From: Mesorhizobium sp. M1E.F.Ca.ET.045.02.1.1
GTDB taxonomy: Bacteria; Pseudomonadota; Alphaproteobacteria; Rhizobiales; Rhizobiaceae
Assembly: GCF_003952485.1 (NCBI RefSeq)
Contig: NZ_CP034447.1
Span: 4,540,501-4,604,500 of the forward strand
Reading direction: 5' to 3'
DNA: 64,000 nucleotides
Below, piece by piece: positions 1 through 64,000 of the stretch (positions within the stretch are counted from its first letter, which is position 1; each line of letters begins with the position of its first letter). The notes beneath the pieces are model-generated. The model worked only from the letters and a program-made list of their open reading frames with translations. It searched no databases and was not told the origin of the DNA. The translations under genes were made by a program, and so were the position numbers.

Positions 1-23
1 CCGCGGCGCGAAAAGGCGTTCAT
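1..23 (-). CDS. Start of the next cob operon gene, probably cobG (partial)
   Basis: An ATG at 23-21 overlaps the cobN stop codon in an ATGA arrangement and opens a frame beginning MNAFSRR before the window ends. In rhizobial operons cobN is commonly followed by cobG, precorrin-3B synthase, and CobG proteins often begin with a short basic stretch of this kind. Only seven codons are visible, so the identity comes from gene order and the translational coupling. Confidence 0.45.
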
Positions 24-3000
24 GCCGCCACTCCCTGGGCTTCGGCAATGAGTGCCGTGAGATCGTCGTCGATGGAATTGCGTTGCGGATGCCAGAGGCC
101 GCGACGCCGCGCCGACAGGAACCGCTCGGCAATGACCTTCGCGGCGGCGGGATTCTCGCGCAGGAGGAAGGCGCGGACTTCCAAGTCGCCGAGATAAGCG
201 TCGTGCACCGCCTCGATCAGCGCACCCGATATCGCATGCGTGGTCTCGGCGAAGCCGACGAGACGGTCGACCGTCTCGGCGAATTCCGAAGCGCCGCGCG
301 GGCCGTGACGCATCTGGCCGGCGATGAAGCGCGGGTTGACCGCGCGGGCGCGCACCACACGCGAAACCGCCTCGCCAACCGAGCGCGGCTTCGGCTTCTT
401 TGGATCAGTCGTGTCGAGCACGATGACATCGGCATTCCTGCCAAGTGCTGCAAGGGCGGCCGAAAATCCGCCGATGAAGGCGACATCGGCGGAGCCTTCG
501 AGAATGTCGCGGCCGGGGTCATCGCCTGTGTGGACGAGCAGATCGGCTTCGGCGACGCGATCCTCGAAGGCGCCGGGGGCGGAAATCGCTTCGCCGTTGG
601 CGCCGCCGTACGCATGCGACGTCGCCTCGAGATAGGCGCGGCCGATCTCCTCGCGCACGCCCCATTCGCCGCGCGACAGCAAATCCTCGACACCGGCGCC
701 ATAGGTCCCGGGTGAGGTGCCGAAAATGCGCGGGCCGATTTTGCCCTGCGCGCGCGTCGCGGCGGCGAGGGGATTTTCGGTATCGTCTTCGTCGCGGCCG
801 GCGACCGCGTTGGCGGCGGCGTCGATCAGCGCGATCTGGGTCGGGAACATGTCGCGGAACAGGCCAGAGATGCGCCAGGTGACGTCGACGCGCGGCCGGC
901 CGAGCGCCGCCGGCGGCAGCACCTCGATGCCGGTGACGCGGCCGGTCGCTGCATCCCATTGCGGCCGGCAGCCCATCAGCGCCAGGCCTTGGGCGATCTC
1001 CTCGCCGCCGGTGCGCAATGAGGCCGAGCCCCAGAGGTCGATGACCAGCGAACGCGGCCAGTCGCCATGGCTCTGCATGTAGCTGCGCACCACTTCTTCC
1101 GCAGCCGCCTGGCCGAGATCGTAGGCGGTCGGCGTCGGCATGGTGCGCGGGTCGGAGGTGAAGAGGTTGCGGCCGGTGGGCAGCACGTCGGAGCGGCCGC
1201 GCGCCGGAGCGCCGGCGGGGCCGGCCTTGATGTGCTGGCCGTCGAGCGCTTCGAGCAGTGCGGCCTTTTCGGCCTCCGCGCTTTGCCGCCGCAGCGGATC
1301 GACCTCGCCCTCCGGCGCGCGGCCGTAGACATGCAGCCCGTCCTTGACGGCGAAATCCTTGAGGTCGCACAGCCAGGCGTCGATGCGGCGCAGCGCCTCG
1401 TCCGGAGCGTCGGTGCCGGCAACGCCTGCTTCTGTCGCCAGGCCGGATTTCCGCGCGGACTCGACTATGAGCCGCGCCAGACGATCGCGGCGGCGGCGAT
1501 CGAGCCCGTCGGCCTGGGCATATTCGTCGACCAAGCGTTCGAGCTTCTGCTGTGCCTCGTCGAGGCCGGCCCCGGTCAGCGGCGGCGGCAGATGGCCGAG
1601 CGTGACGGCCGAAATCCGGCGCTTGGCCTGCGCCGCCTCGCCGGGATTGGAGACAATGAAGGGATAGATGACCGGCAGCGAGCCGGTGACGATCTCGGGA
1701 AAGCAGCTTTCCGATAGCGCGACCGTCTTGCCCGGCAGCCACTCCAGCGTGCCGTGCGCGCCGACATGGACGATGGCGTGCACGCCGAGCGATTTCCGCA
1801 GCCAGAGGCCGAAGGCGATCAATTCGTGGCGGGGAGGGAGAGTGGGGTCGTGATAGTCGGCGCGGCGGTCGGCCGAGCGGCCGCGGTCGGGGGCCAGCGC
1901 GACGGTGATGTTGCCGAAGGTCGCGGCGCGGAAGGGGAAGCTCGCCAGAGTTAGCGCGTGAACACCCCCCTCTGTCCTGCCGGAGATGTCCGGCAGGACA
2001 GAGGGGGGTGCCTCGCGCAACCCTATCTCGCCCTCTGCCTCACCCCATGCGGCCTCTACCGCGTCTATCACTGCCATCGGCAGTTCCGCTGAGAAGCACC
2101 GATAGTCGTCTAGACTCAACCCTTGCCCGCCCATCTCCAGCGCATCCAGCAACGCGCGCGGCGATTGTGGAATCCCGTCAACCGCATAGCCCTGTTCCTT
2201 CAAGTCATGCAGCATGGCGAGCACGCTCGACGGCACGTCGAGGCCGACGGCATAGCCCGTACGCCCTGGGGCACTCGGATAGTCCGGAATCAGGATTGCC
2301 AGCTTGCGCTTGGCCCGCTCGGTCCGTTGCAGGCGAATGAACATCGCGGTGCGCTTGGCGACCTGCGCGACGCGGTTGGCTTCAGGCCGGTTGGCGAAGG
2401 CGCGGAAGGCGAGCGCCGGATCGGCTTCGATCTCGCCCTTGAATGAAATCGCGCCGGCCAGGATGCGGCCGTCGAGTTCTGGCAGCACGACATGCATGGC
2501 GAGGTCTGCTGGCGCCAGGCCGCGCTGGTTCTTCTCCCAGACCTCGCGCTTCGTCGTGGCGACGATGACCTGGAAGACCGGCACGCCGGCGCGGTCGAAA
2601 AGTGTTTCGGCGCCGGGTTCCGCGCCGGAGGCGAAGGCGGTGGCGGTGATGATGGCGGCCGGGTTCAGCGAGGCGAGGGCGGTTTCGACGAAATCCAGCG
2701 AGGCTCTATCCTTGAGGCTGGACACGAAGATCGGCACCGGGGCCATGCCTTGCAGCCGCAATGCTTCCGCGAGGGCATCTATCGGCGCTATGTCGGCGGC
2801 AAGTAGCATGGAGCGATAGAAGAGGATCGGGATGATGGACGCGGCGTTTCCCTCCCCCTCGAGGGGAGGGTGGCCCGCAGGGCCGGGAGGGGTCGGGACG
2901 ACTGGGCTTAACGTCTCTTCCTGTGGTCGTTCTTCATGGTGCCGGCGCGTGTCGCGGAGGACCCCACCCCCGGCCTGCGGCCGGACCCTCCCCTCAAGGG

Positions 3001-3568
3001 GGAGGGGGACCACGCCGCGACCGGGCTCGTAATAACCCGCCTTCGGCACGCTGACCGGTTCGGCCACCGCCGCATCCGATCCGGCAAGCCGCGCCAGCCT
3101 TTGCACCAGCGCGCGCATATTGGCCGGGCCGCCCTCGCGGAAATAGCCGAGCAAGGCGTCCAACTCGGCGCGTGGCAGCGTCGAGCCCTCGATCAGCCGC
3201 TGATCCTCGTCATGGCTTTCGCCGGGCAGCAGCGCGAGCTTGATGCCGCGCTCGCGCGCCACCGTCGCGAGCTGATCGCAGCCATAGCGCCACCAGTCGT
3301 AGCCGCCGAGGATGCGGACCAGAACGACCTTGGCATGACGGGCGACGCTGTCGATCCAGAGGTCGACCGACATCGGGTGGCGGAGGTCGCGAAGTGCTGC
3401 GAGCCGCATCGACGGCAGGTGTTCCGCGTCCGCTTTCCACGCAGCGGCCAGGCCGGCGAGGTCGCTGTCGGTGAAGGACAGCGCCACGACATCCGCAGGC
3501 GTCTGCCTGAGATCGATCGGCTCGGCGAGATCGTCGAGCGAGGCGGATGTCGTGGTGAGGATATGCAT
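20..3568 (-). CDS. cobN: Cobaltochelatase subunit CobN
   Basis: Large subunit of the aerobic ATP-dependent cobaltochelatase, which with CobS and CobT (not in this window) inserts cobalt into hydrogenobyrinic acid a,c-diamide in the cytoplasm. The 1182-residue protein has the CobN/BchH signature GAHGTLEWLPGK in its middle. Two palindromic repeats lie inside the frame without breaking it: 2850-3011 (residues about 186-240, Pro/Gly/Arg-rich) and 1963-2010 (residues about 520-535). Both translate to low-complexity sequence unlike the rest of the protein. The gene lies 17 bases after cobW and its stop overlaps the next start. Expression is likely controlled by the riboswitch upstream of the DUF1636 gene. 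Confidence 0.96.
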   Translation of the reverse strand: MHILTTTSASLDDLAEPIDLRQTPADVVALSFTDSDLAGLAAAWKADAEHLPSMRLAALRDLRHPMSVDLWIDSVARHAKVVLVRILGGYDWWRYGCDQLATVARERGIKLALLPGESHDEDQRLIEGSTLPRAELDALLGYFREGGPANMRALVQRLARLAGSDAAVAEPVSVPKAGYYEPGRGVVPLPLEGRVRPQAGGGVLRDTRRHHEERPQEETLSPVVPTPPGPAGHPPLEGEGNAASIIPILFYRSMLLAADIAPIDALAEALRLQGMAPVPIFVSSLKDRASLDFVETALASLNPAAIITATAFASGAEPGAETLFDRAGVPVFQVIVATTKREVWEKNQRGLAPADLAMHVVLPELDGRILAGAISFKGEIEADPALAFRAFANRPEANRVAQVAKRTAMFIRLQRTERAKRKLAILIPDYPSAPGRTGYAVGLDVPSSVLAMLHDLKEQGYAVDGIPQSPRALLDALEMGGQGLSLDDYRCFSAELPMAVIDAVEAAWGEAEGEIGLREAPPSVLPDISGRTEGGVHALTLASFPFRAATFGNITVALAPDRGRSADRRADYHDPTLPPRHELIAFGLWLRKSLGVHAIVHVGAHGTLEWLPGKTVALSESCFPEIVTGSLPVIYPFIVSNPGEAAQAKRRISAVTLGHLPPPLTGAGLDEAQQKLERLVDEYAQADGLDRRRRDRLARLIVESARKSGLATEAGVAGTDAPDEALRRIDAWLCDLKDFAVKDGLHVYGRAPEGEVDPLRRQSAEAEKAALLEALDGQHIKAGPAGAPARGRSDVLPTGRNLFTSDPRTMPTPTAYDLGQAAAEEVVRSYMQSHGDWPRSLVIDLWGSASLRTGGEEIAQGLALMGCRPQWDAATGRVTGIEVLPPAALGRPRVDVTWRISGLFRDMFPTQIALIDAAANAVAGRDEDDTENPLAAATRAQGKIGPRIFGTSPGTYGAGVEDLLSRGEWGVREEIGRAYLEATSHAYGGANGEAISAPGAFEDRVAEADLLVHTGDDPGRDILEGSADVAFIGGFSAALAALGRNADVIVLDTTDPKKPKPRSVGEAVSRVVRARAVNPRFIAGQMRHGPRGASEFAETVDRLVGFAETTHAISGALIEAVHDAYLGDLEVRAFLLRENPAAAKVIAERFLSARRRGLWHPQRNSIDDDLTALIAEAQGVAA
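1963..2010. repeat. Perfect 22-bp inverted repeat inserted in cobN
   Basis: Two 22-base arms (1963-1984 and 1989-2010) are exact reverse complements around a 4-base loop. The element is 48 bases long, exactly 16 codons, so cobN stays in frame. The arms begin CACCCCCCTCTGTCC. It looks like a mobile palindromic element rather than original coding sequence. Confidence 0.9.
2850..3011. repeat. Composite palindromic repeat inserted in cobN
   Basis: About 160 bases with G/C-rich complementary ends: a left part around CCTCCCCCTCGAGGGGAGGG and a right part around CCCTCCCCTCAAGGGGGAGG, flanking a less repetitive centre. The ends pair imperfectly into a long hairpin. The whole stretch is read through in frame by cobN, adding roughly 54 residues. 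Elements of this look are usually intergenic in Mesorhizobium-type genomes; here one is coding. Confidence 0.8.
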
Positions 3569-3585
3569 CGCTTTTCGTGCTTGCC

Positions 3586-4623
3586 TCAGCCGGCGAGGAT
3601 ACGTTCGACCGCCGGGCGATTGAGCCCCTTGAGGCCGATGACGACGAGCCGCGAGCGGCGGTCGTCCTCGGTGGTCCAGGCGCGATCGTAATAGTGGTTG
3701 ACGCGCGGGCCGACGGCCTGCAGCAGAAGCCGCATCGGCTTGCCGCCAACCTCGACGAAGCCTTTGACGCGCAGCACGTTTTCCTGCTCGGCCGCAAGGG
3801 CGACGCGCTTCGCCAGCTCGTCCGGATGCAAGATCGACGGGATATCGATGACGAAGGAATCAAAATCGTCGTGCTCATGTTCGAGCTCGTCGTCGTGGTG
3901 CGTCTTGCGGTTTTCGATGTCGTCCTCGACGGCAAGGCCGAGGCCGAGCAACACCGACGGATCGACCTTGCCGTGCGTGGTCGGCAGGACTTTCACGGCC
4001 CGCGCCACATGCTCGCCGATGACGGCGTTGGCGCGCTGCGAGCCGGCCGCGTCCATCAGGTCGCTCTTCGACAGGATGATCAGGTCGGCGCAGGCGATCT
4101 GGTCCTCGAACACCTCCTTGACCGGATCGTCATGGTCGAGCGAGTCGTCGGCGGCGCGCTGCGCCTGCAGGGCGTCCATGTCGGAGGCGACGCGGCCGTC
4201 GGCCAGTGCCAGGCCATCGACCACAGCAACGACACCATCGACGGTGACGCGGCTCTTCACGCTAGGCCACTGAAAGGCTTGCACCAGCGGCTTCGGCAGA
4301 GCGAGGCCCGAGGTCTCGATCAGGATGTGGTCGACCTTGGGGTTAAGCGACAGGATCTGGTCGAGCGCCGGGATGAAGTCGTCGGCGACGGTGCAGCAGA
4401 TGCAGCCATTGGCGAGCTCGACGATGTTTTCCTCGGGACAGGTGTCGATGCCGCAGCCTTTCAGGATCTCGCCGTCGATGCCGACATCGCCGAATTCGTT
4501 GACGATGATCGCCAGCCGCTTGCCCTTGGCGTTTTCGAGCAGGTTGCGGATCAGCGTCGTCTTGCCGGCGCCTAGGAAGCCGGTGACGACGGTGCAGGGA
4601 ACACGGGAGACGGAGGCGTTCAT
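3586..4623 (-). CDS. cobW: CobW-type GTPase (cobalamin biosynthesis metallochaperone)
   Basis: A 345-residue G3E-family P-loop GTPase, thought to deliver cobalt to the chelatase. Visible are Walker A GFLGAGKT (residues 15-22), the metal-binding motif GCICCT at about residue 75, and a His/Asp/Glu-rich segment containing HHDDELEHEHDD that probably binds metal. The start ATG at 4623 is chosen because the GTPase domain begins 10 residues later; an open frame runs further upstream but overlaps the preceding gene and is Arg/Pro-rich. It sits 2 bases after the DUF1636 gene and 17 bases before cobN, in one operon. Confidence 0.95.
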   Translation of the reverse strand: MNASVSRVPCTVVTGFLGAGKTTLIRNLLENAKGKRLAIIVNEFGDVGIDGEILKGCGIDTCPEENIVELANGCICCTVADDFIPALDQILSLNPKVDHILIETSGLALPKPLVQAFQWPSVKSRVTVDGVVAVVDGLALADGRVASDMDALQAQRAADDSLDHDDPVKEVFEDQIACADLIILSKSDLMDAAGSQRANAVIGEHVARAVKVLPTTHGKVDPSVLLGLGLAVEDDIENRKTHHDDELEHEHDDFDSFVIDIPSILHPDELAKRVALAAEQENVLRVKGFVEVGGKPMRLLLQAVGPRVNHYYDRAWTTEDDRRSRLVVIGLKGLNRPAVERILAG

Positions 4624-4625
4624 GG

Positions 4626-5054
4626 TCAGTCCTTCAGGAGGTCGAGAGGAGGGATGCGGGCGACAAGGCCGCGCTTGAGGGAATCGGGCCGGCCGCGCCA
4701 GGGGATAAGGCCGTCGGTCGAGGTGGCGAAGAGTTTTGCGCCGGCGACGAGGTCGGCGCCGCTGGCGGTTTCCAGGTCGCCGAAGACGTAGCTCCAGCAG
4801 CCGTCGCGCAGGAGCGCTGCGCTCAGGCGGCGCTTGCAATTGCCGAGGCATTCGACGGTGCGGATGCGGATGTTTTCGTCCGATGCGGCGCGTCGCGTAT
4901 CTTCGGCAAGCAGGGCGCCGGCGCGCGGATGCGCGTCCGAGCCGGTCTCGTCGCGGCAGGACGAGCAGACGATGACGGTGACTCCGGCCAATGCGTCGTC
5001 GGGCTCGGACGAAAAATCCGCGATATTGGCTGGAAAACTGCCGTTGCGATCCAA
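4626..5054 (-). CDS. DUF1636 family metal-binding protein
   Basis: A 142-residue protein with cysteine pairs CSSC (about residues 30-33) and CLGNC (about 69-73), the pattern of thioredoxin-like [2Fe-2S] or metal-binding DUF1636 proteins that sit next to cobW in many genomes. The proposed start is a TTG at 5054, supported by an AAGGAG ribosome-binding site 7 bases upstream; no ATG is available before the first cysteines. It is the first gene after the cobalamin riboswitch. Its role is unproven; the context suggests cobalt handling or delivery. Confidence 0.85.
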   Translation of the reverse strand: MDRNGSFPANIADFSSEPDDALAGVTVIVCSSCRDETGSDAHPRAGALLAEDTRRAASDENIRIRTVECLGNCKRRLSAALLRDGCWSYVFGDLETASGADLVAGAKLFATSTDGLIPWRGRPDSLKRGLVARIPPLDLLKD

Positions 5055-5067
5055 AACCAGGCTCCTT

Positions 5068-5087
5068 GCCCGGAAAACCCGCCGGGC
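5068..5087 (-). promoter_or_regulatory. Hairpin between riboswitch and ribosome-binding site
   Basis: GCCCGG and CCGGGC form a 6-bp stem in the leader RNA directly before the AAGGAG ribosome-binding site of the DUF1636 gene. It could be part of the riboswitch expression platform controlling translation. This is inferred from position; a competing fold was not modelled. Confidence 0.4.
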
Positions 5088-5107
5088 GTTCGGATACTTA
5101 AAGTCTC

Positions 5108-5284
5108 AGACGGCAGGTCTCCTGGCTCGCGGGTCATCGCCTTGGCGCCGCCTTCCCGGGAGACATCCCAGTGGTTTTCGGCTGAGGCTCGTCGCTCACA
5201 GTTGCGGGGACAGCCGCGGAGTTGGGATTTTTCCCGCACCGCATTCCCTCTTGGCTCCTCCCTTTGCCGGGAGAAGACCGTCTG
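5108..5284 (-). ncRNA. Cobalamin riboswitch (cob operon leader)
   Basis: Read on the minus strand, the leader holds the standard AdoCbl-riboswitch blocks in order: GGGAATGCGGTG, then CCCCGCAACTGTGAGCGACG, then AACCACTGGG, CCGGGAAGGCG, and the B12 box AGCCAGGAGACCTGCC at the 3' end. It precedes the DUF1636-cobW-cobN operon, so cobalamin should repress the operon. A second copy of the same element is at 55706-55880. Confidence 0.95.
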
Positions 5285-5290
5285 CGGCGG

Positions 5291-5319
5291 ATTTAGGCTT
5301 AGAGCTACGCGGCTGTCAA
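5291..5319 (-). promoter_or_regulatory. Sigma-70-type promoter of the cob operon
   Basis: On the minus strand TTGACA (5319-5314) and CTAAAT (5296-5291) are separated by 17 bases and lie immediately upstream of the riboswitch, giving a start site near 5284. The -35 is a perfect consensus match. Confidence 0.7.
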
Positions 5320-5326
5320 CGCGCGG

Positions 5327-6526
5327 CTACGACACCGAAATGTCGGCCAGCGCCGGCCCAAGGTCGCCGGCCGGGGTTACCTCGATGCTCTCCAGGCCTA
5401 GCCAGGTCTGAATCTGTTTCAGCTCATCGAAGAGCTGGGCGGCCGTTTCGGTCGGAGCGCCGGCTTCAGCATAAGCCGCATGGACGCGCAGCATGCTCGC
5501 CGGGCGGTCGGCCCTCAGATCGACACGGGCGACGATCCGGTCGCCTAGCAGGAAGGGCAGCACATAGTAGCCATACTGGCGTTTTTCGGCCGGCGTGTAG
5601 ATCTCGATGCGATAGCGGAAGCCGAACAGCTTTTCCGTGCGGGTGCGTTCGAAGACCACCGGATCGAAGGGAGCGAGCAGGGCGCGCGCCCCGATCCGGC
5701 GCGGAATGCGCGCGTCCTTATAGAGATAAGCGGTCTTGTCCCAGCCTTCGACCCGCACCGGCAGCAGTTCGCCCGTCTCGACCAGTTCCTCGATGCGATC
5801 CTTCACGTCGCCCGGCGCGAGGCGGAAATAATCGCGCAGGTCGCCATAGGTGGCGATGCCGTGGGCGCGCGCGGATATGCGCAGCAATTCACGGTGCGCG
5901 TCCTCGACAGAAGGCACGGGCAAATCCAGCACAGACTGCGGCAGAACACGCTCCGGCAGATCGTAGTAGCGTTCGAACCCGCGCCGGTAGGCGGTGGTGA
6001 TGCGCCCGGCCCAGAACAGCCATTCGAAGGCGTGCTTGGCCTCGCTCCAGCCCCACCAGCCGCCGTTGCCCTTGTGGCCTTCGATGTCGGAGGCGGCAAT
6101 CGGCCCGCGTTCCGCGACTTGCCCGTAGATCTCGTCGATCATTGCCTTGCGCTCGCGACCCCATTTGGCGAGGCCGAGATACATTTCCTCGCCGCGCTCG
6201 GCGCGCTGCATGCGCCAGCGCATCAGCGGCCAGGTCTCGACCGGCAGGAACGACGCCTCATGCGCCCAATATTCAAAGACGGCGCGCTTGCGGCTTACGG
6301 CCGCGTTGTCGAGCAGCGCGAGCGGGTAGGGGCCGAGGCGCGAATAGAGCGGCATGTAGTGGGCGCGCACCACCGCGCTGACGGAATCGATCTGCAGCAG
6401 GCCGGTGCGAGAGAGCACGCGGGCGAGGTGCCGGCGATCGGGCGTACCGGCCGGCCGCGCATCGGTGAAGCCCTGTGCGCCGAGCGCGATGCGCCTGGCC
6501 ATGGCCAGCGAGATCTTTTCCTTCAT
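5327..6526 (-). CDS. Winged-helix AlkZ/YcaQ-family protein (putative DNA glycosylase)
   Basis: A 399-residue protein of the YcaQ/AlkZ (HTH_42) family. Some members unhook DNA interstrand crosslinks or remove alkylated bases. The catalytic QxD/QxQ motif of the family appears as QID (residues 45-47) in LLQIDSVSAV, followed by the typical RAHYMPLYSRLGPY. It is on the same strand as the cob operon but upstream of its promoter, so it is separate. Substrate cannot be told from sequence; subfamilies differ in crosslink activity. Confidence 0.85.
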   Translation of the reverse strand: MKEKISLAMARRIALGAQGFTDARPAGTPDRRHLARVLSRTGLLQIDSVSAVVRAHYMPLYSRLGPYPLALLDNAAVSRKRAVFEYWAHEASFLPVETWPLMRWRMQRAERGEEMYLGLAKWGRERKAMIDEIYGQVAERGPIAASDIEGHKGNGGWWGWSEAKHAFEWLFWAGRITTAYRRGFERYYDLPERVLPQSVLDLPVPSVEDAHRELLRISARAHGIATYGDLRDYFRLAPGDVKDRIEELVETGELLPVRVEGWDKTAYLYKDARIPRRIGARALLAPFDPVVFERTRTEKLFGFRYRIEIYTPAEKRQYGYYVLPFLLGDRIVARVDLRADRPASMLRVHAAYAEAGAPTETAAQLFDELKQIQTWLGLESIEVTPAGDLGPALADISVS

Positions 6527-6862
6527 CGAGCTGCTCTCGCCCTGATCAGTTCTGCCGGATTTTTAGCCGGTGATTCCGGCCATGCTAGCAGGCAAATGGC
6601 GGGAGATATGTCAGGAGAGAAAAGTGGAGTAAAAAGTGAAAGAAATCAAACAGGAGCGGATCGGACCAGTTTCTTCCGATATGGCGTCCAGGGCGGGATT
6701 TTGAACAAGGTTTGACTTGCGTCGCCGAAACCGCTGCGCTAACCCTCGCCGCGTCGCAGCATAGGGCCCTTAAAACGGTTCAGCGGGTTAAACTGTCACG
6801 CTTCCGCATTAGAGTCCGTTGCTGTAATCAAAGTGAATTGGCCGCCAACGGAAAGCCGCCGC
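6527..6862. other. Divergent intergenic region upstream of nuoA
   Basis: 336 bases between the AlkZ-like start and nuoA. It must hold the promoters of both. It is more A-rich than its surroundings around 6620-6660. A TTGACT at 6712-6717 has no good -10 at the usual distance, so I call no promoter. No gene or clear repeat seen. Confidence 0.5.
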
Positions 6863-7228
6863 ATGAGCGCACTCCTAAGTTCGTATCTGCCCATCGTCCT
6901 CTTCATCGCAGTAGCGATGGTCGTTGGTCTCGCGCTTATCATCGCGCCGTTCCTGGTGGCCTACCGCAATCCCGACCCGGAAAAGCTTTCCGCCTATGAA
7001 TGCGGGTTCAATTCGTTCGACGACGCCCGCATGAAGTTCGACATCCGCTTCTATCTGGTGTCGATCCTGTTCATCATCTTCGATCTCGAGGTCGCCTTCC
7101 TGTTCCCATGGGCGGTGTCCTTCTCCAAGCTCGGTATGCTCGGCTTCTGGTCGATGATGGTGTTCCTGGCGGTGCTGACCATCGGCTTTGCCTATGAATG
7201 GAAAAAAGGAGCGCTGGAATGGGATTGA
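6863..7228 (+). CDS. nuoA: NADH-quinone oxidoreductase subunit A
   Basis: A 121-residue membrane subunit of complex I with three predicted membrane helices and the conserved loop [21 protein letters not shown]. The start at 6863 ([10 protein letters not shown]) has GGAAAG upstream and gives the normal family length. It is the first gene of the nuoA-N operon; its last codons overlap the nuoB start by 10 bases. Confidence 0.96.
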
Positions 7229-7800
7229 ACGACAGTTCAGGCACCCTCGTCGCGCCGAAGCCCAAGGGCATCATCGACCCCAACACCGGCAGGCCGGTGG
7301 GGGAGGACGATCCCTTCTTCCTCGAAATCAACAATGAGCTGGCCGACAAGGGTTTCCTCGTCACCTCGACTGAAGCGCTGATCACCTGGGCGCGCAGCGG
7401 CTCGCTGATGTTCATGACCTTCGGCCTCGCCTGCTGCGCGGTCGAGATGATCCACACCTCGATGCCGCGCTACGACAGCGAGCGGTTCGGCGTCGCGCCG
7501 CGCGCGTCTCCGCGCCAGTCCGACATCATGATCGTGGCCGGCACGCTGACCAACAAGATGGCGCCGGCGTTGCGCAAGGTCTACGACCAGATGCCGGAGC
7601 CGCGCTACGTCATCTCGATGGGCTCCTGCGCCAATGGCGGCGGCTACTACCACTATTCCTATTCGGTGGTGCGCGGCTGCGACCGCATCGTGCCGGTCGA
7701 CATCTACGTGCCGGGCTGCCCGCCGAGCGCGGAAGCGCTGCTCTACGGCATTCTTCTGTTGCAGAAGAAGATCCGCCGCACCGGCACGATCGAACGGTGA
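7219..7800 (+). CDS. nuoB: NADH-quinone oxidoreductase subunit B
   Basis: A 193-residue peripheral-arm subunit carrying the terminal N2 [4Fe-4S] cluster that reduces quinone. Ligand motifs are visible: the tandem cysteines in GLACCAVEM (about residues 72-73), the Cys of [10 protein letters not shown], and [12 protein letters not shown]. The ATG at 7219 is preferred over an upstream in-frame codon because AAGGAG lies just before it. Confidence 0.97.
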
Positions 7801-7804
7801 GCCG

Positions 7805-8407
7805 ATGACCCAGGCGTTGACCGAACTCTCCACCTATCTCGGCGAGAAGCTCTCCGGCCGCATCGGCGAAACCGTGCTCGCCTATGGCGAACTGACCGTC
7901 TCCGTCGAACCGGGCAATCTGATCGAGGTGGCGACCTTCCTGCGCGACGACCCGCGCTGCCAGTTCATCTCGATCATCGACATCTCCGGCGCGGACTATC
8001 CGTCGCGGGCCAGGCGCTTCGACGTCGTCTACCACCTGTTGTCGCCGAAGCAGAATGTCCGCATCCGGCTCAAGGTCCAGGCCGACGAAGAGACGCTGGT
8101 GCCGTCGCTGACCGCCGTCTATCCCGGCGCCGACTGGTATGAGCGCGAGACCTACGACCTTTACGGCGTGCTGTTCTCCGATCATCCGGACCTGCGCCGC
8201 ATCCTCACCGACTACGGCTTTGATGGGCATCCGCTGCGCAAGGATTTCCCGCTGACCGGCTTCGTCGAGGTGCGCTACGACGACGAGGCCAAGCGGGTCA
8301 TCTACGAGCCGGTCGAGCTCAAGCAGGAATTCCGCAATTTCGATTTTCTTTCTCCTTGGGAAGGGACGGACTACGTCCTGCCGGGGGATGAAAAAGCGAA
8401 ACAGTGA
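7805..8407 (+). CDS. nuoC: NADH-quinone oxidoreductase subunit C
   Basis: A 200-residue connecting subunit of the peripheral arm with the 30-kDa-subunit signature [20 protein letters not shown] followed by [20 protein letters not shown]. Four bases separate it from nuoB. It is a separate protein here, not fused to NuoD as in E. coli. The normally tight junction with nuoD is broken by a 466-base insertion holding another gene. Confidence 0.97.
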
Positions 8408-8431
8408 GTAGGGAAGTAGTAAGTAGGGAAG
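8404..8431. repeat. GTAG-rich repeat left of the four-helix gene
   Basis: Copies of GTAGGGAAG and AGTAGTAAG follow directly on the nuoC stop codon. They are similar in inverted orientation to the ACTACTC units at 8833-8858 and to the stem arms at 25694-25809. Together the two arrays frame the inserted four-helix-bundle gene. Confidence 0.65.
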
Positions 8432-8434
8432 GAA

Positions 8435-8812
8435 TTGGGAAAGCGGATCGAATCTTATCGCGACCTGATGGTGTGGCAATCGGCGATGATTCTCGCTGAA
8501 GATTGCTATCGCGTCACCAAAGGTTTTCCGAAAGACGAGATCTATGGAATGACCTCCCAGATGCGCCGCTCGGCGGTATCTATCGCCGCTAATATCGCTG
8601 AAGGGTATGGTCGTGAGAATAGGGGTTCGTTCGTTCAATTTCTGCGCATGGCGCAGGGTTCGTTGAAAGAGCTAGAGACCCACGTATTGCTGGCATGCCG
8701 TGTGGGTATGCTGGAAAGAGACCTTGAGACTGAACTGCTGCTTCGGTGTGAAGAGATTGGGAAAATGATGCGATCTCTGATCAGAACGGTGCAGGCTAAA
8801 CAGGCGGAATAA
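8435..8812 (+). CDS. Four-helix-bundle protein (S23/IVP family) inserted in the nuo operon
   Basis: A 125-residue protein matching the four-helix-bundle family first named for 23S rRNA intervening sequences. It has the signatures SYRDLMVWQSAM, MTSQMRRSAVSIAANIAEGYGR and FLRMAQGSLKELETHV. The start is a TTG at 8435 after GGGAAGGAA, which gives the usual family N-terminus. It lies between nuoC and nuoD, where no complex I subunit is expected, flanked by inverted GTAG-type repeats. Family members pentamerise; the DGR accessory protein Avd belongs here. No rRNA or retroelement is adjacent, so the role is unknown. It may be a small hitchhiking cassette. Confidence 0.9.
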   Translation: MGKRIESYRDLMVWQSAMILAEDCYRVTKGFPKDEIYGMTSQMRRSAVSIAANIAEGYGRENRGSFVQFLRMAQGSLKELETHVLLACRVGMLERDLETELLLRCEEIGKMMRSLIRTVQAKQAE

Positions 8813-8832
8813 GTAGGCGTTGAGCTGATGAT

Positions 8833-8858
8833 CACTACTCACTACTCACTACTGACTC
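8833..8858. repeat. Tandem ACTACTC repeat right of the four-helix gene
   Basis: Three tandem copies of a 7- to 8-base unit (CACTACT) lie between the four-helix gene and nuoD. Read on the other strand they resemble the GTAG repeat at 8404-8431. Confidence 0.65.
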
Positions 8859-8873
8859 GCCAGAGGCGCCAGA

Positions 8874-10064
8874 ATGGCTGAAACCTCCGTCCGCAACTTC
8901 AACATCAACTTCGGTCCGCAACACCCTGCAGCGCATGGCGTTTTGCGCCTGGTGCTGGAGCTGGACGGCGAGGTGGTCGACCGCGTCGATCCGCATATCG
9001 GCCTGCTTCATCGCGGCACCGAGAAGCTGATCGAGGCAAAGACCTATCTGCAGGCGGTGCCCTATCTCGACCGGCTCGATTATTGCGCGCCGATGAACCA
9101 GGAGCATGCCTTCGCGCTCGCTGCAGAGCGCTTGCTCGGCATCGAGGTGCCGAAGCGTGGGCAGCTGATCCGCGTGCTCTATTCCGAGATGGGCCGCATC
9201 ATGTCGCACATCCTCAATGTGACGACGCAGGCGATGGACGTCGGCGCGCTGACCCCACCGCTGTGGGGCTTCGTCGAGCGCGAAAAGCTGATGGTATTCT
9301 ACGAACGCGCCTCCGGCTCGCGCATGCATGCGGCCTATTTCCGGCCGGGCGGCGTGCACCAGGACCTGCCGCAGAAGCTGATCGAGGACATCGGCAAGTG
9401 GATCGACCCGTTCCTGAAGTCGATCGACGATCTCGACGCGCTGCTTACGCCTAACCGCATCTTCAAGCAGCGCAATGTCGACATCGGCACGGTGTCGCTG
9501 GCCGACGCCTGGGCCTGGGGTTTTTCGGGCGTGATGGTGCGCGGCTCGGGCGCGGCCTGGGACCTGCGCAAGGCGCAGCCCTATGAATGCTATTCCGAGA
9601 TGGATTTCGACATCCCGATCGGCAAGAACGGCGACTGCTACGATCGCTACCTCGTGCGCATGGAAGAGATGCGCCAGTCGGCGAAGATCATGCGCCAATG
9701 CGTCGATCTTTTGCTCGGCAAGGAAGGCACTGGCCCGGTTTCGAACCTCGACGGCAAGGTGGTGCCGCCGAAGCGCGCGGCAATGAAGCGCTCGATGGAA
9801 GCGCTCATCCATCACTTCAAACTCTATACCGAGGGCTATCGTGTGCCGGCCGGCGAGGTCTATGCGGCCGTCGAGGCGCCCAAGGGCGAGTTCGGCGTCT
9901 ATCTGGTCTCGGACGGCACCAACAAGCCTTATCGCTGCAAGCTGCGCGCGCCCGGTTTCGCGCATCTGCAGGCCATGGATTTCCTGTGCCGCGGCCACAT
10001 GCTGGCCGACGTCACCGCCGTACTTGGCTCCCTCGACATCGTGTTTGGTGAGGTCGATCGCTAA
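8874..10064 (+). CDS. nuoD: NADH-quinone oxidoreductase subunit D
   Basis: A 396-residue 49-kDa-type subunit that forms the quinone pocket with NuoB. Family signatures include [20 protein letters not shown] near the start, [12 protein letters not shown] and the C-terminal [13 protein letters not shown]. Upstream GAGGCG can serve as ribosome-binding site after the insertion. The stop TAA is directly followed by the nuoE ATG. Confidence 0.97.
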
Positions 10065-11390
10065 ATGTCAGTCCGCCGTCTCGCAGATGCCAGCGTCCAG
10101 CCAGCCTCCTTCGCCTTCACCAAGGCGAACGCGGCGGCGGCCAAGCAGTGGATCGCCAAATATCCGAAGGGCCGCGAGCAGTCGGCCATCATCCCGTTGC
10201 TGATGATCGCGCAGGAGCAGGAAGGCTGGGTGACCAAGGCGGCGATCGAGACGATCTCCGACATGCTCGGCATGCCGCGCATCCGCGGCCTCGAGGTCGC
10301 GACCTTCTACACGCAGTACCAGCTTAATCCGGTCGGCACCCGCGCCCATATTCAGGTCTGCGGCACCACGCCCTGCATGCTGCGCGGCTCGGAAGCGCTG
10401 ATGGATGTCTGCCGGTCGAAGATCCATCACGACCAGTTCCACACCAATGACAAGGGCACGCTGTCGTGGGAGGAGGTCGAGTGCCTCGGCGCCTGCGTCA
10501 ACGCGCCGATGGTCATGATCTTCAAGGACACCTTCGAGGACCTGACGCCGGAACGGCTGGCCGAGATCATCGATCTCTATGAAGCCGGAAAGGGTGCCGA
10601 GGTGAAGCCTGGTCCGCAGAACGGCCGCACCGGCTCCGAGCCCGCGTCTGGGCTGACGACGCTGAAGAGCGAAAAAGCGATCCTGAAATCGACCCGTGAC
10701 AAGGAAGCCAAGGCTGCCGCGAAGGCGGCCAGGGAAGCCGCTGCCGCGGCACCGGCTGCGGCTCCAGCCGCCGTCGTGTCTCAGGCGCCCGCCGCGCCGG
10801 CGCCTTCCGGCCCGGTCGCGCCTTCGAAATCCAGCAAGCCGAAGACCGATGCGCCCGAGACCAGCCCGGCGCTGACGACGCCGTCGCCGGTGAAAGTCTC
10901 GCCCGCCGCCGAGAAGGCTGCGAGCGTCAGGGCGCCACGCCATTCGGCGGCCAACGCCAACCAGGCCTCTCCGGAAGTCGAAGCGGTTTCGAAGCCGCGC
11001 AGCGGGCCGATTGCCAAGGCCGAACCGGCTTCCGCCTTCAAGTCGCCGGAAGCCAAGCAGCCCGCCGCCAAGGCAGATGCCAGATCAAAGACGGGCAAGC
11101 CCTCGCTCGAGGACAGGAACCGTCCGGCCGGCATCGAGCGCCCGGCAGCTGTCGACGATCTCAAGCTGATCTCCGGCGTCGGTCCGAAGATCGAAGGCAC
11201 CTTGCATTCGCTTGGCATCTACACCTTCGCGCAGGTCGCCTCGTGGAAGAAGGCAGAGCGCGAATGGGTCGACGGCTATCTCAATTTCCGTGGCCGCATC
11301 GAGCGCGACGACTGGGTGAAGCAGGCCAAGGCGCTCGCCAAGGGAGGCGTCGCCGAGTACATCCGCGTCTTCGGCAAGAAGCCGGTCTGA
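10065..11390 (+). CDS. nuoE: NADH-quinone oxidoreductase subunit E with long C-terminal HhH extension
   Basis: The first ~190 residues are a normal 24-kDa subunit holding [2Fe-2S] cluster N1a, with the four ligands in CGTTPC (about residues 98-103) and CLGAC (139-143). The protein is 441 residues, more than twice E. coli NuoE. Residues about 200-355 are an Ala/Pro/Lys-rich linker. Residues about 363-427 form a helix-hairpin-helix-like module: [14 protein letters not shown], then RIERDDW. The same module ends the gene at 12774-13463. Extended NuoE proteins are known in rhizobia; the function of the tail is not. Confidence 0.95.
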
Positions 11391-11400
11391 GGGACGAGAA

Positions 11401-12705
11401 ATGCTTCAGGACAAAGACCGCATCTTCACCAACATCTACGGCTTGTTCGACAAGTCGTTGGCCGGAGCGCAGGCGCGCGGCCTCTGGGACGACACGCCGG
11501 GCCTCATCGCCAAGGGGCGCGACTGGATCATCAACGAGATGAAGGCAAGCGGCCTGCGCGGCCGCGGCGGCGCCGGTTTCCCGACCGGCCTGAAATGGTC
11601 GTTCATGCCCAAGCAGAGCGACGGCCGCCCGAGCTATCTCGTCATCAATGCCGACGAATCCGAGCCTGGCACCTGCAAGGACCGCGACATCCTGCGCAAT
11701 GACCCGCACACGCTGGTCGAGGGCGCGCTGGTCGCCGGCTTCGCCATGGGCGCGATCGCCGCCTACATCTATGTGCGCGGCGAGTTCATCCGCGAGCGCG
11801 AGGCGCTGCAGCGCGCCATCGACGAGGCTTACGCGGCCAAGCTCATCGGCAAGAACAACACATCCGGCTACGACTTCGACGTCTACATGCACCATGGCGC
11901 CGGCGCCTATATCTGCGGCGAGGAGACGGCGCTGCTCGAAAGCCTCGAAGGCAAGAAGGGCCAGCCGCGGCTGAAGCCGCCATTCCCGGCCAATGTCGGC
12001 CTTTATGGTTGCCCGACGACCGTCAACAACGTCGAATCGATCGCCGTGGCACCGACCATCCTGCGCCGCGGCGCTGCCTGGTTCTCGTCTTTCGGCCGGC
12101 CGAACAATGCCGGCACCAAGCTGTTCTGCGTCTCCGGTCACGTCAACAATCCGTGCACCTTCGAAGAGGCGATGTCGATCCCGTTCCGCGAGCTGATCGA
12201 GACGCATTGCGGCGGCATTCGCGGCGGCTGGGACAATCTGCTCGCGGTCATCCCGGGCGGCGCTTCGGTGCCGCTGGTTCCGGCCGAGCAGATCATCGAC
12301 GCGCCGATGGATTTCGACGCGCTGCGCGACCTCAAATCCGGCCTCGGCACGGCGGCTGTCATCGTCGTGGACAAGTCGACCGACGTGGTGAAGGCGATCG
12401 CCAGGCTGTCCTACTTCTACAAGCATGAAAGCTGCGGCCAGTGCACGCCGTGCCGCGAAGGCACTGGCTGGATGTGGCGGGTGATGGAGCGGCTGGTGCG
12501 CGGCGAGGCGCAGAAGCGCGAGATCGACATGCTGCTCGACGTCACCAAGCAGGTCGAGGGCCACACGATCTGCGCGCTGGGCGACGCAGCGGCCTGGCCC
12601 ATCCAGGGCCTGATGCGGCATTTCCGCGGCGAGGTGGAACGCCGCATCGACGAGTTTTCGCGCAACGCGCACCGGGTCGAGCCGGTCATGGTGGCGGCGG
12701 AATAG
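11401..12705 (+). CDS. nuoF: NADH-quinone oxidoreductase subunit F
   Basis: A 434-residue 51-kDa subunit that binds NADH and FMN and carries [4Fe-4S] cluster N3. Visible are the glycine-rich loop [13 protein letters not shown] (from about residue 55), the NADH-site stretch [15 protein letters not shown] and the cluster ligands [11 protein letters not shown] (about 343-353) with a later Cys in [13 protein letters not shown]. It follows nuoE by 10 bases. Confidence 0.97.
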
Positions 12706-12773
12706 AATTTGTGAAGACGGGCGTTGCCCGGGACGGAAAAGCAGGGGCGGGCGTACGAAGAAACGACCAGGAG

Positions 12774-13463
12774 ATGTCTATGGCGCCGTATTCGATAGCC
12801 TACCCGCTGATGCCCTATTTGGACCAACTCGAGAAGATGAACCAGGATCTGACCAAGATGATGCCGAGCGAGATGGCCAGCGCCGTCAACCTCATGGCGC
12901 ATCCCGTCGCGGGTGCGGCGGCGATGTCGGCGCTCGGCATCGGTCTTGCCAACCACGCGCTTGGCGTCTGGATGGGCGCGGTCTCCGGCGCGATCGAAGC
13001 CTCGCAGCGCATGTTCCAGCCGTTTCTCGACGATCTCGAGGCGCGGACGGAAGCCGCCAACAACTCGTCCAAGGCGCGCAAGGCGGCCGAGACGCTGATC
13101 GCCGAGGCGCAGACTTTCGCCAGGGACGTGACCGACATCGCGGCTAACGCCACCGAGAAGGCCCTCGACGCGACAGGCACCGACACGGTTGCCGAAGCGG
13201 CCGCGACCGGGCTGATGCCGGAAGACTTCCGGCAGCCGAAGGCGATCGACAAGCCGGCGAAGCCATCTGACCTGAAGGCGATTTCCGGCATCGGGCCGAA
13301 GCTCGAGAAAGTGCTGAACGGCCTCGGCATCTGGACCTATGGCCAGATCGCCGCCTGGACGTCGGAAGAGATCGCCTGGGTCGAGGATTACCTGTCGCTC
13401 GCCGGCCGTATTGGTCGCGACGACTGGGCTGCCCAGGCGGCGGCGCTGGCCGCGAAGAAGTGA
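12774..13463 (+). CDS. HhH-module protein encoded in the nuo operon
   Basis: A 229-residue protein that is not a core complex I subunit. Residues 1-90 are hydrophobic/amphipathic (YPLMPYLDQLEKMNQDLTKM; ALGIGLANHALGVWMGAVSG), with a weak resemblance to phasin-type helices, and are followed by a helical charged region. Residues about 166-226 hold DLKAISGIGPKLEKVLNGLG and then RIGRDDW, clearly related to the NuoE tail. The start at 12774 (ATGTCTATG) follows GACCAGGAG. It lies between nuoF and nuoG on the same strand, so it is co-expressed with complex I. Likely an alphaproteobacterial accessory or assembly factor; unproven. Confidence 0.85.
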   Translation: MSMAPYSIAYPLMPYLDQLEKMNQDLTKMMPSEMASAVNLMAHPVAGAAAMSALGIGLANHALGVWMGAVSGAIEASQRMFQPFLDDLEARTEAANNSSKARKAAETLIAEAQTFARDVTDIAANATEKALDATGTDTVAEAAATGLMPEDFRQPKAIDKPAKPSDLKAISGIGPKLEKVLNGLGIWTYGQIAAWTSEEIAWVEDYLSLAGRIGRDDWAAQAAALAAKK

Positions 13464-13537
13464 AATGAAATGCCGGGCGCGGCATCAGTCGCGCCCGGAA
13501 AGAGAGATTGCGGGAAATCCGCGAGGGTTCGAGGCGA

Positions 13538-15619
13538 ATGGCAAAGCTCAAGGTCGACGGGAAAGAGATTACGGTACCCGACCACTACACGCTGCTGCAG
13601 GCGGCCGAGGACGCCGGCGCGGAAGTGCCGCGCTTCTGCTTCCACGAGCGGCTGTCGATCGCCGGCAACTGCCGTATGTGCCTGATCGAGGTGAAGGGCG
13701 GTCCGCCCAAGCCGCAAGCCTCCTGCGCCATGGGTGTGCGCGACCTGCGCCCCGGCCCGAATGGCGAGCCGCCGGAGATCTTCACCAACACGCCGATGGT
13801 CAAGAAGGCCCGCGAAGGCGTGATGGAGTTCCTGCTGATCAACCATCCGCTGGATTGCCCGATCTGCGACCAGGGCGGCGAGTGCGACCTGCAGGACCAG
13901 GCGATGGCCTTCGGCGTCGATTCGTCGCGCTATCACGAGAACAAGCGCGCGGTCGAAGACAAATATATCGGCCCGCTGGTCAAGACGGTGATGAACCGCT
14001 GCATCCATTGCACGCGCTGCGTCCGCTTCACCACCGAGGTCGCCGGCATTTCCGAGCTTGGCCTGATCGGCCGCGGCGAGGATGCCGAGATCACCACCTA
14101 TCTCGAGCAGGCGATGACGTCCGAGCTGCAGGGCAACGTCATCGATCTCTGCCCGGTCGGCGCGCTGACCTCCAAGCCGTTCGCCTTCCAGGCGCGGCCA
14201 TGGGAGCTCACCAAGACGGAATCGATCGATGTCATGGACGCCGTCGGCTCGGCGATCCGCGTCGACTCCCGGGGCCGTGAAGTGATGCGCATCCTGCCGC
14301 GCGTCAACGAAGCGGTGAACGAGGAGTGGATCTCCGACAAGACCCGCTTCATCTGGGATGGCCTGCGCACGCAGCGCCTCGATCGCCCCTATGTGCGTAA
14401 GAACGGCAAGCTCGTCCCGGCAAGCTGGGCAGAAGCGTTTGTAGCCATCAAGGACGAGGTTTCGAAGACGGCGCCCGAGCGGATCGGGGCGATTGCCGGC
14501 GACCTCGCTGCGGTCGAGGAAATCTACGCGCTCAAGCTTCTGATGGCAGCGCTCGGCTCGAAGAACATCGACTGCCGCCAGGATGGCGCAGCGCTCGATC
14601 CGTCGCTCGGCCGCGCCAGCTACATCTTCAACCCGACCATCGAGGGCATCGAGCAGGCCGACGCGGTGCTGATCATCGGCGCCAATCCCCGCTTCGAGGC
14701 CTCGGTGCTCAACGCGCGCATCCGCAAGCGCTGGCGCGTCGGCAATCTGCCGATCGGCGTCATCGGAGAGATCGGTGACACGCGCTACGACTACGAACTG
14801 CTCGGCGCCGGCCCCGAATCGCTGAAGGACCTGGCCGACGGCAACGGCAAGTTCTTCGAGGTGCTGAAGAAGGCGACGCATCCGCTGATCATCGTCGGCC
14901 AGGGCGCGCTGGCGCGCGCCGATGGCGCGGCGGTGCTCGGCCAGGCGGCCAAGCTCGCCACGGCCGTTGAGGCCGTGACGGCCGACTGGAACGGCTTCGC
15001 GGTGCTCCACAACGCCGCGGCCAGAGTCGGCGGCCTCGATGTCGGCTTCGTGCCGGGCGAGGGCGGCAAGAACGTCGCCGGCATGCTCGGCGAGACGGAT
15101 CTTCTGTTCCTGCTTGGCGCCGACGAGATCGATATGGCCAAGACCGGCGGCGCCTTCGTCGTCTATATCGGCACGCATGGCGATGCCGGCGCGCACCGCG
15201 CCAACGTCATCCTGCCGGGCGCGGCCTATACCGAAAAGTCGGGCACCTATGTCAACACGGAAGGCCGCGTGCAGCAGACCAACCGTGCCGGCTTCGCGCC
15301 GGGCGAGGCGCGCGAGGACTGGGCGATCCTGAGGGCGCTTTCGGACGTGCTCGGCAAGAAGCTGCCGTTCGATTCGCTGGCGCAGCTGCGCGCCAAGCTC
15401 TATGGCGAGCACCCGCATCTCGCCCGTATCGATCAGGTTCTGCCCGGTAGCGCCGACGACATCGCCAAGGCGGCGAAGCTCGGCGGCCGGCTGAACAAGG
15501 GCACCTTCACCTCGCCGGTGAAGGATTTTTATCTGACCAACCCGATCGCGCGGGCCTCGGCCGTGATGGCCGAATGCTCGGCGCTGGCCAAGAGCGGCTT
15601 CAAGCAGGCGGCGGAATAA
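13538..15619 (+). CDS. nuoG: NADH-quinone oxidoreductase subunit G
   Basis: A 693-residue 75-kDa subunit of the electron-input module. N-terminal ferredoxin ligands are in [15 protein letters not shown], then [14 protein letters not shown], the [4Fe-4S] ligands CIHCTRC and CPVGAL, followed by a molybdopterin-oxidoreductase-like fold without obvious cofactor use. The start at 13538 ([15 protein letters not shown]) is preferred over an in-frame ATG 10 codons upstream because the ferredoxin fold begins there and GAGGCGA precedes it. Confidence 0.97.
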
Positions 15620-15621
15620 GC

Positions 15622-16665
15622 ATGGACACCTTCTTCTCCTTCTACGTGCTGCCGGCGCTGCTGATCCTTCTGAAATCGGTGGCGCTGATCGTCGTTCTTC
15701 TGATCTTCGTGGCCTATGTGCTCTATGCCGACCGCAAGATCTGGGCGGCGGTGCAACTGCGCCGCGGCCCGAACGTCGTAGGCCCCTGGGGAACGCTGCA
15801 GGCCTTCGCCGACCTTTTGAAATTCGTGTTCAAGGAGCCGGTGATCCCGTCCGGCGCCAACAAGGGCGTCTTCCTGCTCGCGCCGCTGGTGTCGGCGGTG
15901 CTGGCGATCTCGGCCTGGGCCGTTATTCCGGTCAATGAGGGCTGGGCGATCGCCAACATCAATGTCGGCATCCTCTATGTCTTCGCCATCTCCTCGCTCG
16001 AAGTCTATGGCGTGATCATGGGCGGCTGGGCGTCCAACTCGAAATATCCGTTCCTCGGCGCGTTGCGCTCGGCCGCGCAGATGGTGTCCTACGAGGTCTC
16101 GATCGGCTTCGTCATCGTCACCGTTCTGCTCACAGTCGGCTCGCTCAACCTCTCCGACATCGTGCTGGCGCAACAGGATGGGCTGGGCACGCGGCTCGGC
16201 CTGCCCAACACCTTCCTCGACTGGCACTGGCTGTCGCTGTTCCCGATGTTCATCGTCTTCTTCATCTCGGCGCTGGCCGAGACGAACCGTCCGCCGTTCG
16301 ATCTGGTGGAGGCGGAATCGGAACTCGTCGCCGGCCACATGGTTGAATATTCGTCGACGCCGTTCCTGCTCTTCTTCCTGGGCGAGTACGTCGCCGTCGT
16401 TCTGATGTGCGCACTGGCCACCATCCTCTTCCTCGGCGGCTGGCTGCCACCGTTCAACTTCGCGCCCTTCACCTGGGTGCCGGGATTGATCTGGTTCGTG
16501 CTCAAGGTCTGCCTGGTGTTCTTCATGTTCTCGATGGTGAAGGCGTTCGTGCCGCGCTACCGCTACGACCAGCTGATGCGGCTGGGCTGGAAGGTCTTCC
16601 TGCCGATCTCGCTGTTCATGGTGGTAGCCACCGCCGCCTTCCTCAAGATCACGGGATTTGCGTGA
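15622..16665 (+). CDS. nuoH: NADH-quinone oxidoreductase subunit H
   Basis: A 347-residue membrane subunit at the junction of the two arms, with about eight membrane helices. It helps form the quinone tunnel and first proton channel. Signatures are [20 protein letters not shown] and [20 protein letters not shown]. It starts 2 bases after the nuoG stop, and its stop shares one base with the nuoI start. Confidence 0.97.
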
Positions 16666-17156
16666 TGTCCGCTCTTGCCCAAGCCGCAAAGGCCCTGCTG
16701 CTGAAGGATTTCGTCAGCGCTTTCTTCCTTTCGATGCGCCAGTTCGTGGCGCCGAAGGAGACGATCAACTATCCGCACGAGAAGGGGCCGACCAGCCCGC
16801 GCTTTCGTGGCGAACACGCGCTGCGCCGCTATCCCAACGGCGAGGAACGCTGCATCGCCTGCAAGCTCTGCGAAGCGATCTGCCCGGCGCAGGCGATCAC
16901 CATCGAGGCCGGCCCGCGCCGCAACGACGGCACGCGCCGCACCGTGCGCTACGACATCGACATGGTGAAGTGCATCTATTGCGGTTTCTGCCAGGAAGCC
17001 TGCCCGGTCGACGCGATCGTCGAGGGGCCGAATTTCGAATTCGCGACCGAGACGCGCGAGGAGCTTTACTACAACAAGGAAAAGCTGCTCGCGAACGGCG
17101 ATCGCTGGGAGCGGGAACTGGCGCGCAACATCGCGCTGGACGCGCCCTATCGCTGA
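16665..17156 (+). CDS. nuoI: NADH-quinone oxidoreductase subunit I
   Basis: A 163-residue TYKY-type subunit with two [4Fe-4S] ferredoxin motifs, [12 protein letters not shown] and [12 protein letters not shown], that pass electrons from NuoG toward NuoB. The start overlaps the nuoH stop by one base (TGATG). A 126-base gap, the largest true gap in the operon apart from the insertion, separates it from nuoJ; no extra gene is convincing there. Confidence 0.97.
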
Positions 17157-17282
17157 CATTTGACGCATGGACGGGGCGAAGAGCCTCGTCTAATGGAACA
17201 CCAACTTTGCCAGCCGGAGGCGGCGGCGATATCGAGCAGGGGCGCTAAGCCCAGTGTTCGGACAGGAACCCGGGGGAACCCC

Positions 17283-17903
17283 ATGCTGAGTGGACTAGAG
17301 GCGGTCTTTTTCTACCTCTTCGCCTTTATTGCCGTGGCGTCGGCCTTCATGGTCATTTCGTCGCGCAACCCCGTGCATTCGGTGCTGTTCCTGATCCTCA
17401 CCTTCTTCAATGCCGCGGGCCTGTTCATGCTGACCGGCGCCGAGTTCCTGGCGATGATCCTGCTCGTCGTCTATGTCGGCGCGGTGATGGTGCTGTTCCT
17501 GTTCGTCGTCATGATGCTCGACGTCGACTTTGCCGAGATGAAGCAGGGCGCGCTGCAATACGCGCCGATCGGCGCGCTGGTCGGGCTGATCCTGGCGGCT
17601 GAGCTGATCATCGTGCTCGGCGGCTACAGCTTCGCGCCTGAGCTTGCCTCGACGGTGGCGAAGGCAACGCCGGACCTCGCCACGCGCTCCAACACGGCCG
17701 CGCTCGGCGACATCCTCTACACGGACTACCTCTATTACTTCCAGATCGCCGGCCTCGTGCTCCTGGTCGCCATGATCGGCGCTATCGTGCTGACGCTGCG
17801 CCACAAGCCTGGCGTCAAGCGGCAGTCGATCGCTGCCCAGGTCGGCCGCACGCCGGCGACGGGCATGGAAATCCGCAAGGTCAAGTCGGGCGAGGGTATC
17901 TGA
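17283..17903 (+). CDS. nuoJ: NADH-quinone oxidoreductase subunit J
   Basis: A 206-residue membrane subunit with five hydrophobic helices, including the conserved [20 protein letters not shown] that contains the pi-bulge helix of the family. The start at 17283 ([13 protein letters not shown]) gives the usual N-terminus; the open frame extends upstream into non-conserved sequence. Its stop is one base before the nuoK start. Confidence 0.96.
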
Positions 17904-17904
17904 G

Positions 17905-18213
17905 ATGGTCGTCGGCATCGCGCATTATCTGACCGTATCGGCGATCCTGTTCACGCTCGGCGTGTTCGGCATCTTTTTGAACCGCCGCAACATCATCGTC
18001 ATCCTGATGTCGATCGAGCTGATCCTGCTCGCGGTCAACATCAACTTCGTCGCCTTCTCGGCGGCGATGCATGACCTCGTCGGACAGGTGTTCGCCCTGT
18101 TCGTGCTGACGGTCGCGGCAGCCGAGGCCGCGATCGGACTTGCCATTCTTGTCGTCTTCTTCCGCAACCGCGGCTCGATCGCGGTCGAAGACGTGAACCA
18201 GATGAAGGGTTGA
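17905..18213 (+). CDS. nuoK: NADH-quinone oxidoreductase subunit K
   Basis: A 102-residue subunit with three membrane helices. Membrane-buried glutamates typical of the proton channel are present in [18 protein letters not shown] and in the [11 protein letters not shown] stretch. It lies between nuoJ and nuoL, as in other bacteria. Confidence 0.97.
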
Positions 18214-18224
18214 CGGGAACAACC

Positions 18225-20198
18225 ATGTACCAGGCCATCGTCTTCCTTCCGCTGCTCGGCTTCCTGATTGTCGGCCTGTTCGGCAATTCGCTCGGCGCCA
18301 AGGCATCCGAATACATCACCTCCGGCTTCCTGGTGATCTCGGCAGTGCTGTCGTGGATCGCCTTCTTCACGGTCGGCTTCGGCCATGGCGAGGTGTTCAC
18401 CGTGCCGGTGCTGCGCTGGATCCAGGCCGGCGGGCTCGACGCCGCCTGGGCGCTCAGGATCGACACGCTCACGGCCGTGATGCTGGTCGTCGTCAACACG
18501 GTGTCGTCGCTGGTCCATATCTATTCGATCGGCTACATGCACCACGATCCGGACCGGCCGCGCTTCTTCGCCTATCTGTCGCTGTTCACCTTCGCGATGC
18601 TGATGCTGGTGACGGCCGACAATCTGGTGCAGATGTACTTCGGCTGGGAAGGCGTCGGCCTCGCCTCCTACCTGCTGATCGGCTTCTGGTACAAGAAGCC
18701 TTCCGCCAACGCCGCGGCCATCAAGGCCTTCGTCGTCAACCGCGTCGGCGACTTCGGCTTCGCGCTTGGCATCTTCGGCGTCTTCGTGCTGTTCGGCTCG
18801 GTCAATCTCGGCACAGTCTTTGCCAACGCAGCCTCCTTCCTTCCGGCCGAAGGTGCGCCGGAAGGGGCCGCGGTGCTGACTTTCCTCGGCCATGCGCTGG
18901 ACAAGCATATCGCGCTGACGGTGGTCTGCCTGCTGCTCTTCATGGGCGCCATGGGCAAGTCGGCGCAGGTGCCGCTGCACACCTGGCTGCCCGACGCCAT
19001 GGAGGGCCCGACGCCCGTGTCGGCGCTGATCCATGCCGCGACCATGGTGACGGCCGGCGTGTTCATGCTGGCGAGACTCTCGCCGCTGTTCGAGCTGTCG
19101 CATTCGGCGCTGACCGTCGTCACCTTCATCGGCGCCTTCACCGCCTTCTTCGCGGCGACCGTCGGCCTGGTGCAGAACGACATCAAGCGCGTGATCGCCT
19201 ATTCGACCTGCTCGCAGCTCGGCTACATGTTCGTGGCGCTCGGCGTCGGCGCCTATGGCGCGGCGATCTTCCACCTGTTCACGCACGCTTTCTTCAAGGC
19301 GCTGCTGTTCCTCGGCTCGGGCTCGGTCATCCATGCCGTCTCCGACGAGCAGGACATGCGCAAGATGGGCGGGTTGCGGACGCTCATCCCCAAGACCTAC
19401 TGGATGATGGTGATCGGCACGCTGGCGCTGACCGGCGTCGGCATCCCGGCGACGGTGATCGGCACCGCTGGCTTCTTCTCCAAGGACGCCATCATCGAGG
19501 CGTCCTTCGCCAGCCACAACGCGATCGCGGGCTTCGCTTTCGTGCTGCTGGTCATCGCCGCCTGCTTCACCAGCTTCTATTCCTGGCGGCTGATCTTCAT
19601 GACCTTCCACGGCGAGCCGCGCGCGAGCCACGAAGTCATGCACCACGTCCATGAATCACCGCCGGTGATGCTGGTGCCGCTCTATGTGCTGGCCGCCGGC
19701 GCGCTGTTTGCCGGTATTGCCTTCCACGGCGCCTTCATCGGCGAGGGCTATGCCGAGTTCTGGAAGGCGTCGCTGTTCACGCTGCCGGAGAACCACATCC
19801 TGCACGAGATCCACGAATTGCCGTTGTGGGTGGAGCTGGCTCCGTTCATCGCCATGGTCATCGGCTTCGCGGTGGCCTGGAAGTTCTATATCCGCTCGCC
19901 GGAACTGCCCCGAAGCGTCGCCGCCAACCATCGCCTGCTCTATGGCTTCCTGCTCAACAAGTGGTATTTCGACGAGCTCTACGACTTTCTGTTCGTGCGG
20001 CCGGCGAAGCGCCTCGGCAGGTTCCTGTGGAAGACCGGTGACGGCGCCGTCATCGACGGCCTCGGCCCCGACGGCATCTCGGCGCGCGTCGTCGACGTCA
20101 CCAACCGGGTCGTCAAGCTGCAGACCGGCTATCTCTACCACTATGCCTTCGCCATGCTGATCGGCGTGGCCGCTCTCGTCACCTGGATGATGCTCTGA
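18225..20198 (+). CDS. nuoL: NADH-quinone oxidoreductase subunit L
   Basis: A 657-residue antiporter-like subunit at the distal end of the membrane arm, with the long lateral helix at its C-terminus. Core signatures are [40 protein letters not shown] and the lysine-containing [20 protein letters not shown]. The start at 18225 follows GGGAACAACC. Its stop overlaps the nuoM start (TGATG). Confidence 0.97.
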
Positions 20199-21703
20199 TG
20201 ACCGACTGGCCAATCCTCTCGCTGGTCACCTTCCTGCCGCTGGTTGGTGTTCTCTTCATTCTGCCGATCAGCGACGACAGCGAAAACGCGCGCCGCAACA
20301 TCCGCTCGATCGCCTTCATCACGACGGCGTTCACCTTCGTGGTGTCGCTGTTCATCTGGAAGGGCTTCGACAATTCGCAGGCCGGCTTCCAGTTCGTGGA
20401 AAAACACGCCTGGCTGGATTCAGGCATCTCCTACCACATGGGCGTCGACGGCATCTCGATGCTGTTCGTCATCCTGACCACCTTCCTGATGCCGCTTTGC
20501 ATCCTCGCCTCGTGGGAGGCGATCGAGAAGCGGGTCAAGGCCTATATGATCGCCTTCCTGATCCTCGAGACGCTGATGATCGGCGTGTTCTGCGCGCTCG
20601 ACATCGTGCTGTTCTATGTCTTCTTCGAGGCGGGCCTGATCCCGATGTTCATCATCATCGGCGTCTGGGGCGGCAAGCGGCGCGTCTATGCCTCGTTCAA
20701 GTTCTTCCTCTATACGCTTGCCGGCTCGGTGCTGATGCTGCTCGCCATCATGGCGATGTTCTTCCAGTCCGGCACGACCGACATGACCACGCTGTTGACG
20801 CATAACTTCCCGGCCAGCATGCAGACCTGGCTGTGGCTTGCCTTCTTCGCCTCCTTCGCGGTGAAGATGCCGATGTGGCCGGTGCACACCTGGCTGCCTG
20901 ACGCCCACGTCGAGGCACCGACGGCGGGCTCGGTCATCCTGGCCGCCATCCTGCTGAAGATGGGCGGGTACGGCTTCCTGCGCTTCTCGCTGCCGATGTT
21001 CCCGCTGGCGTCCGAGATGTTCGCGCCGCTGATCTTCACGCTCTCGGTCGTCGCCATCATCTACACCTCGCTGGTGGCGCTGATGCAGGAGGACATGAAG
21101 AAGCTGATCGCCTATTCGTCGGTCGCCCACATGGGCTTCGTCACCATGGGCACCTTCGCGATGAACCAGGAAGGCGTGCAGGGGGCGATCTACCAGATGC
21201 TCAGCCACGGCCTCGTCTCCGGCGCGCTGTTCCTGTGCGTCGGCGTCATCTACGACCGCATGCATACGCGCGAGATCGACGCCTATGGCGGGCTGGTCAA
21301 CAACATGCCGAAATACGCCACTGTGTTCATGATCTTCACCATGGCCAATGTCGGCCTGCCGGGAACCAGCGGCTTCGTCGGCGAGTTCCTGACCATGCTC
21401 GGTGTGTTCCGGGTCAACACCTGGGTGGCGTTCTTCGCCGCCACCGGCGTCATCCTGTCGGCGGCTTATGCGCTCTGGCTCTACCGCCGCGTGATCTTCG
21501 GCGCGCTGACCAAGGAAAGCCTGAAGAACCTGCTGGACCTCTCGACGCGCGAGAAGGTCATCATCTACCCGCTGGTGGCGCTGGTCATCTTCTTCGGCGT
21601 CTATCCGGCGCCGGTGTTCGACGCCACGACGCAGTCGGTCAAGGCGCTCGTCACCAACGTCACCGCTTCCATCAATTCCGCGCAGACCGCGGCGGCGAAC
21701 TGA
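20198..21703 (+). CDS. nuoM: NADH-quinone oxidoreductase subunit M
   Basis: A 501-residue antiporter-like proton-pumping subunit with about 14 helices. Signatures include [40 protein letters not shown] and [15 protein letters not shown]. It is translationally coupled to nuoL by a one-base overlap and is followed 13 bases later by nuoN. Confidence 0.97.
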
Positions 21704-21716
21704 CTGGGGAAACACC

Positions 21717-23153
21717 ATGACGCCGGACCTTCTCTCCAGCCTTTCGCTCTCGACGCCGGAGCTGATCCTTGCCATCGGCGCGCTCGCGCTTTTGATGGTG
21801 GGCGCCTATTCGCGCTCCAACAACACGATGACGGTGACCGGGCTCGCGGTCGTGGTACTGGTGGTCGCCGGCCTGTGGCTGGCCTTCTCCGGCGGCGAGG
21901 GATCTGCCTATGGCAGCGCCTTCGTCCAGGATTCCTTCGGCCGCTTCATGAAGACCTTGGCGCTGATCGGCTCCGCAGTAACGCTGGTCATGTCGATGCG
22001 CTTTGCCAGGCAGGAGCATTTCGACAAGTTCGAGTATCCGGTGCTGATCCTGCTCTGCACGCTCGGCATGATGCTGATGATCTCGGCCAACGGCATGATC
22101 GGGCTCTATCTCGGGCTGGAGCTGCAGTCGCTGGCGATCTATGTGCTGGCGGCGATCAACCGCGACAATCTCCGCTCGACCGAGGCGGGCCTCAAATACT
22201 TCGTCCTCGGCGCGCTGTCGTCGGGCATGCTGCTCTACGGCATCAGCCTAGTCTACGGCTACACCGGCAACACCGGCTTCCATGAGATCGCGACGGCGCT
22301 GGGCACCGGCGAGCGGCAGCTCGGCCTCGTCTTCGGTCTGGTCTTCGTGCTCGCGGGCCTTGCCTTCAAGATCTCGGCGGTGCCGTTCCATATGTGGACG
22401 CCGGACGTCTATGAAGGCGCGCCGACCCCGATCACCGCCTTCCTCGCGGCGGCGCCGAAGATGGCGGCGATGGCGCTGATCGTGCGTGTCACCATGGGCG
22501 CCTTCAAGCCGATCGCCGCCGACTGGCAGCAGATCGTTGTCTTCATCTCCATCGCCTCCATGACGCTCGGCGCCTTCGCGGCGATCGGCCAGACCAACAT
22601 CAAGCGGCTGATGGCCTATTCCTCGATCGGCCATATGGGCTATGCGCTGGTCGGCCTCGCCGCCAACAGCCAGGCCGGCGTGCGCGGCGTCGCCATCTAC
22701 ATGCTGATCTATCTGGTGATGACGCTCGGCACCTTCGCCTTCATCCTCGCCATGCGGCGCAAGGAAGGCAATGTCGAGCAGATCAGCGATCTCGCCGGAC
22801 TTGCCTCGACCAACCCGATCATGGCCACCATCCTCACCATCCTGATGTTCTCGCTGGCCGGCATTCCGCCTCTCGCGGGCTTCTGGGGGAAGTGGTACGT
22901 GTTCCTGGCCGCCATCAACGCCAACCTCTATACGCTGGCGATCATCGGCGTGCTGGCCTCGGTGGTGGGCGCCTACTATTACCTGCGCATCATCAAGATC
23001 ATGTGGTTCGACGAGCCGGTCGGCGGCTTCGTGCCGATGGCGAGCGAGCTGCGCCTCGTGCTCGGCGTCAGCGGCGCCTTCGTGCTGTTCTACGTGCTGA
23101 TCGGCGGGCCGATCGGCAGCTACGCCGAAGCCGCCGCCAAGACCTTCTTCTGA
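21717..23153 (+). CDS. nuoN: NADH-quinone oxidoreductase subunit N
   Basis: A 478-residue antiporter-like subunit, the last complex I gene of the operon. It shows [40 protein letters not shown] and [26 protein letters not shown] precedes the start. The biotin ligase gene begins 4 bases after its stop, so the operon probably continues. Confidence 0.97.
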
Positions 23154-23157
23154 CGGG

Positions 23158-23979
23158 ATGGCATTTCGGCTGGCTCCAACCGCGGCGTCGGAGGGGTTCC
23201 GGCTCGAGGCCCATGACAGTGTCGGCTCGACCAACGCGCTGGCGCTGGACCATGCGCGGGCCGGCGATCCGGGAAAACTCTGGATCGTCTCGAAGAAGCA
23301 GGAAAGCGGGCGCGGGCGGCGCGGCCGCGCCTGGGCGACGCCTGAAGGCAATCTGGCGGCAACACTGCTCCTGGTTCCCGGCGGCGAACTGCGGCTCGCC
23401 GCGACGCTCGGCTTCGTCGCGGGACTGGCGCTGGCCGACGCGCTCGATGCCGTCGTTCCGCAGGGCCGGATCGCCGTCGGCCTTGACGGCGGCAGTGAAG
23501 GACGCAACCGCTTCGAGCTGAAATGGCCGAACGACGTGCTCGCCTCCGGCGCCAAGCTCGCCGGCATCCTGCTGGAATCGGCGATGCTCGAAGGCGGCCG
23601 CTTTGCCGTTGCCGTCGGCATCGGCGTCAATGTCGTGGCTTACCCCGAGGATTTGCCCTATCCGGCGACATCGCTGCAGGCGTTGGGCGCCAATTGCGAT
23701 GCCGAGAGGCTGTTCCTGGCGCTTTCGGATGCCTGGAGCGAGAACGCCAGACTGTGGGACGACGGACGCGGGCTTGCCGCGATCAGGAAGCGCTGGCTGG
23801 CGCGCGCGGCCGGGCTCGGCGGCGAGGTTGCTGTCAGAATTGACGGCAATGTGGTTCGTGGCGTCTTCGAGACCATTGACGAGGACTGCCGTTTCGTGAT
23901 CCGCGACGATGACGGATCGGTTCTGACGATCGCGGCCGGCGACGTGCATTTCGGCGCGGTCGCCTCGGCGCGAGGTTGA
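23158..23979 (+). CDS. birA: Biotin--[acetyl-CoA-carboxylase] ligase
   Basis: A 273-residue monofunctional BirA that activates biotin to biotinyl-AMP and attaches it to carboxylases. Motifs are STNALA, the biotinyl-AMP loop GRGRRGRAWATPEGNL, KWPNDVL and GIGVNV, with a short SH3-like C-terminal domain. There is no N-terminal DNA-binding domain, so it is not a repressor. It sits 4 bases after nuoN and 36 bases before the RNase J gene, an order common in rhizobia. Confidence 0.94.
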   Translation: MAFRLAPTAASEGFRLEAHDSVGSTNALALDHARAGDPGKLWIVSKKQESGRGRRGRAWATPEGNLAATLLLVPGGELRLAATLGFVAGLALADALDAVVPQGRIAVGLDGGSEGRNRFELKWPNDVLASGAKLAGILLESAMLEGGRFAVAVGIGVNVVAYPEDLPYPATSLQALGANCDAERLFLALSDAWSENARLWDDGRGLAAIRKRWLARAAGLGGEVAVRIDGNVVRGVFETIDEDCRFVIRDDDGSVLTIAAGDVHFGAVASARG

Positions 23980-24015
23980 TTGACTTGGCCTGAGCGGCCA
24001 GGAAGGAAAGAATTC

Positions 24016-25686
24016 ATGGCGAATAGAGAAAACGCCGAACTCGTGTTCGCGCCGCTCGGCGGCGTCGGCGAGATCGGCATGAACTTCGCCCTTTATGGCT
24101 ACGGACCGGCGGACGCGCGCGAGTGGATCGTCGTCGATGTCGGCGTCACCTTTCCCGATACCGCGCATCCGGGCGTCGACCTCATCCTGCCCGACACGCG
24201 CTTCATCGAGGAGAACCTCGACGGCTTGCGCGGCATCGTCATCACGCATGCGCATGAGGACCACTACGGCGCGCTGCTCGACATCTGGCCGAAGCTCAAA
24301 GTCCCGGTCTGGATGACGCCGTTCACCGCAGGGCTACTGGAGGCCAAGCGGCAGGGCGAGCAGAATGCGCCGAAGATTCCGGCCTCCGTCTACCGGGCCG
24401 GCGAGAAGTTCACCATCGGGCCGTTCGAGATCGAAGCCATCCCGGTGGCGCACTCCATCCCCGAGCCGATGTCGCTGGCGATCACCACGCCGGCAGGCAC
24501 GGTCATCCACACTGGCGACTGGAAGATTGATCCGGCGCCGACGATCGGGCCGAAGACCGACGAGGCGCGTTTTCGCGCCTATGGCGACAAGGGCGTGCTG
24601 GCGCTGATCTGCGATTCCACCAATGCGCTGAGGGAAGGCGACTCGCCGTCGGAAGTGGCGGTCGGCGAAGGCCTCAAGGGCGTCATCGAGAAGGCCAAGG
24701 GCCGCGTCGCGGTGACCACATTTTCCTCCAATGTCGGGCGCATCGTCTCGATCGCCAGGGCGGCGCGCGATGCCGGCCGGCAATGCCTGGTGCTCGGCCG
24801 CTCGCTGAAGCGCGTCATCGATGTCGCGAGCGAGCTCGGCTACATGGACGGCCTGCCGGAATTCATTGGCGAGGAGGATTACGGCTTCATCCCGCGCGAG
24901 AACCTGGTGATCATCTGCACCGGCAGCCAGGGCGAGCCGCTGGCCGCACTCGCGAAACTCTCGCGCGACGAGATGAAGTCGGTGGCGCTGACCGCCGGCG
25001 ACACGGTGGTGTTTTCCTCCCGCACCATTCCCGGCAACGAGAAGGCGATCCTGGAGATCAAGAACCGGCTGATCGACCTCGGCATGAAGATCATCGAGGA
25101 CGGCGACGCGCTGGTGCATGTCTCGGGCCATCCGCGCCGCAGCGAGCTGCGCAAGATGTATGAATGGGTGCGGCCGCAGATCGGGGTGCCGGTGCATGGC
25201 GAGGCGGCGCATCTGGTGGCGCAGGGTTCGCTGATGTCGATGTCGGGCATCGGCCAGGTGGCGCAGGTGCGCGACGGCGACATGCTGAGGCTCTGGCCCG
25301 GCCCCGCCACGATCATCGACCAGGTGCCGTTCGGCCGCCTCTACAAGGACGGTTATCTGATCGGCACCGACCAGGCCATGGGCATACGCGACCGGCGCAA
25401 GCTGTCCTTCGCCGGCCATGTCGCGGTCAATGTCGTGCTCGACGACAAATACGAGCTCGCCGGCGATCCCGATCTGGTGGCGATCGGCGTCGCCGAGGCG
25501 GACGCCAACGGCGAAACGCTGGAAGACCTGATGCTCGATGCGGCAATCGGCGCGGTGGACTCGATCCCCCGCCAGCGCCGAAAAGACCTCGACCTTGTGC
25601 AGGAGGCGGTGCGCCGTGCCGTGCGCGGCGCCGCCAACGAAGCCTGGGGCAAGAAGCCGCTGGTGACTGTATTCGTCACGCGGTGA
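24016..25686 (+). CDS. rnj: Ribonuclease J
   Basis: A 556-residue metallo-beta-lactamase/beta-CASP ribonuclease for mRNA decay and rRNA maturation in the cytoplasm. The zinc-binding HAHEDHYG motif, the HTGDWK stretch and the beta-CASP motifs around STNALREGDSPSE and HVSGHPRR are visible. The start at 24016 (MANRENAELVFAPLGGVGEIG) is chosen because GGAAGGAAAG precedes it and the family begins here; an in-frame ATG 12 codons upstream lacks such a site. Confidence 0.94.
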   Translation: MANRENAELVFAPLGGVGEIGMNFALYGYGPADAREWIVVDVGVTFPDTAHPGVDLILPDTRFIEENLDGLRGIVITHAHEDHYGALLDIWPKLKVPVWMTPFTAGLLEAKRQGEQNAPKIPASVYRAGEKFTIGPFEIEAIPVAHSIPEPMSLAITTPAGTVIHTGDWKIDPAPTIGPKTDEARFRAYGDKGVLALICDSTNALREGDSPSEVAVGEGLKGVIEKAKGRVAVTTFSSNVGRIVSIARAARDAGRQCLVLGRSLKRVIDVASELGYMDGLPEFIGEEDYGFIPRENLVIICTGSQGEPLAALAKLSRDEMKSVALTAGDTVVFSSRTIPGNEKAILEIKNRLIDLGMKIIEDGDALVHVSGHPRRSELRKMYEWVRPQIGVPVHGEAAHLVAQGSLMSMSGIGQVAQVRDGDMLRLWPGPATIIDQVPFGRLYKDGYLIGTDQAMGIRDRRKLSFAGHVAVNVVLDDKYELAGDPDLVAIGVAEADANGETLEDLMLDAAIGAVDSIPRQRRKDLDLVQEAVRRAVRGAANEAWGKKPLVTVFVTR

Positions 25687-25693
25687 CGAATAA

Positions 25694-25809
25694 GGGAATA
25701 GGGGAGTAAGGCAGTAGGGGAGTAGGGGAGTAGGGAAGAATGAATAGTTTGCATTTCTTCGGCTTACTGTTTTCCCTACTCCCTTACTGCCCTACTCCCT
25801 TACTCCCCT
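25694..25809. repeat. Long imperfect inverted repeat of GGGAGTA units
   Basis: Left arm of repeated AGTAGGGG/GGGAGTA units (25694-25737), a ~30-base centre, and a right arm of CCCTACTCCCTTACTGCC units (25772-25809). The RNA would fold into a ~40-bp hairpin between the RNase J and epimerase genes, possibly acting as terminator or stabiliser. The units resemble those flanking the four-helix gene at 8404 and 8833. Confidence 0.8.
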
Positions 25810-25825
25810 AAAACCGGAGCGTTTT

Positions 25826-26230
25826 ATGCTCGGACGCCTGAACCATGTCGCACTTGCCGTGCCGGATCTGGCTGCGGCGATCGCGGCCTATCGCGATACA
25901 CTGGGCGCGCGGCTCAGCGAACCGCAGGCACTGCCAGAACACGGCGTGACGGTGGTGTTCGTCGATGTCGGCAACACCAAGATCGAATTGCTGGAACCGC
26001 TGGGCGAGGCTTCGCCGATCGCCGCATTCCTCGAGAAGAATCCGTCGGGCGGCATGCATCACGTCTGTTACGAGGTGGACGACATCCTGGCCGCGCGCGA
26101 TCATCTCAAGGCGAGCGGCGCGCGCGTGCTCGGCGACGGCAACCCGAAGACCGGCGCGCATGGCAAGCCGGTGCTGTTCCTGCATCCCAAGGACTTCTTC
26201 GGCACGCTCGTCGAACTGGAGCAGGCATGA
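25826..26230 (+). CDS. mce: Methylmalonyl-CoA epimerase
   Basis: A 134-residue vicinal-oxygen-chelate protein that interconverts (R)- and (S)-methylmalonyl-CoA, feeding the B12-dependent mutase. Metal-ligand positions are visible in LNHVALAVPD near the N-terminus, GGMHHVCYEVDD and the C-terminal FGTLVELEQ. GGAG precedes the start. Its stop overlaps the next start (ATGA). Confidence 0.92.
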   Translation: MLGRLNHVALAVPDLAAAIAAYRDTLGARLSEPQALPEHGVTVVFVDVGNTKIELLEPLGEASPIAAFLEKNPSGGMHHVCYEVDDILAARDHLKASGARVLGDGNPKTGAHGKPVLFLHPKDFFGTLVELEQA

Positions 26231-26502
26231 ACTGGGTTTCTTTCGTAGCGCTGTTCTTCGTCACCTGGTGGCTGGTGCTGTTCGCCGTGCTGCCGTTCAG
26301 CGTGCGCACGCAGGACGAGGACCAGGATGTGACGCTCGGCACGGTTTCGAGCGCTCCGAAAGGACCGCATATGCTGCGTGCGGCGATTCGCACGACGATC
26401 GTCACCGCGATCGTGATCGGCATCTTCTACGGCCTGACGAGGGGGGGCGGCCTAAGCTTGGACGATATCCCGCATATCATACCGGACTTTAGTCATAAGT
26501 AA
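26227..26502 (+). CDS. DUF1467 family membrane protein
   Basis: A 91-residue protein with two membrane helices (residues about 5-22 and 56-74) and the family-typical junction LPFSVRTQDE. DUF1467 proteins are widespread in alphaproteobacteria, of unknown function, and often follow the epimerase gene as here. The ATGA overlap implies coupled translation. Confidence 0.88.
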   Translation: MNWVSFVALFFVTWWLVLFAVLPFSVRTQDEDQDVTLGTVSSAPKGPHMLRAAIRTTIVTAIVIGIFYGLTRGGGLSLDDIPHIIPDFSHK

Positions 26503-26561
26503 CGGCCGCTAAAGTCCCTGCTCAGTTTCCGCAAGTATTGAGCAGAAGGCGCCCGTTTTGG

Positions 26562-26591
26562 TTGAAATCGGAAGCCGGCTTCCGATTTCAA
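26562..26591. repeat. Perfect 30-bp palindrome
   Basis: Positions 26562-26591 are an exact palindrome centred on AAGCCGGCTT, with arms starting TTGAAATCGG. No T-run follows on either strand, so it is not a classic terminator. It may end the epimerase-DUF1467 transcript as a hairpin or be an operator. Confidence 0.75.
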
Positions 26592-26647
26592 TGGGCTGAC
26601 GCGACGTAATGCTGTTTAGTAATTTGTCGTGCTAAGCAGATGATTGC

Positions 26648-26799
26648 ACAAAAAAAATGCAAGGCACGAGGCCTTGCAATTTAAACGCGTCCGATCCGTT
26701 TCCGGTGTCCGGCGGCAGCGAGTTACCGCGCCTAGATCGCATCCTCCCAAGACTTTGACCGCGTAGGAGGGCAGATTTTTCTCCGCCCTCTCGGTTATC
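26648..26799 (-). ncRNA. Candidate small RNA upstream of proS
   Basis: A minus-strand unit of about 150 bases has a promoter (26834-26806), an internal hairpin at 26767-26790 with a 9-bp stem allowing one G-U pair and an A-rich loop, and a terminator at 26650-26678. The surrounding 586-base gap has no convincing protein gene. Conserved rhizobial alpha-r sRNAs occupy gaps of this kind; alpha-r45 is one to test, but I cannot assign a family. Confidence 0.6.
26650..26678 (-). terminator. Rho-independent terminator of the candidate sRNA
   Basis: On the minus strand TGCAAGGC and GCCTTGCA pair as a perfect 8-bp stem with a 5-base loop, followed directly by eight T residues (26657-26650). Confidence 0.85.
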
Positions 26800-26805
26800 G
26801 GCGCA

Positions 26806-26834
26806 CACTAGACCAACGCAGGTGAAAATGTCAC
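26806..26834 (-). promoter_or_regulatory. Promoter of the candidate sRNA
   Basis: Minus strand GTGACA (26834-26829), 17-base spacer, CTAGTG (26811-26806). The match to the sigma-70 consensus is moderate but the spacing is ideal and it sits just before the hairpin-rich unit. Confidence 0.5.
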
Positions 26835-27088
26835 GAAGAATTTTGCCTCCAAACGGGCAATATCGTGCTGCACTGCACAATAGTGGGGCAGGGCTTGCTT
26901 GTGAATCGATCAAAAAGCCATAAGCGCCACTTTGGCGGCCAAACAGCCGTTTTTTGATCAGGTTCAGAACACCCCGACACTTTGGAGCGCTCGGGTTTCC
27001 ATTCCGTCATGAAATGGCTATGAAGCCCGAGCAAACAGCCTCGGTTGCGCCGATTCCGGCGCCGCTATCCTCACTTACGGACCACTCC

Positions 27089-28414
27089 ATGCGTTTGTCG
27101 CGCTACTTCCTGCCCATTCTCAAAGAAAATCCTCGCGAAGCCGAGATCGTCTCGCACCGGCTGATGCTGCGCGCCGGCATGATCCGCCAGCAGGGGCAGG
27201 GCAGCTTTTCCTGGCTGCCGCTCGGCAAACGGGTGCTGGACAAGGTCTGCCAGATCATCCGCGAAGAGCAGAACCGGGCAGGCGCGCTGGAAATCCTGAT
27301 GCCGACCATCCAGTCGGCGGATCTGTGGCGCGAGAGCGGGCGCTACAACGACTACGGCAAGGAGATGCTGCGCATCAAGGATCGCCAGGACCGCGATATG
27401 CTCTACGGTCCGACCAATGAGGAAATGGTCACGGAAATCTTCCGCGCCTACGTCAAGTCCTACAAGGACCTGCCGCTCAACCTCTACCATATCCAGTGGA
27501 AGTTCCGCGACGAAGTGCGTCCCCGCTTCGGCGTCATGCGCTCGCGCGAGTTCCTGATGAAGGACGCTTACTCGTTCGACCTGGATTTTGAAGGCGCCAA
27601 GGCCGCCTACAACCGCATGTTCGTCTCCTATCTCAGGACGTTCACGCGCATGGGGCTGCAGGCCATTCCGATGCGCGCCGATACCGGCCCCATCGGCGGC
27701 GACCTCAGCCACGAGTTCATCATCCTGGCCGAAACCGGCGAGAGCCAGGTGTTCTGCGACCGTGCCTATCTGTCGCTCGACGTGCCTGGCGCGGACACGA
27801 ACTTCTCTAACGACGCCGAGATCGGCGGCATCGTGAAGACGTGGACGACACCTTACGCGGCCACCGACGAGATGCATGACGAAGCGGCGTGGGCGAACGT
27901 TTCCGAGGGCGACAGGCTCTCCGCGCGCGGCATCGAGGTCGGCCATATCTTCCATTTCGGCGAGAAGTATTCCAAGCCGATGGGCGCCAAGGTGACAGGG
28001 CCCGACGGCAAGGACCATTTCGCTTCGGGCGGCTCCTACGGCATCGGCCCGTCGCGGCTGGTCGCGGCGATCATCGAGGCGAGCCATGACGAGAACGGCA
28101 TCATCTGGCCGGAAGCGGTGGCGCCGTTCGATATCGGCCTGATCAACATGAAGGCGGGCGACGTCGAATGCGACCGCGTCTGCGACGAGCTCTACGCGGC
28201 GCTCTCCGCGGCCGGCAAGGACGTTCTCTATGACGACACCGACCAGCGGCCCGGCGGCAAGTTCGCCACCGCCGACCTGATCGGCCTGCCATGGCAGGTG
28301 ATCGTCGGTCCGCGCGGCGTGGCCGCCGGCGAGGTCGAGATCAAGAACCGCCGCAGCGGAGAGCGTGAGACGCTGCCGATCGCCGAGGCCAAGAAGCGCC
28401 TGGGTATAGCCTGA
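27089..28414 (+). CDS. proS: Prolyl-tRNA synthetase (short bacterial type)
   Basis: A 441-residue class II aminoacyl-tRNA synthetase charging tRNA-Pro. Class II motif 2 is in [20 protein letters not shown] and the ATP-binding end in [15 protein letters not shown]. It lacks the editing insertion of the ~570-residue E. coli type, as is normal in alphaproteobacteria. The start at 27089 ([19 protein letters not shown]) matches that family's N-terminus; in-frame codons upstream would add a non-conserved 23-45 residues. Confidence 0.95.
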
Positions 28415-29697
28415 TGAGCGAGGCGGCTGCAGCCCGAAAGTCGGCAGGCGCCTTTTCAGGCTTCGAGCGCATGGTGGCGTGGCGCTACCTGCGTTCGCGC
28501 CGCAAGGAGACGGTGATCTCGGTCATCGCCTCGATCTCGTTCCTCGGCATCATGCTTGGCGTCGCGACGCTGATCGTCGTCATGGCGGTGATGAACGGTT
28601 TTCGCGCCGAGCTGCTGACCCGCATCCTCGGCGTCAACGGCCATCTGATCGTGCAGCCGCTCGATTCGCCGCTGGAGGACTACGCCCAGGTGGCGAGCCG
28701 CATCAACGGCGTTGCCGGCGTCAAATACGCCATCCCGCTGATCGACGGACAGGTGCTGGCGCAGGGCAATGTCGGCGGCGGTGTGGGCGCGCTGGTGCGC
28801 GGCATCCGCGGCGAAGATCTCGGCAAGATCGCGATCGTGTCCGGCAACATCAAGCAGGGTACGCTGGAAGGCTTCGATACCGGCGAAGGTGTGGCGATCG
28901 GCAAGCGCATGGCCGAGAATCTCGGCCTCGTGCTCGGCGACACGATCACGCTGATCTCGCCGGAAGGCGACGTCACCCCGCTCGGCACCACGCCGCGCAT
29001 GAAGGGCTACAAGATCACGGCGATCTTCGAGGTCGGCATGTCGGAATATGACAGCTCGATCGTCTACATGCCGTTTTCGGAAGCGCAGCTCTATTTCAAC
29101 ATGGACGGGCGGGCGCAGACCATCGAGATCTATGTCGACAACCCCGACAATGTCGACGTGCTGAAGCCGCTGGTCGAACAGGCGGCGCAGCGGCCGATCG
29201 ACCTCGTCGACTGGCGCCAGCGCAACGAGACCTTCTTCTCGGCGCTGCAGGTCGAGCGCAACGTCATGTTCATGATCCTGACGCTGATCGTGCTGGTGGC
29301 GGCGCTCAACATCATTTCCGGCCTCGTCATGCTGGTGAAGGACAAGGGCCATGACATCGCCATCCTGCGCACGATGGGGGCTTCGCGCGGCGCGATCCTG
29401 CGCATCTTCCTGATGACGGGGGCCGCGATCGGCGTGACCGGGACCATCGCCGGCGTGCTGCTCGGCGTGGTCATCTGCCTCAACATCGAATCGATCCGCC
29501 AGTTCTTCTCCTGGATGACCGGCAGGATCCTGTTCAATCCCGAGCTCTATTTCCTCAGCCAACTGCCTGCGAAGATGGATCCGCGCGAGACCACCTATGT
29601 CGTTATCATGGCGCTCGCCTTATCCTTCCTGGCCACGCTGTTTCCTGCCTGGCGGGCGGCTAGGCTCGATCCGGTCGAAGCCTTGAGGTACGAGTGA
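28414..29697 (+). CDS. lolC: Lipoprotein-releasing ABC transporter permease (LolC/LolE type)
   Basis: A 427-residue inner-membrane permease that with LolD extracts lipoproteins for transfer to LolA. One N-terminal helix (about residues 38-62), a large periplasmic domain and three C-terminal helices with the FtsX-type [11 protein letters not shown] coupling motif are visible. A single permease gene next to lolD suggests a homodimer (LolF-like). The start overlaps the proS stop by one base and the stop overlaps lolD. Confidence 0.93.
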
Positions 29698-30377
29698 TGG
29701 CCGAAGCCATTATCGAGCTGAAGGGCGTCGAGCGGCACTATGTCCAGGGGCCCCGCAAGCTGACTATTCTCAACGGCGCCGACTTTTCGCTGCGTCGCGG
29801 CGAGATGGTGGCGCTGGTGGCGCCATCGGGCTCCGGCAAGTCGACCTTGCTGCATACGGCGGGACTGCTCGAGCGCCCGGACGCGGGGGACGTGATCCTT
29901 GCCGGCCGTGCCTGTGGCCGGCTCTCCGACGAAGAACGCACGGCGATCCGCCGCAACGATATCGGCTTCGTCTATCAGTTCCATCATCTGCTGCCGGAGT
30001 TCTCGGCCATCGAAAACATCATGATGCCGCAGTTGATCAAGGGACTTCCCCCCAAGGAGGCGTCGGAGCGGGCGGCACAGCTTCTCGACTACATGCAGAT
30101 CGGCAAGCGCGCGCAGCACCGGCCGGCCGAGCTTTCCGGCGGCGAACAGCAGCGCGTGGCGATCGCGCGCGCCGTCGCCAACGCGCCGCTGGTGCTTCTC
30201 GCCGACGAGCCGACCGGCAATCTCGATCCGACGACCGCCTCCTATGTCTTCGACGCGCTGGAGGCGCTTGTCAGGCAATCGGGGCTGGCGGCGTTGATCG
30301 TCACCCACAATCACGAGCTGGCCTCGCGCATGGACCGGCGGGTGACGCTGGCCGAGGGCAAGGTGGTTCCGCTGTAA
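29697..30377 (+). CDS. lolD: Lipoprotein-releasing ABC transporter ATPase LolD
   Basis: A 226-residue ABC ATPase. Walker A is SGSGKSTLL, the signature is [14 protein letters not shown], Walker B is [12 protein letters not shown] and the switch His is in IVTHNHE. The ATG at 29697 overlaps the permease stop (TGATG), so the two are translated together. Confidence 0.94.
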
Positions 30378-30442
30378 CCCGTGTGTCGAGGTGTAAATCT
30401 GGGGGGGCACGGTAGGTTGAGCCGCCTTCCTTTCAGACGTTT

Positions 30443-30623
30443 GCGCTGCCCCTCATCCGCCTGCCGGCACCTTCTCCCCGTATAGTGACGGGGAGAAGGG
30501 GGCTGGCTGCGGCCTCAATGCTTATCCTGCAACGTTGACGATTGGCGAAATCAGCGAAGAGAGCGCCCCTCTCCCCGTCACTATACGGGGAGAGGATGCC
30601 GGCAGGCAGGTGAGGGGCGGCGC
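30443..30623. repeat. 181-bp nested palindromic element
   Basis: The outer arms (30443-30470 and 30594-30623) are near-perfect reverse complements around CTGCCGGCA. Inside each half is a smaller hairpin: 30471-30498 (CTTCTCCCCGT/ACGGGGAGAAG) and 30569-30594 (CTCTCCCCGT/ACGGGGAGAG). The layout is that of a rhizobial intergenic repeat, possibly doubling as the lolCD terminator. Confidence 0.85.
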
Positions 30624-30762
30624 AGGCGCCCGAAAGGAAACGACTGCCCCGCGGCCGGGGCCCATGTCTTAAAGTCCCGGTCGCGCATCTTGTTGCGTCA
30701 ACCTTTCCTTAACCGTGCCCAAACGGATCGCCGGATTGGCCCAGCACGCCGCTCCCTGATCG

Positions 30763-30797
30763 TTGACATTCGAACAAAATTAGAACAAATTACGAAC
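30763..30797 (+). promoter_or_regulatory. SOS promoter with triple LexA-type box
   Basis: Three GAAC half-sites at 30772-30775, 30783-30786 and 30794-30797 are each separated by exactly 7 bases, making two overlapping copies of the alphaproteobacterial LexA box GAAC-N7-GAAC. They start 3 bases after a perfect TTGACA (30763-30768) and cover the region of the -10, so LexA bound here would block polymerase. The 28-codon gene begins 22 bases downstream. Confidence 0.8.
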
Positions 30798-30819
30798 ATA
30801 CCAACAACAGGAGAGAGTT

Positions 30820-30906
30820 ATGGCCGATCTGGTTCAGGATGTCGTCTCGCTGGTTTGCATGAGCACCTTCCTCATTTCCATGGCGATCTGGATTGGCGCC
30901 ATGTGA
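30820..30906 (+). CDS. 28-residue membrane microprotein, probably SOS-induced
   Basis: A 28-codon frame with a strong ribosome-binding site (CAGGAGAGAG) 5 bases before the ATG. The peptide has a short polar N-terminus (MADLVQD) followed by an uninterrupted hydrophobic segment ending in AIWIGAM, so it should be a single-span inner-membrane peptide. Its promoter carries overlapping LexA boxes. Caulobacter SidA is a 29-residue LexA-controlled membrane peptide that halts division through FtsW/FtsN; size, topology and control agree, but I cannot claim sequence homology. A G/C-rich hairpin at 30957-30979 may terminate the transcript. Confidence 0.75.
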   Translation: MADLVQDVVSLVCMSTFLISMAIWIGAM

Positions 30907-30956
30907 TCAGGCGGCTCGCCGCCCTTGTTTCGGGCGGGCCAAAAGCCCGTCCTTGG

Positions 30957-30979
30957 GGCGGGCAAGAGCCCGCCCATTG
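30957..30979 (+). terminator. Possible terminator after the microprotein gene
   Basis: GGGCGGGC and GCCCGCCC pair around a short AAGA loop, followed by a weakly T-rich ATTGTT. A related smaller hairpin (GGGCGGGC/GCCCGTCC) lies just before it at about 30931-30952. Confidence 0.5.
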
Positions 30980-31038
30980 TTAAGCTTTTCTTGGCCGCGC
31001 CGCCGTTAGGCTGCTTCCAAAGACAGGGAGCAAGGGCA

Positions 31039-32289
31039 GTGTCGGTCATCGCCACGGTCACCCTCGTGGCCGGAAATCTCGGACTGATCTTTCTGCTGAT
31101 GACCGCGCCGCTCGGGCTGCGCACGGTTACGGTCAGCCGCGTCATCGAGGCCGATCGGAAACGCCTCTGGCAGGCGCTGTGGCCGTTCGGCGGCGACGCC
31201 GGCTGGTCGGGTGAAATCCTATCCGCCGTACCCCTGGACGGCGAGGGCGCGGCGCTGATCAAACTGTCCTGGGAGGGGCGGGATGGTCAACCGATCGAAC
31301 GCAAGGCTCAGTTTCAGGATGTGGTGGAAGGCAGCCGCTTCTCGATGCGCGTCGTCGAGGACACGGCGCTCGATCCCTCATTCTGGGCCAACTATCGTGA
31401 AACCACCGAGCTCGTCCGCGAAGGCGACGCGACGCGGGTGACGCTTACGCAAACAGACCGCTATCGCGGCGTCGCCTTCCTGGTCTTCCGCTACTTCGCC
31501 ATGCGCCGCGAACTCGCCAAGCTGCAGGTCTGGGCGAGAACCGGAACATATCGCAAGGGCGGCTGGTTCGAGCATCCGGTGAGCCAGATCGGCTTCGCCG
31601 TGCTTTCGACCTTCATCCTGTGGCCGTTCTTCGGGCTCAACCCTGGCGGGCTGGCGCTGGCCGCGATCCTGACCTCGGTGGTGGCGCTGCACGAGCTGGG
31701 TCACATGGCGGCGTTCCGCCTGACCGGGCATCGCCGGGCGCGGATGATCTTCATCCCGCTGCTCGGCGGCATCGCCATCGGCGGCAGGCCCTATGACAGC
31801 CGCTTCGAGGTGGCCTTCGTGGCGCTGATGGGGGCGGGCTTCTCCGCCTTCCTGGTGCCCGTCCTGATCGCCGCCAGCGGCCTTGCCGGCAGCGAGGGAC
31901 ATCGCCTGGCGGCGTTGCTGCTGGCGACGCTTGCCGGCTGCGCGTCGCTGTTCAACATCGCCAATCTGGTGCCGGTGTGGAAGTTCGACGGCGGCCAGGT
32001 GCTGCGCCAGATCTGCCCAGGGCCACTCGCGCTCGCGCTGGCGTCCTTCCTGCTGCTCTCCGCCCTGTTGGCGCTCGGCTGGCGCGCCGGTTTCCCGCCC
32101 GGCTTCCTGCTCATCGCCGGAGCGGTGTTCTCGATGCTCAGCCTGCTCACCGTGGGCAGCGGCGTGAAGCCGCGTCACGAGCTGAAGCCGATCCGAGCCG
32201 TCGATCGCCTGGCCATGGCCGGCGCGCTGCTCGCGGTCTTTGCCATTCACGGCTATGGTGTGCTCTGGGCTTCGGCGCAGCTCATGTAG
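31039..32289 (+). CDS. SRPBCC - site-2-protease-like (M50) membrane fusion protein
   Basis: A 416-residue protein starting at GTG 31039. After an N-terminal membrane helix (residues 1-22), residues about 28-165 resemble an SRPBCC/START-like lipid-binding domain (VSRVIEADRKRLWQALWPFG; RVTLTQTDRYRG). The C-terminal half has several membrane helices with the zinc-protease motif HELGH (about 218-222) and the second M50 motif NLVPVWKFDGGQ (about 310-320). The zinc ligands HExxH and D are kept, so it is probably active in the membrane. Substrate unknown. It lies downstream of the microprotein gene on the same strand, with the possible terminator between. Confidence 0.8.
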   Translation: MSVIATVTLVAGNLGLIFLLMTAPLGLRTVTVSRVIEADRKRLWQALWPFGGDAGWSGEILSAVPLDGEGAALIKLSWEGRDGQPIERKAQFQDVVEGSRFSMRVVEDTALDPSFWANYRETTELVREGDATRVTLTQTDRYRGVAFLVFRYFAMRRELAKLQVWARTGTYRKGGWFEHPVSQIGFAVLSTFILWPFFGLNPGGLALAAILTSVVALHELGHMAAFRLTGHRRARMIFIPLLGGIAIGGRPYDSRFEVAFVALMGAGFSAFLVPVLIAASGLAGSEGHRLAALLLATLAGCASLFNIANLVPVWKFDGGQVLRQICPGPLALALASFLLLSALLALGWRAGFPPGFLLIAGAVFSMLSLLTVGSGVKPRHELKPIRAVDRLAMAGALLAVFAIHGYGVLWASAQLM

Positions 32290-32290
32290 A

Positions 32291-32337
32291 GTGTGCTGAC
32301 ACGTTTTCGACTCGGCCTGACCTGAATCTCAGTACAC
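32291..32337. repeat. Hairpin repeat between convergent genes (copy 1)
   Basis: GTGTGCTGA (32291-32299) pairs with TCAGTACAC (32329-32337), with one mismatch. The right part, CGGCCTGACCTGAATCTCA, is nearly identical to 58096-58114 in the other convergent gap. It probably serves as a two-way terminator. Confidence 0.65.
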
Positions 32338-32355
32338 CCTAGGCCGGAGCGGGGT

Positions 32356-33099
32356 TTAGCCTGCCTTTCGGGTCAGTTCGGCGACCGGGGCCGAGGCAGG
32401 CCCGAACACGTCCTCGAAGGCGGATTTCAGCGCGAGGTCGAGGTCGGCCATGGTCACGGGCAGGCCGAGGTCGACGAGGCTGGTCACGCCGTGGTCCGAG
32501 ACGCCGCAAGGCACGATGCCGCTGAAATGGCCAAGCTCCGGCTCGACATTGATGGCGATGCCATGGAAGCTCACCCAGCGCCGCAGCCGGATGCCTATTG
32601 CCGCGATCTTGTCCTCGGCCGGCGAGCCATCGGGCAGGGCAGGGCGATCCGGCCGCACCACCCAGACGCCGACCCGGTCCTCGCGCCGCTCGCCGCGCAC
32701 GTTGAAGGCGGCAAGTGTTTCGATGATCCACTCTTCGAGCGCTGCGACGAAGGCGCGGACATCCTCGCGCCGGCGCTTCAGGTCGAGCATCACATAGGCG
32801 ACCCGCTGGCCGGGGCCGTGATAGGTGTATTCGCCGCCGCGCCCGGCGGCGAAGACCGGGAACCGGTCGGGCTCGATCAGGTCTTCGATACGCGCGCTGG
32901 TGCCGGCGGTGTAGAGCGGCGGATGCTCGACCAGCCAGACCATCTCGCCGGCCGCGCCGCTGCGGATCGCCTCGGCGCGGGCTTCCATGAAGGCGAGCGC
33001 ATCCGGATAGGCGGTCAATCCGGGCTCGATCACCCATTCGACCGGCGCCGAACCGGGCAGGGGCAGGAACGACGTGGCGATCTGGCTGCGTTCTGTCAT
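32356..33099 (-). CDS. lipB: Octanoyltransferase LipB
   Basis: A 247-residue enzyme that moves octanoyl from acyl-carrier protein to lipoyl domains, the first step of lipoate synthesis. Family signatures are [20 protein letters not shown], the catalytic lysine in [14 protein letters not shown] and the catalytic cysteine in [12 protein letters not shown]. It faces the M50 fusion gene convergently. The start ATG at 33099 is followed by a typical short N-terminal extension. Confidence 0.95.
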
Positions 33100-33119
33100 G
33101 GAACTTTCGATCTTCGACT

Positions 33120-33168
33120 ATGCATGCCGTTATCCCAAAACCGCCTTGCACTTTTGGGCGACATGCAT
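33120..33168. repeat. Rhizobial intergenic palindrome upstream of lipB
   Basis: ATGCATG (33120-33126) pairs with CATGCAT (33162-33168), and inside them CCCAAAA pairs with TTTTGGG. Palindromes of this kind recur in Rhizobiales intergenic DNA. A related shorter one is at 48148-48176. Confidence 0.65.
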
Positions 33169-33274
33169 TTGCCAATCATATGGCGGCAATCGGCCGAAAC
33201 GTCCAGTTCCGCCGGCGTGAAGCCGGGTCGTGAAGGGTTGTGCATATCTGCGGCGATTATTCCGCACGGCGCAC

Positions 33275-33303
33275 TTGTTTCGCCGGAAGCGATTTGCTAC
33301 AGG
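33275..33303 (+). promoter_or_regulatory. Probable promoter of tRNA-Leu
   Basis: TTGTTT (33275-33280), 17-base spacer, TACAGG (33298-33303), placing the start about 25 bases before the tRNA. Moderate consensus match. Confidence 0.45.
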
Positions 33304-33336
33304 CCCCGGGCCGGACGGTTCCGGCTCCTACCACGT

Positions 33337-33421
33337 GCGGTCGTGGCGGAATTGGTAGACGCGCAGCGTTGAGGTCGCTGTGGGGCAACCCGTGGAAGTT
33401 CGAGTCTTCTCGACCGCACCA
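33337..33421 (+). tRNA. tRNA-Leu (anticodon GAG)
   Basis: An 85-base class II tRNA. The acceptor arms GCGGTCG and CGACCGC pair perfectly, followed by A and an encoded CCA. The D-arm has GGCGGAATTGGTAGACGC, typical of tRNA-Leu. The anticodon arm CAGCG-TTGAGGT-CGCTG gives GAG. There is a long variable arm and the T-loop TTCGAGT. Its last 15 bases recur at 38835-38849, which marks it as the likely integration site of the following island. Confidence 0.95.
33407..33421. repeat. Putative att site, left (tRNA 3' end)
   Basis: TTCTCGACCGCACCA, formed by the end of the T-stem, the acceptor strand and CCA. Identical to 38835-38849. Confidence 0.65.
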
Positions 33422-33448
33422 AACTCCTCCCCGAAAGTTTCTTTTGAC

Positions 33449-33672
33449 GGCCGGCGCCGTCCATGTCGGCAAGCTTCCAGCCGATGACGGCGACATCGAA
33501 GCCGGCCTCCGCCGCCAGGTCCAGGAACTGCTTGCCGCTCTGCACGGCGTTCACCAGTTCGAAACGTCCATCGCATTCCAGCATTTGGCGGAGTGCCGAC
33601 ACGACGAGCGGATTGCGTTCGGCGCCGACAACGCGCACGCGCTACCCGCCGACTGCTTCGTCGAAGCTGTTT
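33449..33672 (-). pseudogene. Remnant of a receiver-domain response regulator
   Basis: Minus-strand reading gives RVRVVGAERNPLVVSALRQM and FDVAVIGWKLADMDGA, very close to the start of the intact regulator at 47213-48031; the DNA also aligns over about 220 bases. The frame has a stop where the intact copy reads SRR, and homology ends abruptly about 28 bases from the tRNA, so the rest of the receiver and the whole HTH domain are missing. It is a degraded paralogue truncated at the tRNA side. Confidence 0.8.
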
Positions 33673-33857
33673 CGGTACACTGGTAGCGGCGCGTGGCACC
33701 CTGCTTCATTCAAACGGACGAGGACAGTGGACAAGCATGCCCCTAGCGTGATCCGGGCGGATGTCACGCGGAAGGGTTGCAAACCGGCAATGAGAAAAAA
33801 TCAAGTCGCCAGCCACGTCGTGCGCTTGAGGTGCCCCGCACTCTCGGGAGAGGCGAG

Positions 33858-34577
33858 ATGGACCCCCACCTGGTTTGCATAGGAGGCGAGGACCACCGCC
33901 TGCATATTCCGTTCCTGCTGTCGCTGCGCAAAAAGGGTTTTAGGCTGACGGCCATATCGAGTGACGACGTCACCGCGTTTTCACGCCACGGAATTCCGCA
34001 TCATCGCATTGAATTCGATCGATTTGCCATTGGCGGTGCGCGATTGAGCGCGTTGCGCTCGGTCCGCGGGTTGATGGCAGAGACCCGGCCGGACATCATC
34101 CAAAGCTTCGACACCAAGCCCAATTTGCTGACCCCTTTGGCAGTGCGCGGTCAGGTGCCGGTCGTCCGCACGATAAACGGGCTCGGCTGGACCTTCTCTT
34201 TGCTGGAAGCACGAGCGCGGGTCCTGCGCCTTGTCTTCTGCAGCCTGCAATGGCTCGCCTCTCTCTGGACTGCCGCGACTTTTTTCCAGAATAGGAACGA
34301 TCGGGCTTTCTTCGAGCACTGGTGGCTGACCCGAAAAGGCACGGCGCGGCTGATAGCCGGTTCGAGAAACGACGTGGGCGCGTTCGCGGCGGCTAGTCAT
34401 TGCGGACTTTCGGCCGACGCCACGAACCTTAGCGCGCAGCGTCTTCGAGTTCATCGAAGCAGAAGAGAATCTCTCCTGGAATCTGTCCGCTCCGCCGTTC
34501 TCACCCAGGTGAATCTCAAACAACACGCCAACCACCGACTCAGGGATAGCGGCGACCTTTTGTTGAAGGGCCATTGA
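33858..34577 (+). pseudogene. Glycosyltransferase (GT4-like), C-terminal half missing
   Basis: The frame from ATG 33858 (GAGAGGCGAG upstream) encodes a GT-B N-terminal domain as in polysaccharide glycosyltransferases: MDPHLVCIGGEDHRLHIPFL, ETRPDIIQSFDTKPNLLTPL, VVRTINGLGWTFS and FFQNRNDRAFF, up to RLIAGSRNDVGAF near residue 180. The remaining ~55 residues are unlike the family and no donor-sugar-binding domain follows. Full enzymes are about 370-400 residues. Probably inactive, a relic of a polysaccharide locus. Confidence 0.7.
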
Positions 34578-34618
34578 GAGGGCTGAACCGATCAACTCGA
34601 TCTCCGGATTGAAACGGC

Positions 34619-36871
34619 ATGATCATTGAACTTTTCGGACCAGCGGGATCCGGTAAAACAACCTTCGCGAACGCCCTCGCCAAGCATTTGCGCGACCATG
34701 GGTACGTTGCCAAAGTCACCCTGTGCTACCTGCCCCGCGATAGAGGCGGCGGCTGGGACCGCTTCGGCATTTTCGCGGTAATCTCCCGAATATCATCCGC
34801 CATTTTCATCACAGTTCTGGCACTTCTTTCTTCATTTTGGCGAAACAGTGATATTGCATCCGCAAATAAAATTGTAAGAACAATACCACCAAAGAGCCTT
34901 ATACGGCGAATTCTTATGTGGCAGTACATAGTTCGCCTGTCACGCTGCTGGACACAGGCGCAGGGATCAACAAATATAATCATATTCGACCAAGGCTTTG
35001 TGCAGGCGATCGGGTCCCTTGCAATGTTCAATGGCGCCGCAGACGACAGGTTGATCGTGCGAGCGCTCGAATCTACGCCCCGGGCTGATCTGGTGGTTGG
35101 GATGGCAGTCCCGCGCGATGTCGTGGAAGCACGGCTTCAGACAAGAATGATGCACGAACCGCCTGCGGAACGGTTCTTAGACGTAGACGTCGCTGGCAAC
35201 ATGCAATTTTTCGATGTCTTCGAAAAGATTGGTAATGTTCTCCGGAGCGCGCGGCGAAGCAACGTCTCGGTTGGGGCAGTCGACGAACAGTCCATCGCAA
35301 GCGGCCTTTGTCAGGTGGAACAGGAAATCCAGACGCGATTATCGCGAACCGGGGTTCCCTTCATCAACGACACGCGCGGTGGCGGGTTGGCGGCCGCAAG
35401 ACAGGCGGATAACAAGGGAAGCACGGAAGACTGCTCGGAAAGTCAGTCGCTTGAACTCCATGCGGCCGACGGGGTTACTCATACCCTCTCACTCGGGGGC
35501 ACCGCAGGCCGATCATCCGTTACTGTGTTCCACCGGCGTCCCCATGATGTGGGCCGGCGTCTATTGCATGCGAGCATATTCGCCCTTCTGGTCTATATCG
35601 GTGGTGCGGGCCTCACCAGCATGGCACAGCTTGGAATCGCACGGCTGGTCGGCGCGACGAGCTATGGCACCTACTCATACGCCTTGGCATGGAGCACCGT
35701 TCTCGCCACCCTCTCGACGCTCGGCTTTAACATGTCGCTGTTGCGCTTCGTGCCGGAATACAGGGCCGCTGGACGTTGGGACCTAGCGCGCGGCGTAATC
35801 ATCTTCGCGCTCTCGTGGTCGCTCTCGGCCGCGATGCTGGCGGGACTGACAGGAGCCAGCCTCGTCGCCTTTTCGGGAGAGAATCACCAGGAACTTCAGA
35901 GGGCAATGCTGCTCGCCATGGCGGCGGTGCCGCTGATGACGGCCTGTACGCTTGGCGCCAGCCTAATTCGCGCCTTTGGAGGCGTGGTGTCCGCGCTTTT
36001 GCCCGAGCGTGTGGCGCGCGATGGGCTGCTGTTGGCGCTGGTGGGTGGCGCGGCGTTTTCGGGCTGGGTAACCCTGGATGCCCCTTTCGCGATGATGGCG
36101 GTAGTGACAAGCTCGGCCGTTACCGCGATGCTTGTCCTCGCCACGGCAATCAAGCTGCGGCCGACTGACCTGCAAAACGCGCGGGCGAGTTATTCCGGGC
36201 GTTTGTGGCGGTCTGTAATCCCTCCTACCGTGCTAATTACCGGGCTTGATGCCTTCGTAAGCCGAACGGGGGTCATGCTTTTGGGTTGGACGGGCCGGGT
36301 CCACGAGGCTGGCATTTTTGCCCTATGCCTGAACGTGGCGATGCTGGTCGGTCTTTCGAATGTCGCAGTAAGCACGATGTTCTCGCCGACTGCTGCGGAT
36401 CTTCATGCCCGCGGGGATCACGAAGGCCTGCAGCGGCTATTCTCACGAGCAGCAGTTCTGAGTTTCAGCGGGGCACTCGCATTGGCCCTGGCGTTGCTGG
36501 TGGTCACCGAACCTCTCCTAAGCTGGTTCGGCGAGGATTTTGCTGTGGGAGCACCGATCGCACGAATCCTCATCATGGGTTATCTCTGCAATGCGGTTTG
36601 CGGACCCCAGCTAAACCTTCTGACCATGACCAAGAATGAGTGGGCCGCCGCGACGACGATGGTTGGCGGCTCCGTGACTGCCGTCGTCGCCTGTGCAGCC
36701 GGCATAGCGATGGACGGGGCGACCGGAGCGGCGGTCGGCTTCACGCTCGCACTGGTCGTCTGGAACTTGGCAATGGCCACCAACATCCGCAAGCGATTGA
36801 ACATCTTGCCCGGTCTCGTCTTTGCTGCCTTAGCCTTGAGGTCGGGACAGCTCAGAGCTCGCTTGGGATAG
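34619..36871 (+). CDS. P-loop kinase fused to a polysaccharide flippase
   Basis: A 750-residue protein. Residues 1-240 form a P-loop kinase-like domain with Walker A GPAGSGKTTF (about residues 6-15), NIIIFDQGFVQAIGSL as the Walker-B/DxG region and the lid-like VEARLQTRM. A polar linker follows (about 240-305). Residues about 310-740 are a multi-span MOP/Wzx-type flippase: LLHASIFALLVYIGGAG, ARLVGATSYGTYSYALAWS, LRFVPEYRAAGRWDLARG. Flippases move lipid-linked glycans across the inner membrane. The frame is continuous and no ribosome-binding site precedes the GTG at 35525, so a true fusion is favoured. It lies four bases before the next gene. A/T-rich patches suggest transfer. Confidence 0.8.
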   Translation: MIIELFGPAGSGKTTFANALAKHLRDHGYVAKVTLCYLPRDRGGGWDRFGIFAVISRISSAIFITVLALLSSFWRNSDIASANKIVRTIPPKSLIRRILMWQYIVRLSRCWTQAQGSTNIIIFDQGFVQAIGSLAMFNGAADDRLIVRALESTPRADLVVGMAVPRDVVEARLQTRMMHEPPAERFLDVDVAGNMQFFDVFEKIGNVLRSARRSNVSVGAVDEQSIASGLCQVEQEIQTRLSRTGVPFINDTRGGGLAAARQADNKGSTEDCSESQSLELHAADGVTHTLSLGGTAGRSSVTVFHRRPHDVGRRLLHASIFALLVYIGGAGLTSMAQLGIARLVGATSYGTYSYALAWSTVLATLSTLGFNMSLLRFVPEYRAAGRWDLARGVIIFALSWSLSAAMLAGLTGASLVAFSGENHQELQRAMLLAMAAVPLMTACTLGASLIRAFGGVVSALLPERVARDGLLLALVGGAAFSGWVTLDAPFAMMAVVTSSAVTAMLVLATAIKLRPTDLQNARASYSGRLWRSVIPPTVLITGLDAFVSRTGVMLLGWTGRVHEAGIFALCLNVAMLVGLSNVAVSTMFSPTAADLHARGDHEGLQRLFSRAAVLSFSGALALALALLVVTEPLLSWFGEDFAVGAPIARILIMGYLCNAVCGPQLNLLTMTKNEWAAATTMVGGSVTAVVACAAGIAMDGATGAAVGFTLALVVWNLAMATNIRKRLNILPGLVFAALALRSGQLRARLG

Positions 36872-36875
36872 CCGC

Positions 36876-38486
36876 ATGTCCCAATTCGTGGGGTTCGATG
36901 CAATGATATCCACCGGTCATCAGCCCAGCTGCGTCCCGCAATGTGAGCCTGAATCTCCGGCGACCCTGGCCAGCGAAACGAAAAATGCCAACGCCACGCC
37001 TGCCGGGGAGATCGAGGTACTTAGCACCCTGCTCGCGGCGCTGACCGCATTGGAGCGAAGCAACGTCGAATGCTGCTATTGGAGGAGCAGCAGGCGCCTT
37101 CCAGCTGTCCTGCTGGGTGAATCGGACCTTGATCTACTTGTTGCGAAGTCTGATCAACATCGGGCCGCCCAGGCCTTGCTCGGCTCCGGACTCAAGCGCT
37201 TCGAACCCTCCAATTGCCACGGCCATCCTGCAGTCCAGAGCTTTCTTGGCTACGACGAGCCGAGCGGGCGCATCGTCCATCTCCATCTTCACTTCCGCTT
37301 AGTTGTCGGCGAACCGATCTTGAGGAACTATCAGCCTCCTTGGGAACGCCTATTTCTGGCCTCGGCGATCCGACACCCCACACTGCCTCTCCGGATGCTC
37401 GATCCGGCAAGCGAGGCATTGCTGCTTGTGGTGCGAGCCAGCCTCGAGCTGCGGCGTCGAGATCCCATCGTGTTTCGCCACTGGCAAAGGTTACAGGAGA
37501 ACTTCGAACTGGACCGGCTGCATGTGGCGTTACGGGTCGACCGGCACAGTTTCCGTGGTCTCGCGGCAAAGCTTGTGAATAAGGACCTCGCGGAAGCCAT
37601 TGCCAAGGAATTGTTCGAAACGCAGACCTTCATGGCCCGGCGTCGCCTTCACGCCCGGATTCGCAAAGAACTGGCGGCGTACCGAACCTACAATGGCCTA
37701 GAAGCCGTTCTGCGCGGTATCGGCCGGGTAATCTTGTGGACCGCCGGAAGTCTGAACAAGCAGTTCCTGCATGTGCCCCGCCCCTGGAGCCGCCGTACGC
37801 CCGGCAGCGGCATGGTGGTAGCCGTAGTCGGGATCGACGGTAGCGGCAAGACCACGCTTGTGACAGCGATCCGCCAGTGGCTGGAGTCGGAAGTTGACGT
37901 GCTCCCGATATATTTCGGCACCGGGGGTGGTAGGCCATCGCTGCTGTTGCTGCCGTTCAAGTTGCTGGTACCGATCGTCACCCGGGCGCTTGGAACCAAG
38001 CCCGCCGGCAGCTCGCATGGCACCGTGACCGACAGTTCGCCGGGCCCCCTCTACAGTATTCTGCTTGCCGTATGGGCAAGCGTCCTCTCTGTAGAGAAGC
38101 GGATGAAGCTGGTGGCCGCGCGCCGCGGTGCGGATCGTGGAATGGTCGTCGTTGCCGATAGGTTCCCTCAAGACCAGATCATAGACTTCAACGATGCTCC
38201 GCTGCTGCCCCGATTGGCCAAAGTCCCAGCCTGGCTTCGGCGTTTCGAGGCCAGCTCTTATGCGCTTGCCCGTCGTCTGCCGCCGGATCTCGTCATCAAA
38301 CTGCAGGCCACCCCCGAAGTCATCATGAAGCGCGAGCCGGACATGGATCCGCTGGTCGTTCGAAGGCGAGTGCCGGCCCTGCAGCAACTGACCTTCGGAG
38401 GCACTGTGGTGGTGAACCTCGATGCCGGGGAACCGTTGGCCGACGTTATCGGTTCAGCCAAGGCCGCGATCTGGCAGATGCTTTGA
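36876..38486 (+). CDS. Nucleotidyltransferase-like domain fused to thymidylate-kinase-like domain
   Basis: A 536-residue protein. Residues about 45-170 have the nucleotidyltransferase-like core GESDLDLLVAK with a downstream VHLHLHFRLV, resembling uncharacterised NTases of polysaccharide loci (PF14907-like; unconfirmed). Residues about 310-530 are a thymidylate-kinase-like P-loop domain: Walker A GIDGSGKTT, the acceptor-site VVADRFPQD, and VIKLQATPEVIMKREPD as lid region. It may phosphorylate a sugar or lipid rather than dTMP. The start overlaps no gene and lies 4 bases after the flippase fusion, so the two form one unit. Confidence 0.8.
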   Translation: MSQFVGFDAMISTGHQPSCVPQCEPESPATLASETKNANATPAGEIEVLSTLLAALTALERSNVECCYWRSSRRLPAVLLGESDLDLLVAKSDQHRAAQALLGSGLKRFEPSNCHGHPAVQSFLGYDEPSGRIVHLHLHFRLVVGEPILRNYQPPWERLFLASAIRHPTLPLRMLDPASEALLLVVRASLELRRRDPIVFRHWQRLQENFELDRLHVALRVDRHSFRGLAAKLVNKDLAEAIAKELFETQTFMARRRLHARIRKELAAYRTYNGLEAVLRGIGRVILWTAGSLNKQFLHVPRPWSRRTPGSGMVVAVVGIDGSGKTTLVTAIRQWLESEVDVLPIYFGTGGGRPSLLLLPFKLLVPIVTRALGTKPAGSSHGTVTDSSPGPLYSILLAVWASVLSVEKRMKLVAARRGADRGMVVVADRFPQDQIIDFNDAPLLPRLAKVPAWLRRFEASSYALARRLPPDLVIKLQATPEVIMKREPDMDPLVVRRRVPALQQLTFGGTVVVNLDAGEPLADVIGSAKAAIWQML

Positions 38487-38604
38487 GTACGTACGAGATC
38501 AGCTCGGGGTGGTCATGGAATAACGAGATAGCGCAACGGCAGGCTAACTGCCCAGTGCCGGAGTACATCGGCGAAAAGACTTGCAATCGTGTTCCGCAAA
38601 GGGC

Positions 38605-38636
38605 TCTGCCTCTTCCTAAGTCTGCCTCTTCCTAAG
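38605..38636. repeat. 16-base tandem duplication
   Basis: TCTGCCTCTTCCTAAG occurs twice in direct succession (38605-38620, 38621-38636) within the decayed right end of the island. Confidence 0.9.
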
Positions 38637-38659
38637 AGGGCGCCTGCCTCGCGCGACGA

Positions 38660-38726
38660 CGCCCATTCGCAGGCTATCGGTATAGCCAATTTTGACGAAG
38701 GGGACGGCCTTCAGAAAGTAGATCAT
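38660..38726 (-). pseudogene. Possible GIY-YIG nuclease N-terminal remnant
   Basis: From an ATG at 38726 the minus strand reads MIYFLKAVPFVKIGYTDSLR, the typical opening of T5orf172/MUG113-type GIY-YIG nucleases (YF-x-VKIGYT). After that the frame becomes Arg-rich and stops, so only about 20 codons are recognisable. Short match; may be chance. Confidence 0.35.
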
Positions 38727-38834
38727 TTCCAACACCTTGGATTCGGGCGCGCTATTTGAGTTCGTAAGTGCTGGCAACGGCCATTTTCGGCCCGAACCTT
38801 GCGCAAGTCGTTGAACCTCCTCAGAGTGCAAGAA

Positions 38835-38849
38835 TTCTCGACCGCACCA
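38835..38849. repeat. Putative att site, right
   Basis: TTCTCGACCGCACCA, identical to the last 15 bases of tRNA-Leu at 33407-33421 and in the same orientation. Confidence 0.65.
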
Positions 38850-39008
38850 TTTTCCCCCCAAAAAGATATTTCTTGAATGAGCCCGTGGATCGAAGCGGCT
38901 CGGCGCGTCCGTCTCTGTCTCTGAGGACCAAAACAGATGCGGTGGCAGGTTCTGAGGGCCGCACCGCCGCTTCGAGTTTTCCAAACAGGCAGTTCGGCAA
39001 ACCCCGGC

Positions 39009-41708
39009 CTATCCCGTCCAGCCAAGCCCGGCCGAGATGCAATTGATCGACACGAGCAGAGCGTCGGTCGCCCGCTTTTGGTCCGCCGTGTTTGCCCGAA
39101 CTTCACGCAGCAGATCGACCTGGAGCAGGTGAATGTCATCCATCTGCCGGCGCAGATTGTCGAACCGCCGCTTGAACATCGGAAAGCGCGCGGAAAGATC
39201 GCCTCCCGTGAGGTCACCGATCAGGCGTCGCGTCAGCTCGTATTCGGCGGCGATCCGGGCGTGGATTCTTGCTGCCGCATCGCTATCGGACACCAGGCCG
39301 GCGTAGAGCCGCGCGATCTCCATGTCGGACTGGTAAAGCGTCTTCTCGGCCTCGTCGACGATCAGGCGGAAGAAGCGCGAGTGCTCGAACATGCGGGCCA
39401 GAAGGTCGCGCCCGGCTTCGCCGCGCACTGTAACGAAAGAACTCAGCGCGCTGCCGATGCCATACCAGCCGGTCAACAGATGGCGGTTCTGGCTCCAGGC
39501 GAACACCCATGGAATGGCGCGCAGGTCGGCAATGCCGCTGGCGCCGAAACGGCGATCCGGCCGCGAGCCCATTTTCAGGAGCGCCAGTTCCGCGACCGGG
39601 CTCGCCTGGTTGAAATAGTGGAGGAAGCCGGGCTCGGCCATCAACCCGGCATAGGATGCCTGGGACATGCCTGCCAGCGCTTCCAACGCTTCATCGAACT
39701 CCGGCGTTTCCGGCCCGACATCACCGGGCGACCCGGCACCGTGGGCGAGCACGCCAGCGGCGAGAACCTCGAGCTGGTTGAGACCGGTTCCGCGATTGGC
39801 GAATTTCGAAGATACGACTTCTCCCTGTTCAGTCACCCGCATCCTGCCAGCGACAGTGCCCGCCGGCTGCGCCGCGATCGCCCGGCCGGTCGGCGCGCCG
39901 CCACGGCTGACAGAACCGCCGCGACCGTGAAAGAAACTGATCCTGACCTTGTGCTTGCGCCCGATCGCTGCGAGGCGCTTTTGCGCTTTTACCAGTTCCC
40001 AATTGGAAGCCAGGAAACCGCCATCCTTGTTGGAATCCGAATAGCCGAGCATGATTTCCTGGCGCGCGCCGAAATCCCGCACCGTCCGCCGCACCAGCGA
40101 GACGCCGAGCAATCCGTTCAGGATGGCAGGGGCGGCCTGCAGATCGGCGATGGTCTCGAACAACGGCACGATCCGCAGCCTGATCGTGCCGCCGCCATCG
40201 GGCGCGGTCGAGAGTCCGCAATATTGCGCCAGCAGATAGACCGCGAGCAGATCGTCGGCCAAGCGGGTCATGCTGAGCACGAACGAGCCGACAGCGTCGG
40301 CATCCGAGCCCGAGATGTGCTTGGCGATGACGGAGAATGTCGAAAGCAGTTCACGGGCTTCAGGCGAGAGTTGGCCTCTGTCGATCTCCAGCCGCTCGCC
40401 TTGGCTGAGGCCTGCGCGAATGCGCGCCGACCATTGCGGCGTGCCTGCCGCGACCGGATCGGCGGGATTTGCCAGCGCAAACAGCTCGGCCAGCACCCGG
40501 TTGACGACCGTGGAGTTCTGCCGGATGTCGAGCGAGACCGTGCGGAAGCCGAAGCTTCCGACCTGCCAAAGCAGGGGCTGGACGAAACGCCCGGCCACCG
40601 CGCGCCCTCCGATGGCTTCGAGAACGCAAGACAGGGCGGTCAGGTCGGTACGAAACGCCTCCGCGGAGAGGTAGGCGGCCGTACCGCCGGCTCGCGTCGC
40701 AACCAGCCGGGCAAGCAAGGCCGTAGCGAACTGGCGAAGCGGCTCGTCGGGGTTGCGGGCGGCGATGACGTCAGCCTGTCCGCTTTTATCGAGCGCCGTT
40801 TGCAGCACCGGCTTGAAGCTCGTCGGCAGGTCGATGACGTTCGAACTGGCGCTGAGCACCGTCACCAGCCGCTGCACCTGCGTCAGATACCAGCCTATGG
40901 CGGTATTGTGGTATTCGGCCATGGCATGGGCGGTGACCGCGGCCGTCACATTCGGATTGCCGTCGCGGTCGCCGCCGATCCACGAGGCGTAGCGCATGAA
41001 GGAGGGAATTCTGATCGGCTTGCCCGGATAGTGGCGCTCGAAGGCGCCTTGAAGCTTGCCATAGAGCTGTGGCGTTGCCTCGAAGATCACCTCGCGAAAG
41101 AAATGCAGGCTCCAGGCGATTTCGCCTTCGACTGTCGGGCGCTCCAGCCGCAGCTCGCCCGTCATCCACAGAAGCTCGATCTCGCTTTCCAGATCGGCGA
41201 CCAACAGGTCGCGCTCGCGCGGCGCCCAGCGCGGCTGGTCGAGATCGGTCAGCTTGCGATAGATACGGCGGTGGATCTCCAGCACAGTGACGCGTTTGGC
41301 CTCGGTCGGATGGGCGGTCATGGTCGGGCCGACGCAAAGCTCATCGAGCGTCGCCTGGACTTCTTCGCCAGAGTGACCGTTCGCCGCCATCTGGGCGATC
41401 ACGCTGGCGAAGGATCCGGGCACTTCGCCGGCACCCGCGCCTTGTTCGAGTTCGCGACGCGCCCGCATGGCAAGCAACTCGTCGGCAATCGTCAGCAACT
41501 GGAACCAGACGCCGCTCGCCTGAAGCGCCGGGATGCGCTGCTCTGGGGCGAGGGAGACGAGCGACCTGCGCCCGCTTAAGACCGCGGCGATCTCGGGGGC
41601 GCGCGCGCTTGCGACCTTAAGCAGCAGGCGCAACAGAAGGCTGCGCTCGTCCTCACGAAATTTGATGCGTCTGCTCTGTTCCAAACCGCTTTCCTGATCC
41701 GTCCGCAT
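39009..41708 (-). CDS. ppc: Phosphoenolpyruvate carboxylase
   Basis: An 899-residue cytoplasmic enzyme making oxaloacetate from PEP and bicarbonate. The active-site histidine is in TAHPTEAKR (about residue 133). Other motifs are WIGGDRDGNPNV, GYSDSNKDGG and FFHGRGGSVSRGGAP. It is the last gene of the serine-cycle set on the minus strand, 55 bases after the hydroxyacid dehydrogenase. In the serine cycle PEPC fixes the CO2 that becomes part of malyl-CoA, so this is likely a cycle-specific enzyme. Confidence 0.95.
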   Translation of the reverse strand: MRTDQESGLEQSRRIKFREDERSLLLRLLLKVASARAPEIAAVLSGRRSLVSLAPEQRIPALQASGVWFQLLTIADELLAMRARRELEQGAGAGEVPGSFASVIAQMAANGHSGEEVQATLDELCVGPTMTAHPTEAKRVTVLEIHRRIYRKLTDLDQPRWAPRERDLLVADLESEIELLWMTGELRLERPTVEGEIAWSLHFFREVIFEATPQLYGKLQGAFERHYPGKPIRIPSFMRYASWIGGDRDGNPNVTAAVTAHAMAEYHNTAIGWYLTQVQRLVTVLSASSNVIDLPTSFKPVLQTALDKSGQADVIAARNPDEPLRQFATALLARLVATRAGGTAAYLSAEAFRTDLTALSCVLEAIGGRAVAGRFVQPLLWQVGSFGFRTVSLDIRQNSTVVNRVLAELFALANPADPVAAGTPQWSARIRAGLSQGERLEIDRGQLSPEARELLSTFSVIAKHISGSDADAVGSFVLSMTRLADDLLAVYLLAQYCGLSTAPDGGGTIRLRIVPLFETIADLQAAPAILNGLLGVSLVRRTVRDFGARQEIMLGYSDSNKDGGFLASNWELVKAQKRLAAIGRKHKVRISFFHGRGGSVSRGGAPTGRAIAAQPAGTVAGRMRVTEQGEVVSSKFANRGTGLNQLEVLAAGVLAHGAGSPGDVGPETPEFDEALEALAGMSQASYAGLMAEPGFLHYFNQASPVAELALLKMGSRPDRRFGASGIADLRAIPWVFAWSQNRHLLTGWYGIGSALSSFVTVRGEAGRDLLARMFEHSRFFRLIVDEAEKTLYQSDMEIARLYAGLVSDSDAAARIHARIAAEYELTRRLIGDLTGGDLSARFPMFKRRFDNLRRQMDDIHLLQVDLLREVRANTADQKRATDALLVSINCISAGLGWTG

Positions 41709-41763
41709 TGATTGCAGCGCGTAGCCGCGCCCTTGAAGCGCGCCGCGCTGAACCGGATTAACG

Positions 41764-42732
41764 TCAGGCGACCCGATCAGGGACCGGGCGGCCTTCGAAG
41801 AAGGCGGTCAGGTTCTCCACCACCTTCATTCCCATCGCCACCCGCGTTTCCTCGGTCGCGCTGCCGAGATGCGGCAACAGCACGACGTTCTCCAATCGCT
41901 TCAGCGCTTCCGGAACGGCCGGCTCGTCGGCAAAGACGTCGAGACCCGCGCCTGCGATCTCGCGCCTTTCCAGCGCGCCGATCAGAGCATCCTGGTCGAC
42001 GACGTCGCCGCGCGCCGTGTTGATCAGGAAGGCGCCGCGCTGCATCGACCGCAGGCTTCGAGCATCGATGAGATGGCGGTTTTCCGCGCCGCCCGGACAG
42101 TGCAGCGAGACGAAATCGGATGCCACGAGCACATCGTCCAAGGTCTGCATCTGCACCGCGCCCATGGCGCGCGTCTCGTCGTCATCGACGGGCGAGCGAT
42201 TGAAGAACACGATCTTCATGCCGAAGCCGAAATGCGCGCGCTTGGCCGTCGCCTTGCCGATGCGTCCCATGCCGACGATACCCAAGGTCTTGCCCGACAC
42301 CTTGGCGCCGGCCATGTGGGTCGGCGACCAGCCACGCCACTCTCCGGCCCGCAACTGCCGCTCGCCCTCGCCGGTCCGGCGCGCGACAGCCAACATCAGG
42401 CTAAGCGCAAGGTCGGCGGTGCAATCGGTCAGCACGCCCGGCGTGTTGGTCACCACGATGTCGCGGTCGCGAGCCGCCGCGATATCGATATGGCTGAAGC
42501 CGACGCCGAAATTGGCGATGATGCGGGTGCGGGCGGCGGTCTCAGGAAACACCGCGACGGGCAAGCGGTCGCTGACCGTTGCCAGGATCGCGTCGAAATC
42601 CGCGAAGGCGGAAGTCATCGCGGCAGGACTCAGCGGCTCATCGCTGGCGTTGAGCGTGGTGTCGAAGCGCTCGGCGAGGATAGCTTCGACGGCGGCCGGC
42701 CATCTACGGGTAACAATCAAACGCGGTTTCAT
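41764..42732 (-). CDS. NAD(P)-dependent D-2-hydroxyacid dehydrogenase (hydroxypyruvate/glyoxylate reductase)
   Basis: A 322-residue enzyme with the dinucleotide fold GIVGMGRIGKATAKRA and the catalytic Arg, Glu and His of the family in INTARGDVVDQDAL, DVFADEP and VLLPHLGSAT. Its place between mtkB and ppc points to hydroxypyruvate reductase, which converts hydroxypyruvate to glycerate in the serine cycle. Sequence alone cannot separate hydroxypyruvate from glyoxylate preference. Confidence 0.88.
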   Translation of the reverse strand: MKPRLIVTRRWPAAVEAILAERFDTTLNASDEPLSPAAMTSAFADFDAILATVSDRLPVAVFPETAARTRIIANFGVGFSHIDIAAARDRDIVVTNTPGVLTDCTADLALSLMLAVARRTGEGERQLRAGEWRGWSPTHMAGAKVSGKTLGIVGMGRIGKATAKRAHFGFGMKIVFFNRSPVDDDETRAMGAVQMQTLDDVLVASDFVSLHCPGGAENRHLIDARSLRSMQRGAFLINTARGDVVDQDALIGALERREIAGAGLDVFADEPAVPEALKRLENVVLLPHLGSATEETRVAMGMKVVENLTAFFEGRPVPDRVA

Positions 42733-42809
42733 CGAATTTCTCGCCGATCGATGGGCCGCCGCGATGCTTCCGGCGACCCAGACTTCACATTTTGCGGGCT
42801 ATGCGGCCG

Positions 42810-43709
<900 letters not shown>

Positions 43710-43723
43710 TTTCTCGACCTCCC

Positions 43724-44908
43724 TCAGGCTGCTTTTTTCTTGGCGGCTTCGCGCCAGGCGGCGACGGCCTTTTCGGCGGCTTCGGCGAGCGTGTCGGCGA
43801 CGATTACCGCCTCGCCAGATTCGGCCAGGATCTTGCGTCCCTCCTCGACCTTGGTGCCGGAGAGCCGCACTACCAGCGGCACGTCGACGCCGACCTCGCG
43901 GATCGCCTTGATGACGCCTTCGGCCACCCAGTCGCAGCGGTTGATGCCGGCGAAGATGTTGACCAGGATGGTCTCGACATTCTTGTCGCCGAGCACGGCG
44001 CGGAAGGATTTCGCCACCCGCTCGGGCGAGGCGCCGCCGCCGATGTCGAGGAAGTTGGCCGGCTCGCCGCCGGCGATCTTGATCATGTCCATCGTCGCCA
44101 TGGCGAGACCGGCGCCGTTGATGATGCAGCCGATATTGCCGTCGAGGCCGACATAGGAGAGGCCGCGGTCGCTGGCGAAGGTCTCGCGCGGGTCTTCCTG
44201 GCTCTTGTCGCGCAGCTCCGAGATTTCCGGTCGGCGAAACAGCGCGTTCTCGTCGAACGACATTTTTGCATCGAGCGCGACCAGGTTGCCGTCGCGGGTC
44301 ACCACCAGCGGATTGATCTCCAGCATCGAGGCGTCGTAGTCGCGGAACACCTGGTAGCAGCCGAGGATGGTTTCGGTGGCCTTGCCGATCAGATTGCTTT
44401 CAAGCCCGAGGCCGAAGGCGATCTCGCGCGCCTGGAAGCCCTGCATGCCGACGCCGGGATCGACCGTGGCGCGGATGATCGAATTCGGCTTCTTTTCGGA
44501 GATGTCCTCGATCTCCATACCGCCGGCGGCCGATGCCACGATCATGACGCGCTCTTCCTTGCGGTCGAGCACGAAGCCGAGATAGAGCTCCTGGGCGATG
44601 TCGACCGCCTCTTCGAGATAGAGCCGCGAGATCAGCTTGCCGCGCGGGCCGGTCTGTTGCGTCACCAGCTTGCGGCCGAGCATGGCCTCCGCCGCGTTGG
44701 AGATCTCCTCGTCATTGGAGCAGAGCTTGATGCCGCCGGCCTTGCCGCGCGCGCCGGAATGAACCTGCGCCTTCAGCACCCATTTCGAGCCGCCGATCTC
44801 GCGCGCCCGGTAGGTCGCCTGCTCAGGGCTGTAGGCGAGGCCGCCGCGCGGCACATGCACGCCGTGGCGGGCGAGCAGTTCTTTGGCCTGGTATTCATGA
44901 ATGTCCAT
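43724..44908 (-). CDS. mtkA: Malate--CoA ligase subunit beta
   Basis: A 394-residue ATP-grasp subunit of the malate thiokinase. The N-terminus [20 protein letters not shown] and the C-terminal [16 protein letters not shown] are family signatures, with GGGASPERV near the nucleotide/CoA interface. It lies 19 bases after mcl and 14 before mtkB, so the ligase is co-expressed with its partner enzyme. Confidence 0.9.
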
Positions 44909-44927
44909 TCTATCCTCCCGAAAACTT

Positions 44928-45890
44928 TCAGTGGGCTGCTGCCTGTGCCTGGCCGGCGCGCTCGATCGCCTCGCTCACCACCAGCACGTTGCGCGCCATG
45001 CGTTCGGACGCGGCGTCGATCATCTTGCCGTCGAGTGCCGCGGCACCCTTGCCGAGCGCCTCGGCTTCTTTGAGCACTTCGAGGATGCGCCTGGCACGCG
45101 TGACCTCCTTTTCCGGCGGCGAGAACACGTCGTTGGCCAAAGCGATCTGCGAGGGATGGATCGCCCATTTGCCTTCGATGCCGAGGGCAGCCGCGCGTCT
45201 CGCAGCCGCCGTGTAACCTTCCGGATCAGAGAAATCGCCGAACGGTCCGTCGATGGCGCGCAGGCCGTAGGCTCGGCATGCGACCGTCATCCGCGACAGG
45301 GCGAAATGCCACTGGTCGCCGGGATAGTCGGGGTTCAGCCCGCCGATGTTGACGGTGCGCGCCTTGTTGCTGGCGGCATAGTCGGCGACGCCGAAATGCA
45401 TTGCCTCCAGCCGACCGGGCGTGGCGGCAATCGCCTCGACATTGGCCATGCCGAGCGCCGTCTCGATCAGGGCTTCGAGGCCGACTCGGGTCTTAAAACC
45501 CTTGGCCATCTCGATCTGGTTGACCAGCGCTTCGACCATATAGAGGTCGGCGGGAACGCCGACCTTCGGCACCAGGATCGTGTCCAGCCGGTCGCCGGCC
45601 TGTTCCATCACGTCGACCACGTCGCGGTACATGTAATGGGTGTCGAGGCCGTTGATGCGCACCGAGACTGTCTTGCCCTTGGCGCGCCAGTCGATGTCGT
45701 TGAGCGCCTGGATGATGTTCTTGCGGGCGCGCTCCTTGTCGGGCGGCGCGACCGCGTCCTCGATGTCGAGGAAGACGAAGTCGGCGGCGCTGTTCGCCGC
45801 CTTGTCGATCATTTCCGGGCTCGAGCCCGGAACCGCGAGCTCGCTGCGTTGCAGCCTCAGTTTCTTGAGGTGGTTGATGGTGTGGCTCAT
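44928..45890 (-). CDS. mcl: Malyl-CoA lyase (HpcH/HpaI-CitE family)
   Basis: A 320-residue TIM-barrel lyase cleaving malyl-CoA to acetyl-CoA and glyoxylate. Visible are [17 protein letters not shown], the Mg-ligand region [12 protein letters not shown] and [18 protein letters not shown]. The start at 45890 ([18 protein letters not shown]) is preferred; the frame extends further upstream into sga. It lies 10 bases after sga, giving the cycle order sga-mcl-mtkA-mtkB. Confidence 0.92.
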
Positions 45891-45900
45891 CGTCCGCTCC

Positions 45901-47091
45901 TCACGCCGCCTCGGCGACCGGCATCGCGGCGGTGCGCCTGAAATGTTCGATCGCGGCCGCCACGCCCGAACCCGGCGCCAGGCGGACACCGCAGTCGAGC
46001 AGCGCCAGTTCGGCGGCGGAGAGCGATGCAAGCACCATCACCTCGTTCAGCCAGCCGAGATGGCCGATGCGGAAGACCTTGCCGGCCACCTTGTTGAGGC
46101 CGCCGCCGAGCGAGGTCTGGTAGGCGCGGTAGGCGCGCTTGACGACTTCGGCGCTGTCGATGCCTTCCGGCACCAGGACGGCGCTCACCGTATCGGAATG
46201 CCATTGCGGTGCCTTGGCGCACAGCTTCAGCCCCCAGGCGTCGACCGCCTTGCGCACGCCTTCCGCCAGGCGATGGTGGCGGGCGAAGATGTTGTCCAGG
46301 CCTTCCTCGGCGATGAGATCGAGCGAGGCGCGCAGGCCGCGCAGCAATTGCGTGGCGGGCGTGTAGGGGAAGTAGCCGGTATCGTTGGCGCGGATCATGT
46401 CCTCGAAGGAGAAGTAGCAGCGCCGGTGGGTTGCCACCCGCGACGCGGCGAGCGCCTTCTTGCTGACCGACAGGAAGCCGAGTCCGGCCGGCAGCATGAA
46501 GCCCTTCTGCGAGCCGCTGACCGCGCAGTCGACGCCCCATTCCTCCTGGCGGAAGTCGATCGAGCCGATCGACGAGACCCCGTCGACGAAGAGAAGGGCA
46601 GGGTGGTTCGTTGCATCGAGCGCGGCGCGGCAGCCGGCGACGTCGCTGGTGACACCGGTCGCGGTTTCGTTCTGGGTGCAGAACACCGCCTTGATGCGAT
46701 GCGCCTTGTCCGCGCGGAGCCTTTCCGCATAGAGGTCGAGCGGGACGCCCGTTCCCCATTCGCAGTCGATGACGTCGACCTCGAAGCCAAGACGCTCGGC
46801 CATGTCGACCCACAGATGCGAGAACTGCCCGAAGCGCGACATCAGCACCCGGTCGCCGGGGCTGAGCACGTTGGTCATCGCCGCTTCCCAGGCGCCGGTG
46901 CCTGAGGACGGAAAGATGAAGACGCGGCCGGTCTCGTTCTTGAAGACCTTTTTGATGTCCTCGAACAGCGGCAGCGTGAGATTGGGGAAGGAAGCGGCGC
47001 GCATGTCTTCCATCGGCAGGTTCATGGCCTGCCGGACTTCCTCCGGAATATTGGTCGGTCCTGGGATGAAAAGATGGGTAAACCCGGCCAT
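45901..47091 (-). CDS. sga: Serine--glyoxylate aminotransferase
   Basis: A 396-residue class V PLP aminotransferase that converts serine and glyoxylate to hydroxypyruvate and glycine. The PLP lysine is in SGSQKGFMLP, the cofactor loop in PSSGTGAWEAA and the aspartate in LLFVDGVSSIGS. It is the first gene of the serine-cycle operon. The 121-base gap to the regulator at 47213 should hold the promoter. Confidence 0.93.
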   Translation of the reverse strand: MAGFTHLFIPGPTNIPEEVRQAMNLPMEDMRAASFPNLTLPLFEDIKKVFKNETGRVFIFPSSGTGAWEAAMTNVLSPGDRVLMSRFGQFSHLWVDMAERLGFEVDVIDCEWGTGVPLDLYAERLRADKAHRIKAVFCTQNETATGVTSDVAGCRAALDATNHPALLFVDGVSSIGSIDFRQEEWGVDCAVSGSQKGFMLPAGLGFLSVSKKALAASRVATHRRCYFSFEDMIRANDTGYFPYTPATQLLRGLRASLDLIAEEGLDNIFARHHRLAEGVRKAVDAWGLKLCAKAPQWHSDTVSAVLVPEGIDSAEVVKRAYRAYQTSLGGGLNKVAGKVFRIGHLGWLNEVMVLASLSAAELALLDCGVRLAPGSGVAAAIEHFRRTAAMPVAEAA

Positions 47092-47212
47092 GCGCGAACT
47101 CCTCCGATCGTTTGGGATTGTCAGGGGAGTGTCGTTCGCGCGGCGTGTCGCAACAACACCTTGCCGGGTAAGTTGTCGCCACGGGCGGGTAGGGCGGACC
47201 TACCCGGTCCGC

Positions 47213-48031
47213 CTACCCGAAAGGCGATTTGGAGGTGCGGCGCTTCTCGTTCGCATAGAGCGCGACGGCCATGGCGCGGTTGCGCACGTCGAGCTTGTCG
47301 TAGAGATTCTTGAGATGGTACTTTACCGTGTTCTCCGAGATCCCGGTCCGGGTCGCGATCTGGAGATTGGTCCAGCCATCGGACAGCACCGCAAGCAGCT
47401 CGCGCTCACGCACGGTGAGCTGCGACAGCGGCGTGTCGTTGACCTTGTTGATGTCGATGTAAGGAATGCAGATCCGCCCATGCGCGACCGCCAGGATCGT
47501 CTCGAAGATGATCGACGGGTCGTCGAACTGGAAGCAGTAGCCCTGGGCGCCCAACCGCACGCATTGCTTCAGGATGCCGATGTCGTGGTCGTTGGAGAAC
47601 ACCGTGACGCGAACATCGAGCTTGCGATTCTGGACTTCCGCCAGAATGTCGGCGCCGTCCATGTCGGCGAGCTTCCAGCCGATCACGGCGACATCGAACC
47701 TGGTGTTCGCCGCCAGCTCGAGGAATTGCGCGCCGCTCTGAACGGAGCTCACCAGCTCGAAACGCCCATCGCATTCCAGCATTTCGCGGAGCGCCGACAC
47801 AACGAGCGGATTGCGCTCGGCAACGACGACGCGCACGCGCCTCGAGCCAACTGCTTCGTTCGTTTTCCGGGACTTGAGGTTCAAGGCCTGCCGATTGTCC
47901 TGTCGATCTTGCGCCGTCTGCAGGCCTTCTGGACCTGCTATGATGACAATTCTGCCCCAACGGCGCGGCGGCGCTCTTTCCGCAGCGACATGCGCTGTCG
48001 CGTCGCCTGAAGCCGAAAATTGCCCTGCCAT
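47213..48031 (-). CDS. LuxR-type response regulator with degenerate receiver
   Basis: C-terminal LuxR/FixJ HTH (QLTVRERELLAVLSDGWTN, then SENTVKYHLKNLYDKL) after a receiver-like domain. The receiver has FDVAVIGWKLADMDG where active ones read VLLDLxxPxxDG, so the phospho-acceptor Asp is Gly; the conserved Lys is also replaced (GAQGYCFQF) and the acidic pair is reduced to AE. It therefore probably works without phosphorylation. The true start is uncertain: ~65 residues precede the receiver. It lies upstream of the serine-cycle operon on the same strand and may regulate it. A truncated copy is next to tRNA-Leu. Confidence 0.85.
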   Translation of the reverse strand: MAGQFSASGDATAHVAAERAPPRRWGRIVIIAGPEGLQTAQDRQDNRQALNLKSRKTNEAVGSRRVRVVVAERNPLVVSALREMLECDGRFELVSSVQSGAQFLELAANTRFDVAVIGWKLADMDGADILAEVQNRKLDVRVTVFSNDHDIGILKQCVRLGAQGYCFQFDDPSIIFETILAVAHGRICIPYIDINKVNDTPLSQLTVRERELLAVLSDGWTNLQIATRTGISENTVKYHLKNLYDKLDVRNRAMAVALYANEKRRTSKSPFG

Positions 48032-48147
48032 CAGGTCGCGTCGAAGGCGTCACGGCGCATATTTCGCTGAATATTCCGCGTGCTAGCGCAACGATTTCGC
48101 AAGACGAATCGCATCACGGCCCTATCTGCCGCGTTGGCATCGGATTT

Positions 48148-48176
48148 TCCCGAAATGCGGTTTCCACTTTTCGGGA
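48148..48176. repeat. Short intergenic palindrome
   Basis: TCCCGAAA and TTTCGGGA pair around a 13-base loop in the divergent gap between the LuxR regulator and mgtE. It resembles the element at 33120-33168. Confidence 0.6.
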
Positions 48177-48232
48177 TCATGCTCTAGACGTGATTCGCAC
48201 CCTTTCCGGATTCCTGTTGGCGGGAGGCGCTG

Positions 48233-49666
48233 GTGGAAGGCCAGGACATAGAGACGACGACCGGCGCCAGGGCCGCCGAGGAGCACTACGCCGACATCTA
48301 TGGCGAGGATGGGGCCGTCCGTTCTTCCTTCCTCGCCCAGATCGGCGCGGCGATCGCCGACCGCGACACGCTGACCCTGAAGCGTGAAGTCGACGACCTG
48401 CATCAGTCCGAACTGGGCGATCTGCTAGAGGCGCTGCATCCCGAACAGCGCCGGGCCCTGGTCGAGTTGCTGGGTTCCGATTTCGACTTCTCCGCGCTGA
48501 CCGAGGTCGACGAGGCTATCCGCCTCGATATCGTCGACAACCTGCCCAACGAGCAGATCGCGCAGGCGGTGCAGGAACTCGATTCCGACGACGCCGTCTA
48601 CATCCTGGAGGACCTCGACCAGGAGGACCAGGACGAGATCCTGTCGCAACTGCCGTTCACCGAGCGCATCAGGCTCAGGCGCGCGCTCGACTATCCGGAA
48701 GAGACGGCCGGCCGGCGCATGCAGACGGAGTTCGTCGCCGTGCCGCCGTTCTGGACCATCGGCCAGACCATCGACTACATGCGCGAGGACAAGAACCTTC
48801 CGGACCGCTTCAGCCAGATCTTCGTCATCGACCCGAGCTTCAAGCTGCTCGGCGCCATCGACCTCGACCAGATCCTGCGCACCAAGCGCGCGGTCAAGGT
48901 CGAGGATGTGATGCACGAGACGCGACATGCCATCCCTGCCACCATGGATCAGGAAGAGGCGGCGCGGGAGTTCGAGCAGTACGATCTGCTCTCGGCCGCC
49001 GTGGTCGATGAGAACGAGAGGCTGGTCGGCGTGCTCACCATCGACGACGTGGTCGACGTCATCCAGCAGGAAGCGGAGGAAGACCTCTTGCGCATGGGCG
49101 GCGTCGGCGACGAAGAGCTGTCGGATACCATCGCGGCGACATCGCGCTCGCGCGTTCCATGGCTGCTGGTCAATCTTGGCACGGCCTTCATCTCGGCCTC
49201 GGTGATCAGCGTGTTCGGCGCGACGATCGAGGAAATGGTGGCGCTTGCCGCACTGATGCCGATCGTCGCCTCACTGGGCGGCAATGCCGGCACCCAGACG
49301 ATGACGGTGACCGTGCGCGCGCTCGCCACGCGCGACCTCGATATCTACAATGCCGGCCGCGTCATTCGCCGCGAGGTCATGGTCGGCCTGCTCAACGGCG
49401 GGATCATTGCGACCATCCTCGGTCTGGTCGCCGGCATCTGGTTTCACAATCCCGACCTCGGTTTCGTCATCGCCGCGGCGATGATCCTCAATATGTTGGC
49501 CGCGGCACTCGGCGGCATCCTCATCCCACTGTTTCTCGACAAGCTCGGTGCCGATCCGGCAATTTCGTCCTCGATCTTCACGACAATGATCACCGACGTT
49601 ATCGGCTTCCTCGCCTTCCTCAGCCTCGCCACATGGTGGTTGCACCTGGGCGAGCGAGCCGGATAG
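48233..49666 (+). CDS. mgtE: Magnesium transporter MgtE
   Basis: A 477-residue Mg2+ channel/transporter. Order: acidic N-domain of superhelical repeats (residues about 40-150), two CBS domains (about 155-280) that sense Mg2+, then five membrane helices with the pore motif GGNAGTQT. The start is GTG 48233 with GGGAGG upstream. Usually self-gated by intracellular Mg2+ through the N/CBS domains. Confidence 0.94.
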   Translation: MEGQDIETTTGARAAEEHYADIYGEDGAVRSSFLAQIGAAIADRDTLTLKREVDDLHQSELGDLLEALHPEQRRALVELLGSDFDFSALTEVDEAIRLDIVDNLPNEQIAQAVQELDSDDAVYILEDLDQEDQDEILSQLPFTERIRLRRALDYPEETAGRRMQTEFVAVPPFWTIGQTIDYMREDKNLPDRFSQIFVIDPSFKLLGAIDLDQILRTKRAVKVEDVMHETRHAIPATMDQEEAAREFEQYDLLSAAVVDENERLVGVLTIDDVVDVIQQEAEEDLLRMGGVGDEELSDTIAATSRSRVPWLLVNLGTAFISASVISVFGATIEEMVALAALMPIVASLGGNAGTQTMTVTVRALATRDLDIYNAGRVIRREVMVGLLNGGIIATILGLVAGIWFHNPDLGFVIAAAMILNMLAAALGGILIPLFLDKLGADPAISSSIFTTMITDVIGFLAFLSLATWWLHLGERAG

Positions 49667-49675
49667 GCATCTTAA

Positions 49676-49691
49676 TTGACTTTTACGTAAA
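49676..49691. promoter_or_regulatory. Possible MerR/LiuR-type operator
   Basis: TTGACTTTTACGTAAA resembles the LiuR-type operator (TTGACG-TTTACGTAAA) of short MerR regulators. It lies about 120 bases upstream of the MerR gene, suggesting autoregulation. The resemblance is by eye. Confidence 0.4.
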
Positions 49692-49809
49692 TGCCGTGCG
49701 ACGTTATCTCGGGGTCATGTGCCGATTCCGGCGCAAGACGGGGTTTGATAGGAGGGAAGGGCGACGCTCCTGCGTGGCGATGCCTGGACGTTTGGGCGTG
49801 GGAGCGAGA

Positions 49810-50196
49810 ATGCGGGAATATTACACGATCACCGAGCTGACGCGCGAATTCGACGTGTCGACGCGGACGTTGCGTTTCTACGAGGACGAAGGGCTGGTGC
49901 AGCCGATCAGGCGCGGACGCACGCGGCTGTTCCGCCCCTCCGACCGGCATCTCATCCGTCAGATCATGCGCGGAAAGCGACTCGGCTTCTCGATCGCCGA
50001 GATCCGCGAGATCATCCAGATGTACAAGGAGCCGCCCGGCGAGGTCGGCCAGCTCAAGCTGATGATCAAGCGCATCGAGGAAAAGCGCGAGGACCTGCGC
50101 CAGAAGCGGCGCGACCTCGAGGAAACGCTGGCCGAACTCGACCAGGCGGAAGAGTCCTGCGTCGAGCGGCTGGCGGAGCTTGGCGTCAACACCTGA
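49810..50196 (+). CDS. MerR family regulator (LiuR-like)
   Basis: A 128-residue regulator with the MerR winged HTH at its N-terminus (YYTITELTREFDVSTRTLRF, EDEGLVQPIRRGRTRLF) and a C-terminal dimerisation coiled coil (IKRIEEKREDLRQKRRDLEE). There is no metal-binding cysteine cluster, only one Cys near the end, so it is not a metal sensor. The N-terminus matches the LiuR-type regulators of branched-chain acid breakdown, but no such genes are adjacent. The next gene starts 26 bases later. Confidence 0.85.
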   Translation: MREYYTITELTREFDVSTRTLRFYEDEGLVQPIRRGRTRLFRPSDRHLIRQIMRGKRLGFSIAEIREIIQMYKEPPGEVGQLKLMIKRIEEKREDLRQKRRDLEETLAELDQAEESCVERLAELGVNT

Positions 50197-50222
50197 GGGA
50201 TGAACTGGCGATCGATCAAACC

Positions 50223-50729
50223 GTGTTCATGATTCTGACTTGGCTGTTTGTCGCCGCAGTCGTCGTCCACAATCTGGAAGAAGCACTTCTGTTGCCAGCC
50301 TGGTCGGAGCAGGCCGGGCGTTGGCATAGTCCTGTCGGGGCGCGCGAATTCCGGTTCGCCGTGTCCATGCTCACTCTTCTTGCAGGCATTGCCGCTGTGC
50401 TCGCCAGCGTTCAGGGGCGAGGGAGCCTCGGCGCGTATCTTCTGTCAGGTTACGCGCTGGCGATGCTGCTCAATGTGGTCTTTCCACACCTCCTCGCCAC
50501 AATTGCCATGCGCCGCTATATGCCGGGCACTGCGAACGCTCTTGCGTTGAACCTGCCGGTCACCGCCGCGCTGCTGCGTCAGGCGTTTCGGGAGGAATAC
50601 ATCGCACCGATGCGTTTCGCCTGGGCCGGGCCGGCTGTCGTCATGGCGATCATGCTGTCGATCCCGGCGCTGTTTTATCTCGGCAGAAAACTGTGGCCCG
50701 ACACCGGAAAGGCATCACGCCGAACGTAG
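50223..50729 (+). CDS. HXXEE domain membrane protein
   Basis: A 168-residue protein with four to five membrane helices and the defining HNLEE motif near residue 16 (VVVHNLEEALLLP), plus later conserved His (VFPHLL). HXXEE proteins are uncharacterised, with His/Glu pattern suggesting a metal site. The start is GTG 50223; an ATG two codons later is equally possible. Confidence 0.75.
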   Translation: MFMILTWLFVAAVVVHNLEEALLLPAWSEQAGRWHSPVGAREFRFAVSMLTLLAGIAAVLASVQGRGSLGAYLLSGYALAMLLNVVFPHLLATIAMRRYMPGTANALALNLPVTAALLRQAFREEYIAPMRFAWAGPAVVMAIMLSIPALFYLGRKLWPDTGKASRRT

Positions 50730-50741
50730 GCTGTGTCACGA

Positions 50742-51221
50742 TCAGATCCAGCGCCGCACTCTTTTCGCGTAGTCGCGGTATTTCTTGCCGAACTTCGCCG
50801 CCAGCATCTTTTCTTCCTTCTCGATCGCCAGCTTCTGCGTCGCGAAGGCGGCGAGGAAGGCGAACAGCAGGAACCAGGCGATGCCGGTGATGAAAGAAAC
50901 GCCGATCAACAGGAGCGTGTTGGCGAGATACATCGGATTGCGGGTGACGCCGAAAGGGCCCGACGTCACCAGATGGTCGGGCTCGGCATTAGGATCGAGC
51001 GTGGTTTTCGCGCGCACCATGGCTCGGATCGCCGTGACCCAAAGTGCTGCGACGCCGAAGAGCGCCACCCAGCCGGCGCCGACCAGGATGTCGCCAAAGA
51101 TGTCGCCGATCCAGGGCAGCGGGTAGAGCATGCCGAGCACGACGCTCAGCACTATCGCCACGACATAGATCACGGGCGGCCAGGGAATGATCCCGTGTCT
51201 GGGCTTTGCGACGCCTGTCAT
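50742..51221 (-). CDS. Isoprenylcysteine methyltransferase-like membrane methyltransferase
   Basis: A 159-residue ICMT/phospholipid-methyltransferase-type protein with about four membrane helices. The SAM-binding features of the family are visible: LVTSGPFGVTRNPMYLANTL, followed by EEKMLAAKFGKKYRDYAKRV. The start at 51221 overlaps the stop of the upstream DUF1624 gene (ATGA). Bacterial members methylate varied substrates, so the target is unknown. Confidence 0.8.
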   Translation of the reverse strand: MTGVAKPRHGIIPWPPVIYVVAIVLSVVLGMLYPLPWIGDIFGDILVGAGWVALFGVAALWVTAIRAMVRAKTTLDPNAEPDHLVTSGPFGVTRNPMYLANTLLLIGVSFITGIAWFLLFAFLAAFATQKLAIEKEEKMLAAKFGKKYRDYAKRVRRWI

Positions 51222-52219
51222 TGCTGCCCTCCCTCCATCTCGTCCTCGGTCGCGGCGGTGCAGGTGCTCGCCAGATCGGCCAGATGCGATTTCCAGGCGC
51301 TGGACTGGTCGTTGCTGTAGAGCTTGTCGAGAGACCCTTCGCCCTTCAGCGTGTCCAGCATGCAGCCACAATAGCTTGAACAGAACTTCGTGTCCCGCTG
51401 CTGTTCGCACTGCGCCTGGCAAGCCGGCAGGAAGCCGGCTTCCTTGTCCTGAGGGGCGGGAGGCATGACCTGCGACAACAGCCAGACCGAGCCGAACAGC
51501 ACCGGCTGATGGATGAGGTAGAAGGCAAGGCTGTGCCGGCCAATGAAGGTGAGCGGGTTCGACCAACGGCTGGGTGTCCAGGTTCCCAGCCAGGCGAGAA
51601 GGCCCGACGCTGAAGCGAGCTTAACCGCCGCCATGCCCGCGAGCACCGCGCCGAACCATGGAAACTGCGGCACATAGTCGTTGGAGCGCGGGTTGGTCGC
51701 CGACAGCCCGACCCACCACAGCGCCGGATGGTCGAAGACTTCCGAGCGCAGATAGGAGGGCGCCGCGATCACGGCTGCTGCGACAATTGCCGTCAGCAGC
51801 GCCGGCAGCCTGAGAAACGCGAGACCGAGCAGGCTGGCCAGCGCGATCTCATGCAGGATGCCGAAGAAGATGAAGCCGTCCGGAGTCGCGATATAGGTGA
51901 CGGCCGAGATGGCGATCGCCGCGACCGCAACCATGGCAAAGCGTTTCCAGAAGCCCGGCCAGCGGATCTGGCGGCCATGCGCCAGGAACAGGCTGACGCC
52001 GACCAGGAAAAGGAAGGTCGAGGCGATGCCGCGGGCGTAGAGCTTCCACCAGCCGAAAGCGGTCAGGCCGGGCGCTGTGTAGCCGAAGTTTTCGAGGTCC
52101 CAGGTGAAGTGGTAGCTCGCCATTGCGATCAGCGCGATGCCGCGCAGGATATCGATGGCGGCGATGCGGCCGTGCTTCGGCGCGTCCTGAACGGGGTCGC
52201 TCGTCGTTTGAAGGCTCAT
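51218..52219 (-). CDS. DUF1624/heparan-alpha-glucosaminide acetyltransferase-like membrane protein
   Basis: A 333-residue protein. The family opening RIAAIDILRGIALIAMASYHF is followed by seven or eight membrane helices with FIGRHSLAFYLIHQPVLFG near the end, as in acyltransferases that modify surface glycans. The C-terminal ~65 residues form a soluble, cysteine-rich tail with two CX3C motifs eight residues apart (about residues 267-284), unusual for this family. Coupled to the methyltransferase gene downstream. Confidence 0.8.
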   Translation of the reverse strand: MSLQTTSDPVQDAPKHGRIAAIDILRGIALIAMASYHFTWDLENFGYTAPGLTAFGWWKLYARGIASTFLFLVGVSLFLAHGRQIRWPGFWKRFAMVAVAAIAISAVTYIATPDGFIFFGILHEIALASLLGLAFLRLPALLTAIVAAAVIAAPSYLRSEVFDHPALWWVGLSATNPRSNDYVPQFPWFGAVLAGMAAVKLASASGLLAWLGTWTPSRWSNPLTFIGRHSLAFYLIHQPVLFGSVWLLSQVMPPAPQDKEAGFLPACQAQCEQQRDTKFCSSYCGCMLDTLKGEGSLDKLYSNDQSSAWKSHLADLASTCTAATEDEMEGGQQ

Positions 52220-52434
52220 GATCTCGCAATCCGATTCAGTCGTGCCAAACGACTATCACGGTTCGGCCGAACAACAGAGCGTGGATCGGCGGCGGCCGCC
52301 GCAGCCGCCCGGCAAGCCGCTTTAGGCCAGCGGCGGAAAGCCTTTGACCGGCTTCGCTTTTCGGCTTTTCGGAGTCGGTTTCCTGCTACCGGTCCGCTAC
52401 TAGATTTGGCGAGCGATTCACTTTCGGAGGGCCG

Positions 52435-53634
52435 ATGTCCACCCATGTGCGCCATCCGATCTGGCTTCCGGCTCTGAGGCCCGCCGATGCGCGCACCTTC
52501 GCCTCGCTCTATGCGGTCGAATCCTTCGCCCGCGCCACGATCTCCAGCGTCATCCCGATCCAGGCCTACGAGATCCTGCAAAATGAGCAGACCGTCTCGA
52601 TCCTCTACACCATCGTGTCGCTGCTCGGACTTTCGGTGACGCTGTTCATGCCGATGCTGATCCGCCGCTTCGCCCGACGCTGGGTCTACACGGCCGGCTG
52701 CCTGATGCTGGCGCTCGGCTCGGTCTTCTTCGTCACCCACACACTGCCGGGCCAACTCGCCGGCATGCTCTGCCGCGTCATGGGGGCGAGCGCGCTGTCG
52801 ATCACGCTCAACCTCTACATCATGGACCACATCCGCAAGACCGATTTCATGCAGGCGGAATCGCTGCGCATAGCGTGGTCGATGTTCGCCTGGACAGGTG
52901 GGCCGACGCTCGGCATCTTCCTCTACACGCGCTTCGGCATCTATGCCGCGCATGGCGCGGTCGTGGCCTTCGCGCTGTCGCTGCTGGCGCTGTTCTGGGC
53001 CTACCGGCTGGGCGACAACCCGTCGATCCGCCCCGGCAAGAGCCGGCCGGCCAATCCGCTCGCCAATATCGGCCGCTTCATCGCGCAGCCGAGGCTCAGG
53101 CTCGCCTGGCTGATCGCCTTCGGCCGCTCCTGCTTCTGGACGACCTTCTTCGTCTATGGTCCGCTGTTCATGGTGATCACGGGCGAGGGCAAGCTTGCAG
53201 GCGGGCTGCTGGTTTCGGCGGGCAACGCGCTCTTGTTCATGGCGATCTTCTGGGGCAAGGCGGGCAAGCGCTTCGGCGGCCGCCAGACTATGACCTTCGC
53301 CTATTTCGCCATGGCGGCGATGCTTTTTGCGGCAGGCGGAGTCGGCGAGACCGCGCCGCTGCTCACCGCTGCCTTCCTGCTCTGCGGCGCGCTCTTCACC
53401 ATCGCGCTCGATGCGCTGGGCTCGACCGCCTTCATGCGCTCGGTGCGCGCTTACGAGAGGGCGCAGATGGCGGCGGTCTACCGCACCTATCTCGACTTTT
53501 CCGAGCTGACGCCGCCGCTGGTCTATTCGGTGGTGCTGAGCTTTTTCGGGCTGGGCTCGGTGTTCGTCACGCTCGGCCTGTTGGCCGCCTTCTGCGGCTT
53601 TTTCACCTGGCGCTATCTGCCGAAGTCGTTTTGA
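52435..53634 (+). CDS. MFS transporter
   Basis: A 399-residue major facilitator superfamily protein with 11-12 hydrophobic helices and the inter-helix basic loop MLIRRFARRWVY. No substrate motif is recognisable. Its last 32 bases overlap the 3' end of the convergent oxygenase gene. Confidence 0.8.
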   Translation: MSTHVRHPIWLPALRPADARTFASLYAVESFARATISSVIPIQAYEILQNEQTVSILYTIVSLLGLSVTLFMPMLIRRFARRWVYTAGCLMLALGSVFFVTHTLPGQLAGMLCRVMGASALSITLNLYIMDHIRKTDFMQAESLRIAWSMFAWTGGPTLGIFLYTRFGIYAAHGAVVAFALSLLALFWAYRLGDNPSIRPGKSRPANPLANIGRFIAQPRLRLAWLIAFGRSCFWTTFFVYGPLFMVITGEGKLAGGLLVSAGNALLFMAIFWGKAGKRFGGRQTMTFAYFAMAAMLFAAGGVGETAPLLTAAFLLCGALFTIALDALGSTAFMRSVRAYERAQMAAVYRTYLDFSELTPPLVYSVVLSFFGLGSVFVTLGLLAAFCGFFTWRYLPKSF

Positions 53635-54793
53635 ACTCTGCGTGGCGCCCTCGCACCCATTCGTGGAAGCGGCGCAGGTCGTATTCCTCAGGCATCAGCA
53701 CGCCGGCCTCGTGGCGGATCGAGCGCAGGCCCTTCTGATTGACCTCGCAGATCGCGGCGTCCTCCTCCAGCACCTGGGTGCCGAAGGCGACGATGTTGTC
53801 GATATCGGTTTGCGCAAGAGCATCGGGCGCGAACAGCCATTCGGCGGTGAGCTCCGTCAGCTCGGGTCCCAGCGGGGCGAGCCTCACCGTGCGGACATAG
53901 TCGACATGGCCGACGATGAACATCGAGGGCAGCGACGTTGCGTAGGTCTGGCCGGCGGCGCGCTCGGCCGGCGTCAGGCCGGCAAAGACCGGACCATGCA
54001 CGCGCCCGTCGCGCGACCAGGTCTCGGCGCCGGCGCGCAGGCCGCCGGAAAACTCCGGCGCGTCGTTGTCGGCGTGGCGGGCCCATTCCGGATCGTCGTG
54101 CCTCGCCATCAGGCCCCGGCCGTAGATCGGCACCAGCCGCGACAGGTCCTTGTGGACGCCCGGGCAGTGCAGGCACTCGTTGAAGTTCTCCCAGAAAATC
54201 TTCCAGTTGCAGTTCATCACCTTGCTGAGCCGATGCCCGGTGACGAGCGTCTCCAGCGGCCAGTTGGCAAGGTCGCCGGAGGCGGGATCGAACGAGGCTT
54301 CCGCCGTGCCGCCGGCATCCTTTGCAAGGTTGATGAAGACGAAGCCGCGCCACACCGACAGCGCCACGCGGTAGAGCGGGTAATCGGTCTTGTCGAATCC
54401 CTCGGGCAGCGATTTCGACGGCACGCGCACGAGATCGCCGCGCAGCGAATAGGACCAGGCGTGATAGGGGCAGGTGAGGAGCCTTGCCTTCAGCCGGCCT
54501 GCGCTTTCCTGGCAAAGCTGCGAGCCGCGATGCCGGCAGGTGTTGTGGAAGGCGCGCAAGCTCCCGGTCTCGTCGCGCAGCACGACGACCTCCTGCGAGC
54601 CGATGCGGATTGCGCGGAAGGCGAGGGGGTCCGCGAGATCGGCCTCGCGGCAGACCATCAGCCAGCTTCGGTACCAGATCGCATCGAGATCGCGCAGATA
54701 CCCGTCGGCGTCCCGATAGGCGGACGACGGCAAGGTCGGCTCGAGGCGGGTCAGGCCGTTATAGAGATCGCGTTGGCTCGGATTCGGCTGCAT
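53603..54793 (-). CDS. Rieske-type aromatic ring-hydroxylating oxygenase alpha subunit
   Basis: A 396-residue oxygenase. The Rieske [2Fe-2S] ligands are CRH (residues 86-88) and CPYH (108-111). The mononuclear iron site is in WENFNECLHCPGVH, the form found in GbcA, stachydrine demethylase and carnitine oxygenase CntA. It thus more likely N-demethylates or splits a quaternary amine than attacks an aromatic ring. No reductase gene is adjacent. The start at 54793 is chosen over an in-frame codon 21 residues upstream because the conserved region begins soon after. Confidence 0.88.
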   Translation of the reverse strand: MQPNPSQRDLYNGLTRLEPTLPSSAYRDADGYLRDLDAIWYRSWLMVCREADLADPLAFRAIRIGSQEVVVLRDETGSLRAFHNTCRHRGSQLCQESAGRLKARLLTCPYHAWSYSLRGDLVRVPSKSLPEGFDKTDYPLYRVALSVWRGFVFINLAKDAGGTAEASFDPASGDLANWPLETLVTGHRLSKVMNCNWKIFWENFNECLHCPGVHKDLSRLVPIYGRGLMARHDDPEWARHADNDAPEFSGGLRAGAETWSRDGRVHGPVFAGLTPAERAAGQTYATSLPSMFIVGHVDYVRTVRLAPLGPELTELTAEWLFAPDALAQTDIDNIVAFGTQVLEEDAAICEVNQKGLRSIRHEAGVLMPEEYDLRRFHEWVRGRHAEFKTTSADSAR

Positions 54794-54931
54794 CGGCTTC
54801 TCCCTGGCTGCCGACAGCCGACACCCGGCCAAACCCGTTGTCAATCGTGTGGCCATTGTGATGTCCCGGTGCCGCCTTTAAGGTCGCTCGCGATCGCCGA
54901 CGGGTTCGCCGGCCGGCCAGGGTGGCAAGGC

Positions 54932-55618
54932 ATGCCTGCAAGAACGATGTCGCTTACCGAGGAACTGGTCGCCCGCTGTTATCGCGCGGTCGAGGATCCA
55001 GGGCCTGATCCTGACGCGCAGCATCTCTCCGACAGCGACTATGAAGAGATGCTGGATGCATTCGAGGGCGAGTTGCCTGCAACCGAACCGCTGTGGCTGT
55101 TCGGCTATGGCTCGCTGATCTGGAAGCCCGAAATCGAGCATGTCGAGGAGCGGGTCGCCGTGGCACGGGGCTGGCACCGCTCCTTCTGCATGAAGATGAC
55201 GCGCTGGCGCGGCACCAAGCAGAGCCCGGGTCTGATGATGGCGATGGATCGCGGCGGCGAATGCAAGGGCGTCGCCTTCCGCCTGAACGGTGGCGAGCGC
55301 CGGCAAGCGCTGGACAAGCTTTTCCGTCGTGAGATGACCCTCAAGCCGACCAGCTACCACCCCCGCCTGCTGCAGCTCGCAACGGACAATGGGCCGTTGA
55401 GGGCGCTCGCTTTCGTCATCAATCGCAAGGGTACGACCTATGCCGGGCCGCTCAGTGAAAGCGAGGTGGTGGAAAGGCTGGCGACGTCCTGCGGCCATTG
55501 GGGTTCCGGTGCCGACTATCTCTACAACACCGTCAAAAATCTCGAAGCGCGTGGCATCCACGATGCCCATCTGTGGCGGCTGCAGCAGCTTGTCGCCGAA
55601 AGGATCGCGGCCTCCTAG
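54932..55618 (+). CDS. Gamma-glutamylcyclotransferase (ChaC-like)
   Basis: A 228-residue protein with the substrate-binding loop LWLFGYGSLIWKPE and downstream family motifs (GWHRSFCMKMTRWRGT; GVAFRLNGGERRQALDKLF). ChaC-type enzymes release 5-oxoproline from glutathione. The open frame runs upstream through the antisense of the oxygenase gene, but CAAGG precedes the ATG at 54932; the ATG at 54947 is the alternative. Confidence 0.88.
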   Translation: MPARTMSLTEELVARCYRAVEDPGPDPDAQHLSDSDYEEMLDAFEGELPATEPLWLFGYGSLIWKPEIEHVEERVAVARGWHRSFCMKMTRWRGTKQSPGLMMAMDRGGECKGVAFRLNGGERRQALDKLFRREMTLKPTSYHPRLLQLATDNGPLRALAFVINRKGTTYAGPLSESEVVERLATSCGHWGSGADYLYNTVKNLEARGIHDAHLWRLQQLVAERIAAS

Positions 55619-55665
55619 CATGTGAATCCATGCCGCAATCGCGCTCCGGCATGGCGGAATTTGGT

Positions 55666-55694
55666 TTGCCGCCTGCGGCGATTCTGCCTATAGT
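55666..55694 (+). promoter_or_regulatory. Promoter of the cbtBA riboswitch transcript
   Basis: TTGCCG (55666-55671), 17-base spacer, TATAGT (55689-55694), directly before the riboswitch. Confidence 0.65.
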
Positions 55695-55705
55695 CGCTCG
55701 CGTCG

Positions 55706-55880
55706 TCGGTTCCGTTTTTGGAGCCAAGAGGGAATGCGGTGAGGGGTGGATTTCCTGCCCAAAGCCGTGGCTGCCCCCGCAACTGTGTGCGGTAGTCCTC
55801 TCCATAAACCACTGAGGATTTTCCTCGGGAAGGTGGGGAAGGGCGCGGATCCGCGAGCCAGGAGACCTGCCGGCGACAGG
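55706..55880 (+). ncRNA. Cobalamin riboswitch (cbtBA leader)
   Basis: Conserved blocks in order: GAGCCAAGAGGGAATGCGGT, CCCCCGCAACTGTGTGCGG, AACCACTGAGG, CTCGGGAAGGTGGGG and the B12 box GAGCCAGGAGACCTGCC. It lies upstream of the cobalt-uptake genes, so uptake and the cob operon at 1-5054 share cobalamin feedback. Confidence 0.95.
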
Positions 55881-55925
55881 AAAGTTGACTTCGATGCCCT
55901 CGGGTGGAGGGCGAAAGGACAAGAC

Positions 55926-56105
55926 ATGAATACCGCTTCCGTCTCCCTCGGCGCCTCCGTCTCCTCGCAGTCGCGCATCATGCAGCTCGCTCTCGCGGCG
56001 CTGCTCGGCATCTTCGTCGTCGGCTTCGTCGGCTTCTCGCATATCGATGCGGTCCACAACGCTGCCCACGACTATCGCCACTCGATGGCGTTTCCCTGCC
56101 ACTGA
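55926..56105 (+). CDS. cbtB: Cobalt transporter subunit CbtB
   Basis: A 59-residue protein with one membrane helix (about residues 20-38) and a C-terminal His cluster, HNAAHDYRHSMAFPCH, likely a cobalt-binding site. Short CbtB proteins always pair with CbtA, which follows 15 bases later. AAAGGACAAG precedes the start. Confidence 0.93.
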   Translation: MNTASVSLGASVSSQSRIMQLALAALLGIFVVGFVGFSHIDAVHNAAHDYRHSMAFPCH

Positions 56106-56120
56106 GGAAGGCCTGACATC

Positions 56121-56915
56121 ATGAATCTGTTTCGCAACGTCGTGTTCATCGCGGCGATCGCGGGGCTCGTGGCGGGCATCGCGCTCGCCTGCATGCAGGC
56201 CTATGCGACCGTGCCGCTGATCCTGAAGGCAGAAGTCTATGAAAAGGCCGGCGGCGGCCATCACCACGACCATGCCGCCAGCACAAACAACAATGCGATG
56301 AGCTCGGCCGCTCCCGCGGACAACGCGATGAGCAGCGCGGCTCCGACCCCCGCCGAAGCGGCTGCTCCGGCCGAGGACGAGGGCTGGGCGCCGGCAGACG
56401 GCTTCGAGCGCTTTGCCTTCAACGTCGTCGCCAACATCGTCACCGGTGTCGGCTTCGGGCTGATCCTGGTCGCGGTTTCCGAATTCGCCGGCGGCATCGG
56501 CAATTGGCGACAGGGCGTGTTCTGGGGCCTGGCCGGCTTTGCCGTGTTCACCCTGGCGCCCGGCCTCGGCCTGCCGCCCGAGCTGCCGGCAATGCCTGCG
56601 GCAGAGCTTTTGCCGCGCCAGATCTGGTGGACTTCGACAGTGGCCGCGACAGCGATCGGGCTCGGCTTGATCGCCTTTCGCAAGTCGCTGCCGCTGGCCA
56701 TCCTTGGCGTGGCGCTGATCGTGGCGCCGCACATCGTCGGCGCGCCGCAGCCCGAAAGCTTCGAGACGGCGATCCCAGAAGGCCTGCATCACCAGTTCGT
56801 GGTGGCGGTGACGCTCACCGATCTGGTGTTCTGGCTGGTGCTGGGCGCGGTCGTCGGCGTGGTGCGCGGCCGCTTCACCGGCGCGGCGACCAGCCTGCGC
56901 GGCAGCTTTGCCTGA
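56121..56915 (+). CDS. cbtA: Cobalt transporter subunit CbtA
   Basis: A 264-residue membrane protein with about six helices, predicted cobalt permease of the riboswitch-controlled CbtAB system. After the first helix there is a His-rich loop (GGGHHHDHAAS) and an Ala/Pro-rich stretch with a repeated NAMSSAAP unit. The stop overlaps the cobP start by 8 bases. Confidence 0.92.
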   Translation: MNLFRNVVFIAAIAGLVAGIALACMQAYATVPLILKAEVYEKAGGGHHHDHAASTNNNAMSSAAPADNAMSSAAPTPAEAAAPAEDEGWAPADGFERFAFNVVANIVTGVGFGLILVAVSEFAGGIGNWRQGVFWGLAGFAVFTLAPGLGLPPELPAMPAAELLPRQIWWTSTVAATAIGLGLIAFRKSLPLAILGVALIVAPHIVGAPQPESFETAIPEGLHHQFVVAVTLTDLVFWLVLGAVVGVVRGRFTGAATSLRGSFA

Positions 56916-57429
56916 TCGCGCCGAGGGTCGCCTGACCTTCATCATCGGCGGTGCGCGCTCGGGCAAGAGCGCGCATGCCGAGGCGTTGGTGACGGCCAGT
57001 CCGTCGCCCTGGACTTACATCGCCACTGCGCAGGCCTATGACGACGAGATGCGCGAGCGCATCGCGCTGCATCGCGCTCGGCGCGGCGAAGGCTGGGTGA
57101 CGATTGATGCGCCGCTCGATCTTGTCGGCGCGATCGAGGCTTTGCCCGATCACCAGCCGGTGCTGATCGATTGCCTGACATTGTGGCTGACCAATCATAT
57201 GCTGGCGGAACATGATGTCGAGGCCGAGTGCCGGCGGCTCTCGGATGTGCTGTCGCGTCCGCGCGGGCCTTGGTTCGTGGTATCGAACGAAGTCGGGCTT
57301 GGCATCGTGCCGGACAATGCGCTGGCGCGCCGGTTCCGCGATGCCGCCGGCCGGCTCAACCAGCAGGTCGCGGCCGTTGCCGATAGTGTGCTGATGATGG
57401 TGGCGGGGCTGCCGCTCAAGGTGAAGTGA
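56908..57429 (+). CDS. cobP: Adenosylcobinamide kinase / adenosylcobinamide-phosphate guanylyltransferase
   Basis: A 173-residue bifunctional enzyme that phosphorylates adenosylcobinamide and adds GMP. Walker A is GGARSGKS (about residues 14-21), the guanylylation histidine is in ERIALHRARR, and VLIDCLTLWLTN and VVSNEVGLGIVP are family motifs. No ATG or GTG lies before the P-loop, so the start is probably TTG 56908, inside the end of cbtA. Confidence 0.92.
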   Translation: MPDRAEGRLTFIIGGARSGKSAHAEALVTASPSPWTYIATAQAYDDEMRERIALHRARRGEGWVTIDAPLDLVGAIEALPDHQPVLIDCLTLWLTNHMLAEHDVEAECRRLSDVLSRPRGPWFVVSNEVGLGIVPDNALARRFRDAAGRLNQQVAAVADSVLMMVAGLPLKVK

Positions 57430-57430
57430 C

Positions 57431-58060
57431 ATGGCCGAAATCGACGACAAGATCATCGACGACGGGGACGCCGAACGCCATCGCGCCAAGATGGTCAAGC
57501 GCAAGGCGGTGCAGGATGCCGAGGTAGCGGGCAAGACGATCGAGAAGGGCCTGCTGATCGTCAACACCGGACCTGGCAAGGGCAAGACAACGGCGGCCTT
57601 CGGCCTGGCGCTCAGGATGCTCGGCTACGGCAAGCGCGTCGGCGTCGTCCAGTTCATCAAGGGCAAATGGCACACCGGCGAAAAGGATGCTTTCGCGGCC
57701 TTCGGCGACCGCGTCGTCTGGCATGCGATGGGCGAGGGGTTCACCTGGGAGACGCAGGACCTGAAGCGCGACATCGCCGCCGCCGAGGCTGCCTGGGCCA
57801 AGGCGCTGGAACTGATGGCCGATCCCTCGATCAGCCTCGTCGTGCTCGACGAGCTCAACATCGCTTTGCGCTACGACTATCTCGATCTGGAAAAGGTGGT
57901 TGCGGCGCTGAAGGCGCGCCGCGAGGGTCTGCATGTCATCGTCACCGGCCGCAACGCCAAGCCGCTGCTGGTCGAAGCGGCCGATCTCGTCACCGAGATG
58001 GGGCTGACCAAGCACCACTTCTCGGCAGGCGTGAAGGCGCAGCAGGGAATTGAATTCTAA
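57431..58060 (+). CDS. cobO: Cob(I)yrinic acid a,c-diamide adenosyltransferase
   Basis: A 209-residue BtuR/CobA-type enzyme transferring adenosyl from ATP to cob(I)alamin precursors. The P-loop is NTGPGKGKTTAAFG and VVLDELNIALRY is the Walker-B-like stretch. The start is one base after the cobP stop. Its stop is the first base of a hairpin shared with convergent cobD. Confidence 0.95.
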   Translation: MAEIDDKIIDDGDAERHRAKMVKRKAVQDAEVAGKTIEKGLLIVNTGPGKGKTTAAFGLALRMLGYGKRVGVVQFIKGKWHTGEKDAFAAFGDRVVWHAMGEGFTWETQDLKRDIAAAEAAWAKALELMADPSISLVVLDELNIALRYDYLDLEKVVAALKARREGLHVIVTGRNAKPLLVEAADLVTEMGLTKHHFSAGVKAQQGIEF

Positions 58061-58122
58061 GGTGTGTCGATATTCAGGTGATGCCGGCCTGCGAACGGCC
58101 TGACCTGAACCTCAACACACCT
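58060..58122. repeat. Hairpin repeat between convergent genes (copy 2)
   Basis: AGGTGTGT pairs with ACACACCT, TTCAGGT with ACCTGAA and GCCG with CGGC, forming a three-part stem that fills the whole gap between cobO and cobD. The right half closely matches 32317-32337. A likely bidirectional terminator. Confidence 0.75.
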
Positions 58123-59111
58123 TAGCCGGCGATCAAGATGGTCAGGTAAATCACGATCGCTGACAGGATGCCGAACAGGGCAATCAGCAGCCAATCGGCG
58201 ACGCGGTAAAGCTTCAGCGCTTGCCTTATATCTGTGCTTTCGGCCTCGCGACGGCCGCCTTCGCCCATGAAGGCGTCCTCGACGATCTCGCCGCCATAGC
58301 TGCGCGGCCCGGCCAGGGACAAGCCCAGGGCGCCGGCCATGGCGGCCTCGGGCCAGCCGGCATTGGGCGAACGATGCTTCTTCGCGTCGCGGCGCATCAC
58401 CTGCCAGGCATTGCGGGGATCGGCGCCTTTGACCAGGAAGGCTGCCAGCACGATCAGCATGCCGGTGAGGCGCGATGCCGGCAGGTTGATCCTGTCATCG
58501 AATAGCGCTGCGGCGCGGCCGAAAGCCTCGTGTTTCGGCGTGCGATGGCCGATCATCGAATCGGCGGTGTTGGCGGCCTTGTAGGCCACGCCGCCGGCCA
58601 GCCCGCCGATGCCGGTCCAGAAAGCGGGCGCGACGATGCCGTCGGAGAAATTCTCTGCCAGGCTTTCGATCGCGGCGCGGGCGACTCCCGCCTTGTCGAG
58701 CTTTTCGGGATCGCGGCCGACGATGCGCGAGACGGCGATGCGGCCAAGCGTCAGGCCGCCGGTCTCCAGCGCGTCGGCGACGTCCTCGACATGCTCGGCA
58801 AGGCTCTTCTGCGACAGCAGCGAGGAGGCGAGGATAGCGGCAATGACGAGGCCGGACGGGAAGATCAGCCAGAGCAGGACATGCAGCGTCAGGCCGATGG
58901 CGGCCGGCACGAGCACGATGATCAACAAAGCCTGGACGCCGCGGCGGCGACGCAATTCGTCGGAATCGGTTGCGCGGTTGAGCCTGCGATCGAGAAAGGA
59001 TATCAGCCTGCCGATCCAGGTTACCGGATGGCCGATGGCGTTGAACAGCCATTCCGGATAGCCAAGGGTACGTTCAACGGCAAGTGACAGGAAAGCGATC
59101 AGGATCGACAT
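58122..59111 (-). CDS. cobD: Adenosylcobinamide-phosphate synthase
   Basis: A 329-residue membrane protein (CobD/CbiB) joining aminopropanol phosphate to adenosylcobyric acid. Signatures are GHPVTWIGRLISFLDRRLN, SRIVGRDPEKLDKAGVARAA and ESLAENFSDGIVAPAFW. Its start codon overlaps by two bases the start of the divergent cobC, so the promoter must lie within cobC. Confidence 0.95.
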   Translation of the reverse strand: MSILIAFLSLAVERTLGYPEWLFNAIGHPVTWIGRLISFLDRRLNRATDSDELRRRRGVQALLIIVLVPAAIGLTLHVLLWLIFPSGLVIAAILASSLLSQKSLAEHVEDVADALETGGLTLGRIAVSRIVGRDPEKLDKAGVARAAIESLAENFSDGIVAPAFWTGIGGLAGGVAYKAANTADSMIGHRTPKHEAFGRAAALFDDRINLPASRLTGMLIVLAAFLVKGADPRNAWQVMRRDAKKHRSPNAGWPEAAMAGALGLSLAGPRSYGGEIVEDAFMGEGGRREAESTDIRQALKLYRVADWLLIALFGILSAIVIYLTILIAG

Positions 59112-60165
59112 GAAGCTTCTTGATGGAGCGATTGCTGCGGTGGATCACGGCGGATCCCTTGGCCGGGCGAGCGCGCTCTTCCCCCACGCGCCACGGCCTT
59201 TCGTCGACCTCTCGACAGGTATCAATCCGCACTCCTACCCGCTTTTCGAATTGCCCGCCACCGCTCTGTGGCGATTGCCGGAATCCGAACGACTGCGCGA
59301 ATTGACCGAAATCGCCGCCACCGCCTACGGGGCGCCATCGGCGGCGCATGTCGCGCCCGCGCCCGGCACGCAGATCCTCCTGCCGCGCGTCGCTTCGCTG
59401 GTGAAGCCCGGCAAAGCGCTGGTGCTCGGTCCTACCTATGCCGAGCACGCTCGGGCCACTGCGATCGCGGGCCATGCGGTGGCGGAGGTGGACAATTTCG
59501 ATGCCCTGGCGGATGCGGACCTTGCGGTGCTGGTCAACCCGAACAACCCGGACGGGCGAGTAGTCGAGCGGGATCGCCTGCTCGATCTCGCCGCGCGCCT
59601 TAGCGCCAAGGGCGGCCTGCTGGTCGTCGACGAAGCCTTCATGGATGTCGGTCCAACCGAGCAAAGCCTGGCCGGCGATGTCGGCGAAGGAGGCGTCGTG
59701 GTCCTGCGCTCTTTCGGCAAATTCTTCGGCCTCGCCGGCGTGAGGCTCGGGTTCGCGCTGGCCGGCAAGCTGATGGTGGAGCGGCTGGATGCGCAGCTCG
59801 GCCCCTGGGCCGTCGCCGGACCTGCGCTCGAATACGGTATCCGCGCATTGGCAGACACCAGGTGGCAGGACGACATGCGAAGGCGTCTGGCAGCCGATGC
59901 CGAGCGCCTCGATGGGCTGCTCGGTGGATTCGACGTTCCGGTCGCTGGCGGCACCAGTTTGTTCCGCTATTTGTCTTTCCCCGATGCTTCAGGGCTGTTT
60001 TCGGCGCTTGGCGAACGCGGCATCCTGCTCCGTCATTTTGCCGACCGGCCACAAGCCTTGCGGGCAGGATTGCCTGGCAACGAGGCGGAATGGCAGCGCC
60101 TTGAAGGCGCGCTTGCCGCCTGGGCCTCGCGGCGCGACGATGTGCCGAAGGAGATCGTGCGATGA
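59110..60165 (+). CDS. cobC: Threonine-phosphate decarboxylase-like aminotransferase
   Basis: A 351-residue PLP protein of the CobC/CobD (Salmonella) type that supplies aminopropanol phosphate for the nucleotide loop. The opening DHGGSLGRASALFPHAPRPF and the PLP lysine in RSFGKFFGLAGVRLG are visible. AGGA precedes the ATG by 5 bases and lies within cobD. The start overlaps cobD (CATG). The stop overlaps the phosphatase start. Confidence 0.93.
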   Translation: MKLLDGAIAAVDHGGSLGRASALFPHAPRPFVDLSTGINPHSYPLFELPATALWRLPESERLRELTEIAATAYGAPSAAHVAPAPGTQILLPRVASLVKPGKALVLGPTYAEHARATAIAGHAVAEVDNFDALADADLAVLVNPNNPDGRVVERDRLLDLAARLSAKGGLLVVDEAFMDVGPTEQSLAGDVGEGGVVVLRSFGKFFGLAGVRLGFALAGKLMVERLDAQLGPWAVAGPALEYGIRALADTRWQDDMRRRLAADAERLDGLLGGFDVPVAGGTSLFRYLSFPDASGLFSALGERGILLRHFADRPQALRAGLPGNEAEWQRLEGALAAWASRRDDVPKEIVR

Positions 60166-60671
60166 TCCATGTCTGTCCGCTGTCGAAGATCGAGGAGACG
60201 GTAGCCAGAACCGGCGCCGAGCGGCTGCTCTCGCTGCTTGCGGCAGGCACCGAGGTTACCCGCCCGGCTTCGATCCTGGCGGAAAACCACCTGCATCTCA
60301 TCATGCACGACATCGCCGTCGCGCAGGAAGGCATGACCATGCCGGGCGAAGAGCATGTTCGCGCCTTGCTCGACTTTGCCTATCGCTGGGACCGGGCAAG
60401 GCCGATGGTCGTGCACTGCTATGCCGGCATCAGCCGCTCGACAGCATCGGCCTATATTATCGCGGCGGCGCTAGCGCCCAAGCGTGACGAGGCGGAGCTG
60501 GCCAAGACGCTGCGTTTTCTCTCGCCGTCAGCGACGCCCAATCCGCGGCTTATCGCCGTCGCGGATATGCTGCTCGGACGGGACGGCCGCATGATCGCGG
60601 CGATCGAAGCGATCGGGCGCGGCGCGGATGCCTTTGAAGGGACGCCGTTCGAGCTCACCATTGAAGATTGA
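60162..60671 (+). CDS. Dual-specificity/tyrosine phosphatase-like protein
   Basis: A 169-residue protein with the CX5R signature in VVHCYAGISRSTASAYI and an upstream Asp (HDIAVAQEG) that may be the general acid. It overlaps cobC by 4 bases, so it is co-translated with a cobalamin gene. One cobalamin step needs a phosphatase (adenosylcobalamin-5'-phosphate), but classic enzymes for it are of other folds, so the link is only contextual. Confidence 0.85.
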   Translation: MIHVCPLSKIEETVARTGAERLLSLLAAGTEVTRPASILAENHLHLIMHDIAVAQEGMTMPGEEHVRALLDFAYRWDRARPMVVHCYAGISRSTASAYIIAAALAPKRDEAELAKTLRFLSPSATPNPRLIAVADMLLGRDGRMIAAIEAIGRGADAFEGTPFELTIED

Positions 60672-60685
60672 GCCGGCGCTTTCAG

Positions 60686-61483
60686 CTACGACAGCCAGTC
60701 GGTTAGCTTTGCCTTACGCACATCCCTGACCAGGCTGATGAAGCCGTCGGCCTGATGCTCGGCGGTCAGCCTGCCCTTGTCGGCTGTTGCGATGCTGGCG
60801 TCGCCGACCACGCCGTTCGGGTTGAGGTCGCTGGCGATCCAGGCGAAGGCATGCGTTCCGGTGTGGCGCAGCAGAGTGAATTCCTTTTCGGCGCGGCCGA
60901 CGTTCGAGACGAACTTGTCGGCCTTGCCCATGTCGACCAGATCCGGCCGGAAGTGCAGCATCAGCGAGGTCTCGACATCGCCGCCGTGGATGCCGTGACG
61001 GTCTTCGAGCTCGGTATACATGCCGGCCGGCCGACCGAAGCGCTGCCAGCTCGTCTTGACCGCCAGCATCTTTGCGCGCACGCGCAATTCGCGCGTGATG
61101 ATGCCCATGATCTCCTCGTTGCCGCCATGCGAGTTGACGACGATCAGCTTCCTGACGCCGGCGCGGGCGATCGACAGGCCAAGCTCGGTCCAGGCGTCGA
61201 CCAGGGTGGTAGCCGGCAGGGTCAGCGTCCCCGGCGCATGCAGGTGCTCGTTCGATTTGCCCACCGCCTGTACAGGCAGGATACGGATGTCGAGGTCATC
61301 GGGCAGGCGCGCGATCACCGTCTCCAGCATGCCCATCATGATCGAAGTGTCGGTCGAGACCGGAAGGTGGGGGCCATGCTGCTCGATCGCCGCGACCGGC
61401 AGAACGGCGATGGTCGCCTCCGCGTCGATCGAGGCATATTCGGTCGTCCGGTAATCGCCCCACCACACACGTCTTGTCGTCAC
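60686..61483 (-). CDS. Creatininase-family amidohydrolase
   Basis: A 265-residue protein with the creatininase metal motifs AIEQHGPHLPVSTD and VNSHGGNEE, followed by GDVETSLMLHF. The family includes creatinine amidohydrolase and mycofactocin or pterin-related hydrolases. The start is GTG 61483, preceded by GGGAG; the frame upstream is Arg/Pro-rich and not conserved. It lies 66 bases after the RidA gene on the same strand and diverges from an ABC importer, which suggests breakdown of an imported nitrogen compound. Confidence 0.85.
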   Translation of the reverse strand: MTTRRVWWGDYRTTEYASIDAEATIAVLPVAAIEQHGPHLPVSTDTSIMMGMLETVIARLPDDLDIRILPVQAVGKSNEHLHAPGTLTLPATTLVDAWTELGLSIARAGVRKLIVVNSHGGNEEIMGIITRELRVRAKMLAVKTSWQRFGRPAGMYTELEDRHGIHGGDVETSLMLHFRPDLVDMGKADKFVSNVGRAEKEFTLLRHTGTHAFAWIASDLNPNGVVGDASIATADKGRLTAEHQADGFISLVRDVRKAKLTDWLS

Positions 61484-61549
61484 TTTCGTCTCCCGATGGT
61501 CTGCTGCTCGGCCTGGAGGTCTAAAGCGCCCGGCCGTTCCGGGCAACAG

Positions 61550-61933
61550 TCAGCCTGCCGCCAAAACCTCCACCTCGACCTTGAATTCCGGGCGGGCGAA
61601 GCCGGAGACGATCATCAGCGTCGAGGCCGGCGCCGGATCGGAAAACAGGCGATTGCGAACGTCCATATAGGCCTGCAGATGCGCGCGATCGGTGACGAAG
61701 GCGTTGATGCGCACGACATCGTTCAGCGTCAGCCCGGCTTCGCTAAGAATCGCGGCGATGTTCTTGAAGCACAGCTCCGTCTGCGCGCCGGCATCCTCGG
61801 GGACGGCGTCGTCCGGACCGATGCCCAACTGCCCCGAACACAGGACAATGCGCTTTCCCGCCGGAATTTCGACGCCGTGGCTGTAGCGGGCAAAGGGCGG
61901 CTTGATCGATTGGGGGGCAAGGTATTTGAGCAT
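61550..61933 (-). CDS. RidA family protein
   Basis: A 127-residue YjgF/YER057c/UK114 protein. The family core is seen in GKRIVLCSGQLGIGPDD, CFKNIAAILSEAGLTLNDVV and FVTDRAHLQAYMDVRN. RidA members deaminate reactive enamines; relatives in catabolic clusters act on pathway intermediates. The usual RidA arginine is not evident at the C-terminal GFARPEFKVEVEV, where the family reads ARLPKGALVEIE, so it may be a Rid subfamily member. Confidence 0.87.
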   Translation of the reverse strand: MLKYLAPQSIKPPFARYSHGVEIPAGKRIVLCSGQLGIGPDDAVPEDAGAQTELCFKNIAAILSEAGLTLNDVVRINAFVTDRAHLQAYMDVRNRLFSDPAPASTLMIVSGFARPEFKVEVEVLAAG

Positions 61934-62108
61934 GGCATTCTCCTGTCCGCGGGCAGACTAAGGCTGGATTGACGAAACCTTCAAGATGCGGTGCATGCCG
62001 GCCGGGCGATTATGGACAGGCGTCCAAAAAATAGGCACGATGCCTTCCGTACAGCATGACCCGTCCGGTCTCGGCAATGACTGCCGCGCAAGCAGGCGGC
62101 CCAGGCGG

Positions 62109-62124
62109 TGGCATGTGTCTTGCT
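62109..62124 (+). promoter_or_regulatory. Sigma-54-type promoter
   Basis: TGGCATGTGTCTTGCT matches the -24/-12 consensus TGGCAC-N5-TTGCW with the essential GG and GC 10 bases apart. It lies 57 bases before the binding-protein gene. RpoN control would fit nitrogen-limited uptake. Confidence 0.65.
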
Positions 62125-62180
62125 TCTTGAACCAATGGTGTCGAGCCCAGCGCGCAGCGCGCCGGAGCCAAGAGAGGGTG

Positions 62181-63191
62181 ATGTTTATGTACGGAAAAGA
62201 AAAGATCCTGGCGGGCGCTGTCGCGCTGCTTGCGGCTAGCACGCTGGGCGCGGCGGCCAACGAGAAAGTCACCTTCGGCACCAACTGGCTGGCCGAGCCG
62301 GAACATGGCGGCTACTATCAGGCGATCGCCGACGGCACCTACGCCGCTTGCGGCCTCGACGTCACCATCATGCAGGGCGGGCCGCAGGTCAGCGGCCGGC
62401 CGATGCTGCTTGCCGGCAAGATCGATTTCTACATGGGTGGCAACCTGCTCTCGGCCTTCGATGCGGTGCAGCAGGGCATCCCGATGCGCGTTGTGGCGGC
62501 CGACTTCCAGAAGGACCCGCAGGTCATCATGTCCCAGCCGGGGCAGGGGCTGGACAAGTGGGAGGACCTGAAGAACGCCGACCAGTATATCCTCGGCGAC
62601 GAGGGCGCGCAGACCTTCTTCCAGTGGATGGTGACCGATCTCGGCTTCGACGCTGCCAAGCGCGTGCCCTACACCTTCAATCCGGCGCCCTTCATCGCCA
62701 ACAAGAAGTCGATCCAGCAGGGCTATGTGACGTCTGAGCCCTTCGCGGTGCAGAAGCAGGGTGGGTTCGTGCCGAACCAGTTCCTGCTTGCCGACAACGG
62801 CTGGGATACTTACGCGACGACCATCGAGGTGATGCAGGACACGATCGACAAGCGGCCCGAGGTCGTCCAGTGCTTCGTCGATGGCTCGGCCAAGGGCTGG
62901 TACAATTATCTCTACGGTGACAACAAGGCCGCCAACGAGATGATCAAGAAGGACAATCCGGACATGACGGACGAGCAGATCGCCTTCTCGATCGAACAGC
63001 TGAAGAAGTTCGGCATTGTCGATTCCGGCGATTCGGAAAAGCTCGGCATCGGCGCCATGACCGATGCACGCATCCAGGGGTTCTACGACAAGATGGTCAA
63101 GGCCAAGGTCGCGCAGCCGGGCATCGACATCAAGAAAGCCTACACGCTTGCCTTCATCAACAAGAGTGTCGGGCTGGAGCTGAAGAAGTAA
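62181..63191 (+). CDS. ABC transporter substrate-binding protein (NMT1/THI5-like)
   Basis: A 336-residue periplasmic binding protein. A signal peptide (about residues 1-26, ending near LGAAANE) is followed by the NMT1/THI5 fold: TFGTNWLAEPEHGGYYQAIA, GLDVTIMQGGPQ, AGKIDFYMGGN. Such proteins bind thiamine or pyrimidine precursors, taurine or similar small molecules. AGAGAGGG precedes the start; an ATG two codons later is possible. No TPP riboswitch is present, and a sigma-54 promoter lies upstream. Confidence 0.88.
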   Translation: MFMYGKEKILAGAVALLAASTLGAAANEKVTFGTNWLAEPEHGGYYQAIADGTYAACGLDVTIMQGGPQVSGRPMLLAGKIDFYMGGNLLSAFDAVQQGIPMRVVAADFQKDPQVIMSQPGQGLDKWEDLKNADQYILGDEGAQTFFQWMVTDLGFDAAKRVPYTFNPAPFIANKKSIQQGYVTSEPFAVQKQGGFVPNQFLLADNGWDTYATTIEVMQDTIDKRPEVVQCFVDGSAKGWYNYLYGDNKAANEMIKKDNPDMTDEQIAFSIEQLKKFGIVDSGDSEKLGIGAMTDARIQGFYDKMVKAKVAQPGIDIKKAYTLAFINKSVGLELKK

Positions 63192-63206
63192 GGCGGCCCG
63201 CCTGAC

Positions 63207-64000
63207 ATGATCCAGGAGAAAGTGGCGAAGGCAACGGCATCGGGCGAGAGCCCGATGCTGCTTTCCTTACGCAATGTCGGCAAGGCCTTTTCCAACGGGG
63301 TGACGGCGCTGAGCAAGGTCAACCTGGCGATCCGGGAGGGCGATTTCCTCAGCCTGCTCGGCCCGTCCGGCTGCGGCAAGTCGACGGCGCTGCGGCTGAT
63401 CGCCGGCCTGTCGACGCCGACCTCCGGGCAGCTCGACTGGCGCGGCTCGATCGACCGCTCGAATATCGGCTTCGTCTTCCAGGAGCCGACACTGCTGCCT
63501 TGGGCCAGCGTCTTCGACAATGTCTGGCTGCCGCTCAGGCTGAAGGGCGTGTCGCGTGCCAGGGCGGAACCCGCTGTGATGGAGATGCTGGCGCGCGTCC
63601 ACCTCAATGGTTTCGAGAACGCCGTGCCGCGCGAGCTTTCCGGCGGCATGAAGATGCGCGTCTCGATCGCGCGGGCCATGGTGACGAAGCCGCGCATCCT
63701 CTTGATGGACGAGCCCTTCGCCGCGCTCGACGAAATTACCCGCTTCAAGCTCAACAACGATCTTCTGGAGCTTTGGCAGGACGAGCGCTTCACCGTCGTC
63801 TTCGTCACCCACAGCGTCTTCGAAAGCGTGTTCCTGTCGAGCCGCGTCGTCGTCATGGCCGCGCGGCCGGGTCGTGTCTTCGGCGAGCTCGCCATCGACG
63901 CGCCTTATCCGCGCGACGAGGTGTTCCGGACTTCGCCCGACTACGCCGCGCTTTGCCGGCAAGCCTCGGACGTGCTGGTGAATGCCATCAACTCAACTGC
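63207..64000 (+). CDS. ABC transporter ATP-binding protein (partial)
   Basis: Open from ATG 63207 to the window end, 264 codons. It belongs to the nitrate/sulfonate/taurine (SsuB/TauB) type: Walker A GPSGCGKST, Q-loop FQEPTLLPWASVFDN, signature LSGGMKMRVSIARA, Walker B ILLMDEPFAALDE and switch VFVTHSV. It starts 15 bases after the binding-protein gene. The permease presumably follows beyond the window. Confidence 0.92.
   Translation, partial: MIQEKVAKATASGESPMLLSLRNVGKAFSNGVTALSKVNLAIREGDFLSLLGPSGCGKSTALRLIAGLSTPTSGQLDWRGSIDRSNIGFVFQEPTLLPWASVFDNVWLPLRLKGVSRARAEPAVMEMLARVHLNGFENAVPRELSGGMKMRVSIARAMVTKPRILLMDEPFAALDEITRFKLNNDLLELWQDERFTVVFVTHSVFESVFLSSRVVVMAARPGRVFGELAIDAPYPRDEVFRTSPDYAALCRQASDVLVNAINST

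Follow-up and report, generated by a model that had tools for sequence, protein, structure and literature searches.

The 28-residue frame at 30820..30906 of the window (the whole 64,000-nucleotide stretch of Mesorhizobium sp. M1E.F.Ca.ET.045.02.1.1 DNA analysed here) is, on the record of its conservation across genomes, a real and strongly conserved gene, and in Mesorhizobium it is apparently under LexA (DNA-damage) control. Taken as a whole, the locus is best explained, and with good confidence, as a rhizobial sidA, that is, as the gene of a LexA-repressed, damage-induced peptide that would stop cell division. We infer LexA binding, damage induction, membrane insertion, the FtsW/FtsN target and division arrest from sequence. 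The features of the locus and its neighbourhood are as follows.

28414..29697, + strand: lolC (lolCE family), TIGR02212, above the cut-off
29694..30377, + strand: lolD, the upstream landmark; best NCBIfam match TIGR02211 LolD, with a score below the family cut-off
30763..30768, + strand: TTGACA, a -35-like hexamer by direct reading, present in most of the 30 printed genus loci
30772-30775, 30783-30786 and 30794-30797, + strand: GAAC half-sites spaced 7 bases apart, giving two overlapping GAACN7GAAC
30772..30786, + strand: predicted LexA box 1, GAACAAAATTAGAAC, GAACN7GAAC read directly
30783..30797, + strand: predicted LexA box 2, GAACAAATTACGAAC, GAACN7GAAC, its middle half-site common to box 1
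30810..30815, + strand: ribosome-binding site GGAGAG, by direct reading
30820..30906, + strand: 28-codon gene of a putative SidA-type membrane microprotein, MADLVQDVVSLVCMSTFLISMAIWIGAM, with its ATG at 30820
30910..30923, + strand: weak terminator-like hairpin directly 3' of the peptide gene; one found against a shuffle mean of 0.9, not significant
31039-32289: M50-type gene 3' of the peptide, with a weak Polyketide_cyc2-like part (below the cut-off) followed by an M50 peptidase part (PF02163)
beyond the M50-type gene, strand opposite to the peptide: lipB, LplA-B_cat domain

Direct reading bore out the initial annotation of this DNA, which had described three GAAC half-sites 7 bases apart as two overlapping boxes across a TTGACA promoter and had placed a 28-codon frame with a ribosome site 22 bases past the boxes; coordinates and spacing proved exact to the base. 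The product had been described as a short polar start followed by one hydrophobic span, and the 28 codons indeed encode a peptide that carries no charged residue after D7. A consensus scan found no sigma-70 promoter at the locus and, judged by eye, the peptide promoter lacks a good -10 hexamer.

The gene order in the window is proS-lolC-lolD, 385 bases, the peptide locus, the M50-domain gene and, on the opposite strand, lipB; dnaE had no match anywhere in the 64 kb. The M50 gene product could be a protease that acts on the peptide. Between lolD and the peptide promoter lies an inverted repeat (30427-30639; arms of 85 bases, 84% complementary and 43 bases apart), which encloses the palindrome CTCTCCCCGTCACTATACGGGGAGAG and looks like a REP/MITE-type element. 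Three weak Rfam miRNA models matched near the locus, on this inverted repeat, far below their gathering scores and were rejected.

The box motif by itself proves nothing, as it occurs at chance level both in the window and in the genome. GAACN7GAAC was found twice in the window, both times at this locus, against 1.71 expected, and 51 of 100 shuffles reached two; genome-wide, there were 170 occurrences against 196 of the reversed control pattern. We therefore rejected motif counting as stand-alone evidence. Conservation of the frame, one of the checks set by the initial annotation, gave a clear result. In a peptide search of 61 genomes, matches were obtained in 37 of 37 genomes of the same genus, its own included (E 8e-13 to 4e-10), while the 24 genomes taken from the order's other families yielded two weak matches near E 1 and no more. 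The pN/pS of the frame was 0.11 over 30 printed loci out of the 37 genus loci. Across these 30 loci, ungapped identity was 0.90 in the frame and 0.70 in the boxes; it was 0.28 in the flank before and 0.35 in the flank after, ungapped values that indels lower.

Another check concerned the GAAC triple, which is complete in part of the loci. In 80 loci from a genome collection (kept from 121 confirmed, retrieved by exact peptide words and hence biased, the named ones being nearly all Mesorhizobium), at least one perfect box lay within 80 bases in 80 of 80, and the whole triple was present in 57 and absent from the remainder. The 30 genus loci all keep the middle GAAC; in some of them the first half-site (e.g., AAAC, GCAC) or the third (as in L050) is lost. 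Positions -10 to -3, which hold the ribosome site, were conserved at 95-100% in the 80 collection loci, and 15 of 23 variable codons in the same loci varied synonymously only. No NCBIfam family matched the window peptide, and a Pfam search with 33 members of the peptide family returned no credible family, with one match at E 0.39.

To follow the peptide beyond the genus, we searched 297 genomes of the family, which we take to be Rhizobiaceae of the GTDB taxonomy, with a profile of the genus peptides. Matches at E up to 1 were obtained in 214 genomes, about 106 of which, among the matches listed, reach E 0.001. We then examined 105 family loci, comprising 80 further fetched places and 25 new loci from the profile search. 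A perfect GAACN7GAAC lay no more than 110 bases upstream of the peptide in 67 of 79 loci (those of the 80 fetched with enough upstream DNA), and the other eleven permutations of GAAC gave 0-1; a frequent upstream form is TTGAC-N5-GAACAAAAATAGAACA. Upstream, lolD was found within 1.2 kb in 71 of the 105 loci. The other neighbours in the stretches examined were lipB (56 loci), dnaE downstream (24) and an M50 gene (11), and at least one of the four accompanied the peptide in 98 loci.

Five loci (L190, L229, L236, L240 and L243) had none of these four neighbours and no box with under two mismatches, and we take them to be other genes. The peptide was also found without a recognised lolD, lipB, M50 gene or dnaE in the stretch examined at L070, which has a perfect box, and at L234, where the box has one mismatch. 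In a further locus, L206, proS-lolC-lolD lies downstream on the opposite strand and points toward the peptide, which is retained together with a one-mismatch box; this arrangement is a local rearrangement.

Outside the family, sequence search carried little further. A search of 385 genomes of the class with the A3 profile gave 84 matches at E up to 0.5 and nothing convincing outside the family; the best value apart from the window's own (2e-15) was 0.0018, many matches lay inside longer frames, and the class matches were treated as noise. We therefore used the genomic slot as a guide. For this purpose, lolC was located by its family across the order (150 genomes) and the class (240 genomes), and the stretch behind it was read in 40 order genomes (one per family, own family excluded) and in a class sample of 88 (60 genomes plus 28 printed loci). 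A slot was scored when it had a box behind lolD and, no more than 100 bases further on, a frame of 24-40 codons that opens with ATG and includes a hydrophobic stretch.

The order slots held a box in 17 of 40 cases and a box with a membrane peptide in 16; the class slots held a box in 8 of 88 and both in 7. Eleven permuted motifs gave at most one box in the order slots, at most two in the class slots and a peptide in none. The combination of box and peptide is missing from 24 of the 40 slots in the order and from 81 of the 88 in the class, which counts against the SidA reading. Where both were present, dnaE began no more than 1.5 kb from lolD in 15 of 16 order slots and 6 of 7 class slots, the dnaE query having been confirmed as DNA polymerase III alpha. 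Many of the slot peptides have a pattern in common, namely a polar start, D/E near position 7 and a helix in which F stands near 17 and W, in many cases, near 24, as in MTIIRDIAALISLSTFFLSATFW...; the peptides of L319, L325, L333 and L362 show it poorly.

The sliding clamp of PDB 6izo/6jir, which we take to be that of C. crescentus, was used to locate Caulobacteraceae: a clamp search of the class singled out one family, at 76% identity, with the next of the matches listed at 60% or less, and we take the former to be Caulobacteraceae. We searched 60 of its genomes with the dnaE N terminus and obtained 55 matches; the upstream stretch was read in 50 and the dnaE start found in 46. A peptide lies in the stretch upstream of dnaE in 42 of the 46 genomes, a count made with a short motif derived from the peptides themselves, and a motif-free look gave a candidate in 43 of 46. 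With the start chosen by script, 32 of the 42 peptides have 29 residues; starts are ambiguous in a few, and lengths range over 26-31. A perfect box lies within 110 bases of 28 of the 42 peptides, against at most 4 for permuted motifs. The remaining 14 boxes have one mismatch, which counts against the SidA reading: at this looseness GAAC gives all 42, and permuted motifs too reach as many as 16. Genome G886 has a clamp with 98% identity to the PDB clamp, and in it lolD, box, a 29-residue peptide and dnaE follow in that order.

SidA is an inner-membrane peptide of 29 residues, controlled by LexA, that inhibits division and binds FtsW (PMC4211646), and its gene carries the tag CCNA_02004 (PMC10769358). 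Caulobacter dnaE is CC1926 (PMC1839093), CCNA_02005 is a nucleoside hydrolase (PMC3667746), and recN is both CC1983 and CCNA_02062; the numbering offset of 79 places dnaE at about CCNA_02003. From these published locus numbers we infer that sidA adjoins dnaE in Caulobacter. Since dnaE thus falls beside sidA, the 29-residue frame upstream of dnaE in Caulobacteraceae was taken as SidA, which by way of the locus numbers it very probably is.

We compared the rhizobial peptides with these Caulobacteraceae slot peptides, taken as SidA by slot and used in place of the published SidA sequence. Aligned start to start without gaps (28 of the 33 peptides of set A3 and 22 of the 27 of set A4, the Caulobacteraceae set), register 0 scored 0.53 per position, all shifts from -6 to +6 scored 0.02 or less, and 13 of 5000 column permutations that kept polar and membrane parts apart reached the register-0 value. 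With hhalign, Rhizobiaceae against Caulobacteraceae scored 24.0, compared with a maximum of 20.6 in 200 permutations. A third set, A5, comprised 18 slot peptides, namely 12 of the order's 16, 4 of the class's 7 and two more from printed loci. Against this selected set, profile scores were 37.8 for Rhizobiaceae (maximum of 200 permutations 17.3) and 26.6 for Caulobacteraceae (22.1).

Seven less similar peptides (L319, L325, L333, L344, L362, L400 and L410) had been left out of A5. Because the other-slot set had been selected in this way, the profile test was repeated with all 33, 42 and 23 peptides and the result held: the scores were 24.2, 35.4 and 26.3, and the highest values among 120 permutations of each comparison were 18.5, 18.9 and 15.9. 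Two points count against the SidA reading: statistics are weak for hydrophobic peptides that are 28 residues long, and the C-terminal ends differ, W-I-G-A in rhizobia against F-V-W-M...A-x-L in Caulobacteraceae. The aligned part of these two groups comprises the N-terminal 19-20 residues. Together, the profile alignment, the slot and the box make orthology the simplest reading. The initial annotation had proposed a functional counterpart of SidA; the slot lolD-box-peptide-dnaE in relatives, the box, the length (28 against 29 residues) and the start-anchored alignment all support this, and suggest that the rhizobial peptide is probably an ortholog of SidA, beyond a mere functional counterpart. 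Slot, regulatory box and start-anchored alignment can reveal orthology in a peptide as short as 28 residues, beyond the reach of sequence search.

If the peptide acts as SidA, LexA would sit on both overlapping boxes (30772-30797) behind the -35 element and keep the gene off. Upon DNA damage, RecA would trigger self-cleavage of LexA and the peptide gene would be read. The 28-residue single-helix peptide would then enter the inner membrane and bind the septal wall-synthesis complex (FtsW/FtsN), as reported for SidA, holding FtsW/I/N inactive, and the cell would pause division until repair is finished. The genome itself has a lexA, with a box of the same form, GAACACAACTGGAAC, some 60-75 bases before the lexA match; a perfect box precedes lexA in three of four genomes looked at, G753 having no perfect one. 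SulA (PF03846) was found in none of 13 genomes (own plus 12 relatives), with a match in the E. coli control only.

The peptide resembles SidA of Caulobacter crescentus (CCNA_02004) in its predicted LexA control, its 28-29 residues with one hydrophobic helix, and a brief polar N terminus with D/E at position 7, followed by F at 17, as seen in the Caulobacteraceae slot peptides. It also resembles SidA in its slot by dnaE in relatives, SidA's own slot following from locus numbers; the lolD side of that slot is present in the window, and the dnaE side is absent from it and present in 24 of the 105 family loci. The differences from SidA lie in the sequence of the C-terminal half and in dnaE, which is not adjacent in the Mesorhizobium window. 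SulA of Escherichia coli is likewise a LexA-controlled division inhibitor, but it inhibits FtsZ and belongs to a different family. DidA of C. crescentus is similarly a small protein of one helix that damage induces and that inhibits division through FtsW/I/N, but it has 71 residues, is SOS-independent and is induced by DriD (PMC4211646). YneA of Bacillus subtilis is an SOS-induced single-helix protein that binds FtsW, but it has an extracellular LysM domain and comes from a different phylum; according to a 2026 study, YneA binds TM7 of FtsW and low-confidence models place SidA on FtsW likewise (PMC13396833).

Three other explanations were weighed against the rhizobial sidA. The peptide might be a TisB/DinQ-like SOS toxin, lowering the proton motive force and driving dormancy with no binding to the divisome. 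TisB of E. coli is likewise a 29-residue, LexA-controlled, inner-membrane peptide (PMC8145889), yet this toxin depolarises the membrane under the control of an antisense RNA (PMC8145889) and is restrained by a structured leader as well, whereas here the ATG comes 22 bases after box 2. No Rfam model matched over the peptide gene at E up to 0.1, though an RNA of a type not yet described is conceivable, and slot and sequence link the peptide to the dnaE-upstream peptides of Caulobacteraceae, which makes the toxin unlikely.

We also consider it improbable, though conceivable, that the peptide shares SidA ancestry only and is a LexA-controlled membrane regulator of another target, such as the M50-type protease or the Lol exporter. 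The M50 peptidase gene (PF02163) lies downstream in the window, as it does in 11 of the 105 family loci, and lolD precedes the peptide in 71 of the 105. However, the M50 neighbour is not general, with lipB near 56 and dnaE near 24 of the 105, and on the simplest reading the Caulobacteraceae slot peptide next to dnaE is SidA, for which FtsW is the reported target. That the box serves dnaE or another downstream gene, the short frame being a leader or an accident, is very improbable: dnaE does follow the peptide in 24 of 105 family loci, in 21 of 23 order and class peptide slots and in Caulobacteraceae, but in Mesorhizobium it is not in the window and yet the frame persists in 37 of 37 genus genomes, with boxes in the loci read and a pN/pS of 0.11 that indicates selection at the protein level.

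Should the locus be a rhizobial sidA, as we favour, one short gene would offer a ready test for rhizobia and many relatives, and the peptide may, as a speculation, be relevant to cells that enlarge in nodules but do not divide. SidA-type peptides look like an old checkpoint common to many alphaproteobacteria and easily missed through their shortness. Among the matches listed in open-licence literature (SidA, LexA and Caulobacter; rhizobia, Sinorhizobium, Rhizobium and Agrobacterium with LexA), no title or abstract concerned a rhizobial SidA, and no named damage-induced division inhibitor of rhizobia was among the matches listed in that literature.

In some family genomes there is also, away from the slot, a relative that lacks the box, MRDLLHDIASFVAVSTFIATFAVWAGYLAEKV and its kin. 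Searches of phage records and plasmids with the peptides gave no match; in IMG/VR, 53 stretches matched words and 12 contigs (L502-L513) were confirmed to encode the box-less relative. A perfect LexA box was found in none of the 12 in the 150 bases before the peptide, and PHROGs held no family for three of the viral-contig peptides. It is possible that the phage-borne peptide is a phage-captured division inhibitor. A broader proposal, whose chances we judge to be evenly balanced, is that SidA, far from being peculiar to Caulobacter, is an SOS checkpoint peptide of ancestral alphaproteobacterial origin, settled between the genes of the lipoprotein exporter and dnaE and overlooked for its shortness, and that temperate phages of rhizobial hosts captured it as a box-less, Kil-like division-stop peptide of their early region. 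Pfam scans of chosen neighbouring genes identified RecT in both L507 and L502, together with an S24-type repressor in L507 and with a PDDEXK-like DUF3799 protein in L502, surroundings that look like the early region of a temperate phage. The SidA-like peptides without a LexA box, those of the viral contigs included, have 32-33 residues; in the family genomes they lie at L229:3001-3096, at L240:3001-3096 and in L236, in prophage-like regions.
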